This document shows, piece after piece, positions 1 to 64,000 of a stretch of DNA of 64,000 nt. The DNA comes from Neisseria sp. (GTDB lineage Bacteria > Pseudomonadota > Gammaproteobacteria > Burkholderiales > Neisseriaceae), in contig NZ_JAUMZU010000005.1 of the NCBI RefSeq assembly GCF_030527965.1, positions 1 through 64,000 of the forward strand, read 5' to 3'. The notes under the pieces are model-generated. The model had not been told where the DNA came from. It saw only the letters and a list, made by a program, of their open reading frames with translations, and did not search any database. A program made the position numbers and the translations under genes. The first letter of the stretch is position 1; every line of letters begins with the position of its first letter.

Positions 1-22
1 ATTTTAAAACAATTAGTAAAGC

Positions 23-1621
23 ATGATTTGTCCTAGTTATCTAGGACAGCCCCAAACTTTTTATGATGCGGTGGCTGATTTTAACGGCCAGGTAATTCCT
101 ACGCTGATTTTGCTGTATCTGTTTTATGTCGCGTTGCAAGTAACTTGTGTGGTTTTGGGCAGCTGGCTGCGTAAGGTTTTGCTGTTCCGCTGGCGTGTAC
201 ATCTGACGGATGATTTTCAAAACAAATGGCTTACCCAGCATAAGCAATACCGTCTGCAACTGGAACACGAGCCGGACAATCCTGATCAGCGTATTGCGGA
301 AGATTGCGCCATGCTGGCGGAGCAAAGCATCGATTTGTTTAAAAACTTTGTGATGAACGCAGCGCGACTGGTGGCTTTTGTGGCTGCTTTGTGGGCCATG
401 TCGGGCATACAGAAAATCGATTTGTTCGGTCGTGAATGGACTGTGCACGGTTATTTGGTGTGGATTGCCTTGGCGTATACCTTGTTTTGTTCGCTGGCGA
501 CGCATTGGATAGGCCGTAAACTGCAAATGCTGAATGTCGAGCGGCAACATCGGGAAGCGGATTACCGGGCAACCTTGTTGAAAGTTCGCGATTATGCGGA
601 ACAAATTGCGTTTTATCATGGCGAGAAGGCGGAGCAAGCACGTTTAAACGGTCGTTTTGCTGCGATACGCCGTAATTGGTTTGCGCTGATTGCGCGTGAA
701 CTACGCTTGGAAATTTTCAGCTCCGCCTATATGCGCATCAGTATTTTTATTCCAATTATTGCTACTTTGCCGCTCTATCTGGCAAGAACGATGACTTTTG
801 GCGATATGATGCAGGCGCGCAGTGCGTTTACGCAGGTGCAGGACGGTTTCAGCTGGTTTGTCGATTATTACAAACGAATTATCGAGTGGGCGGCCGTGGT
901 GCAGCGGTTAGCACAATTCCAGACGGCATTGCAAACCATAGCAAGCCCTGAATCAGAAGCGGATTTGCCGGCTGCGGCGAAAGCTGAAACGGTTGGCGGG
1001 TCGAACGATTGCACGAACCAACTGGATATTCATGATTTGACCGTACATACGGCGGAAGGCCATGTTTTACTGGAACATGTTGATTTTCAGGTGAATAATG
1101 GCGAATGGTTGTTGCTGGACGGCCGCAGCGGTATCGGCAAATCGACGTTATTGCGCACGCTGGCCGGCTTGTGGCCTTATTATCGCGGCAGCTTCAGTTT
1201 GGCCGGCTCCGACAAGCTGTTTTTACCGCAGCGCCCTTATCTGCCGCAAGATAGTTTGCGTGCGGTTATCGGCTATCCGTTTATGCCCGATCGCGACGAT
1301 GAAACAATTAAGCGCATCTTGCAGCAAGTCGGTTTGGCGCGTTTGGGCGGGCAGCTTGACGAGGAGCGGGAGTGGCACAAGGTGCTTTCCGGCGGCGAGC
1401 AACAGCGCTTAAGTCTGGCTCGCGTTTTGCTGCATCGCCCGAATATTTTATTTTTGGACGAGGCAACCAATCAGCTCGATGATGATGCGGCGCTTTCATT
1501 AATGCAGATGATTAGAGAAAACCTGCCCAACACTTTATGCCTTGCAGTCAGCCATCAACCTGGCGTTAAGGCTTTATTTAAACGGAAGGTTGATTTAGGC
1601 GAATTTAGCCGCTGTGTTTGA
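23..1621 (+). CDS. ABC transporter, fused membrane and ATPase domains (YddA/SbmA-like), possibly N-terminally short
   Basis: Inner-membrane ABC half-transporter of the YddA/ABC_membrane_2 type; the substrate cannot be told from sequence. The N-terminal half has several hydrophobic helices and the family-typical stretch DNPDQRIAED near residue 85. The ATPase domain carries Walker A GRSGIGKST near residue 366, signature LSGGEQQRL near 454 and Walker B ILFLDEA near 474. At 532 aa it is shorter than the usual 560-600 aa: the first transmembrane helix and about 50 residues expected before the FYDAV region are missing. An in-frame stop at 5-7 and no clear Shine-Dalgarno before this ATG suggest either a true short form or a frameshift just outside the window. 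It converges with ppc across an inverted DUS pair. Confidence 0.8.
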   Translation: MICPSYLGQPQTFYDAVADFNGQVIPTLILLYLFYVALQVTCVVLGSWLRKVLLFRWRVHLTDDFQNKWLTQHKQYRLQLEHEPDNPDQRIAEDCAMLAEQSIDLFKNFVMNAARLVAFVAALWAMSGIQKIDLFGREWTVHGYLVWIALAYTLFCSLATHWIGRKLQMLNVERQHREADYRATLLKVRDYAEQIAFYHGEKAEQARLNGRFAAIRRNWFALIARELRLEIFSSAYMRISIFIPIIATLPLYLARTMTFGDMMQARSAFTQVQDGFSWFVDYYKRIIEWAAVVQRLAQFQTALQTIASPESEADLPAAAKAETVGGSNDCTNQLDIHDLTVHTAEGHVLLEHVDFQVNNGEWLLLDGRSGIGKSTLLRTLAGLWPYYRGSFSLAGSDKLFLPQRPYLPQDSLRAVIGYPFMPDRDDETIKRILQQVGLARLGGQLDEEREWHKVLSGGEQQRLSLARVLLHRPNILFLDEATNQLDDDAALSLMQMIRENLPNTLCLAVSHQPGVKALFKRKVDLGEFSRCV

Positions 1622-1634
1622 ATTTTGCGAATGA

Positions 1635-1672
1635 AAAAAAGCCTGTCTGAATATTTTCAGACAGGCTTTTTT
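1635..1672. terminator. Inverted DUS pair, bidirectional terminator
   Basis: AAAAAAGCCTGTCTGAA and its reverse complement are separated by a few bases, giving a GC-rich stem flanked by A and T runs. It lies between the convergent ABC transporter and ppc genes and can terminate transcription from both sides. Confidence 0.85.
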
Positions 1673-1684
1673 GTTTGTAGCGGT

Positions 1685-4387
1685 TTAACCGGTATTGCGC
1701 AAGCCTTGGGCAACGCCGTTAATTGTGAGATGAACCAATTTCAGAATATTCTGGTTTTCCGGTGCTTGGCGCAATTCTTTCAGTAGCAAAACTTGCAGGC
1801 TGTTAAGCGCGTTCAGATAGGGAATGCGCAGAGCCAGCGAGCGGGCAAGGCTGCGGTTGCCGCTCAGCAATTCGTCGGTTTGCAGAATATCCAGCAAGGC
1901 TTGGCGGCTGGCGCGGTATTCGTCGGTAATCATGCCGAACAGAGCGCGGGTTGCTGCGGGGTCGCTGCTGAGAGTGGTGTAGTTTTCAGCAATGGTCAGA
2001 TCGGTTTTGGCCATTACCTGCTCCATATTGGAGAGCATGGTGCGGAAAAAAGCGTTATCGCGCGCGTGTTCTTGCAATGCTTGTAGTTTTCCTTCTTCTC
2101 GACACAAGTCGGCAACGGCGCTGCCGAAACCGTACCATGCGGGCAGCATCAAGCGGTTTTGCGTCCATGAGAATACCCACGGAATGGCGCGTAAATCTTG
2201 AATGCGTGCCAGCGTTTTGCGGCTGGCGGGGCGGCTGCCCAAATTGAGCGTGGCGATTTCCTGAATCGGGCTGGTTTGCAGGAAATAATCGATAAAATCG
2301 GGATGAGTTATCAGCGCGCGGTAGTGGGCAAATGCGCGGTCAGATAAATCTTGCATCAGATCTGCATCTGGCTCACCGCCGGAATGAGGCAACAGGCTGG
2401 CTTCTAATGTGGCGGCAACTAGGGTTTCCAGATTGCGGCAGGCATTGCCGGGGTCGGCGTATTTGGCCGTAATGACTTCGCCTTGTTCGGTAATGCGGAT
2501 TTGCCCTGCCACGCTGCCGGCCGGTTGCGCCAAAACGGCTTGGTAAGAAGGGCCGCCGCCACGGCCTACGCTGCCGCCGCGACCGTGGAAAAGGCGCAGG
2601 CGTACGTTGTAGCGGTTAAACAATTCGACCAGCTCACGCTCGGCCTGATAAAGGCACCACGAGCTGGTAACGTAGCCACCGTCTTTATTGCTGTCGGAAT
2701 AGCCGAGCATGATTTCTTGGATATGGCCGCGGCTGGCCAATAGGGCTTGATACCATTCCATCCCGAATAAGGTTTCCATCACGACCGAAGCATTTTGCAG
2801 GGCTTCGATGGTTTCAAACAGCGGTACGATATTGATGCGGCTTTCAGGCAGACCTTGATTGACAGACAACAATCCGCTTTCTTTCAGCAGCAGTGCCAGC
2901 GCCAATAAATCGCTGGGTTGTTCGCAGTTGGAAATAATGCTTTGGTTGATGGCTTGTTCGCCGAATTCGTTTTTAACGCGGCGGGCTTGCTGGAAAATGG
3001 CCAGTTCGTGCCGAGCGGCTTCGCTGTAGTCGACATACGAGCTGTATAGCGGGCGCTGAGTTTGCAGCTCGCGCAGTAAAACGGCTTGTTTGGCGGCCTC
3101 ATCTAAGGTTTCGTAATCTTCTAAGCCGGCATGGCGGAATAGCTCGGCGACAACTTCACCGTGTTTGGCGGCATGTTGGCGCAAATCCAGCGGCATTAGG
3201 TGGAAACCGAATACGGTGGCCGTGCGGATTAAATCGGCAATGCGGGCTTCGGCCAGCAGACGGCTGCCGTTGTCGGCCAGCGATTGTTGCAAGGTACGCA
3301 GATCGGAAATGAATTCGTCTGCATTGGCGTAAGGTTCGCCCAAGCCCCAGCGGCAGCCCAGCGTGAGGCCGAGGCGGTGGCCAGTAGCAACGAGGCGCGA
3401 TGAAATCAGCGCGATGGCGCGGCGGTAGGGCTCTTCCGCATGGGCGATTTCTTTATCGGGCGAGCGCTCTGCCAGTGAAAGCACGGCGTTGCTGACTTGC
3501 ACGCGACGCACGGACAGCGGCAGGTCGGCATACAATGTGCCGAGTTGACGGCGGTAATAATGGAATACTACGTCGGCGTGCTGCGTGAAGGCATGCTTGA
3601 GCGTGGCAGCGGAAACGAAAGGATTGCCGTCGCGGTCGCCGCCTATCCAGCCGCCGATGTGCAACAGGTTGGGCAATTCGATATTGGGAAAGGCCGTCTG
3701 AAGATCGCGCTGCATGCTGCGATAGAGGCGAGGTACGGCTTGAAAGAAGCTGAGCGGAAAAATCGACACGCCGTTGTTGATTTCATTTTCAACGGTCAGT
3801 TTGAAATGGCGGGTTTCGCTGGTTTGCCATAAGGCAAGCAGAATGGTTTCGATTTCGCGTTGTAGGGAATTTAGCTCTTCCTGCCCGGCACAATATTCTC
3901 TTTTTTCCAGCAATGCGCTGATTTGGCGGTGGAAATTTAAGGTAGCTTGGCGTTGAACTTCTGTCGGGTGGGCGGTTAATACGGCGGCGACGTCGGTTTG
4001 GTTTAACTGTTGCTGGAGCGTTTGCCCGTTGATGTCGGCTGCGGCCAGCTTGCGTACCAATCCGGCAATGCTGCCTTCGGCATATTGGTCGCCTGCTTGT
4101 TCGTGTAAACGGCGGCGACGTCGGTGGTGAATGTCTTCGGCGATATTGAGAATTTGTGCAAACAGGCCGCAGGCAACAATCAGGTTTTGCGTTTGCTCGG
4201 CATTGAGGTTGGGCAGGGCGGCCGAGATGATGGAGGTGCTGTCTTGGTTTTGCGCCAATTGCTTCACAACGGAAATCACGGCCTCGCTGGTTTCGCTCTC
4301 CAGCATGCGGATGAGAGCGTTGGCAAGGAATGCAGCATCTTGGGCGAGGGCTTGGTCTTTGGGGTTGTTGATTTGATGGAATTGCAT
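1685..4387 (-). CDS. ppc: Phosphoenolpyruvate carboxylase
   Basis: Carboxylates phosphoenolpyruvate with bicarbonate to oxaloacetate, the main anaplerotic entry to the TCA cycle; cytosolic. The 900 aa length is normal for bacterial PEPC. Visible motifs are [11 protein letters not shown] with the catalytic His near residue 138, [11 protein letters not shown], the glycine-rich [14 protein letters not shown] loop near residue 600, [13 protein letters not shown], and the conserved C-terminus [11 protein letters not shown]. It stands alone between terminators; the neighbour maeB runs the opposite way through the same C3/C4 node. A perfect AGGCCGTCTGAA 12-mer, the DUS dialect of other Neisseria, lies inside the gene at 3691-3702. 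Confidence 0.97.
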
Positions 4388-4536
4388 GGCTTGTCTTTCT
4401 TATTGCTTATGTTGGGAAGCGGTGCCGGTTTCATCGTAAGGCTTTTTAAAGATAATGCCTGTCTGAAAAACGCACGGTGTTTTGTCTTGGCTATATTGTT
4501 GACAATGTAACGTTTTGTAGTCAATGGCAAATGATA

Positions 4537-4570
4537 AATGCCTATCTGAAAATGTTTTCAGACAGGCATT
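4537..4570. terminator. Inverted DUS pair, one arm degenerate
   Basis: AATGCCTATCTGAA (one G-to-A change in the DUS core) pairs with TTCAGACAGGCATT. It lies just past the 3' end of maeB and upstream of ppc, so it probably terminates maeB. There is no strong T run. Confidence 0.6.
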
Positions 4571-4597
4571 GGTTATGGTGCCGACGGGTAGTCGGCG

Positions 4598-6877
<2,280 letters not shown>

Positions 6878-6987
6878 TTGCTTATCCTGAAAGTTGTCTT
6901 GACGGAATGTAATTCAATGTAGCCCAATCTTAACACGGCGACGGCTTTAAGGATACGGCTAATTTGTTGGAGAGGCCGCCGCATCTT

Positions 6988-7033
6988 TCAGACAGGCATT
7001 TCCTGTAATTTGCTAAAATAAAGCCTGTCTGAA
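6988..7033. repeat. Inverted DUS pair around the coaBC promoter
   Basis: TTCAGACAGGC at 6988-6998 and GCCTGTCTGAA at 7023-7033 face each other in the divergent maeB/coaBC region. A -10-like TAAAAT lies at 7013-7018, between the arms. This placement is not that of a terminator for either gene. Confidence 0.7.
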
Positions 7034-7052
7034 AACCGGAGCCTCATCATTC

Positions 7053-8237
7053 ATGGGCAAACATATTCTTCTCGGCGTCAGCGGCGGCATCGCCGCTTAT
7101 AAATCTTGCGAACTCGTGCGCCTCTTGAAAAAGCAGGGCCACAGCGTAACCGTTGCGATGAGCCGCGCGGCGGCCGAATTCGTTTCGCCGTTGACCTTTC
7201 AAGCCCTGAGCGGCAATCCTGTTTTGACCGAAACGCACGGCAACGCAGAGGGTAACGCGATGGCGCACATCAATTTGACCCGTCAGGCCGATGCTTTTGT
7301 TATTGCGCCCGCTACCGCCAATACGTTGGCGAAAATTGCGGCGGGCATTGCCGACAATCTGCTGACCAATCTGGCGGCGGCGCGCAAATGTCCTTTGGCC
7401 GTTGCGCCGGCGATGAATGTGGAGATGTGGCACAACCCCGCCAATCTGCGCAATATCAAGCAGCTTGAAGCCGATGGCATTATTGTGTTTCCGCCGTCTT
7501 CGGGCGAGCAGGCCTGTGGTGAAACCGGCATCGGCAGAATGCCGGAAGCGGCCGAATTGGCCGATATGCTGCCCGATATGTGGACGCCCAAGCTTTTGCA
7601 GGGAAAGAAAGTGTTGCTTACCGCCGGCGCCACTTTTGAAGCGATAGACCCTGTGCGCGGCATCACCAACATTTCCAGCGGCAAGATGGGCATGGCGCTG
7701 GCCCGCGCTTGCCGCGCGGCCGGCGCGGAAGTAATCCTCGTTTACGGCCAGATTCAAACCGCATTGCCGGCCGGCTTGGCGCATACGGAAGAGGCGGTCA
7801 GCGCCGAGGCGATGCACCAAGCGGTGATGCGGCGGATTGCCGGGCAGGATGTGTTTATCGGGGTTGCCGCGGTGGCCGATTATCGGGTGAAAAACCGTAG
7901 TGTGCAGAAGTTGAAAAAAAATGGTTCTGCAACGGCGCCGGTTATTGAGCTGACTGAAAATCCAGATATTCTGGCTGCGGTAGCCAAGCTGGAAACGCCG
8001 CCTTTTTGCATTGGTTTTGCCGCCGAGAGTGAAAACATGCTTGAGCATGCCCGAGCCAAACGCTTGAAAAAAGGCATTCCCATGCTGGTGGCGAATGATG
8101 TGGCGGTGGCGATGGGCAAGGCGGTTAACCGCATTACGATTATCGATAGCGAAGGGGAGAGCAGCTTTCCCGAAACCGGCAAAGACGAAGCCGCCGTTGA
8201 AATTGTCAAACGATTGGCCGAGAGACTGCGGGATTGA
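7053..8237 (+). CDS. coaBC: Bifunctional phosphopantothenoylcysteine decarboxylase / phosphopantothenate-cysteine ligase
   Basis: Carries out two steps of coenzyme A synthesis: ligation of cysteine to 4'-phosphopantothenate (CoaB) and decarboxylation to 4'-phosphopantetheine (CoaC, FMN enzyme). The N-terminal CoaC domain has the FMN-binding SGGIAAYKS, the PAMNVEMWHNP motif and the active-site Cys in ACGETGIGRM near residue 154. The CoaB domain begins at KVLLTAGATFEAIDPVR near 187. The 394 aa length is normal. A DUS at 7023 ends about 20 bp before the ATG, and a weak CCGGAG precedes the start. dinB follows after a DUS hairpin. Confidence 0.95.
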   Translation: MGKHILLGVSGGIAAYKSCELVRLLKKQGHSVTVAMSRAAAEFVSPLTFQALSGNPVLTETHGNAEGNAMAHINLTRQADAFVIAPATANTLAKIAAGIADNLLTNLAAARKCPLAVAPAMNVEMWHNPANLRNIKQLEADGIIVFPPSSGEQACGETGIGRMPEAAELADMLPDMWTPKLLQGKKVLLTAGATFEAIDPVRGITNISSGKMGMALARACRAAGAEVILVYGQIQTALPAGLAHTEEAVSAEAMHQAVMRRIAGQDVFIGVAAVADYRVKNRSVQKLKKNGSATAPVIELTENPDILAAVAKLETPPFCIGFAAESENMLEHARAKRLKKGIPMLVANDVAVAMGKAVNRITIIDSEGESSFPETGKDEAAVEIVKRLAERLRD

Positions 8238-8240
8238 ATG

Positions 8241-8274
8241 AAAAGCCTGTCTGAATGTTTTCAGACAGGCATTG
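8241..8274. terminator. Inverted DUS pair after coaBC
   Basis: AAAAGCCTGTCTGAA with its reverse complement gives an 11-bp stem just after the coaBC stop. The downstream T tail is poor, so termination strength is uncertain. Confidence 0.65.
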
Positions 8275-8297
8275 TTATCCTGAATTGATTGCTGATT

Positions 8298-9359
8298 ATG
8301 GAAGCGCGAAAAATCATCCATATTGATATGGACGCATTCTATGCCTCGGTAGAATTGCGCGAAAATCCGCAGCTCAAAGGTTTGCCGGTTGTGGTTGCGT
8401 GGGACGGGCCGCGTTCGGTGATTTGCGCGGCTTCCTATGAAGCGCGCCGGTTTGGCCTGCATTCGGCTATGTCGGTGGCAACGGCTAAGCGCCTTTGCCC
8501 GCAGGCGGTTTACATTCCGCCGCATTTCCCGCTTTACCGCGATGTGTCGCAACGCATTCATGCCGTGTTCCGCCGCCACACTGACCTTATCGAACCTTTG
8601 TCGCTAGACGAGGCCTATCTCGATGTTACTCGCAATTTTCAGAATATTCCCTACGCCAGCCAAGTGGCCAAAATCATCCGCGCCGAAATTCTGGCCGAAA
8701 CCGGTCTGACCGCATCCGCCGGCGTGGCACCTAATAAATTTCTCGCTAAAATCGCTTCCGATTGGAAGAAGCCAAACGGCCAGTTTGTGTTGCCGCCTGA
8801 ACAGGTTGCGGCTTTTCTGCAAGATTTGCCGGCCGGGAAAATTCCCGGTGTCGGCAAGGTTACCCAGCAAAAAATGCGTGCGCTCGGTGTGAACACGGTG
8901 GGCGATTTGCTGCGTTTCGGGCGCGGCGAATTGGCTAATCTATTTGGAAAATGGGGCTATCGCCTCTATGATTTGGCGCGCGGCATCGACAACCGCGCGG
9001 TCAAACCCAGCCGCGAGCGTTTGCAGATTTCCACTGAAATTACCTTGCCCGAAGATTTGCCGCTGGAAGGCATTCTGCAACATCTACCGCATCTGGCCGA
9101 AGATTTGTGGCAGCAGGCCGATAGAAAGAAAGTGCAATTCCGCAGCATCACGCTGAAGCTGAAAACCGCGGATTTCCACATCCTTACCCGCTCCCAGACT
9201 TTTTCTTCCGTTTTGCCAGATGCGGCTGCTTTGCTGAGCGCTGCCCGTCAAACCGCGAGGCGTATGCCGTCTTCCGCCGATACCACTTACCGGCTCATCG
9301 GTTTGGGTGTCAGCCATTTGGAGCCGACCGGTTTTCAAATCGGGCTGTGGCAGGATTAG
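8298..9359 (+). CDS. dinB: DNA polymerase IV (Y family)
   Basis: Error-prone translesion polymerase that extends stalled replication forks. It shows the Y-family signatures IIHIDMDAFYASVE at the N-terminus (first catalytic Asp), SYEARRFGLHSAM near residue 50 and SLDEAYLDVT near 105 (catalytic Asp and Glu), then a helix-hairpin-helix thumb (KIPGVGKVT) and a little-finger domain. The ATG at 8298 is preferred to an in-frame TTG at 8289 because MEARKIIHIDMD matches the family start. The product is about 353 aa, a normal length. No LexA-like box was identified upstream. Confidence 0.95.
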   Translation: MEARKIIHIDMDAFYASVELRENPQLKGLPVVVAWDGPRSVICAASYEARRFGLHSAMSVATAKRLCPQAVYIPPHFPLYRDVSQRIHAVFRRHTDLIEPLSLDEAYLDVTRNFQNIPYASQVAKIIRAEILAETGLTASAGVAPNKFLAKIASDWKKPNGQFVLPPEQVAAFLQDLPAGKIPGVGKVTQQKMRALGVNTVGDLLRFGRGELANLFGKWGYRLYDLARGIDNRAVKPSRERLQISTEITLPEDLPLEGILQHLPHLAEDLWQQADRKKVQFRSITLKLKTADFHILTRSQTFSSVLPDAAALLSAARQTARRMPSSADTTYRLIGLGVSHLEPTGFQIGLWQD

Positions 9360-9410
9360 CCCGCCAAGCTTGCGTTGGCGTGTAAGCGGTTTAACCCGTA
9401 TTTGTTGGCT

Positions 9411-9445
9411 AAAAAGCCTGTCTGAACGTTTTCAGACAGGCTTTG
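9411..9445. terminator. Inverted DUS pair between dinB and pgm
   Basis: AAAAAGCCTGTCTGAA and its reverse complement lie between the convergent dinB and pgm genes, followed by TTTGGTTTT. It probably terminates both. Confidence 0.8.
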
Positions 9446-9470
9446 GTTTTATGTTTTACTGCATTGTGAC

Positions 9471-10853
9471 TTACAGAGGCCAATGCAGCGCAGGGTTGCT
9501 TTCAATAACGGTTTTGAATTGATTTTGAATGCGCTTGATGGCTTCTTCGCTGTCGGCTTCAAAACGCAATACCAAAACAGGCGTGGTATTGGAGGCGCGC
9601 ATCAGGCCGAAACCGTCGGGGAATTCGACGCGCAGGCCGTCGATGGTGATGATTTCGGTGGCGCCGTCGAATTTGGCGGTTTTGGCCAAAGTTTCGATAA
9701 CCTGATGACCGTTGCTGCCTTCGGGCAGGTCGATATTGATTTCCGGAGTGGAAATGCTTTGCGGCAGCGCGTTAAGAATGTCTGAAGGATTGTTGCTGGC
9801 GGAGAGGATTTCCAGCATGCGGCAACCGGCGTAAAGGCCGTCATCAAAGCCGAACCAGCGTTCTTTGAAGAAGGTGTGGCCGCTCATTTCGCCTGCAACC
9901 AACGCGCCGTTTTTCTTCATTGACGATTTGATGAAGCTGTGGCCGGTTTTTTCCATAATCGGTTCGCCGCCGTGTTGGCGAATCCAAGGCGCCAGCAGGC
10001 GGGTGGATTTAACGTCGAAAATCACTTTGGCGCCGGGGTTGCGGCTTAATACGTCTTGTGAAAAAAGCATCAACTGGCGGTCGGGATAGATGATGTTGCC
10101 CTCTTTGGTAACGACACCCAAGCGGTCGCCGTCGCCGTCGAAGGCGAAACCGATTTCGGCGTCGCTGTTTTTCAATTCGTTAATTACGTCTTGCAGGTTT
10201 TTCGGTTTGGCCGGATCGGGGTGATGGTTGGGGAAATTGCCGTCTACTTCACAGAAAAGTTCGGTTACGTCGCACCCCAAGGCACGGTAGAGTTTGCCGA
10301 TAAAGGCGCCTGCCACGCCGTTGCCGGCATCGGCCACGATTTTTAGCGGGCGTTTGAGTTTGATGTGGCCGACGATGGTGTCGAGATATTGCGGGAAGAC
10401 GTCTTTCTCTGTAACGCTGCCGGCAGTGGCGCCGGTAACGAATCGGTCGTTTTGAATGACGGCGAGCAATTCTTGAATGGCTTCGCCGGCCAGCGTGTCG
10501 CCGCCGAGCATCATTTTAAAGCCGTTGTAATCGGGCGGGTTGTGGCTGCCGGTAATCATGACACCGCTGCCGTCGCATTCTTGGATGGCGGCAAAATAAA
10601 GCATGGGCGTGGCAACCATACCCACATTAAGCACATTGATTCCGCTCTCGGTAAAGCCGCGTGAAATGTTGGCCATCAGTTCGGGCCCGCTCAAGCGGCC
10701 GTCGCGGCCGAGTGCGATTTTTTTGATGCCTTTTTCGGCGGCTTTTGCGGCAATTGCTTTGCCGATAAGATAGGCGGCCTCGTTGGTCAGGGTTTTGCCA
10801 ACAATGCCGCGGATGTCGTAGGCTTTGAAGATGTCGGGGGCGATGGTTGCCAT
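9471..10853 (-). CDS. pgm: Phosphomannomutase / phosphoglucomutase (AlgC-type)
   Basis: Interconverts hexose 1- and 6-phosphates, supplying glucose-1-phosphate or mannose-1-phosphate for lipooligosaccharide and other glycans. At 460 aa it is the AlgC/PMM-PGM form. Motifs: IFKAYDIRGIVG at the N-terminus, the phosphoserine loop TGSHNPPDYNGFK, the Mg-binding DGDGDRLG, and the sugar-binding GEMSGH. The start at 10853 (MATIAPDIF) is chosen over an upstream in-frame ATG at 10961 because AAGGAAAT precedes it and the family begins here. It is divergent from pyrD with an inverted DUS pair in the shared promoter region. Confidence 0.93.
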   Translation of the reverse strand: MATIAPDIFKAYDIRGIVGKTLTNEAAYLIGKAIAAKAAEKGIKKIALGRDGRLSGPELMANISRGFTESGINVLNVGMVATPMLYFAAIQECDGSGVMITGSHNPPDYNGFKMMLGGDTLAGEAIQELLAVIQNDRFVTGATAGSVTEKDVFPQYLDTIVGHIKLKRPLKIVADAGNGVAGAFIGKLYRALGCDVTELFCEVDGNFPNHHPDPAKPKNLQDVINELKNSDAEIGFAFDGDGDRLGVVTKEGNIIYPDRQLMLFSQDVLSRNPGAKVIFDVKSTRLLAPWIRQHGGEPIMEKTGHSFIKSSMKKNGALVAGEMSGHTFFKERWFGFDDGLYAGCRMLEILSASNNPSDILNALPQSISTPEINIDLPEGSNGHQVIETLAKTAKFDGATEIITIDGLRVEFPDGFGLMRASNTTPVLVLRFEADSEEAIKRIQNQFKTVIESNPALHWPL

Positions 10854-10923
10854 GGAATTTCCTTTACGTTGTTGAAATTGGCTTCCGGCCGATTTTAACA
10901 CATCGCATGCAGATGGTTTATAC

Positions 10924-10985
10924 ATGCCTGTCTGAAAGGTCGTAATCTTGCGGTGAATCAAATCTTAAGCCTTTCAGACAGGCAT
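10924..10985. repeat. Widely spaced inverted DUS pair in the divergent pgm/pyrD promoter region
   Basis: ATGCCTGTCTGAAAGG at 10924-10939 and its exact reverse complement at 10970-10985 are 30 bp apart. The pair lies between divergent genes, so it does not act as a 3' terminator of either. Confidence 0.8.
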
Positions 10986-11037
10986 AGTGGGTTTCGGTTA
11001 AAATGCGCATTATCCATTTTTTCAAAGGTCATCCCGC

Positions 11038-12045
11038 ATGATGTATTCGTTGCTCCGCCCGTTTTTGTTTCTCAGCGATGCTGAAAAAGCGCACCATTTC
11101 ACGCTTGAATCATTGAGTTTCGCCCATCGGTTCGGCCTGTTGGGAAAAACCGATGTGCAAACCAAGCCGACCACTTTGATGGGGTTGAGCCTGCCCAATC
11201 CGGTAGGGCTGGCGGCGGGATTGGATAAAAACGGCCAATATATCGACGCGCTGGCGGCGCTGGGGTTCGGCTTTATCGAAATCGGCACGCTGACGCCCAA
11301 GCCGCAAGACGGCAATCCGAAACCGCGACTGTTCCGCATACCGGATCACATGGCGGTAATCAACCGTATGGGTTTTAATAACCGCGGTATTGATACCGCG
11401 ATAGACAACATCTGTAACAGCCGTTTTAAAGGCATTCTGGGCATCAATATCGGCAAAAACGCGGTAACGCCTATTGAAAATGCAGCGGAAGATTATTTGA
11501 TTTGCCTGGAAAAAGCCTATCCTTATGCCAGCTATATCACGGTGAATATTTCTTCGCCGAATACCAAAAACCTACGTGCTTTGCAGGGCGGCGACGAATT
11601 AAGCGCTTTGCTGGAAGCGTTGAAAAACAAGCAGGCTCAGCTTGCGGCGCAACATGGCAAGTATGTGCCTCTGGCGGTAAAAATCGCACCGGATTTGGAC
11701 GAAGCGCAGATTGCCGACATCGCCCATGTGGTGAAACAAACGGAAATGGACGGCATTATCGCTACAAATACAACCATTGATAAAACCGCTTTGGGCAATC
11801 ATCCTTTGGCGGGCGAAGCAGGCGGATTGAGCGGCTGGCCGGTGCGGGAAAAGAGCAACGCGGTGTTGCAATCTCTGGTGGCCCATATCGACGGCAAATT
11901 GCCGGTTATCGGCGTTGGCGGCATTATGCAGGGTGGCGATGCGGCGGAAAAAATGCGTTTGGGCGCGACGGCGGTGCAGGTTTACAGCGGTTTGGTTTAT
12001 CGGGGGCCGGAATTAGTTAAAGAGTGCCTTCGCGCTTGTCGTTAG
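11038..12045 (+). CDS. pyrD: Dihydroorotate dehydrogenase (quinone), class 2
   Basis: Membrane-associated FMN enzyme that oxidises dihydroorotate to orotate with quinone, the fourth step of pyrimidine synthesis. The N-terminal helix that docks to the membrane (about residues 1-35) marks class 2. [14 protein letters not shown] near residue 165 contains the catalytic Ser; GINIGKN and VGVGGI are FMN- and phosphate-binding segments. The 335 aa length is normal. The start [11 protein letters not shown] fits class 2 enzymes. It is monocistronic; pyrG, a later pyrimidine enzyme, is 49 kb away. Confidence 0.96.
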
Positions 12046-12108
12046 AGGCTGCCGCCTGATTGTACGCGGCCGCCACGTCGTATTTTCCTGCTGTAGTATA
12101 AGAACTTT

Positions 12109-12446
12109 CTAATTCTTTTTAGACTGAAACAGTTGGTTATCGCTGTCGGCAGGAGTATTATTACCATATGCCCCCTCCCCGTTTCGGACGTTGAGGCTTT
12201 GGCCGCCAATGTTTTTAGAAGCATTTTCGGATATTGCCGTTGGGGGATATTTCATATAGATGTAGCATGGAAGCCTTTCTTTTTTCGACTAGCTTCCAGC
12301 AGCTCATCATCAAACCGTTTCAGATGAGCACCTTGTTCATTCCCCTGCTCTGAAGGGGGGTGTTCGATTTTGTAAAATAAGCCATCTTTGTTGCCGATAG
12401 CTTGTAGAGAAAGATTTTTCGGCCTGCTTGAACGATGACGGCGCAC
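12109..12446 (-). pseudogene. Possible decayed gene, unknown product
   Basis: On the minus strand one frame encodes a hydrophilic stretch ending ELLEASRKKKGFHAT (about 12252-12446). Immediately after, another frame continues with MKYPPTAISENASKN and ends FQSKKN at the stop at 12109. Joined across a frameshift near 12245-12260 they would give about 110 aa of plausible, polar protein. I do not recognise the family. It could also be chance reading frames. Confidence 0.3.
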
Positions 12447-12458
12447 TATTTGATCAAA

Positions 12459-12496
12459 GAAAAAGCCTGTCTGAATATTTTCAGACAGGCTTTTTG
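12459..12496. terminator. Inverted DUS pair after the recombinase-like gene
   Basis: AAAAAGCCTGTCTGAA and its reverse complement are followed by TTTTT. It sits just past the 3' end of the minus-strand gene that ends at 12505. Confidence 0.8.
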
Positions 12497-12504
12497 ATTT
12501 TTGC

Positions 12505-14550
12505 TTACTTGTCTTCTTTTTCTTTGGTTTGTGCGGTGGGTTGGCGCGCTTCTTTGATAAGCTGGCCCGCGGCTTGCACGGGGAACAGCAGGCTTAATGG
12601 GTTTGCGCGGATTTGCGCAATCATGCTGTTAAATAGTTTTCGGAAGCTGCCGATACGCGTATCGCGCGAACGCAGGGCAACCCAAAGCGTGAGGGTAAAG
12701 CTGACCCAGAGGTTAACGATGCCGATCAGCAAAACGCAAAACAGGTAAAAGCCGAAGAGAAGTGGGTTGGTTAAATCGGTGGCCGCGGCATAGGCGATAT
12801 TGGCGGATGAAAACGCAACGTGCCGGATATCGAGCGGCAGGTCGAGCAGGTAGCCGATATAGCTGGTGCTGCCCAGCATCACACCGAAGATAAAGTTACC
12901 CATAATGGCGCCGTAATTTCGGTGCAGGTATTCGGCCAGCGCGTCACGTATCCGTGCGGGTAGGATTTTGACCAGTAGCGGGTGTTGCTTGAGGCGCAGG
13001 TTCAGGTTGAGGTAGTCGGCACGGTTGTCGAAAAAGCCGGAGATAATCCCCGAGCAAAACAACCAGATGCCGGCAATACCGGCGTAAATCAGCGAAGGCT
13101 GGCTGAGCGGCAATACGGATTTGAATTGTTTGTGTACGGTTGCTTCATCCAGAATCGGCATGCCTGTCTGAAAATAATACAGCGCCGTCACCAATACGGA
13201 TACCAATACGGCCACGCTGACGTTGCCGAATACGGCGGCACCCTGCGAGCGGATAACGTCTATCGAGAGTTTGGCCAGCTTTTGATCCACGGCCTTGCCC
13301 GATTCGTTGCGCTCTACTTGTTCGGCGATGCTGGATGCGGTCATGGCGGGCTGTTTGGTGGCCACGGTGCAGTGAATCATGTGGATGAACACGAAACCTA
13401 AACCGTAATCAAGGCTGGAAAGAATGGCATATTGCAGTTTGCTCAAACCCATCATGCCGAGCTTCAACTTGAGCAGCGCCATCAAGGCGATGACCACGCC
13501 GCCGCCCGCCGCCGCCCGCAACATGGAGAAATATTCGGCTTTGGTGCTGGTGATGTAATGTTCGCCGCGGTTGCTGGTGTTTTGGCTGATGCTTTTGGCC
13601 AGCATTTTGACGCTGCGCCGCCAGAGCATGGAGGCGCTTTTTTGTTCGGCCGCGGCGGAGGCCATGGCTTGCAGCAGTGTAATCAGGTAGCGCTGCAAAG
13701 CGGGCTTGTCGGTTGCCGTTTGAATGGCCAGCAATACGGTCAGCCGTTCGAGCGATTGATCGAGCCGCTCCAGCAGATGCGATACGGCGATGGACGAGCC
13801 GGCGCCGGCGCATACGCCTTTTTTGCGCAGGCGTTCGATTTGCGATTGTGATTGCGCAAGCATGACTTGCAGATGGCCGTCGTCGAAGGCGCCTTCTTTG
13901 CCTTGCTGGTAATGTTCGATTAATTCGGCCACTTCGCGCTTGAGGGCGACGAAAGGGGAATCTACTTCCAGTAATTTCGGGTCGAGTCGGATTAGGTCGG
14001 AGTCCAGCTCTTCGGCGGCAATCCAGATCGACAGCATTTCCAAGGCATACAGATTGGCGTGCTGGAAATTGCGGTGGGTGCTCTGCCGAATGCTTTCGGG
14101 CGTGTTGGCAGCCAAAATTTCATACAGGCGCAACCATTGGCGCGGCGGAATGGTTTGCAGCCATTCAGTGTCGTTGCTGCGGTAAAACAGTTTTTGAAAC
14201 ATGTGTTTCAGGCTGCGCTCGTTATGCGGCGGCGGGCTGAAGCGGTCGTAAATGCGCTTGCCCAGTTCGCGACTGAAGCCGCGGCGGGAGAAAATGCCCA
14301 GCGTAACCAAAGCAGGGTAGATGTGGGCATCGTTGAGCCAGCGGTGGAGCTGGGTGCCGATTTGGGCGGCGGTTTCAGGATGCTCGGACAGGGTTTGCAG
14401 CAACAAGGCCATACGCGGCGCAGCATCTTTGCTGCCGCCCTTGCGCAGCCAATGTGTGATGCTGGCCAGGGTGCTGCCGGTATTTTCGAGCTTGCCGAGT
14501 CGGTTTAGCCATTCGGTCAAGTCTTTTTTAGGAAGAATCGTTTGATACAT
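12505..14550 (-). CDS. Gcr-type 'site-specific recombinase' family membrane protein
   Basis: At 681 aa this resembles the Neisseria protein family annotated as site-specific recombinase Gcr (SpecificRecomb). The N-terminal half is soluble and helical. The C-terminal half (about residues 355-650) has several strong hydrophobic segments such as GGGVVIALMALLKLKLG and VAVLVSVLVTALYYF, which suggests a multi-pass membrane protein. I see no tyrosine- or serine-recombinase catalytic motif, so the recombinase name should be treated with doubt. It ends with a charged tail (TKEKEDK). A DUS inside the gene at about 13161-13173 encodes part of the sequence between two hydrophobic segments. Confidence 0.75.
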   Translation of the reverse strand: MYQTILPKKDLTEWLNRLGKLENTGSTLASITHWLRKGGSKDAAPRMALLLQTLSEHPETAAQIGTQLHRWLNDAHIYPALVTLGIFSRRGFSRELGKRIYDRFSPPPHNERSLKHMFQKLFYRSNDTEWLQTIPPRQWLRLYEILAANTPESIRQSTHRNFQHANLYALEMLSIWIAAEELDSDLIRLDPKLLEVDSPFVALKREVAELIEHYQQGKEGAFDDGHLQVMLAQSQSQIERLRKKGVCAGAGSSIAVSHLLERLDQSLERLTVLLAIQTATDKPALQRYLITLLQAMASAAAEQKSASMLWRRSVKMLAKSISQNTSNRGEHYITSTKAEYFSMLRAAAGGGVVIALMALLKLKLGMMGLSKLQYAILSSLDYGLGFVFIHMIHCTVATKQPAMTASSIAEQVERNESGKAVDQKLAKLSIDVIRSQGAAVFGNVSVAVLVSVLVTALYYFQTGMPILDEATVHKQFKSVLPLSQPSLIYAGIAGIWLFCSGIISGFFDNRADYLNLNLRLKQHPLLVKILPARIRDALAEYLHRNYGAIMGNFIFGVMLGSTSYIGYLLDLPLDIRHVAFSSANIAYAAATDLTNPLLFGFYLFCVLLIGIVNLWVSFTLTLWVALRSRDTRIGSFRKLFNSMIAQIRANPLSLLFPVQAAGQLIKEARQPTAQTKEKEDK

Positions 14551-14584
14551 TATCGGAATAGGGTGGAAATCGGGATTGAATAAT

Positions 14585-14607
14585 AAAAACTGCCCGCCGG
14601 GCTTTTT
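14585..14607 (-). terminator. Hairpin terminator downstream of rlmB
   Basis: On the minus strand AAAAAGCCC and GGGCAGTTTTT flank a short loop, a compact GC stem followed by a T run. It lies between the end of rlmB and the start of the next minus-strand gene. Confidence 0.65.
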
Positions 14608-14642
14608 GCCCAGCTTGCCTGCAATGGGTTTTCAGACAGGCA

Positions 14643-15410
14643 TCAGTTTTGTGCGGACGGTTTTCTTTCGGTTTGCAGCACGCGGCGGCGGCGTGTTTCA
14701 GACAACACCATGCCGGCGCTGACCGAAACGTTCATGCTTTCCACCGTGCCGAACATGGGGATGGAAACCAATACGTCGCAATGTTCACGCGTTAGGCGGC
14801 GCATGCCTTCGCCTTCGTTGCCCATAACCCATGCGACACTTTCGGGTAAATCGCAATGATATAAATCGGCTTGGCCACCCATGTCGGTGCCGACAATCCA
14901 GATGCCGTATTCTTTTAATTCTCGCAGCGTGCGTGCGAGGTTGGTAACGGTGATGTAGGGCACGGTTTCGGCCGCGCCGCAGGCCACTTTGCTAACCGTG
15001 GCGTTCAGCCCTGCGCTTTTGTCTTTCGGCGCAATCACGGCGTGCACGCCCATGGCGTCGGCAGTGCGCAGGCAGGCGCCGAGGTTGTGCGGGTCGGTTA
15101 TGCCGTCGAGCACCAAGAGCAGCGGCGGCTCATTCAGATTTTCCAACACGTCTTCCAGATGCACATGGTTTTTAGATGCGTCGATAAAGCCGACCACCCC
15201 TTGATGGCGCATGCCTTTGCTTAATCTGTTTAAACGGTCTGCATCGGCAAAGTGCAGGCGGATGTTTTCGTCGGCCGCTTTCTGCAACACTTCGCGCGTG
15301 CGCGCGTCGTTTTTGCCTTCCTGCACATAAAGCTCGGTAATGCTTTTCGGGTTTTGCCACAAACGGGCATTAACGGCATGAAAGCCGTAAATCAATCTTT
15401 GGTTGGACAT
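14643..15410 (-). CDS. rlmB: 23S rRNA (guanosine-2251-2'-O)-methyltransferase
   Basis: SPOUT-class methyltransferase (TrmH family) that 2'-O-methylates G2251 in the ribosomal P loop of 23S rRNA. The N-terminal substrate-binding domain begins with [11 protein letters not shown]. The knotted C-terminal domain shows [33 protein letters not shown] and [17 protein letters not shown], the three SPOUT motifs including the SAM-binding knot. The 255 aa length is normal. It lies downstream of lgt on the same strand, with an inverted DUS pair between them. Confidence 0.96.
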
Positions 15411-15433
15411 AAATTTAAGCGTTTTCTCTGTAG

Positions 15434-15476
15434 TTTTCAGACAGGCATGAGGCGTTTGCGAAGCCTGTCTGAAAAT
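15434..15476. terminator. Inverted DUS pair between lgt and rlmB
   Basis: TTTTCAGACAGGC and GCCTGTCTGAAAA are separated by about 15 bases. The pair lies immediately after the lgt stop and before the rlmB start, both minus strand, so it may terminate lgt or separate the two. Confidence 0.65.
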
Positions 15477-15480
15477 AAAA

Positions 15481-16338
15481 TTATGAAGCGGTGTTTTGCT
15501 GCCGGCCGAACCAGAAAAAACCGATTACGCCCAGCACAATCATCGGCAGGCTCAGCCATTGCCCCATCGACAAGCCGAGCGACAATAAGCCCAGATAATC
15601 GTCGGGTTGGCGGGCATATTCGGCAATGAAGCGGAAGATGCCGTAGCCGGCCAGAAAGACCATCGAAACCTGCCCGGTCGGGCGCGGTTTGTTGGAAAAC
15701 AGCCAAACGATGATGAACAGCGTAATGCCTTCCAGCGCAAACTGGTAAAGCTGCGAAGGGTGGCGCGGCAGCATGCCGAATTGTTGCAACCATTGTGCAT
15801 ATTGAGGGTTGGTTGCCGCCAGCGGCACATCTTCATAAGCCGCTTGGGGGAAGCCCATCGCCCAGAAATGGCTCGGGTCGGTAACGCGCCCCCATAATTC
15901 GCCGTTGATAAAATTGCCGATGCGGCCGGAAGCCAAGCCGAGCGGCACCAGCGGCGCGATGAAGTCGGTAACTTGCCAGAAGCCCAGTTTGCGCCGTTTG
16001 GCAAACAGCCACATTGCCGCCAGCACGCCCAGAAAACCGCCGTGAAACGACATGCCGCCTTCCCATACTTTAAGAATGGAGAGCGGGTCGGCCAGATATT
16101 CCGACGGTTTGTAAAAAAGCACATAACCCAAGCGCCCGCCCAGAATTACACCGAGCACACCGTATGTCAGCAAATCGTCCAGCATTTCGCGGGTAAATAC
16201 CGTATGCCCCTGTTTGATGCGCAGCCGCCCCAATGCCATAAACAAAACAAACGCCAGAATATAGCTGAGCGCATACCAGCGGATGGCCAGCGGGCCGATT
16301 GCCAACGCAACGGCGTCGAATTGGGGGTGAATCATCAT
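15481..16338 (-). CDS. lgt: Prolipoprotein diacylglyceryl transferase
   Basis: Inner-membrane enzyme that attaches diacylglycerol to the lipobox cysteine of prolipoproteins, the first step of lipoprotein maturation. At 285 aa with about seven hydrophobic helices it fits the family. It shows [12 protein letters not shown] at the N-terminus, the essential HGGFLG segment near residue 103 and the Lgt signature [14 protein letters not shown] near 140. The substrate lipoproteins at 44.5, 45.2 and 57.2 kb and the next maturation enzyme, lspA, at 38.8 kb are in the same window. Two adjacent ATG codons leave the exact start ambiguous by one residue. Confidence 0.96.
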
Positions 16339-16368
16339 AGCGGAAAGTTCCCTTTTGGTATTTCATTT

Positions 16369-16421
16369 TTCAGACAGGCATTATACTGGAAATGATTAAT
16401 AGACCCTAATGCCTGTCTGAA
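16369..16421. repeat. Inverted DUS pair in the divergent lgt/ilvD region
   Basis: TTCAGACAGGCAT at 16369-16381 and ATGCCTGTCTGAA at 16409-16421 are 27 bp apart, between divergently transcribed genes. Confidence 0.75.
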
Positions 16422-16563
16422 AGGTGTTTTAGCAACGATTACAGGTTTCTTAACGGCTGCCTGCGTTTGGTATAAAATACACAGATTTTCCAGATTGATA
16501 AAGCCAAAACAAAGCCGCTTTCCCGTTTTCGGCCAGTCGGCTTCCAAAACCAAGGAACTAAAC

Positions 16564-18426
16564 ATGCCAGCCTACCGCTCCAAAACTTCCACCCACGGCC
16601 GCAACATGGCCGGCGCGCGCGCATTGTGGCGCGCCACCGGCGTTGCCGACGCCGATTTCGGCAAGCCGATTATCGCCATCGCCAATTCATTCACTCAATT
16701 CGTTCCCGGCCATGTGCACCTGCATAACATGGGCCAGCTTGTTGCACGCGAAATTGAAAAAGCAGGCGCCATTGCCAAAGAATTCAACACCATCGCGGTG
16801 GACGATGGCATCGCCATGGGGCACGGCGGCATGCTCTACAGCCTGCCTAGCCGCGATTTGATTGCCGATTCGGTGGAATATATGGTCAACGCCCATTGCG
16901 CCGATGCGCTGGTGTGTATTTCCAACTGCGACAAAATCACCCCCGGCATGCTGATGGCCGCCATGCGCCTGAATATTCCCACCGTATTCGTATCAGGCGG
17001 GCCGATGGAAGCAGGCAAGGTTATCGGTGCCATCAATATTCAAGACGAACGCAAGCTTGATTTGGTAGATGCCATGGTTGATGCGGCGGACGATAAAGTT
17101 TCCGATGCCGCCATTACCGAAATCGAACAAAACGCTTGCCCCACCTGCGGCTCCTGTTCGGGCATGTTTACCGCCAATTCGATGAATTGCTTAACCGAAG
17201 CGCTCGGATTGTCGCTGCCCGGCAACGGTTCGCTTCTGGCAACCCATGCTGCGCGCAAAGAGCTGTTTCTCGAAGCGGGCCGCCTGATTGTCGAGATTAC
17301 CAAGCGGCATTACGAGCAAGACGATTACAGCGTATTGCCGCGCAGCATCGCCAGCAAAGCCGCGTTTGAAAACGCTATGACAATGGACGTGGCGATGGGC
17401 GGCTCCACCAACACCATTCTGCACCTTTTGGCCGTTGCCAATGAAGCGGGAGTCAACTTCAAAATGGCCGACATCGACCGCATCAGCCGCCAAGTGCCCT
17501 GTTTATGCAAAACAGCACCCAACAATCACGACTATTACATGGAAGACGTGCACCGTGCCGGCGGCATTATGGCCATTCTGAAAGAGCTGGATAAAGCAGG
17601 CAAACTCGATACTTCCGTTGCGACCGTGCATGCGCCCAGCTTGAAAGACGCCATCGAACGCTGGGACGTAACCAATCCTGCCAACGAAGAAGCCATTGAG
17701 CGGTTCAAAGCCGCACCCGGCGGCGTGCGTACCACGCAAGCCTTTTCGCAAAACCGCCAGTGGAAAATGCTGGATTTAAACCGCGCAAGCGGCTGTATCC
17801 GCGATGCCGAACATGCTTATTCGAAAGACGGCGGCTTGGCAGTATTGTTTGGCAACATCGCCGAACGCGGCTGTGTGGTTAAAACCGCCGGCGTAGACGA
17901 AAGCATTTGGAAATTCAACGGCCGCGCACGCGTGTTTGAAAGTCAGGAAGCGGCGGTCGAAGGCATTTTGGCCAACCAGATTGTTGCGGGCGACATCGTT
18001 ATCATCCGTTACGAAGGCCCCAAAGGCGGCCCCGGTATGCAGGAAATGCTTTATCCGACCTCCTATTTGAAGTCCAAAGGCCTAGGCAAAGCCTGCGCGC
18101 TGCTGACTGACGGGCGCTTTTCGGGTGGCACGTCGGGCCTCAGTATCGGCCATGCATCGCCCGAAGCGGCGGAAGGCGGCGCCATCGGTTTGGTGCATGA
18201 GGGCGATACCGTTGAAATCGACATCCCCAACCGCCGCATCCATTTGGCGGTATCCGACGAAGAGCTGGAGAAGCGGCGCGAAGAAATGGAAAGCCGTGGC
18301 GCTCAGGCATGGAAGCCGGTTAGCCGCGACCGCGTTGTTTCCGCTGCGTTGCGTGCCTATGCCGCTATGACCACTTCCGCCGATACGGGTGCCGTGCGCG
18401 ATGTAAGCCAAGTGGAGCGAAAATAA
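16564..18426 (+). CDS. ilvD: Dihydroxy-acid dehydratase
   Basis: Iron-sulfur enzyme that dehydrates dihydroxy-isovalerate and dihydroxy-methylvalerate in valine and isoleucine synthesis. At 620 aa from [14 protein letters not shown] it is the standard length; an in-frame upstream ATG at 16495 lacks family sequence, and AAGGAACTAAAC precedes 16564. The cluster-binding cysteines are visible in [11 protein letters not shown] near residue 122 and [15 protein letters not shown] near 195. Its pathway partners ilvI, ilvH and ilvC are a separate cluster at 51-54.7 kb. Confidence 0.97.
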
Positions 18427-18511
18427 GTTTTCGGCCGGTTGAAACGGCAAATTCTGGTATTTTCATTCGGATTTCTTTGCTAATTCGGTTAGACTAGACA
18501 TGTAGTGTTCC

Positions 18512-18532
18512 GATGGTCGGATTGTGACCATC
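18512..18532. promoter_or_regulatory. Inverted repeat in the argF leader
   Basis: GATGGTC and GACCATC form a 7-bp inverted repeat with a 7-base spacer, about 32 bp upstream of the argF start. It could be a protein-binding site or a leader hairpin. It does not look like a canonical ARG box. Confidence 0.4.
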
Positions 18533-18564
18533 TTGTCTGACTCTATTTACAAAGCGAGATTCTT

Positions 18565-19572
18565 ATGAGTGTTAATCTTCATAACCGTCATTTTCTAAAA
18601 CTGCTCGACTTCAGCCGCGAAGAAATTCTTTCGCTGCTGGATTTGGCTGCCAAGCTGAAAACGGATAAGAAAGCAGGTAGGGAAAGTCGACGATTAACCG
18701 GAAAAAATATTGCGCTTATTTTTGAAAAAACCAGCACGCGTACCCGCTGCTCGTTTGAAGTGGCCGCGCACGACCAAGGCGCCAATGTAACTTACCTCGG
18801 CCCCAGCGGCTCGCAAATCGGCCATAAAGAAAGCATGAAAGATACCGCCCGCGTGTTGGGTCGTATGTATGACGGCATAGAATACCGAGGCTTCGGTCAA
18901 TCGATTGTGGAAGAATTGGCCGAATATGCGGGCGTACCCGTGTTCAACGGCCTGACCGATGAATTTCATCCCACCCAGATGCTGGCCGATATGCTGACCA
19001 TGCGCGAGCACAGCGATAAACCGATTGAACAAATCGCTTATGCTTATGTGGGCGATGCCCGATTCAATATGGGCAATTCATTTCTCTTAACCGGTGCCAT
19101 ACTGGGTATGGATGTGCGAATCGGCGCACCGAAGCACCTTTGGCCTGCCGGAGAGCTGATTCAACAGGCGCACGAATTGGCCAAAAAGACCGGCGCGCGC
19201 GTGTTGTTGACTGAAAATGCCGAAGAAGCCGTGAAAGGCGCGGATTACATCCACACCGATGTTTGGGTTTCTATGGGCGAGCCGGAAGAAATATGGAAAG
19301 AGCGCATCGGCTTGCTGATGCCTTTCCGCGTTACTTCGGAATTGATGGCCGCATCCGGCAATCCAAACGTGAAATTTATGCATTGTCTGCCTGCGTTTCA
19401 TAACCGGGAAACCGCAGTAGGCGAGTGGATTTATCAAAACTTCGGTTTGGATGGCGTGGAAGTGACCGAGGATGTGTTTGAAAGTGAAGCCAGCATTGTA
19501 TTTGATCAGGCTGAAAACCGGATGCACACCATTAAGGCCGTATTGGTGGCAACCATGAGCGAGAATGTGTAA
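18565..19572 (+). CDS. argF: Ornithine carbamoyltransferase
   Basis: Condenses carbamoyl phosphate with ornithine to citrulline in arginine synthesis; cytosolic. The 335 aa length is typical of the anabolic enzyme. It has the carbamoyl-phosphate loop [11 protein letters not shown] near residue 57, [10 protein letters not shown] near 135 and the ornithine-binding HCLPAFH near 273. The start follows AAAGCGAGATTCTT, a moderate ribosome-binding site. A short inverted repeat precedes it and an inverted DUS pair follows. argD of the same pathway is 39 kb downstream. Confidence 0.96.
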
Positions 19573-19596
19573 ACCGGTTGTTTGCTGTAAAACGAC

Positions 19597-19632
19597 AATG
19601 CCTGTCTGAAAATCGGTTTTCAGACAGGCATT
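19597..19632. terminator. Inverted DUS pair after argF
   Basis: AATGCCTGTCTGAAAA and its reverse complement, with a short loop, lie 25 bp past the argF stop. The T tail is short. Confidence 0.75.
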
Positions 19633-19804
19633 GTTATAAAATAATAAAACGGTTGCTGGATTTATAGCATTTCAAATCGACGGCACAATTTGATTTTGTT
19701 GCAATATTGAATTGTTCGGAACAAACGAATGGCCGGAGCAGAAATGGCAACCATGCCTGTCTGAAAGCAGCCAACCGAAAAATCAATAACACATGGGGAT
19801 AAAA

Positions 19805-20452
19805 ATGAATCTGACAGAAGCTATTTTCGGCAGCATGATTGCTGTATTTCAATCTGTTTGGTGGCTGTTGCCGCTGGCTTTGCTGCTGGCATTCAGCCGC
19901 AGCCCGCTGTTTAAAGGCTGGTTGGGTGAAAAAACAGTGCAATCCGGTTTGGGGCGCCGGCTGGACGAGCAGGTTTACCGGCCGTTTCACAATCTGATTA
20001 TTCCGGCCGAAGGCGGCACAACCCAGATAGATCATCTTTATTTGTCGCCGTACGGTATCTTCGTGGTGGAAACCAAGAATTATTCCGGTTGGATTTTCGG
20101 CAGTGCCAATCAAGCCAGATGGACTCAGGTTGTATATAAGAAGAAACATGGTTTTCAAAATCCGCTGCGCCAAAATTATGCCCATATCAAAGCTTTGTTG
20201 GCTTTGCTGAATTTGCCGGAAAACAAATTTCATTCATTGGTAATTTTCGCCGGCGAGGCGGAATTCAAAACTGCTATGCCGGCCAATGTCTGCCATCTCG
20301 GTCAGGCCGTTGCCTATGTGAAACGTTTTCAGACAGGCATTCTCGACGGCGAGGAAATCGAACGCGCCGCGGCTGTGCTCTCGGCCGACGAATTTGCCGC
20401 TACCCGCGCCAAAACCCGCGATCATGTGCGCCGCTTGCGCCAGCGCAAGTGA
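19805..20452 (+). CDS. NERD-domain membrane protein
   Basis: Small protein (about 215 aa) with one N-terminal hydrophobic helix (about residues 10-30) followed by a NERD (nuclease-related) domain: GWLGEKTVQSGL, then TTQIDHLYLSPYGIFVVETKNYSG, where the Asp and the E-x-K pattern resemble the restriction-endonuclease-like core. The C-terminus is basic (RLRQRK). Function is unknown; NERD proteins are inferred to act on nucleic acids. The start at 19805, preceded by GGGGAT, is slightly preferred to the ATG at 19793. A DUS at about 20328-20341 lies inside the reading frame and encodes the residues around RFQTGI. Confidence 0.8.
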   Translation: MNLTEAIFGSMIAVFQSVWWLLPLALLLAFSRSPLFKGWLGEKTVQSGLGRRLDEQVYRPFHNLIIPAEGGTTQIDHLYLSPYGIFVVETKNYSGWIFGSANQARWTQVVYKKKHGFQNPLRQNYAHIKALLALLNLPENKFHSLVIFAGEAEFKTAMPANVCHLGQAVAYVKRFQTGILDGEEIERAAAVLSADEFAATRAKTRDHVRRLRQRK

Positions 20453-20480
20453 AACGAAGGTTCTTCAGGTGTTGGCGATG

Positions 20481-20497
20481 CCAATGCCTGTCTGAAA
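20481..20497 (+). repeat. Single DUS between the NERD gene and pmbA
   Basis: One complete AATGCCTGTCTGAA between the convergent 3' ends of the NERD gene and pmbA, with no inverted partner. It is an uptake sequence rather than a hairpin. Confidence 0.8.
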
Positions 20498-20502
20498 AAT
20501 CG

Positions 20503-21834
20503 TTAATCGCTTCCCGCCACCATCATCGACGAAACCAATATCGAGCCTACCTTATGCCCGGAGCGGCGGAGCGCATCGTCTGCCACGCCGCTGATGTTCA
20601 TAAACATGTCTTGAAGGCGCGAGGCAATGGTAATTTCTTCCACCGGATAAGCGATAACTCCGTTTTCCACCCAGAAACCCGCCGCGCCGCGCGAGTAATC
20701 GCCGGTCAGCATGTTGACGCCTTGGCCCATCAGCTCGGTTATCAAGAGGCCAGTGCCCATTTCTTTTAACAGCGCTTCTTGGTTCGGGTGCGTCGGCGTT
20801 AGCAGCAGATTGTGCGCGCCGCCGGCATTGCCGGTTGTTTGCATGCCTAGTTTGCGTGCGCTGTAGCTGCTGAGGAAATAGCCTTGCACCACGCCTTTTT
20901 CGATGATGGAACGGGGCTGTGTTGCCACGCCTTCCGCATCGAAATAAGTGCTGCTCCATGCTTGTGGGATATGCGGTTCTTCGCGCAAATGGATAAAGTC
21001 GGCAAAAATCTGCTTGCCCAAGCTATCAACCAGAAAGCTGCTCTGGCGGTATAAAGCGCTGCCGCTCAAACCGCCGACCAAATGGCCGATCAGCCCGGCT
21101 GACAGCGTGGTGTCAAACACGATCGGATGACTGCCGGTCGGCACGCTGCGGGCATTCAGGCGGTGCACCGTACGCAATGCGGCCGTGCGGCCGATGGTTT
21201 CCGCACTTTCCAAATCGGCCGCTGAGCGTGCCGAGTCGTACCAGAAATCGCGCTGCATGCCTGCGTTGTCGGCAGCAACCACGCCGCAAGACATACTGTG
21301 GCGCGTGCCTTGCTGGTGTTGCAGAAAGCCGTGCGTATTACCGTAAACAAACTGATAATGGTTGGTCTGAACGCCCGCACCTTCGGAATTGGAAATCAGG
21401 CTATCTGCTTCCAGCGCTGCCGCTTCGCATTGTTTGGATAACTCGACGGCTTGTTCGCTGCTCAGGTGCCACTCATGATATTTGTCCAAATCGCCGACGG
21501 TTTTCGCCATCAACGCGGCATCCGCCAGCCCGGCACAATCGTCTTCGGCGGTGTAGCGCGCAATATCGATTGCCGATTGCACTGTTTCTTCAATCGCGCT
21601 GCGCGAGAAGTCGGCAGTGCTGGCTCGCCCTTTGCGTGAACCGACATACACGGTTAAATCCAGCGATTTATCCTGCTGGTATTCAATCTGCTCGATTTCC
21701 TGCAAACGTACCTGCACATTCTGCCCCAGCGCCTCGGCTAAATCTGCTTCGGCCGCCGTAGCGCCTTTTTGCTTGGCCAAGTCTAAAACCTGCGCACATA
21801 AGCCGCTCAATTCTTCTGAAGTGTGGTTGAACAT
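20503..21834 (-). CDS. pmbA: Metalloprotease PmbA/TldE
   Basis: Partner subunit of the TldD-TldE protease, which degrades unfolded peptides and matures some modified peptides in the cytosol. The 443 aa length is typical. Visible family features are QIEYQQDKSLDLTVYVG near the N-terminus, SVPTGSHPIVFDTTLSAGLIGHLVGGLSG and the C-terminal TGDYSRGAAGFWVENG followed by EEITIASRLQDMF. As usual for TldE, the HExxH zinc motif of TldD is absent. Divergent from darP, an arrangement also seen in E. coli (pmbA/yjgA). No tldD is in this window. Confidence 0.95.
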   Translation of the reverse strand: MFNHTSEELSGLCAQVLDLAKQKGATAAEADLAEALGQNVQVRLQEIEQIEYQQDKSLDLTVYVGSRKGRASTADFSRSAIEETVQSAIDIARYTAEDDCAGLADAALMAKTVGDLDKYHEWHLSSEQAVELSKQCEAAALEADSLISNSEGAGVQTNHYQFVYGNTHGFLQHQQGTRHSMSCGVVAADNAGMQRDFWYDSARSAADLESAETIGRTAALRTVHRLNARSVPTGSHPIVFDTTLSAGLIGHLVGGLSGSALYRQSSFLVDSLGKQIFADFIHLREEPHIPQAWSSTYFDAEGVATQPRSIIEKGVVQGYFLSSYSARKLGMQTTGNAGGAHNLLLTPTHPNQEALLKEMGTGLLITELMGQGVNMLTGDYSRGAAGFWVENGVIAYPVEEITIASRLQDMFMNISGVADDALRRSGHKVGSILVSSMMVAGSD

Positions 21835-21948
21835 ATCGCATCCTGTTTGATAACCGTTGCTATTTTAACCGTTTTCGTTTGCCGCCGTTGAAGAAATCGG
21901 CTATGGCTATGTTAAAATGCCGCTACCTGTCAAATAAGTAGCGATCCG

Positions 21949-22473
21949 ATGACCGAACGTAACCACGAAGAACCCATCAGCAAAACCCAGATGAAAAAGC
22001 GCATGGACGAATTGCAGGATTTAGGTATGGAGCTGACCCGCCTCTCAACCGAAACCCTGAAAAAAATCGGCCTGCCCGAAGATTTGTATGAAGCGGTGCG
22101 CGAATATAAAAAAATCACGTCTAACGGTGCAACCAAGCGGCAAACCCAATACATCGGCCGCCTGATGCGCGAAACCGACCCTGCGCCGATACGCGCCTTT
22201 CTTGCCCGTCTTAAAGGCGAAAGCAGCGCACACAACGCATTTTTGCAGCGTGTTGAGCAAGTGCGCCTGCGTTTGCTGGAAAGCGACGAAGCGCTTACCG
22301 CATTCGTTGCCGAGCATCCCCATGCCGATACGGCCGCTTTGCGCACCCTTATCCGCAATACCCGCAAAGAAAGGGAATTGAACAAGCTGCCGAAAAATTT
22401 CCGCGCGCTTTATCAAGAAATCAAAACCGTTATGTCGGAAGAGGCGGATTCAGAAAACCAAGATGAAGCGTAA
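21949..22473 (+). CDS. darP: Ribosome-associated protein DarP (YjgA, DUF615)
   Basis: Associates with the precursor of the 50S subunit and helps late ribosome assembly. The 174 aa sequence has the YjgA pattern: ISKTQMKKRMDELQDLG, TKRQTQYIGRLMR near residue 60, and the C-terminal RKERELNKLPKNFRALYQEI. It is almost wholly helical and charged. It is divergent from pmbA with a 114-bp gap, as in E. coli. The next gene, a DUF2750 protein, begins about 10 bp after the stop, so the two are likely cotranscribed. Confidence 0.93.
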   Translation: MTERNHEEPISKTQMKKRMDELQDLGMELTRLSTETLKKIGLPEDLYEAVREYKKITSNGATKRQTQYIGRLMRETDPAPIRAFLARLKGESSAHNAFLQRVEQVRLRLLESDEALTAFVAEHPHADTAALRTLIRNTRKERELNKLPKNFRALYQEIKTVMSEEADSENQDEA

Positions 22474-22483
22474 AGGCATCTCT

Positions 22484-22951
22484 ATGTATACATCGCTTGA
22501 AGATTCCGAATACCAAAGTTTCCTTAACACGCTGCTTGATACGCAAACCGTTTACACCCTTTCTGATGAAAACGGCGTGGCTGAATGCCCATCTACCGAA
22601 TATAACGGTGCCGACGGTGAGCCGGTGCCCGTTTTGTGTTATTGGTCGTCGGCCGAAGGGGCGAATGCCTGCCAGAATGAAGAATGGTCGGCTTATCAGA
22701 TTGAGGCCATTACGCTGGCCGAATTTATGCGTACTTGGCTGCTGAATATGGACGAAGACGAATGCCTTGCCGGCGTGGAGTTTGACGCCGGCCTGTACGG
22801 CCTGGAAATTGAACCGATTGAATTGCTGGCCGATTTGATGGATCTCGCTCAAGCGCGTGGCATCGAACTTGATATTCCCGATTATGAAGAGCTGGTTGCC
22901 TATCGCTTGGAATGGGAGCGCATGGCTGCCGGGCAGACTTTGCTGAATTAG
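22484..22951 (+). CDS. DUF2750-like protein
   Basis: Acidic cytosolic protein of about 155 aa. The pattern YQSFLNTLLDTQTVYTLSDENG, a PVLCYWSSAEGA segment and AITLAEFMRTWL resembles the DUF2750 family, whose function is unknown. The start at 22484 (MYTSLEDSEY) is preferred to the in-frame ATG at 22463, which overlaps darP, because AAAGG lies seven bases upstream. It is probably in one transcript with darP, ended by the DUS hairpin at 22976. Confidence 0.75.
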   Translation: MYTSLEDSEYQSFLNTLLDTQTVYTLSDENGVAECPSTEYNGADGEPVPVLCYWSSAEGANACQNEEWSAYQIEAITLAEFMRTWLLNMDEDECLAGVEFDAGLYGLEIEPIELLADLMDLAQARGIELDIPDYEELVAYRLEWERMAAGQTLLN

Positions 22952-22975
22952 CCTACCGCCATGCTGCAAAATCAT

Positions 22976-23009
22976 AATGCCTGTCTGAAAACGTATTCAG
23001 ACAGGCATT
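22976..23009. terminator. Inverted DUS pair after the DUF2750 gene
   Basis: AATGCCTGTCTGAA and TTCAGACAGGCATT flank a short loop 25 bp past the stop. The same hairpin marks the end of homology of the decayed PAP2 copy on its other side. Confidence 0.75.
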
Positions 23010-23014
23010 ATTGC

Positions 23015-23280
23015 GTCATTAGGATAATGCACGCTGAAAACTACTCGGGAATAGCCCGACAGTAAGGCGAACACGGCCGCAGTAAAAGCAACCTGCGTGC
23101 GATACCGGCTAGTCAGTACCAGATAACGGCGGCAACACCCACCGCGATAAGCAAAGGTATGAAAATGCCGAGCAACCAGACCGACAAGCAGCGCCGGCAT
23201 TATTTTTGTTGCATTCATGATATATAGAAACCGGATAAACGAAATGCCTGTCTGAAAATCACTGCCTCTCAAATTAAGCA
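23015..23280 (-). pseudogene. Decayed, internally deleted copy of the PAP2 phosphatase gene
   Basis: The minus strand closely matches two separated parts of the intact PAP2 gene at 25028-25675: its leader and first ~80 bp (including IMNATKI at the start) and its C-terminal segment (VFALLSGYSRVV, then VHYP). About 400 bp in between is missing, including the KxxxxxxRP and PSGH catalytic motifs, and the frame shifts before the join. The homology begins upstream of the start codon, including a DUS and a TTAATTTGAGAG leader. The copy lies in opposite orientation to the intact gene, about 1.7 kb away. It cannot encode an active enzyme. Confidence 0.85.
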
Positions 23281-23540
23281 CTCATTTCATCAAATAACGT
23301 CGATTATTTTATAGATAAAAAAACAAGATATCGCACCAGCACTCATCATCAGCGCCATGTAAACCCGCATGCGACATACCGTTGCTGAATCTTTCTTCCG
23401 GCTGTGTATAAGCCGTTTTCCTGTCTTATATCAGAAAACTGGAAGAACAATATTTATAAAAAAACACATAAAAAATATAATGCGGCCGGAGTGTAAAAAC
23501 GCACCTTAACTACTATAACCATTACGCTAAGGAACCTACC

Positions 23541-23897
23541 GTGAAAAAAACTTTATTCACTTTATTATTGGCCGCGGCCGCCTCTTCCGCTATCGCTGCC
23601 GACAGCGACAGAATTACCGCTCTTGAAACGAGAATAGCCGATTTGGAGCGGCGTATCGCTTTGTTGGAACGCCACCATACAGATCACCGCAATTCAGATA
23701 ATGTAGCCATCATTATCAACAATAAGAAAGAGCAGCAACCGCTTTATGTGTGCAGCGTTACCCCGTTTGGAAAAACCTTTGAAGCCACGGGCTACGGCGA
23801 AACACTGACGCGCAGCAAAGTCAGACAAGCATGCAATGCTGAAAATTCGGCCATATTTTGTACCGACAGAAGCATCCGCTGTAAGCGTGCAAATTAA
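23541..23897 (+). CDS. Small secreted protein with coiled-coil segment, unknown function
   Basis: 118 aa, starting at GTG with TAAGGAA nine bases upstream. A clear Sec signal peptide (KK, then LFTLLLAAAASSAIA, cleavage expected after AIA-A at about residue 20) is followed by a heptad-like helix (ITALETRIADLERRIALLE, residues about 24-43), then a mixed domain with four cysteines that could form two disulfides (YVCSVT, VRQACN, AIFCTD, SIRCKR). It is probably periplasmic. I do not recognise the family. It lies between the decayed PAP2 copy and the dioxygenase gene. Confidence 0.75.
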   Translation: MKKTLFTLLLAAAASSAIAADSDRITALETRIADLERRIALLERHHTDHRNSDNVAIIINNKKEQQPLYVCSVTPFGKTFEATGYGETLTRSKVRQACNAENSAIFCTDRSIRCKRAN

Positions 23898-23992
23898 CCG
23901 AAGTGCATTCGCCACATCGAAAGCCATCGTCTGAACTGTGCAGCGTGCCGATGTTTCCATTTGCAAACAGAATTATCGGAAACCCATCGGCT

Positions 23993-24835
23993 TTAACCCT
24001 GCACATAGCAGACTTTCGGATTAAGCGTATCATGAAACTGGGTATCTCCGATTAATACCGAAGTCATGCTTAAAGATTTTCCGACGATATCGTCGTTAAA
24101 CAAGCATATCGGCTCATCCGTCTGCGCCGCACCTGCGATATAGAGTAGAGGCCAGTAATGCTCGGGTGTCGGGGCGGCCAGTCGAAGCGCTTCAGGATAT
24201 GCTTGCTCGTTGGCCAATTCCGGGATGTTGCCGCTTCGCAGGCGTTCGTTTACCCATGCGCGCGCCGATTCGGCCCAAGCATAGCTTTCGGTGGCATTAT
24301 CCATTCGGCTGAAATCAGCGGCACGCAGATTGTGTACGATATTGCCGCTGCCGACAATCAGGATGCCTTGTTCTCGCAATGGGGCAAGCTGTCGACCCAA
24401 ATCGAAATGGCCTTCTGCACTTAGCCTGACGTTGAGGCTGAGTTGTACGACGGGAATATCCGCTTCGGGAAAAACATGGCACAGCACGCCCCATGTGCCG
24501 TGATCCAAGCCCCAGTGGTAGTCGGCTGCTATGTTGTTGTCTTTCAAAAGCGCTCTAACCGTTTGCGCCAATTCAGGGCTGCCCGGCGCAGGATAGTGCA
24601 TATCGTATAAGGCCTGAGGAAATCCGCCGAAATCATGTATCGTGCGCGGCTGCGGCATGGCGGTAACGGCGGTGCCTTCGGTGCACCAATGGGCGGAAAC
24701 GGCCAGAATGGCTCGGATGTCATAGTGTTGGCGCAGGTGTTGGCCCAGTTTGCGCCAGTTGTGGCCATAATCCGTGTCTGTGATGGCGTTCATCGGGCTG
24801 CCGTGGCCGAGAAAAACAGTGGGAAGTTTAGTCAT
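23993..24835 (-). CDS. ygiD: 4,5-DOPA dioxygenase extradiol-like protein (YgiD/LigB family)
   Basis: Member of the class III extradiol ring-cleavage dioxygenase family related to plant DODA and E. coli YgiD. At 280 aa from MTKLPTVFLGHGSPMNA it has family length. Candidate metal ligands are the His in FLGHGSP, HW in VSAHWCTEG near residue 60, the His in GLDHGTWGVL near 130 and the His in VGSGNIVHNLR near 180. The physiological substrate in bacteria is uncertain. The start at 24835 is preferred over an upstream ATG at 24883. It lies between the two PAP2 copies. Confidence 0.88.
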   Translation of the reverse strand: MTKLPTVFLGHGSPMNAITDTDYGHNWRKLGQHLRQHYDIRAILAVSAHWCTEGTAVTAMPQPRTIHDFGGFPQALYDMHYPAPGSPELAQTVRALLKDNNIAADYHWGLDHGTWGVLCHVFPEADIPVVQLSLNVRLSAEGHFDLGRQLAPLREQGILIVGSGNIVHNLRAADFSRMDNATESYAWAESARAWVNERLRSGNIPELANEQAYPEALRLAAPTPEHYWPLLYIAGAAQTDEPICLFNDDIVGKSLSMTSVLIGDTQFHDTLNPKVCYVQG

Positions 24836-25027
24836 GATTGCATCTAGTTTGATTTTTAGGATAGATGCGGGCAGTATAGGCACTTTATCTATGCCGATGA
24901 AGGCAGCCTTTGTTGATACACTATTTCTTATTAAGAAAACAATCTTCCTTATTTTAAATAATAGTTTCTTAATTTGAGAGCAGTGGTTTTCAGACAGGCA
25001 TTTCGTTTATCTAACTTTCCATATATT

Positions 25028-25675
25028 ATGAATGCAACAAAAATAACGCCGGCGCCGCGCCGTTGGTCGGTTTGGCTGTTCGGCATTTTCATCCCTTTGT
25101 TTATTGCGGTGGGTGTGGCCGTTAGCGTTTCGCAGCAGGGGCGTTTGGCTTTCGAGCAGCCGCTGATGTTGGCCGTGCACCAACACAGCGGTTTTGTAAT
25201 GACCCAAATTGCCGTTGCGCTGCATTGGGTTGGGAAATGGCAGGTGGCCAGTGTGATTGTTGCATTGTTTGCTTTGTATGAATGGCAGCAAAAGCGCCCG
25301 TTGCGCGCGGTGTTTATCGTGTTGGGCGCGGTGGTGTCTACCGCTTTGATGAGCGCGGCCAAATCTTTCTTTAGCCGGGCACGCCCTGAATTTTGGCCGC
25401 GCATCGTGGAAGAGGGCAGCACGTCTTTTCCCAGCGGACACAGCACTTTTGCCGCCGCGCTGGCCTTTACCACCGTTATCTTGTGCTGGCACAGCCGGCA
25501 TCGCGTGCAGGTTGCTTTTGCCGCCGCCGTGTTCGCCTTGCTGTCGGGCTATTCCCGAGTGGTTTTGGGCGTGCATTATCCTACCGACGTGCTGGTCGGT
25601 TGGCTTACCGGCATGAGTACCGTTATCTGCCTGCAGCAAATCATGCAAAACAAGATCAGCCTGCCGCCGCGATAG
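25028..25675 (+). CDS. PAP2-family membrane phosphatase
   Basis: Integral membrane lipid phosphatase of the PAP2 superfamily (phosphatidic acid, phosphatidylglycerophosphate or undecaprenyl-pyrophosphate phosphatase; which one is unresolved). About 215 aa with several hydrophobic helices. All three catalytic motifs are present in order: KSFFSRARP (KxxxxxxRP), PSGHSTF, and SRVVLGVHYPTD (SRxxxxxHxxxD). The start at 25028 is supported by conservation with the decayed copy, where IMNATKI is also present; no strong Shine-Dalgarno is seen. The leader carries a DUS. Confidence 0.9.
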   Translation: MNATKITPAPRRWSVWLFGIFIPLFIAVGVAVSVSQQGRLAFEQPLMLAVHQHSGFVMTQIAVALHWVGKWQVASVIVALFALYEWQQKRPLRAVFIVLGAVVSTALMSAAKSFFSRARPEFWPRIVEEGSTSFPSGHSTFAAALAFTTVILCWHSRHRVQVAFAAAVFALLSGYSRVVLGVHYPTDVLVGWLTGMSTVICLQQIMQNKISLPPR

Positions 25676-25702
25676 ACCATACCGCGCTTTTCCATTAACA
25701 TA

Positions 25703-25744
25703 AATGCCTGTCTGAAAAATAAGCTTCGGTTTTCAGACAGGCAT
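25703..25744. terminator. Inverted DUS pair between the PAP2 gene and trpC
   Basis: AATGCCTGTCTGAAAA and its reverse complement have a 10-base loop. It lies after the PAP2 stop and about 30 bp before trpC. Confidence 0.7.
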
Positions 25745-25774
25745 TCCTGCCAACTCGAACCTCATCAGACCATC

Positions 25775-26557
25775 ATGAACGACATCCTGCAAAAAATCCT
25801 GAATACCAAAGCCGAAGAAGTAGCGGCCGCCAAAGCTGCCGTTGCTCTGGCAGACATTCGCCGTCAGGCCGAAAATGCCGCACCTGCACGCGGTTTTACC
25901 GAAGCCATCCGAGCCAAACATACGCAAGGATTGCCGGCGATTATTGCCGAAATCAAAAAAGCCAGCCCGTCAAAAGGTCTTATTCGTCCCGATTTCAATC
26001 CGGCAGCACATGCCCGCGATTACGAGCGTGCCGGCGCCGCTTGCCTGTCGGTTTTAACCGACGAGCAGTATTTCCAAGGTGCGCCCGAATATCTGCAACA
26101 GGCGCGGGCCGCTGTTAGCCTGCCGGTGTTGCGCAAAGATTTTATTATCGACGAATACCAAATTTACCAAGCCCGTGCATGGGGAGCCGATGCCATTTTG
26201 CTGATTGCCGCCGCGCTGAGTGCCGAAGAATTGGAGCGATTCGAGCAACTTGCCCACCGTTTGGGCATGGCCGTGTTGCTGGAATTGCACGAACCGGCCG
26301 AGCTGGAAAAATGCCGCCGTCTGACCACGCCGCTGCGCGGTGTGAACAACCGCAACTTGCGCACGTTTGAAGTCAACATGCAGCAAACACTTGATCTTTT
26401 ACCTCAGCTCGCAGGTCATATCGTGATTGCTGAAAGCGGCATCCGCGGTAAGGAAGACATTGATTTTATGCGCCGCCACGGCGTCGATACGTTTCTTATC
26501 GGCGAAACCTTTATGCGTGCTGCCGATATCGAAGCGGAAGTGAAAAAGCTGTTTTAA
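25775..26557 (+). CDS. trpC: Indole-3-glycerol phosphate synthase
   Basis: Closes the indole ring in tryptophan synthesis, converting CdRP to indole-3-glycerol phosphate; a cytosolic TIM barrel. The 260 aa length is that of a monofunctional TrpC without a fused PRAI domain. Motifs: [21 protein letters not shown] (catalytic Lys) near residue 53, [39 protein letters not shown] and IVIAESGI. It stands alone, with no other trp gene in the window, which agrees with the scattered trp genes of Neisseria. Confidence 0.97.
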
Positions 26558-26596
26558 AGCTCATTGAGTTTGCATCTCTATTATGCAGTTAATGAA

Positions 26597-26639
26597 AATG
26601 CCTGTCTGAAAACCCATTCCAAGGTTTTCAGACAGGCAT
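26597..26639. terminator. Inverted DUS pair between trpC and the DUF924 gene
   Basis: AATGCCTGTCTGAAAACC and its reverse complement lie between convergent genes and probably serve both. Confidence 0.75.
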
Positions 26640-26654
26640 CGGATTATGGGAACG

Positions 26655-27194
26655 CTAAAACGAAGAACTGGGCTGCTGTAGAAATTCAATCTCTTCGGGC
26701 GTTGACTTGCGGCCCAAAACCGCGTTGCGATGTGGATAACGGCCGAAACGGTCGATAATGGCTTTATGCTTGGCTTCAAATTCCAAGGTGTGCGGGTCGG
26801 CATGGCGGTTGAACAATAGCATCGCCTGCTCGTGGATAAGGCGGCTTTCGCTGTGCATCAAAGGCATCAAAGTAAATTTGCGCCACATTTCCGGCAGCCG
26901 GGCAAAGCCGTCTTGGCGTAGAGCCTCTTGTGTCAGCGCGACGGCCATATTGTCTTGCGCGAACGCCTGCGGGCTGTTGCGAAAGAGATTGCGCGAGAAT
27001 TGGTCGAGCACAATGATTTCGGCCAAGCGGCCCTCGGGAGAAGTGCGCCAATGATAAAGCTCGCTTTGCGCCGCTTGCTGCCAGAGCGGGAAAAATTGAG
27101 TGCGGATGCTCTGGTCGAAATCATCGCTTTTCTGAAACCAGAATGGTTGAGTGGATTCGGAAAACCAGAAATCCAATACAGTTTGTTTATCCAT
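26655..27194 (-). CDS. DUF924 family protein
   Basis: 179 aa helical cytosolic protein of the DUF924 family (TPR-like fold; function unknown). Family features are VLDFWF at the N-terminus, IIVLDQFSRNLFRNSP near residue 60, FTLMPLMHSES near 107, and the C-terminal IDRFGRYPHRNAVLGR. Length is typical. It converges with trpC. A DUS hairpin lies upstream of its start. Confidence 0.88.
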   Translation of the reverse strand: MDKQTVLDFWFSESTQPFWFQKSDDFDQSIRTQFFPLWQQAAQSELYHWRTSPEGRLAEIIVLDQFSRNLFRNSPQAFAQDNMAVALTQEALRQDGFARLPEMWRKFTLMPLMHSESRLIHEQAMLLFNRHADPHTLEFEAKHKAIIDRFGRYPHRNAVLGRKSTPEEIEFLQQPSSSF

Positions 27195-27240
27195 GGTGTG
27201 TCAGTCGATTTAAAAAAATCATTATATCATCATAATTTAA

Positions 27241-27274
27241 AATGCCTGTCTGAAAAGGTTTTCAGACAGGCATT
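27241..27274. repeat. Inverted DUS pair
   Basis: AATGCCTGTCTGAAAA and its reverse complement are nearly contiguous. They lie upstream of both the DUF924 gene (minus) and the HscC-like gene (plus), so this pair is not placed as a terminator. Confidence 0.75.
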
Positions 27275-27598
27275 GGATTATGGAATGTTAAAGTGAAGAG
27301 TAGAGCGGTTATAAAAAATCAAGCTTTACGAACGATGATCCGATGAAATGGATAAAAGAATCATTCTGTCATTGCGTTGGAAATGAGTGAGCATCATTCA
27401 GAAGCACATTACTAATATATTTACGAATTGGTTTTTCAATTGGAGCCATTATTAAGATGGCTGCTGAATAATAAACAGGCTGGAATGTTATAGTTTCCCC
27501 AATTTACGGAAAAACAGATAAAATTATTGTTAAAATATTTGTAAAACTCATAAAAGTAGGTTGGTGAGGGCATTGTGGAAATGCTGCCATCTTTACTT

Positions 27599-27622
27599 TT
27601 GAAACACACGGCACACTGTATA
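27599..27622 (+). promoter_or_regulatory. Possible promoter of the HscC-like gene
   Basis: TTGAAA followed after about 12 bases by TGTATA, 38 bp upstream of the start. CTTTTGAAA faintly resembles a heat-shock -35 element, but the -10 does not match the sigma-32 consensus and spacing is short. Weak. Confidence 0.2.
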
Positions 27623-27659
27623 TGACAGTTATTTTTAAATCATTTTTCAGATAACACCT

Positions 27660-29375
27660 ATGACAACAAAACCGAAAATTGGTATTGATCTTGGCACAAC
27701 AAACAGCCTGGTTGCACAATTTATTGATGGGGAAACACGTCTTATTCCAAACCAATTAGGACATACGCTGACCCCTTCCGTCGTGAGTATTGATGATGCG
27801 GGCAAAATTTTAGTAGGTTTGGCTGCACGGGAACGCCTGCGTACCGCCCCGCAATCGACTGCATCTGCTTTCAAGCGTTTTATGGGCACCGACAAAGTAT
27901 TCTTTTTAGGTGGTAAGAAATTTCGTGCAGAAGAACTTTCTGCTCTGGTTTTGAAACAATTGAAAGAAGATGCAGAAGCTTATCTTGGGTGTGAAATTCA
28001 CGATATTGTGCTGACTGTGCCGGCTTATTTCAATGCCATCCAGCGTCAAGCCACGCGTAATGCGGCAACCATGGCCGGATTAAATGTATTACGACTACTC
28101 AATGAGCCCACCGCAGCCGGCTTGGCTTATGGTTTGCAAGAACGTCCGGATGACACCCGCTTCCTGATTTACGATTTGGGAGGCGGCACGTTCGACGTAT
28201 CCGTTTTAGACTATTTTGACGGCATAGTGCAAGTATCAGCTAGTGCGGGAGACAATCGTTTGGGAGGCGAAGATTTTCTGCAAGTCTTACGGCATTGCTT
28301 TTTAAGCCAATGTAAAGAATTAAGCGATAGCGAGCGAGCTCAACTTTCAGACAGCACCGAATTATGGCAAGCGTTGGAAACCGCCAAAAGAAAGCTCGGT
28401 GAAGAAATGCAGGTCGAAGTAGCCGTGAATGTTAACAACCGCTTCGTTTCAACCGTTATTAGTCGCAACGATTTTTATGAAGCAGCCAAGCCGCTCATAA
28501 TGCGTTTACGCCAACCTCTTGAACGTGCTTTGCGTGATGCCAAGCTGCGTACTGACCAAATCGACAGCATTATTTTGGTGGGTGGTGCCACCCGTATGCC
28601 ACTAATCCGCCAAACGATTGCGCAACTATTCAAGCGGATTGCCAATGTAACTATTAATCCCGATGAAGCGATTGCGCGTGGCGCGGCCGTACAAGCAGCC
28701 TTGATCGAACGCGATGCCAGTGTAGACGAAGTTGTGCTTACCGATGTGATGCCTTTCTCGCTCGGCATCGAAACTGCGTCTATAGTAGAAAGCGGGAAAG
28801 TGGTAACCGGCCGTTTCTCTCCGATTATCGAACGAAATATGCCTGTTCCGATTTCGAGAGAAGAAAACTTTTCCACAATCAGTGATAATCAGAGCGTTCT
28901 TGCAGTACATGTTTTGCAAGGTGAATCGGTATTGGCGAAAGAAAATCTTGAACTGGGTTGTTTAAATGTAAGAATCCCACCCAAGCCGGCAGGCGAAGTA
29001 TCTATAAACATACGTTTTAGTTATGATATCAACGGTTTGCTTGATGTTGACATTAGTAACAGCGACCTATCGCTCTATACCAGCCAAACTTTTCATCATA
29101 ACAGTGCCAATCTTACCGAAGAAGAGGTTCAGGCTTCATTGCAAAAACTGGCTGCACTCAAAATCCATCCAAGAGACCAACAGGAGAATATCTATTTACT
29201 GGAAAAAGGCAAACGATTGTATGAAGAATATCTTGGAGATCAAAGGCAGCTTATCGGCCACCAGATTACTTGCTTTGAACAAGTTTTAGAAACACAAGAT
29301 TCGAGTCTTATCCGTCGGGCGCAAAAAGAATTTAATGAATTTCTCAACCGTTATGATGGCGGTTGGTTGCTTTAA
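27660..29375 (+). CDS. hscC: HscC-like Hsp70 chaperone
   Basis: ATP-dependent chaperone of the Hsp70 family. At 571 aa it lacks part of the C-terminal lid of DnaK (about 640 aa) and is close in length to E. coli HscC. The nucleotide-binding domain shows IGIDLGTTNSLVA at residue 6, VLTVPAYFNAIQRQATR near 118, NEPTAAGLAYG near 149, DLGGGTFDVSVLD near 173 and the adenosine motif ILVGGATRMP near 306. The substrate-binding domain follows from about 370. It has AT-richer codons than its neighbours. 109 bp downstream is a J-like membrane protein, recalling the E. coli hscC-djlC neighbourhood; I infer the two work together. Confidence 0.88.
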   Translation: MTTKPKIGIDLGTTNSLVAQFIDGETRLIPNQLGHTLTPSVVSIDDAGKILVGLAARERLRTAPQSTASAFKRFMGTDKVFFLGGKKFRAEELSALVLKQLKEDAEAYLGCEIHDIVLTVPAYFNAIQRQATRNAATMAGLNVLRLLNEPTAAGLAYGLQERPDDTRFLIYDLGGGTFDVSVLDYFDGIVQVSASAGDNRLGGEDFLQVLRHCFLSQCKELSDSERAQLSDSTELWQALETAKRKLGEEMQVEVAVNVNNRFVSTVISRNDFYEAAKPLIMRLRQPLERALRDAKLRTDQIDSIILVGGATRMPLIRQTIAQLFKRIANVTINPDEAIARGAAVQAALIERDASVDEVVLTDVMPFSLGIETASIVESGKVVTGRFSPIIERNMPVPISREENFSTISDNQSVLAVHVLQGESVLAKENLELGCLNVRIPPKPAGEVSINIRFSYDINGLLDVDISNSDLSLYTSQTFHHNSANLTEEEVQASLQKLAALKIHPRDQQENIYLLEKGKRLYEEYLGDQRQLIGHQITCFEQVLETQDSSLIRRAQKEFNEFLNRYDGGWLL

Positions 29376-29405
29376 AACTTTACCTGTGCCGATTCATTGC
29401 CGATA

Positions 29406-29430
29406 CGGCTTTTATTTATTATAAAAGCCG
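29406..29430. promoter_or_regulatory. Intercistronic hairpin between the HscC-like and J-like genes
   Basis: CGGCTTTTAT and ATAAAAGCCG form a perfect 10-bp stem with a 5-base loop, followed by a second small palindrome at 29430-29443. There is no T run, so it may stabilise or separate transcripts rather than fully terminate. Confidence 0.5.
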
Positions 29431-29484
29431 CCTGAAATCAGGCCATGCTATACGGCACGCTCGAACCTATACGGGATAAAAAAT

Positions 29485-31344
29485 ATGGATTGCTGGCAAA
29501 TACTCAATATTTCGCCCACTAATGATGAACGCGCCATTAAAAGGGCTTATGCCAAGTTGTTGAAAACAACTAGGCCGGATGATGATGCGGAAGGTTATCA
29601 ACGGCTGCGTCAAGCATTCGACGATGCATTATCTATCGCCCCTTATATAGAAGATGAGGATGAAGTTGATGATGAATCTGTCGATGAAGTAATCAGCAAT
29701 TCGCCTTTTGATAAACTGGCTGCATATAATTCAGAAGATGCCGAAGAGATAAGATGGTCTGAAAGCTCAACCCATACCCTCAACGATTTTCATGAATTTG
29801 ACGGGGTAAATACCATCAGTCGAGATGACGAATCTTTTCAAGCGCAATCTTGGTTTGAAGAAGCACACCACGCCAAGATTGATCATGAAATAAACAGCAC
29901 CGACAATGCCAATGATGTAGATGATATTGAGTCTAATAATGAAAATGATGTCGAAAGCATTATGATTCAGTTGTCGCAATGGTATGAAGAAGCAGGCAGC
30001 GCTAAACTGGTAACACTTTGGCCTGAGATTAGCCAATTATTCGCACAAGTTTCTCTTGATGACGGAGAGGCACTTTCGTTTAATTGCTGTTCTTTTTTAA
30101 AAGAACACAATATCGTTCATCCCTTATTGTGGATGCAATGGTCAAACTATTTTGAATGGAATCATAATATCTATAATGATATTTTGAGTTCGGAAGAAAT
30201 ACTTGCTCTTGAAAATTATCGAGAAGTTGGCGATTTGCTTCATTGCACTCAGATTCTACCTAACTCAGATAATCCTCTTTCTGATACACAGGAACATAAT
30301 TCCTATCCCGTTGCCCGCGCTTTCAGCCGTTTTCTGGGACATTCCCCCTCATTGATCAAACGTTTTTTTGCTTCATTCTGTGCAATACTGATGTGGCCGG
30401 AAATAACACAGGAGACAAGTGAAAAACAGCGTGCCGAGCTCAGTTTTTATCAGCCGTCCTTGAGTTGCTTGTTTGACGAATCCAACGGCTTAAAAAGGAA
30501 GTTTTATTTAATAACAATCTCAGCTTTGATTACTTCTTATTTTATTGCAAATCCATCTGACTATTTCTTTGCATTGATATTTGATTATTTCATTTTGAAT
30601 TTTGTATTCGATAAGATTTATCTTACATGTATCGGAATGATCATGTTGTTAGTACAAAGTAAACCACTCCAAAAAGTGAGTTCTGATTGGCAAAAAGTTA
30701 AATCTACCAACACAGCTAAAATAATCTATTTAATCCTTTTCCCCTTAAGTATTTTTATCGCTCCTTTGATTGGCGATGATCCTTTTCCGGTAACTGTGGC
30801 GATAACAATTTTTGTGATATTGAGTCTGAATTACTATTTAAGCCTCTATCTGGAAGCAATGGAAAGTTGGACCCTTGCAGCGCTCACATTGCTTGGCTTA
30901 GTAGAATTGATGCGGGATCATGCAAACCTGCAAATCTCGGCGGACTATATACCCTATATAGCCACAATAACCTTGCTATGGTTCAATGCTAATCTGTATC
31001 TGATATTCGACCGTAATCGCTTGTTAGAGAAATGTGATTGTTATATCCGGCAAACGCTCAATTTTAAGGCGTCTTTCCTGTTGTTATGGCCGTTTAAAGC
31101 AGTTATTTCTGTTGTTTTATGGTTGCTTTTGATACCAGCTCATACTTTTCAAATCAGCAATAAACAAGGTAACAGTATGCTTTTGGCCATTTTCTGGATA
31201 GGCATGTTTTTCTATATTCTAATAACTAGAATGTTGCCATGGAGCAGCCCACTTATCCTGTATCCTGCTCTACTATTGGCCTCTCTTTTGCGTTATCTGA
31301 TGATTGGTACTATTCTTAGGTTGTTTAATCGGGCGCCTGCGTAA
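29485..31344 (+). CDS. Membrane protein with N-terminal degenerate J-domain, putative HscC co-chaperone
   Basis: 619 aa. Residues 1-50 resemble a J-domain (CWQILNISPTNDERAIKRAYAKLL, then RQAFDDALSIAP), but the loop reads TRPDDD where DnaJ has HPD: the catalytic His is Arg. A very acidic linker (about 55-165) follows, then a soluble segment. From about residue 335 there are some eight to ten hydrophobic segments to the C-terminus, so the protein is probably anchored in the inner membrane with the J-like part in the cytosol. It is AT-rich with the HscC-like gene just upstream. The pairing is inferred from context and from the E. coli HscC/DjlC precedent. Confidence 0.78.
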   Translation: MDCWQILNISPTNDERAIKRAYAKLLKTTRPDDDAEGYQRLRQAFDDALSIAPYIEDEDEVDDESVDEVISNSPFDKLAAYNSEDAEEIRWSESSTHTLNDFHEFDGVNTISRDDESFQAQSWFEEAHHAKIDHEINSTDNANDVDDIESNNENDVESIMIQLSQWYEEAGSAKLVTLWPEISQLFAQVSLDDGEALSFNCCSFLKEHNIVHPLLWMQWSNYFEWNHNIYNDILSSEEILALENYREVGDLLHCTQILPNSDNPLSDTQEHNSYPVARAFSRFLGHSPSLIKRFFASFCAILMWPEITQETSEKQRAELSFYQPSLSCLFDESNGLKRKFYLITISALITSYFIANPSDYFFALIFDYFILNFVFDKIYLTCIGMIMLLVQSKPLQKVSSDWQKVKSTNTAKIIYLILFPLSIFIAPLIGDDPFPVTVAITIFVILSLNYYLSLYLEAMESWTLAALTLLGLVELMRDHANLQISADYIPYIATITLLWFNANLYLIFDRNRLLEKCDCYIRQTLNFKASFLLLWPFKAVISVVLWLLLIPAHTFQISNKQGNSMLLAIFWIGMFFYILITRMLPWSSPLILYPALLLASLLRYLMIGTILRLFNRAPA

Positions 31345-31530
31345 GCTAAAATAATCAATCTTCCAAAAGGTACTGCGGAGCAGAAGAGGCTCCGGCTAAT
31401 GATTGCTTATGTTTTCTCAAATGTTTTGAAAAATATTTTAGTTTAATTCATTATGGTTGTATTTTTTGCTTTGCCGGAGTCGAACTTGATGGAGCAGACT
31501 TGGGGCGGTATGAAAAAGCATACATAGTTA

Positions 31531-31579
31531 AAATAAAGATGCCTGTCTGAAAACCTTTTTCAGACAGGCATCTTTATTT
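31531..31579. terminator. Extended inverted DUS pair
   Basis: AAATAAAGATGCCTGTCTGA and its reverse complement give an unusually long perfect stem (about 20 bp) between the convergent J-like gene and the ABC permease gene. Confidence 0.8.
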
Positions 31580-31589
31580 TCGGTTTGGT

Positions 31590-32339
31590 TTAACGGTGTC
31601 CTTCGATACTGTATTTTTTCTCGAGCCAAGAGAAAAACCAGCTTAAGCATATGGTCATGATCAGATAAATCAAGGCGATGGTGTAGAGCGGCTCGGCATA
31701 AATCGAATAGCGGCCGGAAATGGTTTTCTGCACATAAGCCAGCTCCGCAACGGCGATTGTTGAGGTTAGCGAGCTGTCTTTCAGCAAAGTAATGAATTCA
31801 TTGGCCAGAGGCGCCAGCATGCGGCGGGTGGCTTGCGGCAGAATCACAAACCGCATGGCTTGGGCATAGCTTAAGCCCAGTGAGCGCGCAGCTTCCATCT
31901 GGCCTTTGTCAATCGATTGGATGCCGGCACGGAAGATTTCCGTGATATAAGCGCCGGCATTGAACGTCAGCGCCAGTGCGCCGGCAATCAATGCACCGTA
32001 ACTGCGGCGAATGTCATTGGCTTCGGCACCGCTGATAAGCAGGCCGCCATCGTATTTCACCAGAATTGGAAACCATACGTAATACCAAATGAAAATTTGT
32101 ACGAATAAAGGCGTGCCTCGGAAAAACGTGATGTATAAGGTTGAAATGCTGCGCAAAAAACCGAATAAGAGTTTGAGTGGCAGGCTGCCTTTTTCGGAGC
32201 GGACAATACGTGCTAAAGAACCGAATAGGCCGAGTATCGTTCCGCCTAGAGTGGCAACGATAGTCAGCCCGAGTGTGATTAGTGCGCCGTAAAAAAACAT
32301 CCAACGGTATTCGTAGATGATGTCGAATCTGAAATTCAT
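31590..32339 (-). CDS. Polar amino-acid ABC transporter permease (HisM/GlnP type)
   Basis: Inner-membrane subunit of a polar amino-acid importer. About 249 aa with five or more hydrophobic helices. The EAA loop is clear: MEAARSLGLSYAQAMRFVILPQA near residue 160, where the ATPase docks; FRGTPLFVQIFIWYY near 75 is typical of the HEQRo family. The start at 32339 (MNFRFDIIYEYRW) is preferred to the in-frame ATG at 32372. No ATPase or binding-protein gene is adjacent, so this is an orphan permease that must work with partners elsewhere. Substrate is not evident. Confidence 0.9.
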   Translation of the reverse strand: MNFRFDIIYEYRWMFFYGALITLGLTIVATLGGTILGLFGSLARIVRSEKGSLPLKLLFGFLRSISTLYITFFRGTPLFVQIFIWYYVWFPILVKYDGGLLISGAEANDIRRSYGALIAGALALTFNAGAYITEIFRAGIQSIDKGQMEAARSLGLSYAQAMRFVILPQATRRMLAPLANEFITLLKDSSLTSTIAVAELAYVQKTISGRYSIYAEPLYTIALIYLIMTICLSWFFSWLEKKYSIEGHR

Positions 32340-32631
32340 GGTTTTTTCTTTTAGTAAAACAAAGGCGGGCAAGCGTATGACACGGCTTAACGCTTACAAA
32401 TTAAACCTGATATTTTACAAGAAAACGGATATGAGGGGTTTTTTAATTTTACCTTTTACATAAACCGTTTGGCAGAGAGGCGGAAAAGAAGGCGCCCATG
32501 CCGGTATTTTGCTAGCCGCACGGCAGGTTTGAGGCTGCTGAATCTGCCCGCGAATTGATTGTGCGGATACCCTAACTTTGCCATACCGTTTACAATACCT
32601 GCTTTATATCGACATTCGTTTAGAAAACCAT

Positions 32632-33570
32632 ATGAAAATCCGGTTTGGTTTAAACCAAAAACCTTTCTTTTCCCAAGGGGTCGCCACCACCATCGGTAAT
32701 TTTGACGGCGTGCATCTGGGGCATCGGCATATTTTGCGGCGTTTGCGGGAAGAAGCGGAAAAACGCGGCTTGCCGACCGTGGCGGTTGTGTTTGAGCCGC
32801 AGCCGCCCGAATTTTTTGCCCGCAAGCTGGGTAAGGCGATGCCTTTCCGCCTCAGCCCGCTGCGCGACAAACTGATGCTGCTCGAAGCCACCGGCTATCT
32901 CGATGCGGTTTGGGTGTTGCGCTTTAATCAAGGTTTTGCCGATATTCCCGCGCATAGGTTTATCGACCGATTGTTGCGTGAGAATCTGAACACGCGCTAT
33001 TTGCTGGTGGGCGACGATTTCCGTTTCGGAGCAGGGCGCGAAGGTGATTTCGCCATGTTGCAAAACCAGAGCGGCATGATAACCGAGCGCACGCCTTCGG
33101 TATTGATTGAGAGCATGCGGGTGAGCAGCACGGCTGTGCGGCAGGCGCTGGCCGGCGGTTTGCTGGATTGTGCACGCAGCCTACTCGGGCACGATTATAC
33201 GCTGAGCGGTCATGTGAAACACGGCGCCAAGCTCGGCCGCACCATCGGTTGCCCGACAGCGAATATCCATTTGCCTGATCACCATTATGCGTTAAGCGGT
33301 GTGTTTGTGGTGGAGGCCGAAGGTATGTTCGGCCGTAAACGCGGTGTGGCGAGTTTCGGTACGAATCCAACGGTTTCCAACACCAATCGGCAGAAGCTCG
33401 AAGTTCATCTTTTTGATTTTAATGATGATTTGTATGGAAATCGCTTGAGCGTACATTTTCTGCACAAATTGCGCGACGAAGAAAAATTTGCCGATATGGC
33501 AAGCATGGTTGCGCAAATTCAAGCCGATATGGCGGCGGCAAAGGCTTGGCGGCTGCCGATGCCTGTCTGA
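32632..33570 (+). CDS. ribF: Bifunctional riboflavin kinase / FAD synthetase
   Basis: Converts riboflavin to FMN and FMN to FAD. 312 aa, typical. The N-terminal nucleotidyltransferase domain has TIGNFDGVHLGHRHIL at about residue 20 (HxGH-like motif) and LVGDDFRFGAGREGDF near 123. The C-terminal kinase domain has GRTIGCPTANIHLP near 200 with the PTAN motif, and FGTNPTV. The start at 32632 (MKIRFGL) is chosen over an upstream in-frame ATG. The last codons, MPV-stop, are themselves a DUS (ATGCCTGTCTGA). ileS follows after about 107 bp, as in many bacteria. Confidence 0.95.
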   Translation: MKIRFGLNQKPFFSQGVATTIGNFDGVHLGHRHILRRLREEAEKRGLPTVAVVFEPQPPEFFARKLGKAMPFRLSPLRDKLMLLEATGYLDAVWVLRFNQGFADIPAHRFIDRLLRENLNTRYLLVGDDFRFGAGREGDFAMLQNQSGMITERTPSVLIESMRVSSTAVRQALAGGLLDCARSLLGHDYTLSGHVKHGAKLGRTIGCPTANIHLPDHHYALSGVFVVEAEGMFGRKRGVASFGTNPTVSNTNRQKLEVHLFDFNDDLYGNRLSVHFLHKLRDEEKFADMASMVAQIQADMAAAKAWRLPMPV

Positions 33571-33625
33571 AAACACCCTTATAAAACCAAGGTAATTCCG
33601 TTACAATATTGATTTTTTAACAGAA

Positions 33626-33655
33626 GCCCGGGCGGCTGCCTGAAAGATGCCGGGC
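33626..33655 (+). promoter_or_regulatory. Leader hairpin of ileS with foreign-looking DUS core
   Basis: GCCCGG and CCGGGC flank a loop containing GGCTGCCTGAA (33634-33644), which matches 11 of 12 bases of the Simonsiella-type DUS dialect AGGCTGCCTGAA. It lies 20-50 bp upstream of the ileS start. Confidence 0.45.
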
Positions 33656-33677
33656 GCAAAGCATTCAGAGAACTCAA

Positions 33678-36464
33678 ATGACCGACTACAGCAAAACCGT
33701 AAATCTGCTTGAAAGCCCGTTTCCGATGCGTGGCAATCTGGCCAAGCGAGAACCTGCTTGGCTCAAAAGCTGGTACGAGCAGAAACGCTATCAGAAACTG
33801 CGCGAAAAAGTAAAAGGCCGCCCGAAATTTATTCTGCACGACGGCCCGCCTTATGCCAACGGCGACATTCATATCGGTCATGCGGTTAACAAAATTCTAA
33901 AAGACATCATCATCCGCAGCAAAACGCTGGCCGGTTTCGACGCGCCTTATGTGCCGGGCTGGGATTGCCACGGTTTGCCGATTGAAGTTATGGTGGAAAA
34001 GCTGCATGGCAAAAATATGCCTGATGCCAAGTTCCGCGAGTTGTGCCGCGAATATGCCGCCGAGCAGATTGCGCGCCAGAAAAAAGATTTTATCCGCTTG
34101 GGTGTATTGGGCGATTGGGATAACCCCTATCTGACTATGGATTATCAAACCGAGGCGGATACGGTGCGCACGTTGGGAGAAATCTACAAAGCGGGCTATC
34201 TTTATCGCGGCGAAAAACCGGTGCAGTTTTGTTTGGATTGCGGCTCGTCGCTGGCTGAAGCCGAAGTGGAATATAAAGACAAAATTTCGCCCGCAATCGA
34301 CGTAGCCTATCTATTTCAAAACAATGCCGCGGTTTCGGCTGCGTTCGGGTTGCCCGAACAAAGCGGCGACATGTTTGCCGTTATCTGGACAACCACGCCG
34401 TGGACCTTGCCGGCCAGCCAGGCTATTTCGGCCGGTGCCGATGTGGTGTACCAGCTTATCGATACGCCCAAGGGCAAGCTGGTGTTGGCTAAAGATTTAG
34501 CTGAAGAAGCGCTGAAGCGTTACGGTTTTTCAGACAAGCCTGTCGCGGTTTTGGCTGAAACCACCGGTAGCCGTTTGGAAAATTTGCATCTTTATCATCC
34601 GTTCCTTGCCCGAGACATCATGATACTCAATGGGGAACACGTTACTACCGATGCCGGTACCGGCTTGGTGCATACCGCGCCTGCACACGGCCTGGAAGAC
34701 TATTTCGTTTGCCTGAAATACGGCATTCAACTTGAAAATGCGGTAAACAGCCAAGGCCGCTTTATCAGCGAAGTGCCGCGCTTGGCCGGCATGACCGTAT
34801 GGGAAGCCAATCCGGTTATTATCGATTGGTTGAAGGAAGAAAACCGCCTGTTGGCAGACAGCAAAATCGAGCACAGCTATGCTCACTGCTGGCGCCATAA
34901 AACACCTTTGATTTACCGTGCCACCGGTCAGTGGTTTATCGGTATGGACAAACCTGGCACCGACGGTAAAACTTTGCGCAACAATGCCATGAAAGCGGTA
35001 GACGATACCGAATTTTTCCCTTCGTGGGGGCGGGCCCGTTTGGAAGCCATGATTGAAGGGCGCCCGGATTGGGTGGTGTCGCGCCAACGTTATTGGGGCA
35101 CGCCGATGACGTTTTTCGTGCATAAAGAAACCGGCGAATTGCATCCGCGTTCGGCCGAATTGCTGGAAGAAGTGGCCAAACGTATCGAGCAACAAGGTAT
35201 TGAAGCTTGGTTTTCTTTGCAGGCCGAAGAATTATTGGGTGATGAAGCCGAGCAGTATGAAAAATTGAAAGACACGATGGATGTGTGGTTTGATTCCGGC
35301 AGCACTCATTTTTCCGTGTTGAAACAGCGTGGGGGCTTGGCTTGGCCGGCCGACCTGTATCTCGAGGGAAGCGACCAACACCGCGGCTGGTTCCAATCGT
35401 CTATGCTGACCGGCTGCGCCGCAGTTGGCCGCGCACCGTATAAGCAATTGCTGACGCACGGTTTTGTGGTCGACCAAAACGGCCGTAAGATGTCGAAGTC
35501 TTTAGGCAATGTTGTGGCGCCGCAGGAAGTGTATAACGAGTTTGGCGCTGATATTCTGCGCTTGTGGACGGCTTCTACCGACTATAGCGGCGAATTGGCG
35601 ATTTCTAAAGAAATTCTCAAACGCGTTACCGAAAGCTATCGCCGCATCCGCAATACTTTGAGCTTTCTGTTTGCCAATCTGAGCGATTTCAGCCCGATTG
35701 AGCATGCCGTGCCGCAAGATCAAATGGTGGAAATCGACCGTTATGCGATGATTTTGGCGCGCCGTTTGCAAGAGCGCTTGGCTGGCGATTATTACCCGCG
35801 TTATGCCTTCCATTTTGCCGTGAAAGATATTGTGGCATTTTGCTCGGAAGATTTGGGGGCGTTTTATCTGGATATTCTGAAAGACCGCCTTTATACCACT
35901 CCGGCAGACAGCCATGCGCGCCGTAGTGCACAAACTGCGCTTTACCACATTACCCGAAGTTTGGTGCTGCTGATTTCGCCGATTCTTTGTTTTACGGCGG
36001 AAGAAGCGTGGGACATCATCGGCGGCGGCGAAGAAGACAGCGTGTTATTCCATTCTTGGCATGATTTTCCTGTGATGAATGAAAAAGGCGAGGCTGAGCT
36101 GGTTAAGAAATGGGAGGCGGTGCGCAACGTACGTGAAGCCGTTACTGCCGCCATCGAACCTTTACGCAGTGATAAAACCATAGGCTCTTCTTTGCAGGCC
36201 GAAGTGACGGTTACCGCTCCGGAAGATTTGGCCGCTTATTTAAAGGCGTTGGGCGACGAGTTGCGTTTCGTATTGTTGGTGTCTAAAGCAGAAGTTGTGG
36301 AAGGAAACGAATTGGCCGTTTCGGCGCGAGTAAGCGGTGGTGAGAAATGCGAGCGCTGCTGGCATTACACTGCGGATATCGGCACCGTGGCAGCCCATCC
36401 TACGCTTTGTAAGCGTTGTGCTGAAAACGTGGAAGGCAAAGAAGAAACTCGCGATTACGCCTGA
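33678..36464 (+). CDS. ileS: Isoleucyl-tRNA synthetase
   Basis: Charges tRNA-Ile; class I synthetase of 928 aa. It has the HIGH box ([11 protein letters not shown], near residue 64), editing domain with [12 protein letters not shown] near 237, the KMSKS box ([10 protein letters not shown], near 603), an anticodon-binding helical domain, and a C-terminal zinc finger (CERCWHY near 892 and CKRC near 915). The start [19 protein letters not shown] matches the family. Downstream one would expect lspA and ispH in the same direction; here they lie beyond gap and in inverse orientation. Confidence 0.98.
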
Positions 36465-36480
36465 TACTGACTGGTATGGA

Positions 36481-36519
36481 AAAAGCCTGTCTGAAAATTC
36501 GTTTTCAGACAGGCTTTTT
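36481..36519. terminator. Inverted DUS pair after ileS
   Basis: AAAAGCCTGTCTGAAAA and its reverse complement are followed by TTTTTT: a strong intrinsic terminator 16 bp past the ileS stop. Confidence 0.85.
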
Positions 36520-36676
36520 TGATTCTCTTTGTGTAGTGTGGTGTTGTAAATAATATGTCTGGATTTAATGTATGTGTGTCGTATTTATTGATAATAATTT
36601 GAATTAAATCACTAATAACAAGAAGGGGTTTGGAGTTACTCAAATTTTAAGACTACATTAAACTACATATTTTTAT

Positions 36677-36682
36677 TATAAT
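36677..36682 (+). promoter_or_regulatory. Probable -10 element of the gap promoter
   Basis: A perfect TATAAT lies 73 bp before the gap start, in an AT-rich stretch. No good -35 is seen 16-18 bp upstream, so the promoter may need an activator. Confidence 0.45.
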
Positions 36683-36754
36683 GCGCGCAGCCGCGAAAGG
36701 CGGTCAATTTTTTGTCAATCAGAAAATCAACAAAATCAAAAAAGGAAATACACA

Positions 36755-37780
36755 ATGGGCATTAAAGTTGCCATTAATGGTTATGGCCGCATAGGACGCC
36801 AAGTATTACGCGCAATTTATGATTATCAATTGGAAGATCAGCTGGAAGTGGTGGCGATTAACGCCAGCGGCTCGCTGGAAACCAACACGCATTTGACGAT
36901 TTTCGATACCGTTCATGGTCGGTTTAATGCTGATGTGGTGCATGATGCCCAGCATCTGATTATCAACGGCAAGCCGATTGCCTTTTTTTCTACGCGCAAC
37001 CCGCTTGAATTGCCGTGGAAAGATTTGGAAGTTGATTTGGTGTTGGAATGTACCGGTGCGTTTACCAGTAAATCCAAAGCACAAGTGCATCTGGAAGCGG
37101 GCGCTAAGAAAGTATTGATTTCCGCTCCGGGCGAAGCGGATGTGGATGCAACCGTGGTGTATGGCGTGAATCATGATGTGCTGACGCCCGAAATGATGGT
37201 GGTTTCCAATGCCTCTTGTACCACCAACTGCTTGGCTCCGGTTGCCAAGGCACTGAACGATGGTCTGGGTATTGAGAAAGGCTTGGTAACCACCATTCAC
37301 GCGCTGACCAATGACCAAACGGTAACCGACGTGCGGCATAAAGACTTGCGCCGTGCCCGCAGCGGTGTGGAAAACATGATTCCTACCAAAACCGGCGCGG
37401 CCAAGGCGGTAGGTTTGGTGTTGCCCTCTTTGAAAGGTAAGTTGGACGGTTGGGCTATTCGTGTGCCGACGGTCAACGTATCTTTGGTTGACCTAAGCTT
37501 TACCGCTGCGCGCGATACGACCGTGGAAGAGGTAAACCAAATTGTGAAAGCGGCTTCGGAAGGGGAGATGAAAGGCGTGCTGGGTTATAACACGCTGCCT
37601 CTGGTTTCGATGGACTTCAATCACACCACGCAAGCCAGCGTATTCGATGCCACGCTGACTAAAGTAGTTGACGGTAATGCGGTTAAAGTGTTTGCATGGT
37701 ATGACAATGAATGGGGCTTTAGCTGCCAGATGTTGAATACCGCGCGCGCAATGTTCGGTTTGCCTGTGCGACCTTTCTAA
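36755..37780 (+). CDS. gap: Glyceraldehyde-3-phosphate dehydrogenase, cofactor loop lacking the usual Asp
   Basis: Glycolytic or gluconeogenic oxidoreductase of 341 aa. It shows [16 protein letters not shown] at the N-terminus (Rossmann loop), the catalytic [12 protein letters not shown] near residue 150, and [12 protein letters not shown] at the C-terminus. After the second beta strand the sequence reads AINASG, where NAD-dependent enzymes have AINDxx; loss of this Asp is typical of enzymes that accept NADP. Neisseria carries two GAPDHs, and this one probably corresponds to the NADP-preferring form (GapA-2/GapB-like); that is inference. Strong ribosome-binding site AAAGGAAA. Confidence 0.93.
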
Positions 37781-37799
37781 GCAGTAGACTAACGCAAAC

Positions 37800-37830
37800 A
37801 ATGCCTGTCTGAATATTTCAGACAGGCATT
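37800..37830. terminator. Inverted DUS pair between gap and ispH
   Basis: AATGCCTGTCTGAA and its reverse complement with a minimal loop lie between convergent genes. Confidence 0.8.
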
Positions 37831-37852
37831 TGTTCATGGCGGGAATGCAGGT

Positions 37853-38788
37853 TTATTTTCTCAGCGCTTTTGGTAAAACGAATATGATGCTTTCTTCCAC
37901 TCCCTCGCCTTCCTGCACGGTTTGGTGCCCCCAGTCTTGAATGGTTTGGATAACTTCTTTCACCAATATTTCCGGTGCGGAGGCGCCGGCAGTAATGCCG
38001 ACTTTGTTTTTTCCATGAAACCATTCCTGTTGCAGATAGGTGGCATTGTCGACCATATAGGCATCAACACCGCGCAATTTGGCCACTTCGCGCAAACGGT
38101 TGCTGTTGGAAGAATTGGGCGAACCGACCACAATCACGATATCGCATTCTGCCGCCAGATTTTTTACCGCTTCTTGACGGTTGGTGGTGGCATAACAAAT
38201 ATCTTCTTTGTGCGGGCTGCGGATGTTGGGAAAACGCACTTTGAGTGCTTCGATGATGTCTTTCGTTTCGTCTACCGAAAGGGTGGTTTGGCTGACATGA
38301 GAGAGTTTGTCGGGATTGTCGACTTGCAGTTTGTGCACATCGTCCACCGTTTCCACCAACAGCATGGCGCCTTCCGACAGTTGGCCCATCGTGCCTTCCA
38401 CTTCGGGGTGGCCTGAATGGCCGATCATGATAATCTGATAACCTTGCTCGTCCAGCCGGGCCACTTCTTTATGCACTTTGGTAACCAAAGGGCAAGTCGC
38501 ATCAAATACTTGAAAGCCGCGTGCTGCTGCTTCGTCTTGCACGGCTTTGGATACGCCGTGTGCCGAGTAAATCAGCGTTGCACCGGCGGGAACGTCGGCC
38601 AAATCTTCAATAAAAATCGCGCCTTTTTCGCGCAAGTTATCAACCACGAATTTATTGTGCACCACTTCGTGGCGAACATAAATCGGGGCGCCGAATTCCT
38701 CAAGCGCGCGCTCGACGATGCTGATGGCGCGGTCAACTCCGGCGCAAAAGCCGCGCGGGTTGGCCAACATGATGGTTTTGTTTGTCAT
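37853..38788 (-). CDS. ispH: 4-hydroxy-3-methylbut-2-enyl diphosphate reductase
   Basis: Last enzyme of the non-mevalonate isoprenoid pathway; a [4Fe-4S] protein that makes IPP and DMAPP. The three cluster cysteines are in [12 protein letters not shown] (near residue 13), [13 protein letters not shown] (near 96) and [24 protein letters not shown] near 223 is substrate-binding. About 311 aa. [13 protein letters not shown] at 38788 fits the family better than the ATG nine bases upstream. It is downstream of lspA on the same strand with a 20-bp gap, so the two form an operon. Confidence 0.95.
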
Positions 38789-38808
38789 GATGTGCATGTT
38801 TCTGAAAA

Positions 38809-39324
38809 TCAGGAAGAATGTTCCGCTTTTTGGGCGGCGGATTCTTTTTTATTGTTTCTAAGGCCGTCTAATACCAACAATGCCGCGCCGACCACGATAA
38901 AGCTGTCGGCCACGTTGAAGGCGGGATAAAACCAATCTTTCCAATAAAATAACAAATAGTCAATGACATGGCCGTGTTGTAGTCGGTCGGCAACATTACC
39001 GATGGCGCCGCCGATAACCATAGCCGCGCCGGTTTTACCCCAAGTACCGAATTGGTTGCGGATGATTTCGCGGATCAGCCAGCCGCAAATAACGGCAGCC
39101 AGACCGATAAAGAAAAATTTCTGCCAGCCTCCGGCATCTGCTAAAAAGCTGAATGCCGCGCCTGTATTATAAACGCGTGTCAGATCGAAAAAACCGGGGA
39201 TGATATTGACCCGTTCGTATTCTTGAAAAAATTTCAAAATAGCCGTTTTACTGAGTTGATCCAGTATGATGGCTGTAACGGCAAGCAGCCAATAGTGTGT
39301 GTTCGAGAGTTTTGGTTTATTCAT
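38809..39324 (-). CDS. lspA: Lipoprotein signal peptidase (signal peptidase II)
   Basis: Inner-membrane aspartyl protease that removes the signal peptide of diacylglyceryl-modified prolipoproteins. 171 aa with four hydrophobic helices. The catalytic Asp pair is in [20 protein letters not shown] near residue 110 and FNVADSFI near 140, and NTGAAFSFL near 53 is conserved. It is cotranscribed with ispH downstream. In most proteobacteria this pair follows ribF-ileS in the same direction; here it is on the other strand with gap between. Confidence 0.95.
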
Positions 39325-39451
39325 GGTGTAAACCGTGTAATCGGGAGCGTTATTTTAACTGATTCGGCTTGCTGTCGGTGGGAATTTCTAGAATGGGCGG
39401 CCGAAGTGTGAAATCCGAATGCTTATCTGAAAATAGTTACTGAAAATCGGT

Positions 39452-39565
39452 AAAAAAAACGCCATCTAAGTCAAGGGAATTGAAATAGATGGCCAAACAC
39501 ATTACGGGGAAAACGTCTTACTCACTTACTTGCGGTAGCAAGTAATGTCTATCAGACAGGGCGCA
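39452..39565 (-). ncRNA. Candidate small RNA B (second of a tandem sibling pair)
   Basis: About 113 nt on the minus strand. A -10-like TATTAT precedes the inferred 5' end, which begins near GCGCCCTGTCT. Stem-loop 1 (39526-39545) pairs TTACTTGC with GCAAGTAA. A 47-bp block at 39485-39531 is identical to 39757-39803 of the sibling and includes the C-rich GTTTTCCCCGT. A terminator hairpin (39461-39493) pairs GCCATCTA with TAGATGGC and is followed by T(8) at 39459-39452. The terminator loop contains TTCCCTTG. C- and U-rich segments of this type can pair with Shine-Dalgarno sequences. The architecture recalls the sibling sRNAs of pathogenic Neisseria, but identity is not shown. Confidence 0.75.
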
Positions 39566-39726
39566 TAATAAATTAGTTCCCGAATAATCGGGAAAAAAAA
39601 CCTTAAAGGCTTTGATTTTTGACAAGCGGTATTTTGATTGTGCGTAAATAAACACACTTTGTATGAAGCCGGCTTTTGATTGAGTGAATAAATAAAAAAA
39701 GCCGTGGTGTAGCTGAAATTTTAGAT

Positions 39727-39841
39727 AAAAAAAACCATCTATACCAAGGGGAAAGTATAGATGGCCAAACACATTACGGGGAAAACGTCTTACTCACTTA
39801 CTTACTCTATGAAAAGTAAGTGTTGTTAAGACAGGGGCGTT
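39727..39841 (-). ncRNA. Candidate small RNA A (first of a tandem sibling pair)
   Basis: About 115 nt on the minus strand. A -10-like TATATT lies just before the inferred 5' end near ACGCCCCTGTCT, and GGAACTA upstream is shared with the sibling. Stem-loop 1 (39800-39821) pairs ACTTACT with AGTAAGT: the stem is kept although the loop differs from sRNA B. The 47-bp block 39757-39803 is identical in both. The terminator (39735-39764) has a 10-bp stem, CCATCTATAC with GTATAGATGG, loop TTTCCCCTTG, then T(8). Stem preservation with changed sequence argues for real RNA structure. Confidence 0.78.
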
Positions 39842-39934
39842 TCAATATAGTTCCAAAGATATATGTTAAATAATGTAAATAGGATATTTGTAATAATAAC
39901 ATATTGAAAAATAATTAATTATAGAATTTGAATT

Positions 39935-40621
39935 CTATTCCGGTGTGATGAACCGCCATTGACCGGAGGTGAGATTTTCGGTATCCCATTTGCCGAAATT
40001 CAATCTGTGAAGTTTTTCTACGCGGTTGCCTGCGGCGGCCACCATGCGCTTGACTTGATGATATTTGCCTTCGGTAATGGTCAGCAATAAGGTTGTTGGA
40101 TCGCTGAGTTCGGCATCGGCAGCGGCAACGGTTTCGTTTTCATCGTGTAGTAAAACCCCGCTTTTTAAGCTTTCGCATAAATGAGAGTCAGCGGGATGTT
40201 TGAGCGTTGCCCGATAGCGTTTGGCGACTTTATGCTTGGGCGAAGTCATTTTATGGTTGAAATGCCCGTCGTTGGTGATGAGCAAAACGCCGGTGGTGTC
40301 GGCATCTAAACGGCCGACGGCTTGCATGCCGATTTGCCGCATGTGGTCGGGAAACAGGCTGAAGATGCTGGGGTAGTCGCGCGGTTTGTGCGAGGTTTCG
40401 TAATTTTCGGGTTTGTTGAGCAGAATGTAGAAATATGGGAGTGGCACAACGGTAATGGCTTGGCCGTCTATCGTGAGGCTTTGTATTTCGTTTGGGCAGA
40501 CGATGCTTCGGGGCTGATTGGCGATGGCGCCGTTGATTTCGACGCAATCGTTTTCAATCAGCCATTGGCAGCTTTTGCGGCTGCCGAGCCCTTGGGCCTG
40601 TAGGTATTTGAGCAGTTGCAT
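39935..40621 (-). CDS. rsuA: Ribosomal small subunit pseudouridine synthase (RsuA type)
   Basis: Makes pseudouridine 516 in 16S rRNA. 228 aa with an N-terminal S4 RNA-binding domain (LLKYLQAQGLGSRKSCQWLI) and the RsuA/RluB/E/F catalytic motif GRLDADTTGVLLITNDG near residue 100 with the essential Asp. LLLTITEGKYHQVKRM near 175 is the conserved RsuA-family segment that ends the catalytic core. RsuA rather than RluE or RluF is a best guess from the S4 domain and length. It starts 99 bp upstream of the end of the next minus-strand gene, with an inverted DUS pair between. Confidence 0.88.
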   Translation of the reverse strand: MQLLKYLQAQGLGSRKSCQWLIENDCVEINGAIANQPRSIVCPNEIQSLTIDGQAITVVPLPYFYILLNKPENYETSHKPRDYPSIFSLFPDHMRQIGMQAVGRLDADTTGVLLITNDGHFNHKMTSPKHKVAKRYRATLKHPADSHLCESLKSGVLLHDENETVAAADAELSDPTTLLLTITEGKYHQVKRMVAAAGNRVEKLHRLNFGKWDTENLTSGQWRFITPE

Positions 40622-40653
40622 AACGGGGATTGCCGAGTAAATATTTATTATAA

Positions 40654-40707
40654 CAAATGCCTGTCTGAAAATATAAAAGGGCGTTTTATATTTTCAGACA
40701 GGCATTT
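40654..40707. terminator. Long inverted DUS pair
   Basis: AAATGCCTGTCTGAAAATAT continues into AAAA and its reverse complement follows after GGGCG: a stem of more than 20 bp with T-rich end. It terminates the minus-strand J-like/TM2 gene that ends at 40721. Confidence 0.8.
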
Positions 40708-40720
40708 TGATGTGGCGGGT

Positions 40721-41272
40721 TTAGATGTGAATCATGCCGTGTTCGTCGGGGATATGGGCGGCGGCGCGGTAAATATCAAACAGGGATTTGAAAAACATAA
40801 CGGGCAGGCCGATGATGGTTAGGGAAAGCACCAAATGGATGACGGCCGCCAGTCGGTCGCCGACCAGTAGTCGGTCGCCGACCAGTAAATGGTGCAGGCC
40901 AAGTGCGCCGCCGAAAAAACCGCTGATGATATAGAGCGATTTGTTGACGGTGTGCATGCGCTCGATTTGTTTCTCGTGAGCGGAGGGAGGCGGTTCGTTG
41001 ACAAAAATCAGATAGTCGTTTTCGTTGGGGCTGTCGTCGGATGGAGTCGGTTTTGGCTCGGGATGGTTTATTTTTTCCCAGAGTTCGGGATAGGTTTGGA
41101 ATAATTTGACGTCGTATTCGGCTTTGGCAACCGGCGTGGATAAGGTGTCACGGATTTCCCTCAATTGGCGTAGCGACAGTAATTCTTGTTCGGCGGCATG
41201 CAGCATGGCACGGCTGACTTGTTTGGAATCGGCACCTGCGGGCAGGTTGAGTAAGTCATATAGATTTTTCAT
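40721..41272 (-). CDS. J-like / TM2-domain membrane protein with an in-frame 18-bp tandem duplication
   Basis: 183 aa. Residues 1-60 look like a degenerate J-domain (NLYDLLNLPAGADSKQVSRAM, then REIRDTLSTPVAKAEYD) without HPD. A proline-rich acidic linker leads to a C-terminal TM2-like pair of helices (IISGFFGGALGLHHLL and VLSLTIIGLPVMFFKSLFD). The sequence LLVGDR occurs twice in a row, encoded by an exact 18-bp tandem repeat at 40851-40886, in the loop between the helices. Function is unknown. This is the second protein of the window that joins a J-like domain to membrane helices. Confidence 0.7.
   Translation of the reverse strand: MKNLYDLLNLPAGADSKQVSRAMLHAAEQELLSLRQLREIRDTLSTPVAKAEYDVKLFQTYPELWEKINHPEPKPTPSDDSPNENDYLIFVNEPPPSAHEKQIERMHTVNKSLYIISGFFGGALGLHHLLVGDRLLVGDRLAAVIHLVLSLTIIGLPVMFFKSLFDIYRAAAHIPDEHGMIHI
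40851..40886 (-). repeat. 18-bp perfect tandem duplication inside a coding region
   Basis: AGTCGGTCGCCGACCAGT occurs twice back to back. Each unit adds six residues (LLVGDR on the minus strand), so the frame is kept. The unit itself contains a partial palindrome (GGTCGCCGACC), which may favour replication slippage. Confidence 0.9.
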
Positions 41273-41466
41273 GATATGCGCTTTCGACGTTTTGTATTTT
41301 ATGATGTAACTTATGTTATTTTAATTATGAATAAATACTATTGTAAAATATAGTTTACGAAAGTGATAAATATCAGATAAACGGATTTAATAATTACCTC
41401 CGACAACATGCCGTTGGTGTAAAATACGCGGCTTTGAACGATTCGAATAACAAAGGAGCAAAAAAC

Positions 41467-42081
41467 ATGCTGAATCTATATTATTTGCCGGGTGCTTGCT
41501 CGTTGGTGCCGCATACTGCGCTGGAGTGGTCGGGAGCGGATTATCAGGCGGTGGAAGTGCCGCGCGATAAATTGAAATCGCCTGAATTTTTGGCGTTGAA
41601 CCCGATGGGGAGTGTGCCGGTATTGCAAGAAGGTGATTGGTCGTTGTCGCAAAATATTGCGATTTTGGCCTATCTAAACGATCTTTATCCTCAGGCCGGT
41701 ATTTTGGGCTCTGATGATAAACAGAAGCGGGCGAAAGTGTATCAATGGCTCGGCTTTATCAATGCCGATTTGCATCCTTCTTTTTCGCCTTTGTTTGCGC
41801 CGCAACGTTTTGTGGATGGCGAGGAAGAGCAGGCAAAATTGCGCGCTGTTGCAGCAGGCAAGGTAACGACGCTTTATGCTTATCCGCATGAGGTATTGGC
41901 GCAGCAGGATTTTCTGACCGGCGAGAAAACGATTGCCGATGTGTATCTTTATGTGACGTTGCGTTGGGCAGGCGCTTTGGGCTTGGACTTGAGCGCTTAC
42001 CCTGCGTTTGCCGGATTCTATGAGCGGATGGAAGCGGATGAAGGCGTGCGGCAGGCTTTAGCTAAGCAGGGCTTGTTGTAA
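41467..42081 (+). CDS. Glutathione S-transferase, beta-like
   Basis: 204 aa cytosolic GST. The N-terminal thioredoxin-like domain begins LNLYYLPGACSLVPHTALEW, with Cys near residue 10 as in bacterial beta-class GSTs, and has GSVPVLQEGDWSLSQNIAIL near 50 with the conserved cis-Pro and glutathione-binding Gln/Ser. The helical C-terminal domain has TIADVYLYV near 155 (N-capping box). AAAGGAG eight bases upstream fixes the start at 41467. Substrate is unknown. It is monocistronic, ended by a DUS hairpin. Confidence 0.9.
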   Translation: MLNLYYLPGACSLVPHTALEWSGADYQAVEVPRDKLKSPEFLALNPMGSVPVLQEGDWSLSQNIAILAYLNDLYPQAGILGSDDKQKRAKVYQWLGFINADLHPSFSPLFAPQRFVDGEEEQAKLRAVAAGKVTTLYAYPHEVLAQQDFLTGEKTIADVYLYVTLRWAGALGLDLSAYPAFAGFYERMEADEGVRQALAKQGLL

Positions 42082-42098
42082 TTTCAACTGTATGGCTA

Positions 42099-42136
42099 AA
42101 AAAAGCCTGTCTGAAATATGTTTCAGACAGGCTTTT
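42099..42136. terminator. Inverted DUS pair between the GST gene and serB
   Basis: AAAAAGCCTGTCTGAAA and its reverse complement lie between convergent genes, with flanking A and T runs. Confidence 0.8.
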
Positions 42137-42157
42137 ACTTTGCGTAAACCGAATCGG

Positions 42158-42991
42158 TTAAATAAACCAGCCGCGTACGGCTTCCAAGCCGTGATGGTTG
42201 ATGCAGGCATCGGCATGGCTTTGTGTTTTCGGTTTGGCTCGGTAAGCCACGCCGATGCCGGCGGCCTCCAGCATGGGAATGTCGTTGGCGCCGTCGCCCA
42301 TAGCCAATACTTGATGTTTATGCAGGCCGAGCTTGTCGCGATATTCGGCCAGCAAATCGGCTTTGGCGCGGGCGTCGATAATGCGGCCGCTCACTCGGCC
42401 GGTCAGAATGCCGTTATCTGTTTCCAGTTGGTTAGCGTAGGTGTAATCAAGGCCAAGGCGGGTTTGCAGGTGGTCGGTAAAAAAGGTAAAGCCGCCGGAT
42501 ACCAACATGAACTTCACTGCGTGTTTTTTGCATTCGGATATCAGATATTCCGCTCCGGGTGAAAGCTGCAATGCGTGCTCGTATACTTGCTGCAATACGC
42601 TCTCCGGCAGGCCTTTGAGCAGGCCGACGCGCTGATGCAGGGATTGCGTGAAATCCAGTTCGCCGCGCATGGCGCGCTCGGTTATGGCGGCTACCTGGTT
42701 TTTCAAGCCGGCGCATGCAGCAATTTCGTCGATACATTCAATGGTAATCAACGTTGAATCCATATCGCTGACAATCAGCCCTAATTGGTCGAACCGCATA
42801 TCCGGCAACACGGCGAAATCGATTTTCTGGGCATTCAGTGAAGATGCGGCATCTTGCGGCAGGCTGAAGCCGGCAGGTACGGGAATGCGCAGGTTGTTGG
42901 GGGTGGAAACAGTAGGCGAGGGCAGGTTTTTCAGGCTGCTTAAATCGCAAGTGGCGATGTCGGGATGTTGGAGAACGAGAATAGGGGTCAT
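42158..42991 (-). CDS. serB: Phosphoserine phosphatase
   Basis: Final step of serine synthesis: phosphoserine to serine. HAD-family enzyme of 277 aa. The catalytic DMDSTLITIECIDE (motif I, Asp nucleophile and acid/base) is near residue 80, SGGFTFF (motif II) near 175, and GDGANDIPML (motif III) near 240. The N-terminal 70 residues form a small extra domain as in other SerB proteins. MTPILVLQHPD at 42991 is the family start; upstream in-frame sequence to 43093 runs into the tRNA gene region and contains a DUS. Confidence 0.94.
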   Translation of the reverse strand: MTPILVLQHPDIATCDLSSLKNLPSPTVSTPNNLRIPVPAGFSLPQDAASSLNAQKIDFAVLPDMRFDQLGLIVSDMDSTLITIECIDEIAACAGLKNQVAAITERAMRGELDFTQSLHQRVGLLKGLPESVLQQVYEHALQLSPGAEYLISECKKHAVKFMLVSGGFTFFTDHLQTRLGLDYTYANQLETDNGILTGRVSGRIIDARAKADLLAEYRDKLGLHKHQVLAMGDGANDIPMLEAAGIGVAYRAKPKTQSHADACINHHGLEAVRGWFI

Positions 42992-43056
42992 AAGCGGAAT
43001 GGGCCGAAATAGGGTGAAGGCGGTGTCAATGCCTGTCTGAAACGCAAGCCGGAAAA

Positions 43057-43090
43057 AACAAACCCCCGAAACGACGGTTCGGAGGGTTGG
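43057..43090 (-). terminator. Terminator of the tRNA-Glu gene
   Basis: On the minus strand CCTCCGAA pairs with TTCGGGGG (one G-T pair), loop CCGTCGT, followed by TTTGTTTTTT, directly after the tRNA 3' end. Confidence 0.75.
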
Positions 43091-43095
43091 CATTC

Positions 43096-43171
43096 TGGCA
43101 CGCCCACGGGGATTCGAACCCCGGTTGCCGCCGTGAAAGGGCAGTGTCCTAGGCCTCTAGACGATGGGCGC
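43096..43171 (-). tRNA. tRNA-Glu (anticodon TTC)
   Basis: 76-nt cloverleaf on the minus strand. Acceptor GCGCCCA pairs with TGGGCGT (one G-T pair); D arm GTCTAGAGGCCTAGGAC, anticodon stem-loop CTGCCCTTTCACGGCGG with TTC, T arm CCGGGGTTCGAATCCCCG, discriminator G and encoded CCA. Starts with GCGCCC as tRNA-Glu of this group does. Confidence 0.95.
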
Positions 43172-43302
43172 GGGAAGCGCGAAAATATACAGTTATTTTG
43201 AGATAACGTCAACTTTTTTCTTGAAAAACAGGGCGTGCCGGCTTTTTTCAGACAGGCATATGTTATGATGCGGCCTGTTTAATCATGTTGGGAAAATAAA
43301 TA

Positions 43303-44361
43303 ATGAGCCAGCTTAAAAACGATACTTTTCTACGCGCTTTGTTGAAAGAGCCGGTGGATTATACGCCGGTTTGGCTGATGCGGCAGGCAGGGCGCTATCT
43401 GCCTGAATATAAGGAAACGCGCGCCAAGGCCGGCAGTTTTCTGGATTTGTGTAAAAACACCGAGTTGGCGACCGAGGTAACCATTCAGCCGTTAGACCGC
43501 TTTGCGCTTGATGCGGCGATTTTGTTTTCCGATATTCTGACCGTGCCCGATGCGATGGATTTGGGGTTGTATTTTGCCGAAGGAGAAGGGCCGCGATTCG
43601 AGCGCCCTTTGCGGGAAGAGCGGGATATTTTGGCCCTACGCGCGCCGGATATGGCTAAGCTGCAATATGTGTTCGATGCGGTTGCTTCCATCCGCAAGGC
43701 TTTGAACGGGCGGGTGCCTTTGATCGGTTTTTCCGGCAGCCCGTTTACTTTGGCTTGTTATATGATTGAAGGTGGCGGCAGCCGTGAGTTTCGTACGGTT
43801 AAATCCATGATGTATGCCCGACCGGATTTGCTGCACCGGATTTTACAGGTGAACGCGGAGGCGGTTACGGCTTATTTGAACGAGCAGATTGCCGCGGGGG
43901 CACAAGCCGTGCAGATTTTCGATACGTGGGGCGGCGTGTTGACGCATGAGGCGTTTGAAACGTTCAGCTTGTCTTATATGCGGCAGATTGTCGCCGGCTT
44001 GAAGCGCGAGTATGAAGGGCGGCGCGTGCCGGTGATTTTGTTTACCAAAGGCGGCGGCTTGTGGCTGGAAGCCATGGCGCAGTCGGGTGCCGATGCGTTG
44101 GGGCTGGATTGGACATGCGATATCGCTCAAGCGCGCCGTCGCGTGGGCGGTGAGGTGGCTTTGCAGGGCAATTTCGATCCGTTTGCTTTGTTCGGAACGC
44201 CTGAGAGTATTGAAACGGAAGTGGCGCGAATTTTATCTGGCTACGGCAACGGCAGCGGCCATGTGTTTAACTTGGGGCACGGCATCAATCAATTTACGCC
44301 GCCCGAGCATGTGCAGGCGTTGGTTGAGAAAGTGCATGAATTGTCGCGGGCTTATCATTAA
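43303..44361 (+). CDS. hemE: Uroporphyrinogen decarboxylase
   Basis: Removes four carboxyl groups from uroporphyrinogen III in heme synthesis; cytosolic. The 352 aa length is standard. Motifs: [19 protein letters not shown] near residue 22 (substrate arginines), [12 protein letters not shown] near 74 (catalytic Asp), [19 protein letters not shown] near 145 and the C-terminal [23 protein letters not shown] (43248-43261) lies 40 bp upstream of the start, beside a -10-like TATGAT. An inverted DUS pair follows. Confidence 0.97.
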
Positions 44362-44385
44362 GCAACGACGGGTATGTGTTAAATA

Positions 44386-44422
44386 AAAATGCCTGTCTGA
44401 ATATTTCAGACAGGCATTTTTG
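44386..44422. terminator. Inverted DUS pair after hemE
   Basis: AAAAATGCCTGTCTGAA and its reverse complement with a minimal loop and a T run lie between convergent hemE and the lipoprotein gene. Confidence 0.85.
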
Positions 44423-44451
44423 CGCGCTGGATTAACCTGCGCTTCGGTTAT

Positions 44452-45030
44452 TTAGCGTTTGGCTTTTTTTGCTTTAGCTGCTTTTTTCGCTTTGGCCGGT
44501 GCTTCGGCTTGATTCAATTTGCCAGAAGCTGATTTATCCAACACGCAAGATTTAGTCACGATTTGCGAAACAGGCGTTTGTTGGCCGTTAACGGTTTCTA
44601 CCGCTTCTTGAGTCAGCATGTTGCCGTCGACTTGGTCGACGTTGGATGCGTCGGCTTTGCCGGCAGTCCAGCGGATGCCGTTGCCGAAGAAGCTGTTGCT
44701 GTCGTTATCGTCTACAACGCGCATCAGATTGGGCGACAGTTTGCCTTGGTATTTAACTTGGGCAACCACAACATCGTTGCCTTTGAAGCCGTACATCACA
44801 TTCAATTTATTCTGGCCTTTGTCACCGCATTTGTAGGCCACTTCTTTTTTACCGTCAATCGAATCTACGGTAACGGTTTTCGGCTGGGCCGGTGCTTGAG
44901 GTGCCGGAGCGGAGGCAGCTTGTGCCGGAGCGGGTTCTGCTTTGGGTTCTTCTTTTTTACCGAAAGCAGAGCAAGCGCTCAAAGAGGCCATCAGCAAGGC
45001 AGCAGGTACGAGGGTTTTCAGTGATTTCAT
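44452..45030 (-). CDS. Lipoprotein with ACP/MliC-like domain and Lys/Ala-rich tail
   Basis: 192 aa. The N-terminus has a lipoprotein signal peptide with lipobox LSAC (Cys at about residue 20). It is followed by an Ala/Pro-rich linker of about 30 residues. The central domain runs from EVAYKCGDKGQNKLNVMYGF to a second Cys in IVTKSCVLD; the V-Y-x-C...YGF pattern recalls Neisseria adhesin complex protein and MliC-type lysozyme inhibitors, with a possible disulfide between the two cysteines. The C-terminus is a Lys/Ala repeat (AKAKKAAKAKKAKR) that could bind polyanions such as DNA, peptidoglycan or LOS. Function is inferred only. Confidence 0.75.
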   Translation of the reverse strand: MKSLKTLVPAALLMASLSACSAFGKKEEPKAEPAPAQAASAPAPQAPAQPKTVTVDSIDGKKEVAYKCGDKGQNKLNVMYGFKGNDVVVAQVKYQGKLSPNLMRVVDDNDSNSFFGNGIRWTAGKADASNVDQVDGNMLTQEAVETVNGQQTPVSQIVTKSCVLDKSASGKLNQAEAPAKAKKAAKAKKAKR

Positions 45031-45142
45031 TGTGTACTCCGTGTCGTTAATTTAGGAATGAATTGGGAAGTTAGTAAAGATAATCGGGAAAAAGTTCCTT
45101 TATATGGAAGCGAATCCTGCTTTCTGCTTGTTCCCGAACGCT

Positions 45143-45168
45143 TTTCAGACAGGCATGCCTGTCTGAAA
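45143..45168. repeat. Perfect palindrome of two DUS sharing GCATGC
   Basis: TTTCAGACAGGCA directly abuts TGCCTGTCTGAAA with no loop, a 26-bp perfect palindrome just after the minus-strand lipoprotein gene that ends at 45175. It can form a cruciform; as RNA the loop would have to open some stem pairs. Confidence 0.85.
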
Positions 45169-45174
45169 TAGGGG

Positions 45175-45687
45175 TTATTTACCTGCAGCGGCGGATGCGG
45201 CATGAGCCGGTTTGCCGTGGGCGGCATGCTCGGTAAAGTGGAGGGTTTTGCCGTTTTGAGTCAATTCGGCACTGGTGCCGTCGGTTTCCCATGTGATGTT
45301 GCCGTCGCTGTAAACTGCGCCTTGGGGCAGGGCATCGGTTTGTTTCAAAACGGCTTCGGCCTGGCCGTTGATTTTCAAACGAACAACCGGCATGTCGCCC
45401 GTGCTGTCGTATACGGCGTGGGCGCTGGTTTTATCTGTTGCGTGATAATCGGCGGTGCGGTTGGCGGGCAACCCGGGTTCCTGCTCTTGCGGTGCGTTTT
45501 CGCCGGAAGCGTAATCGTCGGGCAACGTGTCGGGTGGCGGGGCGGAAGCGTCGGCATAAGCGGCATAATTGCTGGCATTTTCCATTTGTGCCTGCTCTTC
45601 TGATGAAGAAAGTTCGTTGTCGTGCTGTCCGCCGCAAGCGGCGAGGGCAAGCGTCATGAGAATGGGGGTTAAATATCTGTATTTCAT
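45175..45687 (-). CDS. Lipoprotein with C-terminal MliC-like segment
   Basis: About 170 aa from MKYRYLTPILMTLALAACGG, with AAGGAG upstream of 45687; a longer in-frame start at 45729 would put residues ahead of the signal peptide. The lipobox is LAAC. A long acidic, Ala/Pro-rich linker (about residues 22-85) is followed by a compact region, VVRLKINGQAEAVL, then GAVYSDGNITWETDG, that resembles the second half of MliC lysozyme inhibitors, although the MliC cysteines are absent. It is probably an outer-membrane lipoprotein. It ends in an Ala-rich tail. Function uncertain. Confidence 0.7.
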   Translation of the reverse strand: MKYRYLTPILMTLALAACGGQHDNELSSSEEQAQMENASNYAAYADASAPPPDTLPDDYASGENAPQEQEPGLPANRTADYHATDKTSAHAVYDSTGDMPVVRLKINGQAEAVLKQTDALPQGAVYSDGNITWETDGTSAELTQNGKTLHFTEHAAHGKPAHAASAAAGK

Positions 45688-45807
45688 TAGAGGCAATACT
45701 CCTTTTACCGTTGTTGGACTGCCGGGCATCTGTTAGGTTCAATCGGGTGTGATGGTTTAAGGCCGTTTTATGTATTGGAATAGGTTGGGGCAGAGGGTTG
45801 TTTTTAT

Positions 45808-45847
45808 AGGCCTGTCTGAAAAATAGAACGGTTTTCAGACAGGCTTT
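45808..45847. terminator. Inverted DUS pair after ftsK
   Basis: GGCCTGTCTGAAAA and TTTTCAGACAGGC, loop about 10 bases, just past the ftsK stop on the minus strand. Confidence 0.75.
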
Positions 45848-45849
45848 GT

Positions 45850-48288
45850 TTATAGATTGTCTTTTTGAGCCAGAATTTTGCGTGTACCGCTGGAATCGGC
45901 TCCGGAGAGCACGCCGGCCTCTTCAAGAGCCTGTACCAGATTGGCGGCGCGGTTGTAGCCGATGCGTAAATGACGCTGGAGCGACGAGATGGATGTTTTG
46001 CGCGTTTCGAGTACGAACGCAACCGCTTGGTCAAATAATTCGTCGCTATTGGCATTCGGGTTGACTACGTTGGTGGTTTCCAGAGCCGCCTCGCCGGTCA
46101 GCAGGCCTTCAATATAGTTGGCCGGCGCTTGGCGCTTGATGTGGGAAACCACTTCGTGCACTTCTTGGTCAGACACGAAAGCGCCTTGCAGGCGGGTTGG
46201 TTCGGCGTTGCCCGGTTGCAGAAACAGTAAGTCGCCGTATTTGAGCAAATCTTCCGCGCCCATTTGATCGAGAATGGTGCGGCTGTCGATTTTACTTTGT
46301 ACGGTAAACGCCATGCGGGTCGGGATGTTGGCTTTAATTAAGCCGGTAATCACGTCTACGCTCGGACGCTGGGTGGCCACAATCATATGAATGCCTGCGG
46401 CACGGGCTTTTTGAGCCAAGCGGGCGATTTGCTGCTCAACCGCTTTGCGTTCGGTCATCATCAAATCGGCTAATTCGTCGATGACCACCACAATCAAGGG
46501 CAGTTTTTCCAAAGGCTCAGGATTGTCGGGATTTAGGCTGAACGGATTGGGCAGCGGTTTGCCGCTGGCCTTGGCTTCTTCCACCTTCTTATTAAACCCT
46601 TCCAGATTGCGTACGCCCACATGCGAGAGCAGACGATAGCGTTTTTCCATTTCGGTGACGCACCAATTCAACGCTTGGCCGGCTTCGCGCATATCGGTAA
46701 CAACCGGGCAGAGCAAGTGGGGAATGCCGTCGTAAACGCTTAATTCCAGCATTTTCGGGTCAATCATGATAAAGCGGACTTCTTCCGGCGTGGCTTTAAA
46801 CAGCATCGACATAATCATAGCGTTCACACCCACCGATTTACCGGAGCCGGTCATGCCGCCCACCAGAAGATGCGGCATTTTCGCCAAGTCGCCCACCACC
46901 GGCACGCCCGCGATGTCTTTCCCCAGCGCAACGGTCAGCTTGGATTTGGCATCGTTGAATACGGCGGAGGAGAAGATTTCTTGCAATAACACTTCCTGCC
47001 GACGCTCGTTCGGAATTTCGATGCCCATCGTACTTTTGCCGGGAATGGTTTCCACCACTCTGATCGACTGCATGGTCAGCGAACGAGCCAAGTCTTTGGA
47101 AAGGTTGACGATTTGGCTACCTTTCACGCCTTGCGCCGGTTCGATTTCAAAGCGTGTGATAACCGGGCCGGCCGTAGCGCTGACTACTTGTACTTCAATA
47201 CCGAATTCCAACAGTTTCGCTTCGATGCGTTCTGCGGTTTGCTGCAAGGTTTCAGGATTGGGCGGCGGTACATCGCCTTTCGGTGTGCTGAGCAGATGCA
47301 GGGTCGGTTTGGCATATTCGCCCGGCGGGGCCGGTTCGGCGGCCTTGCCTTTTTCGTCGAATAAGGCTGTTTGAACGGGCGCGGGCGGCGGCGCCAGCGA
47401 AACGGGTACGACTTTGCGGTTGCTGCTGCTGTTTTCCAGCAAAGGCGCCGGCTCGGCGGTAATCTGCTCGGCCTCGCGCACCATGCGGCGGGTGGTTTTG
47501 GCATCGGGCATTTCTGTGAGGTAGCCGTTTTTGCGGCGGCGGAACTTGGTCCATGCCCATTCCATTTTCTGGCCGGTTTTCTCCATCATATCAAGCCAGG
47601 AAACTTGTATCAGCAGCGATAAGGCCAATAGGAGAATAACCAAGGTAATCAATAAGCTGCCGGTATTGCCCAGTAGCCAGCTCATACCTGAAGCGATAAA
47701 CGAGCCGAACAGGCCGCCGGCGCCGATGGGCAATTCGTCAGAGAGTTCTTTTTTTAACAAGAACACTTCCAAAACCGGGCTGCAAATCAATAAAACGGCC
47801 AGCGCCGCCAGCGCGATACCTGTATTGTAAGGTTTGTAATCCGGCTTTTGCAGCGGGCGGAAGTTTTTAGCCAGAAACACCAAGCCGGCTACGACAAACC
47901 ACCAGAAAGAAAGCCCGAACAGGTAATAGCAGATATCGGAAAAATAGGCGCCGAACAACCCTCCCATATTGCGAATTTCACCTGAAGCGGCCACGCTGCG
48001 CGACCAAGCAGGGTCGGTCATGGAAAAGCTGAGCAGGGAAACGGCGATGTAAATAGCGGCTACCAGCCCCAGCAGCCAAAGGGTATCGCTGATCAGGTTG
48101 GCAATGTGTTCGTTACGCTTGTTTTTTTCTTGGTTATTCACAACGCCTTTACTGGGGCGCTTGGGCGGCTTGGCGGGCGTTTTGCTTTTCGGCAACGGTT
48201 TTTCAGCCTGCGGTTTGGGCGAGGTGACTGATTTTCGCGTGGCTTTGCCGTGGCTGGATTTCGGGTTTTGAGGTGATGTGTTTGCCAT
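45850..48288 (-). CDS. ftsK: DNA translocase FtsK
   Basis: Septal ATP-driven DNA pump that resolves the chromosome terminus at division. 812 aa. A Lys/Pro-rich N-terminal tail is followed by four hydrophobic helices (about residues 40-210), a fairly short linker, the alpha domain, the RecA-like beta motor with Walker [16 protein letters not shown] near 478 and Walker [15 protein letters not shown] near 592, and a C-terminal winged-helix gamma domain (about 745-812, [18 protein letters not shown]) that reads KOPS-type sequences. The short linker is usual in Neisseria. Confidence 0.97.
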
Positions 48289-48418
48289 AAATATTTGCGG
48301 TTAATGCGGATGCCTGTTTCAACTTACGGGCTTTGCTGCGGTTCGGATGGTTTTGTGAACGGCAGTATTGGGAGTCAAATGAAATAATAGGGCGGATTAT
48401 ACAATATCCGCCGAAACC

Positions 48419-48459
48419 ATGCCTGTCTGAAACATGAATGAGGCGTTCAGACAGGCATT
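48419..48459. terminator. Inverted DUS pair between anmK and ftsK
   Basis: ATGCCTGTCTGAA and TTCAGACAGGCAT with a loop of about 14 bases lie immediately past the anmK stop. Confidence 0.75.
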
Positions 48460-49566
48460 TCAGGCGTAATGCCCGGCGCCCAAAATACACGGTTTGCGCG
48501 CGTCGGTGGCATGGTGCGGATTGCCCGGTATGCGGTGAATCCAGCAGGCGGCCAGCCAGCCGAAGGCGGCGGCTTCCAGCCATTGCGGATCAAGCCGCAG
48601 TTCGGCGGTGCTGTGTAAGTGGATGCCGTCGGGCTGCATCAGGTTTTGCAGCGTCTGCATCAATAAGCCGTTGCGTATGCCGCCGCCGCCGGTGTAAACA
48701 TGGCGTGCGTCGGGCGCATATCGGCGTATGGCTTCGGCGATGCTGCGAGCGCTTAATTCGAGCAAGGTGCGCAGCACATCGTTGGGATTTTCGTTGCCTG
48801 TGAGATAGGCTTGCAGCCAGTCTAGCGCGAACAGCTCGCGGCCGGTGCTTTTGGGCGGCGGAAGTTGAAAATAGGGATGAGCCGACAATTTGGCGAGCAA
48901 ATCATTCAATACTTTGCCTTGAGCGGCTTGTTCGCCGTTTCGGTCGTAAGGTTGTTGCCATATGTGGTAAACCCATGCATCCATCAGCATGTTGCCGGGG
49001 CCTGTATCGAAGCCGAAAGCAGGAACTGCTGGCGGTAAAATGCTGATATTGGCAATGCCGCCGATATTGAGCACCACTCGGGTTTCCGATTCGGATTTGA
49101 ACAAGGCTTCATGAAAAGCGGGCACCAGCGGTGCGCCTTGCCCGCCCGCCGCTAAATCGCGGCTGCGGAAATCGCCAATGGTAAAAATGCCGGTTTGTTC
49201 CGCTAGCAGGGGTAGTTCGGCAAGTTGTATGCTGTAGGCCGCTTCGGGGGCATGGCGCACGGTTTGGCCGTGGCAGCCGATGGCGGTAATGGCCGATGGC
49301 GGCAGAGCGGTTTGTGTGAGAAGCCGGCGAACCGTGTCGGCATATAGCAGGCTGAGCTCTTGAGCCAACAGCCTGCTGCGATGCAGCTCGTTTGTTCCGA
49401 CGTTTTGCAAATCGAGCAAAGCTTGTTTCAACAAATTCGGATAAGGAGTGAAGGCATGCGCTTCGGCGGCCTGCCATTGCATGCCTTTCATGCGGATGAG
49501 TACGGCATCGGCACCATCCATGCTGGTGCCGGACATAATGCCGATATAAAGTTGGGTGTCGTTCAT
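48460..49566 (-). CDS. anmK: Anhydro-N-acetylmuramic acid kinase
   Basis: Peptidoglycan recycling: phosphorylates and opens 1,6-anhydro-MurNAc to MurNAc-6-phosphate. 368 aa, family length. GIMSGTSMDGADAVLI at the N-terminus is the ATP-binding loop; GCHGQTVRHAP near 93, VLNIGGIANISIL near 163, GFDTGPGNMLMDAW (catalytic Asp) near 183 and VYTGGGGIRNGLLM near 290 are typical. It is followed by ftsK on the same strand across a DUS hairpin. Confidence 0.96.
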   Translation of the reverse strand: MNDTQLYIGIMSGTSMDGADAVLIRMKGMQWQAAEAHAFTPYPNLLKQALLDLQNVGTNELHRSRLLAQELSLLYADTVRRLLTQTALPPSAITAIGCHGQTVRHAPEAAYSIQLAELPLLAEQTGIFTIGDFRSRDLAAGGQGAPLVPAFHEALFKSESETRVVLNIGGIANISILPPAVPAFGFDTGPGNMLMDAWVYHIWQQPYDRNGEQAAQGKVLNDLLAKLSAHPYFQLPPPKSTGRELFALDWLQAYLTGNENPNDVLRTLLELSARSIAEAIRRYAPDARHVYTGGGGIRNGLLMQTLQNLMQPDGIHLHSTAELRLDPQWLEAAAFGWLAACWIHRIPGNPHHATDARKPCILGAGHYA

Positions 49567-49582
49567 ATTGTCTTGGATTGGA

Positions 49583-49624
49583 ATGCCTGTCTGAAAAAGG
49601 ATAAACCTGTTTTCAGACAGGCAT
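49583..49624. repeat. Inverted DUS pair upstream of anmK
   Basis: AATGCCTGTCTGAAAA and its reverse complement with a loop of about 13 bases, just upstream of the anmK start and downstream of the cytochrome gene terminator. Confidence 0.7.
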
Positions 49625-49637
49625 CAAGTCTGTAAAG

Positions 49638-49662
49638 CAAAAAGCGTACCTTAAAGGTACGC
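49638..49662 (-). terminator. Terminator of the cytochrome c gene
   Basis: On the minus strand AGCGTACC and GGTACGCT form a stem with loop TTTAA, followed by TTTT. A non-DUS intrinsic terminator 20 bp past the cytochrome stop. Confidence 0.75.
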
Positions 49663-49681
49663 TCGTTTATAAATGCAATCA

Positions 49682-50257
49682 TTATTTTTTTGCAGCGGAA
49701 GCACCGGCGTTTGATGCAGCGGCGGAAGCAACGCCTGATGCAGCAGAGGCAGCGCCTGATGCGGCTCCGGAAGCAGCAACGGGTGGTGCTTCGAAATGAC
49801 CGCCGGATTGATTCGCCATATAAGCAATGGCACGTTTCAGCTCGTCATCGGTCAAGTCGCTGGCGCCGCCTTTGGCCGGCATGTTGTTAAAGCCGTGCAA
49901 TGCGTGGTCAAACAAGGTGTCGAAACCTTTTGCAATGCGTGGAGCCCAGTCTGCATTGTGGGTTACTTTGGGTGCTACGGCAACAGAGCTATCGGCCGCA
50001 TGGCATTGGGAACATACTTTTTGGAAGATTTTATCGCCTTGGCGCATACCTACGGGAACGCCGTCGCCCATAGTAATGTTGCCGGTGGGCAGAATACGGG
50101 TGGCGATGGCGGCCTCAGTGGTTTCCCCGACGTCGCCGTAATAGCCGCTGGTGGCCAGCTTGACTAGAAAAAACAAAACTGCCAGAAGGATAACAATGCC
50201 GCTGATCAGAGTAAATGCTGCGGATCCGCGGACACTTTGTTTGGTTGTATGGTTCAT
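49682..50257 (-). CDS. Membrane-anchored monoheme cytochrome c5-like protein
   Basis: 191 aa. An uncleaved N-terminal anchor (about residues 12-34, FTLISGIVILLAVLFFLV) places it on the periplasmic face. One heme motif, CSQCH, is near residue 82, and the axial Met is likely in GFNNMPAKGG near 123. The C-terminal 40 residues are almost only Ala, Ser and Gly (AASGAASGAAS), ending AKK: a low-complexity tail or linker. Neisserial cytochrome c5 has two heme domains, so this could be a truncated or one-domain relative. The start at 50257 is chosen over an upstream ATG because it gives the normal K/R-then-hydrophobic anchor. Confidence 0.85.
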   Translation of the reverse strand: MNHTTKQSVRGSAAFTLISGIVILLAVLFFLVKLATSGYYGDVGETTEAAIATRILPTGNITMGDGVPVGMRQGDKIFQKVCSQCHAADSSVAVAPKVTHNADWAPRIAKGFDTLFDHALHGFNNMPAKGGASDLTDDELKRAIAYMANQSGGHFEAPPVAASGAASGAASAASGVASAAASNAGASAAKK

Positions 50258-50508
50258 GTGGTTTGGCCTCGCCGATGGGTATTGGACGAATAATATTATT
50301 GGTATGTTAAATTGTATTAACAATATTTTGCTGGATTATACTGAATTCAGTTGGGTTTTCCAATCGTTTAAGTTTGGCTTATCTCAAAAAAATCCTAATT
50401 ATTACCTACGGTATCGCACCTGCGCAACGTTTTAAAATCTGGCTTGCAGCGACAGGGGCCAATAAATTTTTGCCAAAATGCCGGTTTTCGGTTAATCTTC
50501 GCCTTTTC

Positions 50509-50584
50509 GTACCCGTAGCTCAGTTGGAAGAGCGTCAGTTTCCGAAGCTGAAGGTCGCTGGTTCGATCCCAGTCGGGTGCGCCA
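50509..50584 (+). tRNA. tRNA-Arg (anticodon CCG)
   Basis: 76-nt cloverleaf. Acceptor GTACCCG pairs with CGGGTGC (one T-G pair); D arm GCTCAGTTGGAAGAGC; anticodon stem-loop TCAGTTTCCGAAGCTGA with CCG; T arm GCTGGTTCGATCCCAGT; discriminator G and encoded CCA. It decodes CGG. Confidence 0.93.
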
Positions 50585-50959
50585 GATTTTCATTGCAAAA
50601 CCCGTTATCCGTTTTTGGATAACGGGTTTTGCCGTTTGGCAGGTAGAAGAGGAGTTTGCAGTGAGGGATAATGATTAATTTGTTTAGCATTTTAATGTGT
50701 TACTGCATATTACAAATTATAAGGCCTTGCTAAAAGCGTGATTTTGCTTGATTTTGTTGATAGTTTGCGTTACCTTACAATTTCTACAATCCTTTTTTAA
50801 ACGCTCAAGCAACTATTTCCAATTGATTGAAGCACTTGGTTGTCGTCGGTTTTTTCCGTGTCGCGTACCCTAAATCGCTGTTCGGAAAACAAGCATTACA
50901 GATGCTGTGGCGAGGCGGATGTTTCCTATTGGTTTACTTGCAGAAATAAAGAGGCAGTC
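50585..50959. other. Leader region between tRNA-Arg and ilvI
   Basis: 375 bp. It contains the tRNA terminator hairpin and then AT-rich sequence. I looked for a leader peptide rich in Leu, Ile or Val codons followed by a terminator before ilvI, and found none convincing. The region has no DUS. Confidence 0.5.
50597..50630 (+). terminator. Terminator of tRNA-Arg
   Basis: AAAACCCGTTATCC and GGATAACGGGTTTT form a perfect 14-bp stem with a short T-rich loop, 12 bp after the tRNA. Confidence 0.85.
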
Positions 50960-52738
50960 ATGCAATTATCAGGTGCACAAATACTCGTGCAGAGTCTTAA
51001 GGCTGAGGGCGTGGAATACGTCTTTGGTTATCCCGGCGGCGCGGTTCTCGAAATTTACGATGCGCTTTATCAGTTAAATAAATTCAAACATATATTAGTT
51101 CGCCACGAGCAAGCGGCGGTGCATGCTGCGGATGCGTATGCGCGTACCAGCGGTAAAGTCGGCGTGGCCTTGGTTACTTCCGGCCCGGGTGCGACCAATG
51201 CTGTTACCGGTATCGCAACGGCTTATTCGGATTCGATTCCGTTAGTGGTGATTACTGGGCAGGTGGGAACCCCTGCGATCGGCACGGATGCCTTCCAAGA
51301 GGTGGATACCGTCGGCATTACCCGACCGTGTGTGAAACACAATTTTTTGGTAACCGATATCAACGAGCTGGCGCCGACCGTTAAAAAGGCGTTCCAGATA
51401 GCTGCCAGCGGCCGCCCAGGCCCTGTTGTGATTGACGTTCCGAAAGATGTTACGCAGGCGATGGCCAAATTCAGCTATCCGCAAGAAGATATTTTCATTC
51501 GTTCTTATCAGCCCGTTAAGCAAGGTCACGCCGGGCAGATTAAAAAAGCGGTGCAGATGTTTGCTTCGGCCAAGCGCCCGCTGGTGTATTTCGGCGGGGG
51601 TATCGTTTTGGGTAATGCGCATCGCGAATTGGTTGAATTCGTGAAGCTGACCGGCGTTCCCTGTACCGGCACACTGATGGGTTTGGGTGCTTATCCGTCT
51701 AGCGATCGTCAGTTTCTCGGCATGTTGGGCATGCACGGCACTTACGAAGCCAATCTGGCGATGCAGGATGCCGATGTAGTGTTGGCAGTCGGTGCGCGTT
51801 TTGACGACCGTGTGATTTCGGTGCCGTCGAAATTCTTTGAAAAAGCCAAAAAAATCATTCATATCGATGTGGATCCTTCCAGCATTGCCAAACGCGTGAA
51901 AGTTGACGTGCCGATTGTGGGTGATGTGAAAAACGTATTGTCTGAAATGATCGGCTTGTGGATGAAGCAAGACATGCTGATCAATACCGGCGCGTTGGAG
52001 AGATGGTGGCAGACGATTGAAGGTTGGCGCGGCCGTAATTGCTTGTGGTTTGACGATGCCGATGAAATTATCAAGCCGCAATATGTGGTACAAAAATTGG
52101 CGGAGGTAACCAATAATTCGGCCATCATCACTTCCGATGTGGGGCAGCATCAGATGTTTGCCGCGCAATATTATCCGTTTGAACGCCCGCGCCAATGGCT
52201 TAATTCTGGCGGTTTGGGCACAATGGGGGTGGGTATTCCTTATGCGATGGGCGCCAAACTGGCTGCGCCCGATCAGGATGTGTTCTGTATTACCGGCGAA
52301 GGCTCGGTGCAGATGAATATCCAAGAGCTTTCAACCTGTTTTCAATACAAGCTGCCGATTAATATCGTTACTTTAAACAACGGCTATCTCGGCATGGTGC
52401 GCCAATGGCAGGAGCTTTATTACAGCAATCGTGAATCGGAAACGTATTTTGATTCGTTGCCGGATTTCGTGAAGCTGGCGGAAGCGTACGGCCATATCGG
52501 TATCCGTGTTGATAAAAAATCGGATGTGGAAGGTGCGTTGCGTGAGGCATTAAAGCAGAAAGAACGTTTGGTTTTCCTCGATTTCATTACCGATAAAAAG
52601 CAAAATGTCTACCCGATGGTAGGCAACGGCAAGGGTTTGGATGAAATGGTGCTGCCGCCGCATATGCGCGAATCGGCCAAGGATTCCGATGTTAACGATG
52701 TGAAAGACCGTGATTACGATACAAGGAGCGTACCATAA
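50960..52738 (+). CDS. ilvI: Acetolactate synthase large subunit
   Basis: ThDP-dependent first common enzyme of valine, leucine and isoleucine synthesis. 592 aa. MQLSGAQILVQSLKAEGV at 50960 is the family start, with AGAGG upstream. Motifs: YVFGYPGGAVLEIYDALY, the catalytic Glu in LVRHEQAAVHAADAYAR near residue 47, and the ThDP-binding ITGEGSVQMNIQELST with NNGYLGMVRQWQ near 445-480. The stop codon TAATG overlaps the ilvH start by one base, so translation is coupled. It begins the ilvI-ilvH cluster. Confidence 0.97.
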   Translation: MQLSGAQILVQSLKAEGVEYVFGYPGGAVLEIYDALYQLNKFKHILVRHEQAAVHAADAYARTSGKVGVALVTSGPGATNAVTGIATAYSDSIPLVVITGQVGTPAIGTDAFQEVDTVGITRPCVKHNFLVTDINELAPTVKKAFQIAASGRPGPVVIDVPKDVTQAMAKFSYPQEDIFIRSYQPVKQGHAGQIKKAVQMFASAKRPLVYFGGGIVLGNAHRELVEFVKLTGVPCTGTLMGLGAYPSSDRQFLGMLGMHGTYEANLAMQDADVVLAVGARFDDRVISVPSKFFEKAKKIIHIDVDPSSIAKRVKVDVPIVGDVKNVLSEMIGLWMKQDMLINTGALERWWQTIEGWRGRNCLWFDDADEIIKPQYVVQKLAEVTNNSAIITSDVGQHQMFAAQYYPFERPRQWLNSGGLGTMGVGIPYAMGAKLAAPDQDVFCITGEGSVQMNIQELSTCFQYKLPINIVTLNNGYLGMVRQWQELYYSNRESETYFDSLPDFVKLAEAYGHIGIRVDKKSDVEGALREALKQKERLVFLDFITDKKQNVYPMVGNGKGLDEMVLPPHMRESAKDSDVNDVKDRDYDTRSVP

Positions 52739-53229
52739 TGCGACATATATTATCTATCCTGATGGAAAACGAATCAGGCGCGATGAGCCGCGTGGTAGGC
52801 TTGTTTTCAGCACGCGATTACAATATCGACTCGCTTGCCGTGGCGGCGACGGAAGACAAAACGCTTTCCCGCATGACCATTGTTACCCATGGCGATGAAA
52901 CTGTTATAGAGCAGATAACCAAGCAGCTGAATAAGCTGGTTGAGGTGGTTAAGGTTGTGGATTTGAACGAAAGCCGTTTTGTCGAGCGTGAACTGATGTT
53001 GGTAAAAGTGCGTGCGTCCGGTAAGGATCGTGATGAATTTTTGCGCTTAACCGAAATCTATCGCGGTTGTGTGGTTGATGTAACGGATAAAACCTACACC
53101 ATCGAAATTACGGGCTCTTCCGGTAAGCTGGATTCGTTTTTGGAAACGGTGGGCAAAACCCAGATTCTGGAAACGGTGCGAACGGGGGCTGCCGGTATTG
53201 GCCGCGGAGAGCGGATTTTAAAAGTTTAA
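52738..53229 (+). CDS. ilvH: Acetolactate synthase small (regulatory) subunit
   Basis: Binds valine and activates the large subunit. 163 aa, with an N-terminal ACT domain (SILMENESGAMSRVVGLF, then YNIDSLAVAATED) and a C-terminal ALS_ss domain (DSFLETVGKTQILETVRTGAAGIGRGER). It overlaps the ilvI stop by one base. Confidence 0.97.
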   Translation: MRHILSILMENESGAMSRVVGLFSARDYNIDSLAVAATEDKTLSRMTIVTHGDETVIEQITKQLNKLVEVVKVVDLNESRFVERELMLVKVRASGKDRDEFLRLTEIYRGCVVDVTDKTYTIEITGSSGKLDSFLETVGKTQILETVRTGAAGIGRGERILKV

Positions 53230-53258
53230 TTTCCTACTCAAAACGTTGATAAAGCTGC

Positions 53259-53305
53259 TTTTCAGACAGGCGTTGACCAAATGATGCGCTATGCCTGTCT
53301 GAAAA
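53259..53305. repeat. Inverted DUS pair between ilvH and the ABM gene
   Basis: TTTTCAGACAGGC and GCCTGTCTGAAAA flank about 20 bases. It may attenuate transcription between ilvH and the next gene. Confidence 0.65.
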
Positions 53306-53365
53306 TGCTTTGTTTACGGTTTAAATCGGAATGATATGTTTCACTAAATTTGAATTTAAGGATAT

Positions 53366-53674
53366 ATGGATATGGACAATATTAAAATTGCTGCAACGAT
53401 TACGGTAAAACCTGAATACCGCCAAACGCTACTGGATGTATTCCGTCAGTTGGTGGTTTCCAGCCGCAGCGAATCGGGCAATGTCCGTTATGATTTGCAT
53501 CAAGACATTCAGAATGAAAACCGTTTTGTCTTTTTTGAAAACTGGAAAAACCAAGCAGCCGTTGACGAGCACGGCGCAACCGCTCACTTTCAGGGTTTCT
53601 TGCAGGCCATTGAAGGCAAAACCGACAGTTTGGATATCGTAATGATGCGCGATGTGTCTGAAAATAAAGATTAA
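53366..53674 (+). CDS. Antibiotic-biosynthesis-monooxygenase (ABM) domain protein between ilvH and ilvC
   Basis: 102 aa, dimeric alpha/beta ABM fold expected. IAATITVKPEYRQTLLDVFRQL, then SGNVRYDLHQD, then FVFFENWKNQAAVDEH and HFQGFL follow the family pattern, including the conserved Asn/Trp and His positions. Such proteins act on quinones, heme or reactive aldehydes; the substrate here is unknown. Start is either 53366 or 53372; AAGGA spacing favours 53372. It lies 37 bp before ilvC and is probably cotranscribed with it. Confidence 0.8.
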   Translation: MDMDNIKIAATITVKPEYRQTLLDVFRQLVVSSRSESGNVRYDLHQDIQNENRFVFFENWKNQAAVDEHGATAHFQGFLQAIEGKTDSLDIVMMRDVSENKD

Positions 53675-53710
53675 TCTCTGAACCTAATTATTATTTTAAG
53701 GAAATTCTAA

Positions 53711-54724
<1,014 letters not shown>

Positions 54725-54746
54725 TCAACGGCCTCTATATTGTAGC

Positions 54747-54778
54747 AATGCCTGTCTGAAAATTTTCAGACAGGCATT
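54747..54778. terminator. Inverted DUS pair after ilvC
   Basis: AATGCCTGTCTGAAAA and its reverse complement with almost no loop, 23 bp past the ilvC stop. Confidence 0.8.
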
Positions 54779-54883
54779 ATTGTTTTCAAGCATCTCGAGC
54801 TTAGCGGCAGCCGTTTAACCTTGCTTTGTGTAGCTTTCGGCTTGTCGCTACTGTGTTGCAACAACGAGCCTGGTAGCCGGGCT

Positions 54884-56023
54884 TTAAGCCGGTTGACGCA
54901 AATGCGGCAGTGTGCTCAAGATGGCAGACAAGCTGGCTTCGCCCAAGCGCAAGGAGCGTTGTCCGTTCCAGCCGAAATCGTCGTCGGGCAGATTGTTGTT
55001 GTCTTTAAACGGCATTTCAAGCGTATAGGCGAGGCAGTGGAAGGTTTCGCCGACGTAGTTGGTGGCCAAAGTCATGTTGGCTTGGCCGGGCTCATCTTTC
55101 GGGTAGCCGAATTCGTCTTGAAAATCGGGGCTGGCAGCTTGGAAGGCTGATTTGAAGCGGGCTTCCAGCTCGGCAATATGCTGATTGTAAGAAGGCACGC
55201 CTTCGGTGCCGGCAACAAATACGTAAGGCAGCGTTTCGTCGCCGTGGATGTCGAGAAACAGATCGACACCGGTTTCTTGCATTTTTTGCCGCACATAATA
55301 AACTTCGGGGCTTTTTTCCGGCGAGGGCGATTGCCATTCGCGGTTAAGATTGGCGCCGGTTGCGTTGGTGCGCAGATTGCCTAGCGCGGAACCGTCGGGG
55401 TTCATATTGGGCACGATATAGAATGTGGCTTGATCGAGCAGGGCTCGGGCAGTTGGGTCTTGCGGGTCGAGCAGGCGTGCCAGCAAGCCTTCGATAAACC
55501 ACTCGGCCATGCTTTCGCCGGGGTGCTGGCGAGCGATAACCCATACTTTCAGATCGCTTTCTACCTGATTGCCGATGGTAAGCAGGTTGATGTCGCGGCC
55601 TTCGGCGGTGCTGCCCAAGTCTTCAATCTGGCATAAACCGCTGCCTTGCGCGTCGCCAAGCAGATTGAGATGTTGTTCGCTGGAATAAGGCTCGAAATAG
55701 GCGTAATAAATGCTGTTGGCGAGCGGGGTATGCTCAATGGTCAGCCTGCCGTTTTCGTAGCGGGTGGGCACGCGAAACCAGTTTTGCCGGTCGTAGGAAG
55801 CGCAGGCTTGATAATCTTGCCAGCCTTCCGGATAGGCACATTGGGCTGCGTTTTCAAAATGCATGGTGCAGGGCGTGTAGGCGGCGCCTTGCAGGCGGAA
55901 ATAAAACCATTGGGCGAAATCGGATGCGTTGTCGGGGCGGATTTCCAGGCGAATATTTGAGGCGTCGGCCAAGTCTTTTACGATGATGGCGCCGGCGTCG
56001 AAACGGGTGCTGATTTTCAACAT
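54884..56023 (-). CDS. M14-family metallocarboxypeptidase (cytosolic carboxypeptidase-like)
   Basis: 379 aa from MLKISTRFDAGAIIV (AGGAAA upstream of 56023); the open frame continues upstream without family sequence. An N-terminal beta-sandwich-like domain (about residues 1-120) precedes the M14 zinc peptidase: RQHPGESMAEW near 170 gives His and Glu zinc ligands, NMNPDGSALGNLRTNATGAN with NLNREW near 210 is the substrate-binding block, DIHGDE near 262 gives the third ligand, and LEMPFKD near 345 carries the catalytic Glu. This is the CCP-like M14 arrangement, and no signal peptide is seen, so it is probably cytosolic. Substrate unknown. Confidence 0.9.
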   Translation of the reverse strand: MLKISTRFDAGAIIVKDLADASNIRLEIRPDNASDFAQWFYFRLQGAAYTPCTMHFENAAQCAYPEGWQDYQACASYDRQNWFRVPTRYENGRLTIEHTPLANSIYYAYFEPYSSEQHLNLLGDAQGSGLCQIEDLGSTAEGRDINLLTIGNQVESDLKVWVIARQHPGESMAEWFIEGLLARLLDPQDPTARALLDQATFYIVPNMNPDGSALGNLRTNATGANLNREWQSPSPEKSPEVYYVRQKMQETGVDLFLDIHGDETLPYVFVAGTEGVPSYNQHIAELEARFKSAFQAASPDFQDEFGYPKDEPGQANMTLATNYVGETFHCLAYTLEMPFKDNNNLPDDDFGWNGQRSLRLGEASLSAILSTLPHLRQPA

Positions 56024-56194
56024 GCTGCTTTCCTGAATCGGCGGTTGGTAAAGGTTGTGCGGAATATTATAGCCGAACCGCCGGTAAACGCATACCGGAT
56101 GGCCGCTGTGTTTGAAAAAGGTTGGGTGGATTCGCCGGTTGCCGCTGCCAGCACGGGGAAAGTCGGGTAGAATAAACCGCATTTTCAGACAGGC

Positions 56195-57145
56195 ATGGCT
56201 ATGGGCGACATTCAATCTTTTTCCAACCGTTTGGGTAAAAACATCAAGCATTATTTGAAATGGGCACGGCGCAACCATATCGAAGCATGGCGTATGTATG
56301 ATCGGGATATTCCGCAATTTCCGTTTGCCATTGATGTGTATGGCGAGCGGATTCATTTGCAAGAATATGATACCGGCTGGCTGATGCAGCCGAAAGAATA
56401 CGAGGCATGGCTTAAAGAGGTGGTGGAAGCGGTGGCTTTTGTTACCGGCTTCCCCGAAACGCACATCCACCTCAAGCGGCGCGAGCGGCAGAAGGGTGTG
56501 CAGCAATACGAGAAAACCGGTTTGGCGGGTGAGGATTTTGTTGTGAGCGAAAACGGCCGCCGATTCTGGGTTAATCTTGATAAATATCTGGATACCGGCC
56601 TTTTTCTCGACCATCGCAATACTCGGGCGAAGGTTGGCGAGATGGCTGCCGGCAAGCGTTTTCTCAATCTTTTTGCCTACACCGGCAGCTTTACCGTATA
56701 TGCCGCCACGGGCGGTGCCGCAGCGAGCGAGACGGTGGATTTATCCAATACTTATTTAGATTGGGCACGGCGCAATTTTGAGTTGAACGGCATGGATGCG
56801 GCGCGGCACCAAATCGTTCGTGCCGATGTGTTTGCTTATCTTCAGACAGGCATTCGTGAAAGCAAACGCTTTGACTTGATTGTGATGGATCCGCCGAGCT
56901 TTTCCAACAGCAAGAAAATGTTGGATATTCTTGATATCCAACGAGATCATGTGCGTTTGATTGACGATGCAATGAAGCTGCTGGCGCCGGACGGCACCTT
57001 GTTTTTTTCCAATAACTTGCGCAGTTTCAAGCTGGACGAAGCGCTGGTGCAACGTTATCAGGTAAAAGACATTTCGCACCAATCTGTGCCGGAAGACTTT
57101 CGCAATAAGAAAATCCATCAATGTTGGGCATTTCGACATGGTTAA
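56195..57145 (+). CDS. Class I SAM-dependent rRNA methyltransferase (RlmK-like)
   Basis: 316 aa, similar to the C-terminal (RlmK) half of E. coli RlmKL, which makes m7G2069 in 23S rRNA. It has SFSNRLGKNIKHYLKWAR, then NHIEAWRMYDRDIP at the N-terminus, YLDTGLFLDHRNTR near 131, the SAM-binding LNLFAYTGSFTVYAA near 160 and the catalytic DPPSFSNSKKM near 230. A stand-alone RlmK-type protein; the exact modified base is inferred. The ATG at 56195 lies inside a DUS (CAGACAGGCATGG), and an ATG at 56201 is an alternative. A second DUS inside the frame encodes YLQTGI, and a third follows its stop. Confidence 0.87.
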   Translation: MAMGDIQSFSNRLGKNIKHYLKWARRNHIEAWRMYDRDIPQFPFAIDVYGERIHLQEYDTGWLMQPKEYEAWLKEVVEAVAFVTGFPETHIHLKRRERQKGVQQYEKTGLAGEDFVVSENGRRFWVNLDKYLDTGLFLDHRNTRAKVGEMAAGKRFLNLFAYTGSFTVYAATGGAAASETVDLSNTYLDWARRNFELNGMDAARHQIVRADVFAYLQTGIRESKRFDLIVMDPPSFSNSKKMLDILDIQRDHVRLIDDAMKLLAPDGTLFFSNNLRSFKLDEALVQRYQVKDISHQSVPEDFRNKKIHQCWAFRHG

Positions 57146-57169
57146 TGCCTGTCTGAAAAGGAGTCGGAT

Positions 57170-57400
57170 ATGAAACCCCCCGTTCTACTCGTCAGCATGT
57201 TTCTGCTTGGCGGCTGCATGTATGCCGAAACGCCATACGGGCGTACGGCAGTGCTGGATTTGCCGGTGCAGCAGCAAACCACGGTTAATAAAACCATTAC
57301 CGTCAACGCGCCGCCGGGCACAACCGTTATTTATAACGACACGCAGCCGGTAGTGAGAGAGCGGCGGTATCCGCGCCGTCCTTACTATTATTATCCCTGA
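57170..57400 (+). CDS. Very small lipoprotein
   Basis: 76 aa with lipobox LGGC (Cys at about residue 16). The mature part has a Gln/Thr/Val-rich stretch and a basic, Tyr/Arg/Pro-rich C-terminus (RRYPRRPYYYYP). A good GGAG ribosome-binding site lies in the tail of the DUS at 57146-57160, and the gene follows the methyltransferase by 24 bp, so they may share a transcript. Function unknown. Confidence 0.65.
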   Translation: MKPPVLLVSMFLLGGCMYAETPYGRTAVLDLPVQQQTTVNKTITVNAPPGTTVIYNDTQPVVRERRYPRRPYYYYP

Positions 57401-57433
57401 GCGAGTTTTTCTAAAAATGAAGAGGGCCGAAAA

Positions 57434-58579
57434 ATGAAAATCGTGATTGCTCCCGATTCTTTTAAAGAAAGCCTGTGTGCGCGGGAAGTTGCCGAGGCGG
57501 TTGAGTGCGGTTTGCGGCATGTCTTGCCTGATGTGGAATACCTGAAGGTGCCGATGGCTGATGGCGGAGAGGGCACGGTAACCGCATTAACCGATGCCAC
57601 CGGCGGGCAGGTGTTGAAAGCGGAGGTAACTGGGCCGCTGGGCGATAAAGTTTCGGCAGCATTCGGTATGTGCGGCGACGGATCTACGGCGGTTATCGAA
57701 ATGGCCGAGGCTTCCGGCCTGCATCATGTGCCTTGGTTAAAACGTAATCCGTTGTTGACCACCAGTTATGGTACCGGCGAACTAATGACCGCGGCTTTGG
57801 ATGCAGGGGCGAAAAAAATCATTTTGGGCATAGGCGGCAGTGCCACTAACGACGGCGGCGCAGGCATGCTGCAGGCGTTGGGTGCACGTTTGACCGATGC
57901 CGAGGGGCAAGAGCTGGGTTTCGGAGGTGGCGTGTTGGCCAAGTTGCACCGCATTGATTTGAGCGGTTTGGATACCCGTTTGAAAAACGTTGTTATTGAA
58001 ACGGCTTGTGATGTTGATAATCCCTTATGCGGCGAGCGTGGTGCTTCGTTTGTGTTCGGCCCGCAAAAAGGCGCGACGCCGGAAATGGCGATGATGCTTG
58101 ATACCGCATTGAAGCATTTTGCGCAGATTGCATGGCGTGATACGGGCTGCGCCATCGCAGACAAGCCCGGGGCAGGAGCCGCCGGCGGAATGGGCGGCGG
58201 CTTGCTGCTGTTGCCGAATGCCTGCCTGAAAGCAGGTGTGCAAATCGTGGCGGAAGCAGTGGGTTTGGCGGAAAAATTGCAAGATGCCGATTGGGTGGTT
58301 ACCGGAGAAGGGCGGATGGACGGGCAAAGCGTTCGTGGAAAAACGCCTGTCGGCGTAGCGAAAACGGCCAAACGGTTCGGCAAACCGGTGGTGGCACTGG
58401 TGGGCAGTCTGGGGGAGGGTTACGAAGCGGTGTATGATGAGGGTATCGATGCGGTGTTTCCCATTATCCGTAGTGTAGGCGATTTGGAAGAAACGCTGGT
58501 GCAAGCCCGAGAAAATTTGATTTCCGCCGCGCAAAACGTAGCAAGGCTTTATTTGTTGGCAAAAGGAGAAAGACCATGA
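57434..58579 (+). CDS. glxK: Glycerate 2-kinase
   Basis: GarK/GlxK-type glycerate kinase of 381 aa, which phosphorylates glycerate to 2-phosphoglycerate. It shows APDSFKESLCAREVAEAVE at the N-terminus, VPMADGGEGTVTAL near 38, GIGGSATNDGGAGMLQALG near 131, and VVTGEGRMDGQSVRGKTPVGVA near 290. The preference between D-glycerate routes is not evident. Its stop overlaps the next start (ATGA), so it forms an operon with the OsmC-like gene. Confidence 0.93.
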   Translation: MKIVIAPDSFKESLCAREVAEAVECGLRHVLPDVEYLKVPMADGGEGTVTALTDATGGQVLKAEVTGPLGDKVSAAFGMCGDGSTAVIEMAEASGLHHVPWLKRNPLLTTSYGTGELMTAALDAGAKKIILGIGGSATNDGGAGMLQALGARLTDAEGQELGFGGGVLAKLHRIDLSGLDTRLKNVVIETACDVDNPLCGERGASFVFGPQKGATPEMAMMLDTALKHFAQIAWRDTGCAIADKPGAGAAGGMGGGLLLLPNACLKAGVQIVAEAVGLAEKLQDADWVVTGEGRMDGQSVRGKTPVGVAKTAKRFGKPVVALVGSLGEGYEAVYDEGIDAVFPIIRSVGDLEETLVQARENLISAAQNVARLYLLAKGERP

Positions 58580-59046
58580 AAATTCATCATTACAAAACCA
58601 TTATAGAGTGGACGGGCAATACCGGTAGCGGCACTTCATCTTATGACGCATATAAACGCGATTTTACCGCTTCAGTTCAAGGTAAGCCTGATATTGAAGG
58701 CTCTTCTGATCCGGCATTCTTAGGCGATGCTTCGCGTTGGAACCCTGAAGATATGCTGCTGGCTGCACTATCTTCTTGTCATAAACTTTGGTATCTGCAT
58801 TTTTGTGCTAACGCAGGAGTGATTGTTTCGGCCTATACCGATTATGCCGAAGCTGAAATGAGCGAGGGCAGCAGGACTGAACCCGGGCGTTTTCTTTCTG
58901 TCGTGTTAAGGCCTCGAATAACTATTTCGGCCGATAGTGATGCCGATATTGCGCGAGCCTTGTGTCAAAAAGCACATCAAGCCTGTTTTATCAGCAATTC
59001 AGTTAACTTTCCAGTGACGTGTGAACCGGAAATTATTTTTGAATAA
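58576..59046 (+). CDS. OsmC family protein
   Basis: 156 aa. The pattern WNPEDMLLAALSSCHKLWYLHFC near residue 55 contains the first conserved Cys of OsmC/Ohr, and a second redox-active Cys is expected in AHQACFISN near 136; these give peroxidase activity on organic hydroperoxides. It overlaps the glxK stop by four bases and precedes argD by 34 bp. Confidence 0.88.
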   Translation: MKIHHYKTIIEWTGNTGSGTSSYDAYKRDFTASVQGKPDIEGSSDPAFLGDASRWNPEDMLLAALSSCHKLWYLHFCANAGVIVSAYTDYAEAEMSEGSRTEPGRFLSVVLRPRITISADSDADIARALCQKAHQACFISNSVNFPVTCEPEIIFE

Positions 59047-59080
59047 ATAAATCGAACAAGCCATCAGGAATACTGACAAC

Positions 59081-60262
59081 ATGCAAAACTATCTTACGCC
59101 CAATTTCTCATTCGCCCCTATTATCCCCGAGCGTGCTTCAGGCAGCCGTGTGTGGGATACGGAAGGGCGAGAATACATCGATTTGGCGGGCGGTATCGCC
59201 GTTAATGCGTTGGGGCACTGCCATCCGGCATTAGTGGAAACGCTTACCGAGCAAGCCCATAAGCTGTGGCACGTTTCCAATATCTATACCACGGAAGCGG
59301 CGCAAACTTTGGCGAAAAAGCTCGTGGAAAACACCTTTGCCGATAAAGTATTTTTCTGTAATTCGGGTGCCGAAGCCAATGAAGCGGCGCTGAAATTGGC
59401 CAGAAAATATGCGCGCGATCATTATGGCGAAGAAAAAAACGAAATCATCGCCTGTGTCAATGCGTTTCACGGCCGCACGCTGTTTACCGTGAGCGTAGGC
59501 GGGCAGCCCAAATACAGTCAGGATTTTGCGCCGCTGCCCGAAGGCATCACCCATGTGCAGTTTAATGACGTTGCCGCGTTGGAAGCTGTGGTAAGCGAGC
59601 GAACCTGTGCCGTGATTATCGAGCCGGTGCAGGGAGAAAGCGGTGTGTTGCCGGCGACGAAAGAATATCTGCAAGCCGCCCGCCGTTTGTGCGACCAATA
59701 TGATGCCTGCCTGATTCTTGATGAAGTGCAGACAGGCATGGGCCGCACAGGGAAGCTGTTTGCCTATGAACATAGCGGCATCACGCCGGATATTATGAGT
59801 TCGGCCAAAGCGCTCGGTTGCGGCTTCCCCATCGGCGCCATGCTGACTACCAATAAAATCGCGCCCAGCTTCGGCCCGGGCACTCATGGTTCTACTTTCG
59901 GCGGCAACCCGTTGGCTTGTGCGGTTGGCAACAGGGCATTCGACATCATCAATACGGCTGCTACATTGAAACAGGTTGAGCAACAAGGCGAGAAACTGAT
60001 GCAGGCTTTGCGGCAATTGGGAGAAGAAACCGGCGTATTTCAGGCCGTACGCGGACAAGGTTTGCTTATCGGCTGTGTGTTGGCTGACCGTTATGCGGGC
60101 AAGGCCGCGGAAATTGTGGCCAAGGCGTTGCAACACGGCCTGATGATTCTGGTGGCGGGGCCTAATGTGTTGCGCTTTGCCCCCAGCCTGTTGATTAGCG
60201 ACGAAGACATTGCTGCTGCCGTTCCGAAATTACGTGCGGCATTGCAGGAATGGGAGGCTTGA
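59081..60262 (+). CDS. argD: Acetylornithine aminotransferase
   Basis: PLP enzyme of arginine synthesis (N-acetylornithine to the semialdehyde), often also active on succinyldiaminopimelate in lysine synthesis. 393 aa. The PLP lysine is in SSAKALGCGFPIGAM near residue 242; other fold-type I motifs are FCNSGAEANEAALKLARKYA near 92, NAFHGRTLFTVS near 126 and ILDEVQTGMGRTGKLFAYE near 212. Part of the latter coincides with a DUS-like CAGACAGGCATGG at 59729. Same orientation as the glxK-osmC pair. Confidence 0.95.
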   Translation: MQNYLTPNFSFAPIIPERASGSRVWDTEGREYIDLAGGIAVNALGHCHPALVETLTEQAHKLWHVSNIYTTEAAQTLAKKLVENTFADKVFFCNSGAEANEAALKLARKYARDHYGEEKNEIIACVNAFHGRTLFTVSVGGQPKYSQDFAPLPEGITHVQFNDVAALEAVVSERTCAVIIEPVQGESGVLPATKEYLQAARRLCDQYDACLILDEVQTGMGRTGKLFAYEHSGITPDIMSSAKALGCGFPIGAMLTTNKIAPSFGPGTHGSTFGGNPLACAVGNRAFDIINTAATLKQVEQQGEKLMQALRQLGEETGVFQAVRGQGLLIGCVLADRYAGKAAEIVAKALQHGLMILVAGPNVLRFAPSLLISDEDIAAAVPKLRAALQEWEA

Positions 60263-60309
60263 TGTTTTTAAGCTTAAACGCTTGCAATAGATAATAGGGT
60301 TGATTAAAC

Positions 60310-60344
60310 AAAAGCCTGTCTGAAAACTTTTCAGACAGGCTTTT
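60310..60344. terminator. Inverted DUS pair between argD and pyrG
   Basis: AAAAGCCTGTCTGAAAA and its reverse complement with minimal loop lie between convergent genes. Confidence 0.85.
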
Positions 60345-60386
60345 GTTATGTTGGCCGGCAGAGCCGCCCGAGCGAATTCGTTAGTG

Positions 60387-62048
<1,662 letters not shown>

Positions 62049-62133
62049 TTACCTTGAAACGCGCTCTTGCGGCAACGCCTCGTCGACGTGAAAATGCCCG
62101 AAGCAGGTTCGGGCATGTCGGGGCTTTATGCTT

Positions 62134-62544
62134 TCAGCGTGTGCAGGTAGAAAGCCATTTTTCTTGTTGTTGGGGATTGAGCACTTGGAAAATTTTGTAT
62201 TGCACCGATAATTCTTCCATGGCGATATCCATATCGGAATCGTAGCGCTTTTGCAGATAACGGCGGGCTTCTTGTTTGTTGAATTGACTGGCGGATAAAA
62301 CCCGAATTAAATCCTGTTTGCGCGAAAAACCTTCGCTATAGTCGCGCTGGCGTGCCCGTTCTATATTTTTGCGGTGTTCGATGCGAATCTGACGTAGTTC
62401 TTTTTGTTGCTCTTCGGTCAGCGAAAGGGAACGCATGTCGCAATTCGGGTAAAAATTGCACGCAAAAACGGGCGATGACACGCATAACGTGCATAGTGCG
62501 GCAAATGTGATGTTTTTGACGATTGAAAAGCAAGAAACGCTCAT
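62134..62544 (-). CDS. Spy/CpxP-like periplasmic protein
   Basis: 136 aa. A signal peptide (FAALCTLCVSSPVFA) is followed by a mostly helical, charged domain. SLTEEQQKELRQIRIEH near residue 42 and LNPQQQEKWL near the C-terminus resemble the LTxxQ motifs of Spy/CpxP family chaperones. Three cysteines (two in ACNFYPNC, one in STCTR near the end) could form a disulfide. It is probably a periplasmic anti-aggregation protein; the CpxP-like sensor role is not known here. Confidence 0.7.
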   Translation of the reverse strand: MSVSCFSIVKNITFAALCTLCVSSPVFACNFYPNCDMRSLSLTEEQQKELRQIRIEHRKNIERARQRDYSEGFSRKQDLIRVLSASQFNKQEARRYLQKRYDSDMDIAMEELSVQYKIFQVLNPQQQEKWLSTCTR

Positions 62545-62746
62545 TTCATAATCCCGTGTGTAAAGCGGGTTCTAATATAGAGGATTTTGGAGTGAAACAC
62601 GGTATTTGTGGAGTTAACCTTCGTTAATGATTTTGATTTTTAGGATTTATTTTTTCAGAGCGTCTGTTTGGTATTGTTGTAATTGTGCCTGATACGGATG
62701 AATGGAATAATAATGCCTGTCTGAAAAAGTATTTTGGAGAGTGGGA

Positions 62747-63424
62747 ATGGACGGCTTTCGTATTGCCCCCAGTATTTTGTCTGCCGATTTTGCCCGATTG
62801 GGCGAAGAGGTTACCCGAGTGATCGAAGCGGGTGCCGATTTGATTCATTTTGATGTGATGGATAACCATTATGTGCCGAACCTGACCTTCGGCCCGATGA
62901 TTTGTGCCGCTTTGAAACCTTATGCCACCGTGCCGCTCGACGTCCATTTAATGGTGGAGCCGGTTGATGATTTGATTGTGTCTTTTGCAGATGCGGGAGC
63001 GGGAATAATTACGTTTCATCCTGAGGCGAGCCGCCATGTAGACCGAAGCTTGAGCCTGATTCGCGACAAAGGCTGCCAAGCCGGTTTGGTATTGAATCCG
63101 GCTACATCCGTCAGTGTTTTGGAAAACGTGCTTGATCGTTTGGACATGGTGCTTTTAATGTCGGTTAATCCGGGATTCGGCGGTCAAAGTTTTATTCCGC
63201 ATACTTTAAATAAAATCCGCCAAGTTCGGGAAATCTTGAAGGCTTACGAAAGCGAGACGGGAAGGCGGATTGCCTTAGAGGTAGACGGAGGTATCAAGCC
63301 GAGTAATATTGTAGAGGTGGCAGCGGCAGGAGCAGATACGTTTGTGGCCGGCTCGGCTATTTTCGGTCAGCCGGATTACGAATCGGTTATCCAGCAGATG
63401 CGGTTGGCATTGCAAAGCCTTTAA
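62747..63424 (+). CDS. rpe: Ribulose-phosphate 3-epimerase
   Basis: Interconverts ribulose-5-phosphate and xylulose-5-phosphate in the pentose-phosphate pathway. 225 aa TIM barrel from [19 protein letters not shown]; the ATG at 62747 is preferred to GTG at 62741. Motifs: [17 protein letters not shown] near residue 34, DVHLMVEP near 68, [13 protein letters not shown] near 140 and [10 protein letters not shown] near 178 with the catalytic Asp. A single DUS and GGAG are upstream; an inverted DUS pair follows. Confidence 0.97.
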
Positions 63425-63794
63425 TCCTTTGTGTAAATAGCAGATGATAAAAGCCATGCCTGTCTGAAATTTCAGACAGGCATGGCTTTTATAAATGTTA
63501 AGAGAGCTCAAAAACAAACGTGAAGTCTTCATTAATTTATGAGTTATATTACTTAGGAATATATGCTGTGTAATTCTGTTACATCTAAAATATGCCTGTA
63601 TTTTATAGACTTTTATCAAAAAACATTAAAAATTTCTAAAAAATTACTGTTAAATTGTAGACAATTTCTTGTTCTGGGTGTATTGTCTGATATCATAAGG
63701 AAATACGTATGTAAAATTACCGTAGCCGGTTTCGCGACGGCGGTTTTGCCCGAAAATACACATTCAAAATTACCAGATTACCAGAAAGCTCCCT
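63425..63794. other. Intergenic region between rpe and gltB
   Basis: 370 bp. It starts with a long inverted DUS terminator (63450-63491) and continues as AT-rich sequence that should hold the gltB promoter. A reading frame across 63563-63811 has no recognisable feature and is not called. Confidence 0.55.
63450..63491. terminator. Extended inverted DUS pair after rpe
   Basis: AAAAGCCATGCCTGTCTGAA and its reverse complement meet with almost no loop: a 20-bp stem with T run. Confidence 0.85.
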
Positions 63795-64000
63795 ATGATT
63801 ATGCTATATGACCGTTCATTAGAAAAAGAAAACTGCGGTTTCGGCCTGATTGCCAATATTGATGGTGTTCAGAGCCATAAAGTTGTCCGTAATGCCATTT
63901 TGGGCTTGTCGCGCATGCAACACCGCGGCGCCATTTTGTCAGACGGTAAAACCGGCGACGGTTGCGGCTTGTCGCTTCAGATGCCGGAAAGTTTTTTCCG
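63795..64000 (+). CDS. gltB: Glutamate synthase large subunit, 5' part
   Basis: The first 68 or so residues of the NADPH glutamate synthase alpha subunit, cut by the window end. [20 protein letters not shown] carries the N-terminal nucleophile Cys of the class II glutaminase domain, as in E. coli GltB. It continues with [20 protein letters not shown] and [15 protein letters not shown]. The short peptide before the Cys is removed in the mature enzyme. Start at 63795 or 63801. Confidence 0.92.

Follow-up and report, generated by a model that had tools for sequence, protein, structure and literature searches.

The 64,000-nucleotide window of Neisseria sp. analysed here (the whole stretch of DNA, contig NZ_JAUMZU010000005.1, positions 1 to 64,000) carries on its minus strand, between lspA and an rsuA-like gene, what are probably two tandem genes for sibling small RNAs (sRNAs) of ~95 nt, each with its own sigma-E promoter and intrinsic terminator; this grading applies jointly to the whole explanation developed below. 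Its parts differ in firmness: the sRNA family is secure, the promoter assignment is likely, and the mechanism is one that we infer. The evidence was computed and consists of the two units, their family and its distribution, covariation in the terminator stem, and a promoter motif that co-occurs with RpoE and also precedes rpoE.

Copy 1, on the rsuA side, is predicted to span 39727..39821 (minus strand), its start set by the promoter and its end by a run of eight Ts; copy 2, on the lspA side, is predicted at 39452..39546 (minus strand). Transcripts of about 115 nt had been expected in an earlier note on this DNA; a start from the sigma-E-type promoter would shorten each to ~95 nt. From 5' to 3', each unit has a first hairpin, a small one in the middle whose loop is C-rich, and a terminator hairpin followed by eight Ts. 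The 5' stem-loops lie at 39795..39822 (copy 1) and 39526..39545 (copy 2), and both stems proposed from the letters, ACTTACT/AGTAAGT and, in copy 2, TTACTTGC/GCAAGTAA, do form hairpins when folded. The terminator hairpins lie at 39727..39766 in copy 1 (C-rich apical loop; folding and covariation) and 39452..39493 in copy 2 (loop TTCCC; folding), and the T8 tracts noted earlier were found at 39727-39734 and 39452-39459, where the plus strand reads A8. The longest block common to the units is, as claimed, exactly 47 bp (39757..39803, by alignment and block comparison, and 39485..39531, by block comparison). In both copies it holds the core GAGTAAGACGTTTTCCCC, which in copy 1 forms the small hairpin (ACGU/AUGU) with its C-rich loop. 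The C/U-rich segments GTTTTCCCCGT, TTTCCCCTTG and TTCCCTTG were all located. Folding energies lie far below those of shuffled sequences (z = -4.7 and -4.2; 0 of 200 shuffles as low for either unit). The idea of tandem sibling sRNAs on the minus strand is thus supported, for the predicted transcripts, by structure, covariation and conservation. The upstream neighbour, a gene for an rsuA-like 16S pseudouridine synthase (39935..40621, minus strand), adjoins a copy in other Neisseria too. Downstream lie lspA (38809..39324, minus strand) and gap (glyceraldehyde-3-phosphate dehydrogenase; 36755..37780, plus strand; named from its protein letters), which adjoins a copy in other species.

An alignment of 53 distinct copies (A1) was assembled by core pattern and T-run, leaving out the copies L068 and L091, which have no T-run; because copies were chosen by the core pattern, part of the uniformity of their cores in A1 comes from the selection. 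Model R1 was built from A1, and the "Bns2 family" as defined here means R1. In both window copies the family core GAGUAAGACGUUUUCCC, with AAUGUNUU, is found together with a terminator hairpin whose loop is C-rich; their R1 scores, 116.7 bits for copy 1 and 92.1 bits for copy 2, are not independent because both copies belong to the training set. The search across the Neisseriaceae that had been recommended gave 125 R1 matches in 69 of 83 genomes and 7 of 12 genera. Two to four matches occur in 38 of the 46 genomes of the window's genus, and other genera mostly have none or one. In an order-wide sample of 200 genomes R1 matched six, four of them Neisseriaceae; the weak matches in G124 and G157, outside the family, have neither core nor terminator on reading and were discarded as chance hits. 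An exact-pattern scan of the genome collection returned 34 stretches, all from Neisseriaceae, a label that we take from record titles and known genera. The window genome itself has three copies, the tandem pair and one beside a suhB-like gene (C32:1068-1170) that has no sigma-E motif, and related units occur at other loci, namely suhB, prmC-gap, thiF, ftsZ and prpB. The copy near prpB (methylisocitrate lyase) was seen in two genomes outside the window's genus (L085/L146 and L140); prpB mRNA is a reported target of NmsRA in meningococcus (PMC5362039). Some copies appear degenerate. The weak R1 matches L154 (G005) and L170 (G076) seem to be either decayed copies or chance matches. In part of the meningococcal cluster the rsuA-linked copy also looks decayed, with a broken T-run in L068 (N. 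gonorrhoeae), a missing terminator in L091 (N. bergeri), and a similar appearance in L155.

The terminator stem is conserved as a structure. Seven of its ten pairs have changed on both sides, 98.9% of alignment cells are paired, and 32 different 10-base stem strings occur among the copies, some being shifts of one another. Its covariation exceeded that of all 500 shuffles by four of five measures, the fifth (pair types) being reached by 4 shuffles. The score also exceeded all slid versions, a comparison that favours the structure because the structure was derived from the same alignment. The apical loop contains CCC in 66 of 75 copies (two of 77, with the core not recognised, were dropped); among the copies lacking a C-rich terminator loop are L160, which is of the Bns2 type, and two gap-linked ones, L158 and L159. 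The 5' hairpins are stabler than mononucleotide shuffles (mean -12.0 versus -6.8 kcal/mol), and the 5' loop is likewise C-rich in many suhB-class copies, e.g. UUUCUCCCUUUU. A 35-base part of the 47-bp block is identical in 26 of the 77 copies examined, so the 47-bp identity is not a mark of recent duplication; it is probably held by selection.

Members of this family have been recorded before under separate names. In the meningococcal cluster one copy with the same core lies beside moeB/thiF, a neighbour of ppc (L078, L160). Since NMB2061 is ppc (PMC2323225), and thiF and nmb2063 flank one intergenic region (PMC7848997), this copy sits in the interval of Bns2. Bns2 (2062-2063_F) of N. meningitidis MC58 was validated by Northern blot and, earlier, by RACE (PMC4423775), and we infer from position that the letters of the moeB/thiF-linked copy are those of the Bns2 transcript. 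Bns2 shares family membership and core with the window copies; unlike them, the Bns2-type copy in the RpoE-less genome G008 has TATAAT and no sigma-E motif. Copy 2 was considered as the Bns2 orthologue, as suggested by the prmC neighbour that N. elongata shares with the meningococcal cluster; the tree, which places Bns2 elsewhere with weak support, does not bear this out. The suhB-linked copy is, by MC58 gene order, presumably IG73/1923-1924_R. An RNA of that name was also seen by Northern blot (PMC4423775), and the accessible part of that paper draws no relation between it and Bns2. The Rfam family IR_84 (RF02861, Neisseria sRNA 84) covers copy 1 at 59.8 bits, above its gathering score of 51, and this match is independent of R1; copy 2, at 28.8 bits, falls below. 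The IR_84 model does not describe the strand that carries the sRNA but the opposing one: at its 5' end the consensus has the complement of the terminator T-run (window 39719-39880, plus strand; L001:1501-1685, plus strand), and it is on the minus strand that the window's T-runs and promoter motifs are read. The strongest IR_84 matches carry the suhB-class core. The earlier suggestion of "a new pair" therefore holds in part: the pair as such appears new, and it belongs to a Neisseriaceae family with Bns2 (by position) and the opposite-strand IR_84. What is new here is the control, the sigma-E-type promoter of a family of which parts were known. In the literature searched, no prior report of the sigma-E link or of the union of Bns2 with IR_84 was found, and earlier notice is possible. 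Gene order also suggests to us that the stretch of MC58 before NMB1299 may be the rsuA-linked sRNA locus. Six mutations between blood and CSF isolates are reported in the intergenic segment 1315621-1315672 before that gene (PMC5361624).

Both window copies are preceded by GGAACTA-N15/16-GTCT[GT]A, the form of a sigma-E promoter. Motif matching places GGAACTA-N15-GTCTTA at 39827..39854 for copy 1 and GGAACTA-N16-GTCTGA at 39552..39580 for copy 2 (both minus strand). The sigma-E promoter of E. coli is described as GGAACTT and TCAAA, and two of the three strongest sigma-E promoters of that organism transcribe sRNAs (PMC2893595). Measured against GGAACTT, a spacer of 15-16 and TC(T/A)(G/A)A, both copies conform, with a -35 one base off the E. 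coli consensus and GTCTTA as the -10 of copy 1. The -10-like element reported earlier for each unit does exist; its conserved form is GTCT[TG]A paired with GGAACTA, and neither unit has an exact TATAAT at that place. Upstream of rsuA- and gap-linked copies generally, GAACT[AT] is followed after 15 or 16 bases by GTC and usually TGA. An initial version of the pattern, which differed slightly, matched 23 of 77 copies, and GAAC[TC][TA]-N14-17-GTC occurs in 25 of 76 upstream regions, compared with a mean of 0.17 and a maximum of 2 in mononucleotide shuffles, many regions coming from close species and hence not being independent. Of the 43 motif-bearing copies, 37 have a spacer of 15 and 6 one of 16, and the letters of the spacer vary between genera. 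An inverted repeat, TTCCCGATTATTCGGGAA (39577-39594, minus strand), overlaps the -35 of copy 2; one of its arms differs in N. wadsworthii (L080), where GGAACT is kept.

The unchanged pattern also stands upstream of rpoE itself in all seven RpoE-positive genomes examined, including the window's own (GGAACCA-N15-GTCATA); about 0.2 such matches would be expected by chance, going by the 126 hits in all fetched DNA (2.17 Mb, both strands), to which the sRNA loci themselves contribute. It is absent upstream of the one other ECF gene examined, in the RpoE-less G008. Further matches at window positions 45740, 50255 and 62110 (minus strand) indicate that the pattern is not specific by itself. The first of these is near the start of a lipoprotein-like ORF (45175-45729) and the second near that of a cytochrome c ORF (49682-50257); all three occurrences may be due to chance.

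The motif follows the sigma factor across genomes. The pattern was fixed before any RpoE result and applied unchanged; RpoE was scored with TIGR02939 (curated cut-off 236) over 83 genomes, and the best scores fell into two groups, at least 184 bits (55 genomes, 14 of them under 236) and at most 54. Of 125 R1 hits, 117 were mapped to sequence, with 8 unmapped, and were classed by their core letters. In class A, the class of the window copies (54 copies), 36 of 37 copies from RpoE-positive genomes, all over the cut-off, carry the motif, as does 1 of 17 from RpoE-negative genomes; counted by genome the figures are 31 of 32 and 1 of 12. The Fisher p on copies, 1.3e-11, overstates the evidence because independent losses of RpoE are few, judged at ~2-4. 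In the RsuA tree (40 of the 44 class A genomes), the RpoE-negative genomes are the meningococcal cluster plus four scattered among RpoE-positive relatives, two of these four being just 83-85% complete. The exceptions are G100, which has RpoE and no motif, and Bergeriella denitrificans (G034), which has the motif with no RpoE found. The suhB-linked class has the motif in none of 32 copies, 26 from RpoE-positive and 6 from RpoE-negative genomes. Among the 31 other copies it occurs in six, all from RpoE-positive genomes (four just under the cut-off), and is absent from 17 copies of RpoE-positive genomes, including four g28 genomes and the Snodgrassella-like genus g34, and from 8 of RpoE-negative genomes. 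In the window genome RpoE scores 270 bits against the cut-off of 236, and the next gene matches RseA_N, as does the gene after rpoE in all three genomes tested. N. gonorrhoeae (G020) and N. elongata (G007) are RpoE-negative, and RpoE has apparently been lost from the gonococcus and the species closest to it.

In the proposed mechanism, envelope stress would free RpoE from the anti-sigma factor RseA, and the freed RpoE would transcribe both window sRNA genes. Two C-rich loops of these RNAs, UUUUCCCC in the core hairpin and UUUCCCCUU or UUCCCUUG in the terminator hairpin, would then be exposed as single strands and could pair with G-rich Shine-Dalgarno regions and block translation. Such pairing is suggested by the C-rich loops and by the precedent of NmsRA, whose anti-Shine-Dalgarno loops, tested by mutation, are needed for repression (PMC5362039). 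In six genomes, CGGGGAAAA-N0-14-ATG gave 53 matches versus 11 for the reversed control, and AAGGGGAAA-N0-14-ATG gave 52, some antisense to the sRNAs, versus 24. When the ORFs of at least 40 aa behind located matches were compared by eye, no recurring gene seemed present among 30 matches of either search. No convincing target emerged from a crude duplex screen in which 51 leaders from the window were compared with that of one porin, the porin leader ranking 36th of 52. AAGGGGAAA lies just before the ATG of putative cas genes in three different genomes (L219, L226, L229), too few to judge; the ORFs look to us like cas4, cas2 and cas1.

Other explanations of the control and action of these RNAs were weighed. 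They might be base-pairing sRNAs driven by sigma-70 with another regulator, GAACT...GTCTGA not being read by RpoE; we regard this as unlikely, and it is the strongest of the competing accounts. Of 76 upstream regions, 57 contain TA[TGC]AAT, against a mean of 17.8 after shuffling, and 41 contain the direct repeat TT[TA]A[CT]-N4-6-TT[TA]A[CT], against a mean of 4.2, which suggests another regulator; the repeat might be a site for an OmpR-family protein such as MisR, or another activator site. Moreover, GTCTGA is kept in several RpoE-negative species that lost GAACT, and so may serve another role, and TATAAT lies inside the spacer in most RpoE-positive species, so that sigma-70 may drive the sRNA gene too. 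Against an exclusive sigma-70 role stand the co-occurrence of motif and RpoE, the absence of the motif from the suhB class, the near-constant spacing, the same pattern at rpoE itself, and the lack of exact TATAAT at the promoter of either window copy. Still less probable is that the RNAs work without mRNA pairing, their core binding a protein (Hfq, ProQ or other) instead. The core GAGUAAGACGUUUUCCC varies less than a seed would seem to require, GGGAAAACGT, its 10-base complement, matches exactly in G008 only at the three sRNA loci, and the meningococcal ProQ binds structured sRNAs and terminators (PMC7272453); however, the separate C-rich loops kept across genera fit anti-Shine-Dalgarno pairing, and NmsRA of the same genus requires such loops to repress (PMC5362039).

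Two further readings concern what the units are, and both seem very improbable. That they are 3'-UTR pieces or attenuators of rsuA is in keeping with their place on the same strand directly downstream of that gene, but related units at suhB, prmC-gap, thiF, ftsZ and prpB have promoter-like elements of their own. The second is orthology to NmsRA/NmsRB (NgncR_162/163, RcoF), the tandem metabolic siblings of pathogenic Neisseria, of which the earlier note had thought the units might be a "wad-dialect" version. The likeness is real: both pairs are tandem siblings of one genus with three hairpins and pyrimidine-rich anti-Shine-Dalgarno loops (PMC5362039). Loop letters and locus differ, however, NmsRA/B of meningococcus lying between dsbB and lrp (PMC5362039) and the window pair between lspA and rsuA. 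The window genome has a separate NmsR pair on contig C14 (G000:C14:153987-154315), recognised by RF02877 (NmsRb, RcoF1/NgncR163) at 76.3 and 72.2 bits against a gathering score of 52, and RF02877 has no covariance-model match at the window sRNA region. Nor does either family's model find the other's locus: the NmsR model R2 gave nothing over window 38000-41500, and R1 nothing at eight dsbB loci, four of which hold the NmsR core pair; RF02877 recognised both copies at the two such loci scanned (L052, L054). R2 matches 73 of 83 Neisseriaceae genomes, so the two families live side by side. Common ancestry by structure alone aside, identity with NmsRA/B is refuted by the genome's own NmsR pair and the lack of cross-match.

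The preferred reading, sigma-E-controlled siblings, has parallels elsewhere. The sigma-E-dependent sRNAs of enteric bacteria, MicA, RybB and MicL, act on omp targets through a 5' seed. They share with the window pair a sigma-E-type promoter common with rpoE itself; in contrast, they have no Rfam match at the window, and the window RNAs have C-rich loops in place of a 5' seed. A meningococcal sigma-E sRNA (PMC3240639; tracrRNA in PMC4423775) is likewise tied to a Neisseria factor called sigma-E, but it is another RNA at another locus, by dnaE. NMB2144, the protein called "sigma-E" in meningococcus, is another ECF factor: it shares 28% identity with E. coli RpoE and has the -35 motif GTAAGGTT (PMC2893595). 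On balance, by a narrower margin of confidence than for the locus itself, we favour the broader interpretation that in the Neisseriaceae the sigma-E response to envelope stress includes an RNA arm. The siblings would be split between sigma-E control (rsuA/gap-linked) and other control (suhB-linked), and the gonococcus/meningococcus lineage would have lost RpoE and RseA and kept the sRNAs under sigma-70 promoters, making Bns2 an orphaned stress sRNA. If so, promoters can be lost and replaced in siblings whose RNA sequence is kept, and commensal Neisseria are the place to look for the regulon; work on the gonococcus and close relatives would not reveal the sigma-E link because those genomes are without this sigma factor. 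The analysis also joins the separate records of Bns2, IR_84 and (presumably, by gene order) IG73 in one family with structure and phylogeny, points out that IR_84 is on the wrong strand, and gives an sRNA family a testable trigger.

The tandem pair is probably old, judging from a copy-by-copy tree and gene orders. A tree of 77 copies unites window copy 1 with the first copies of three relatives, whereas window copy 2 clusters with second copies and gap-linked copies from other species and with one rsuA-linked copy that is single (support weak, at 0.63). The gene order in G016 and G011 is rsuA, copy 1, copy 2, gap; N. elongata has one copy by rsuA and another between prmC and gap; and in the window genome and three relatives, lspA and ispH lie between copy 2 and gap. 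Elsewhere in the window, at 31532-31578, 36479-36520 and 40658-40704, are terminator-like repeats of paired uptake sequences, which we take to be of the GCCTGTCTGAA dialect.
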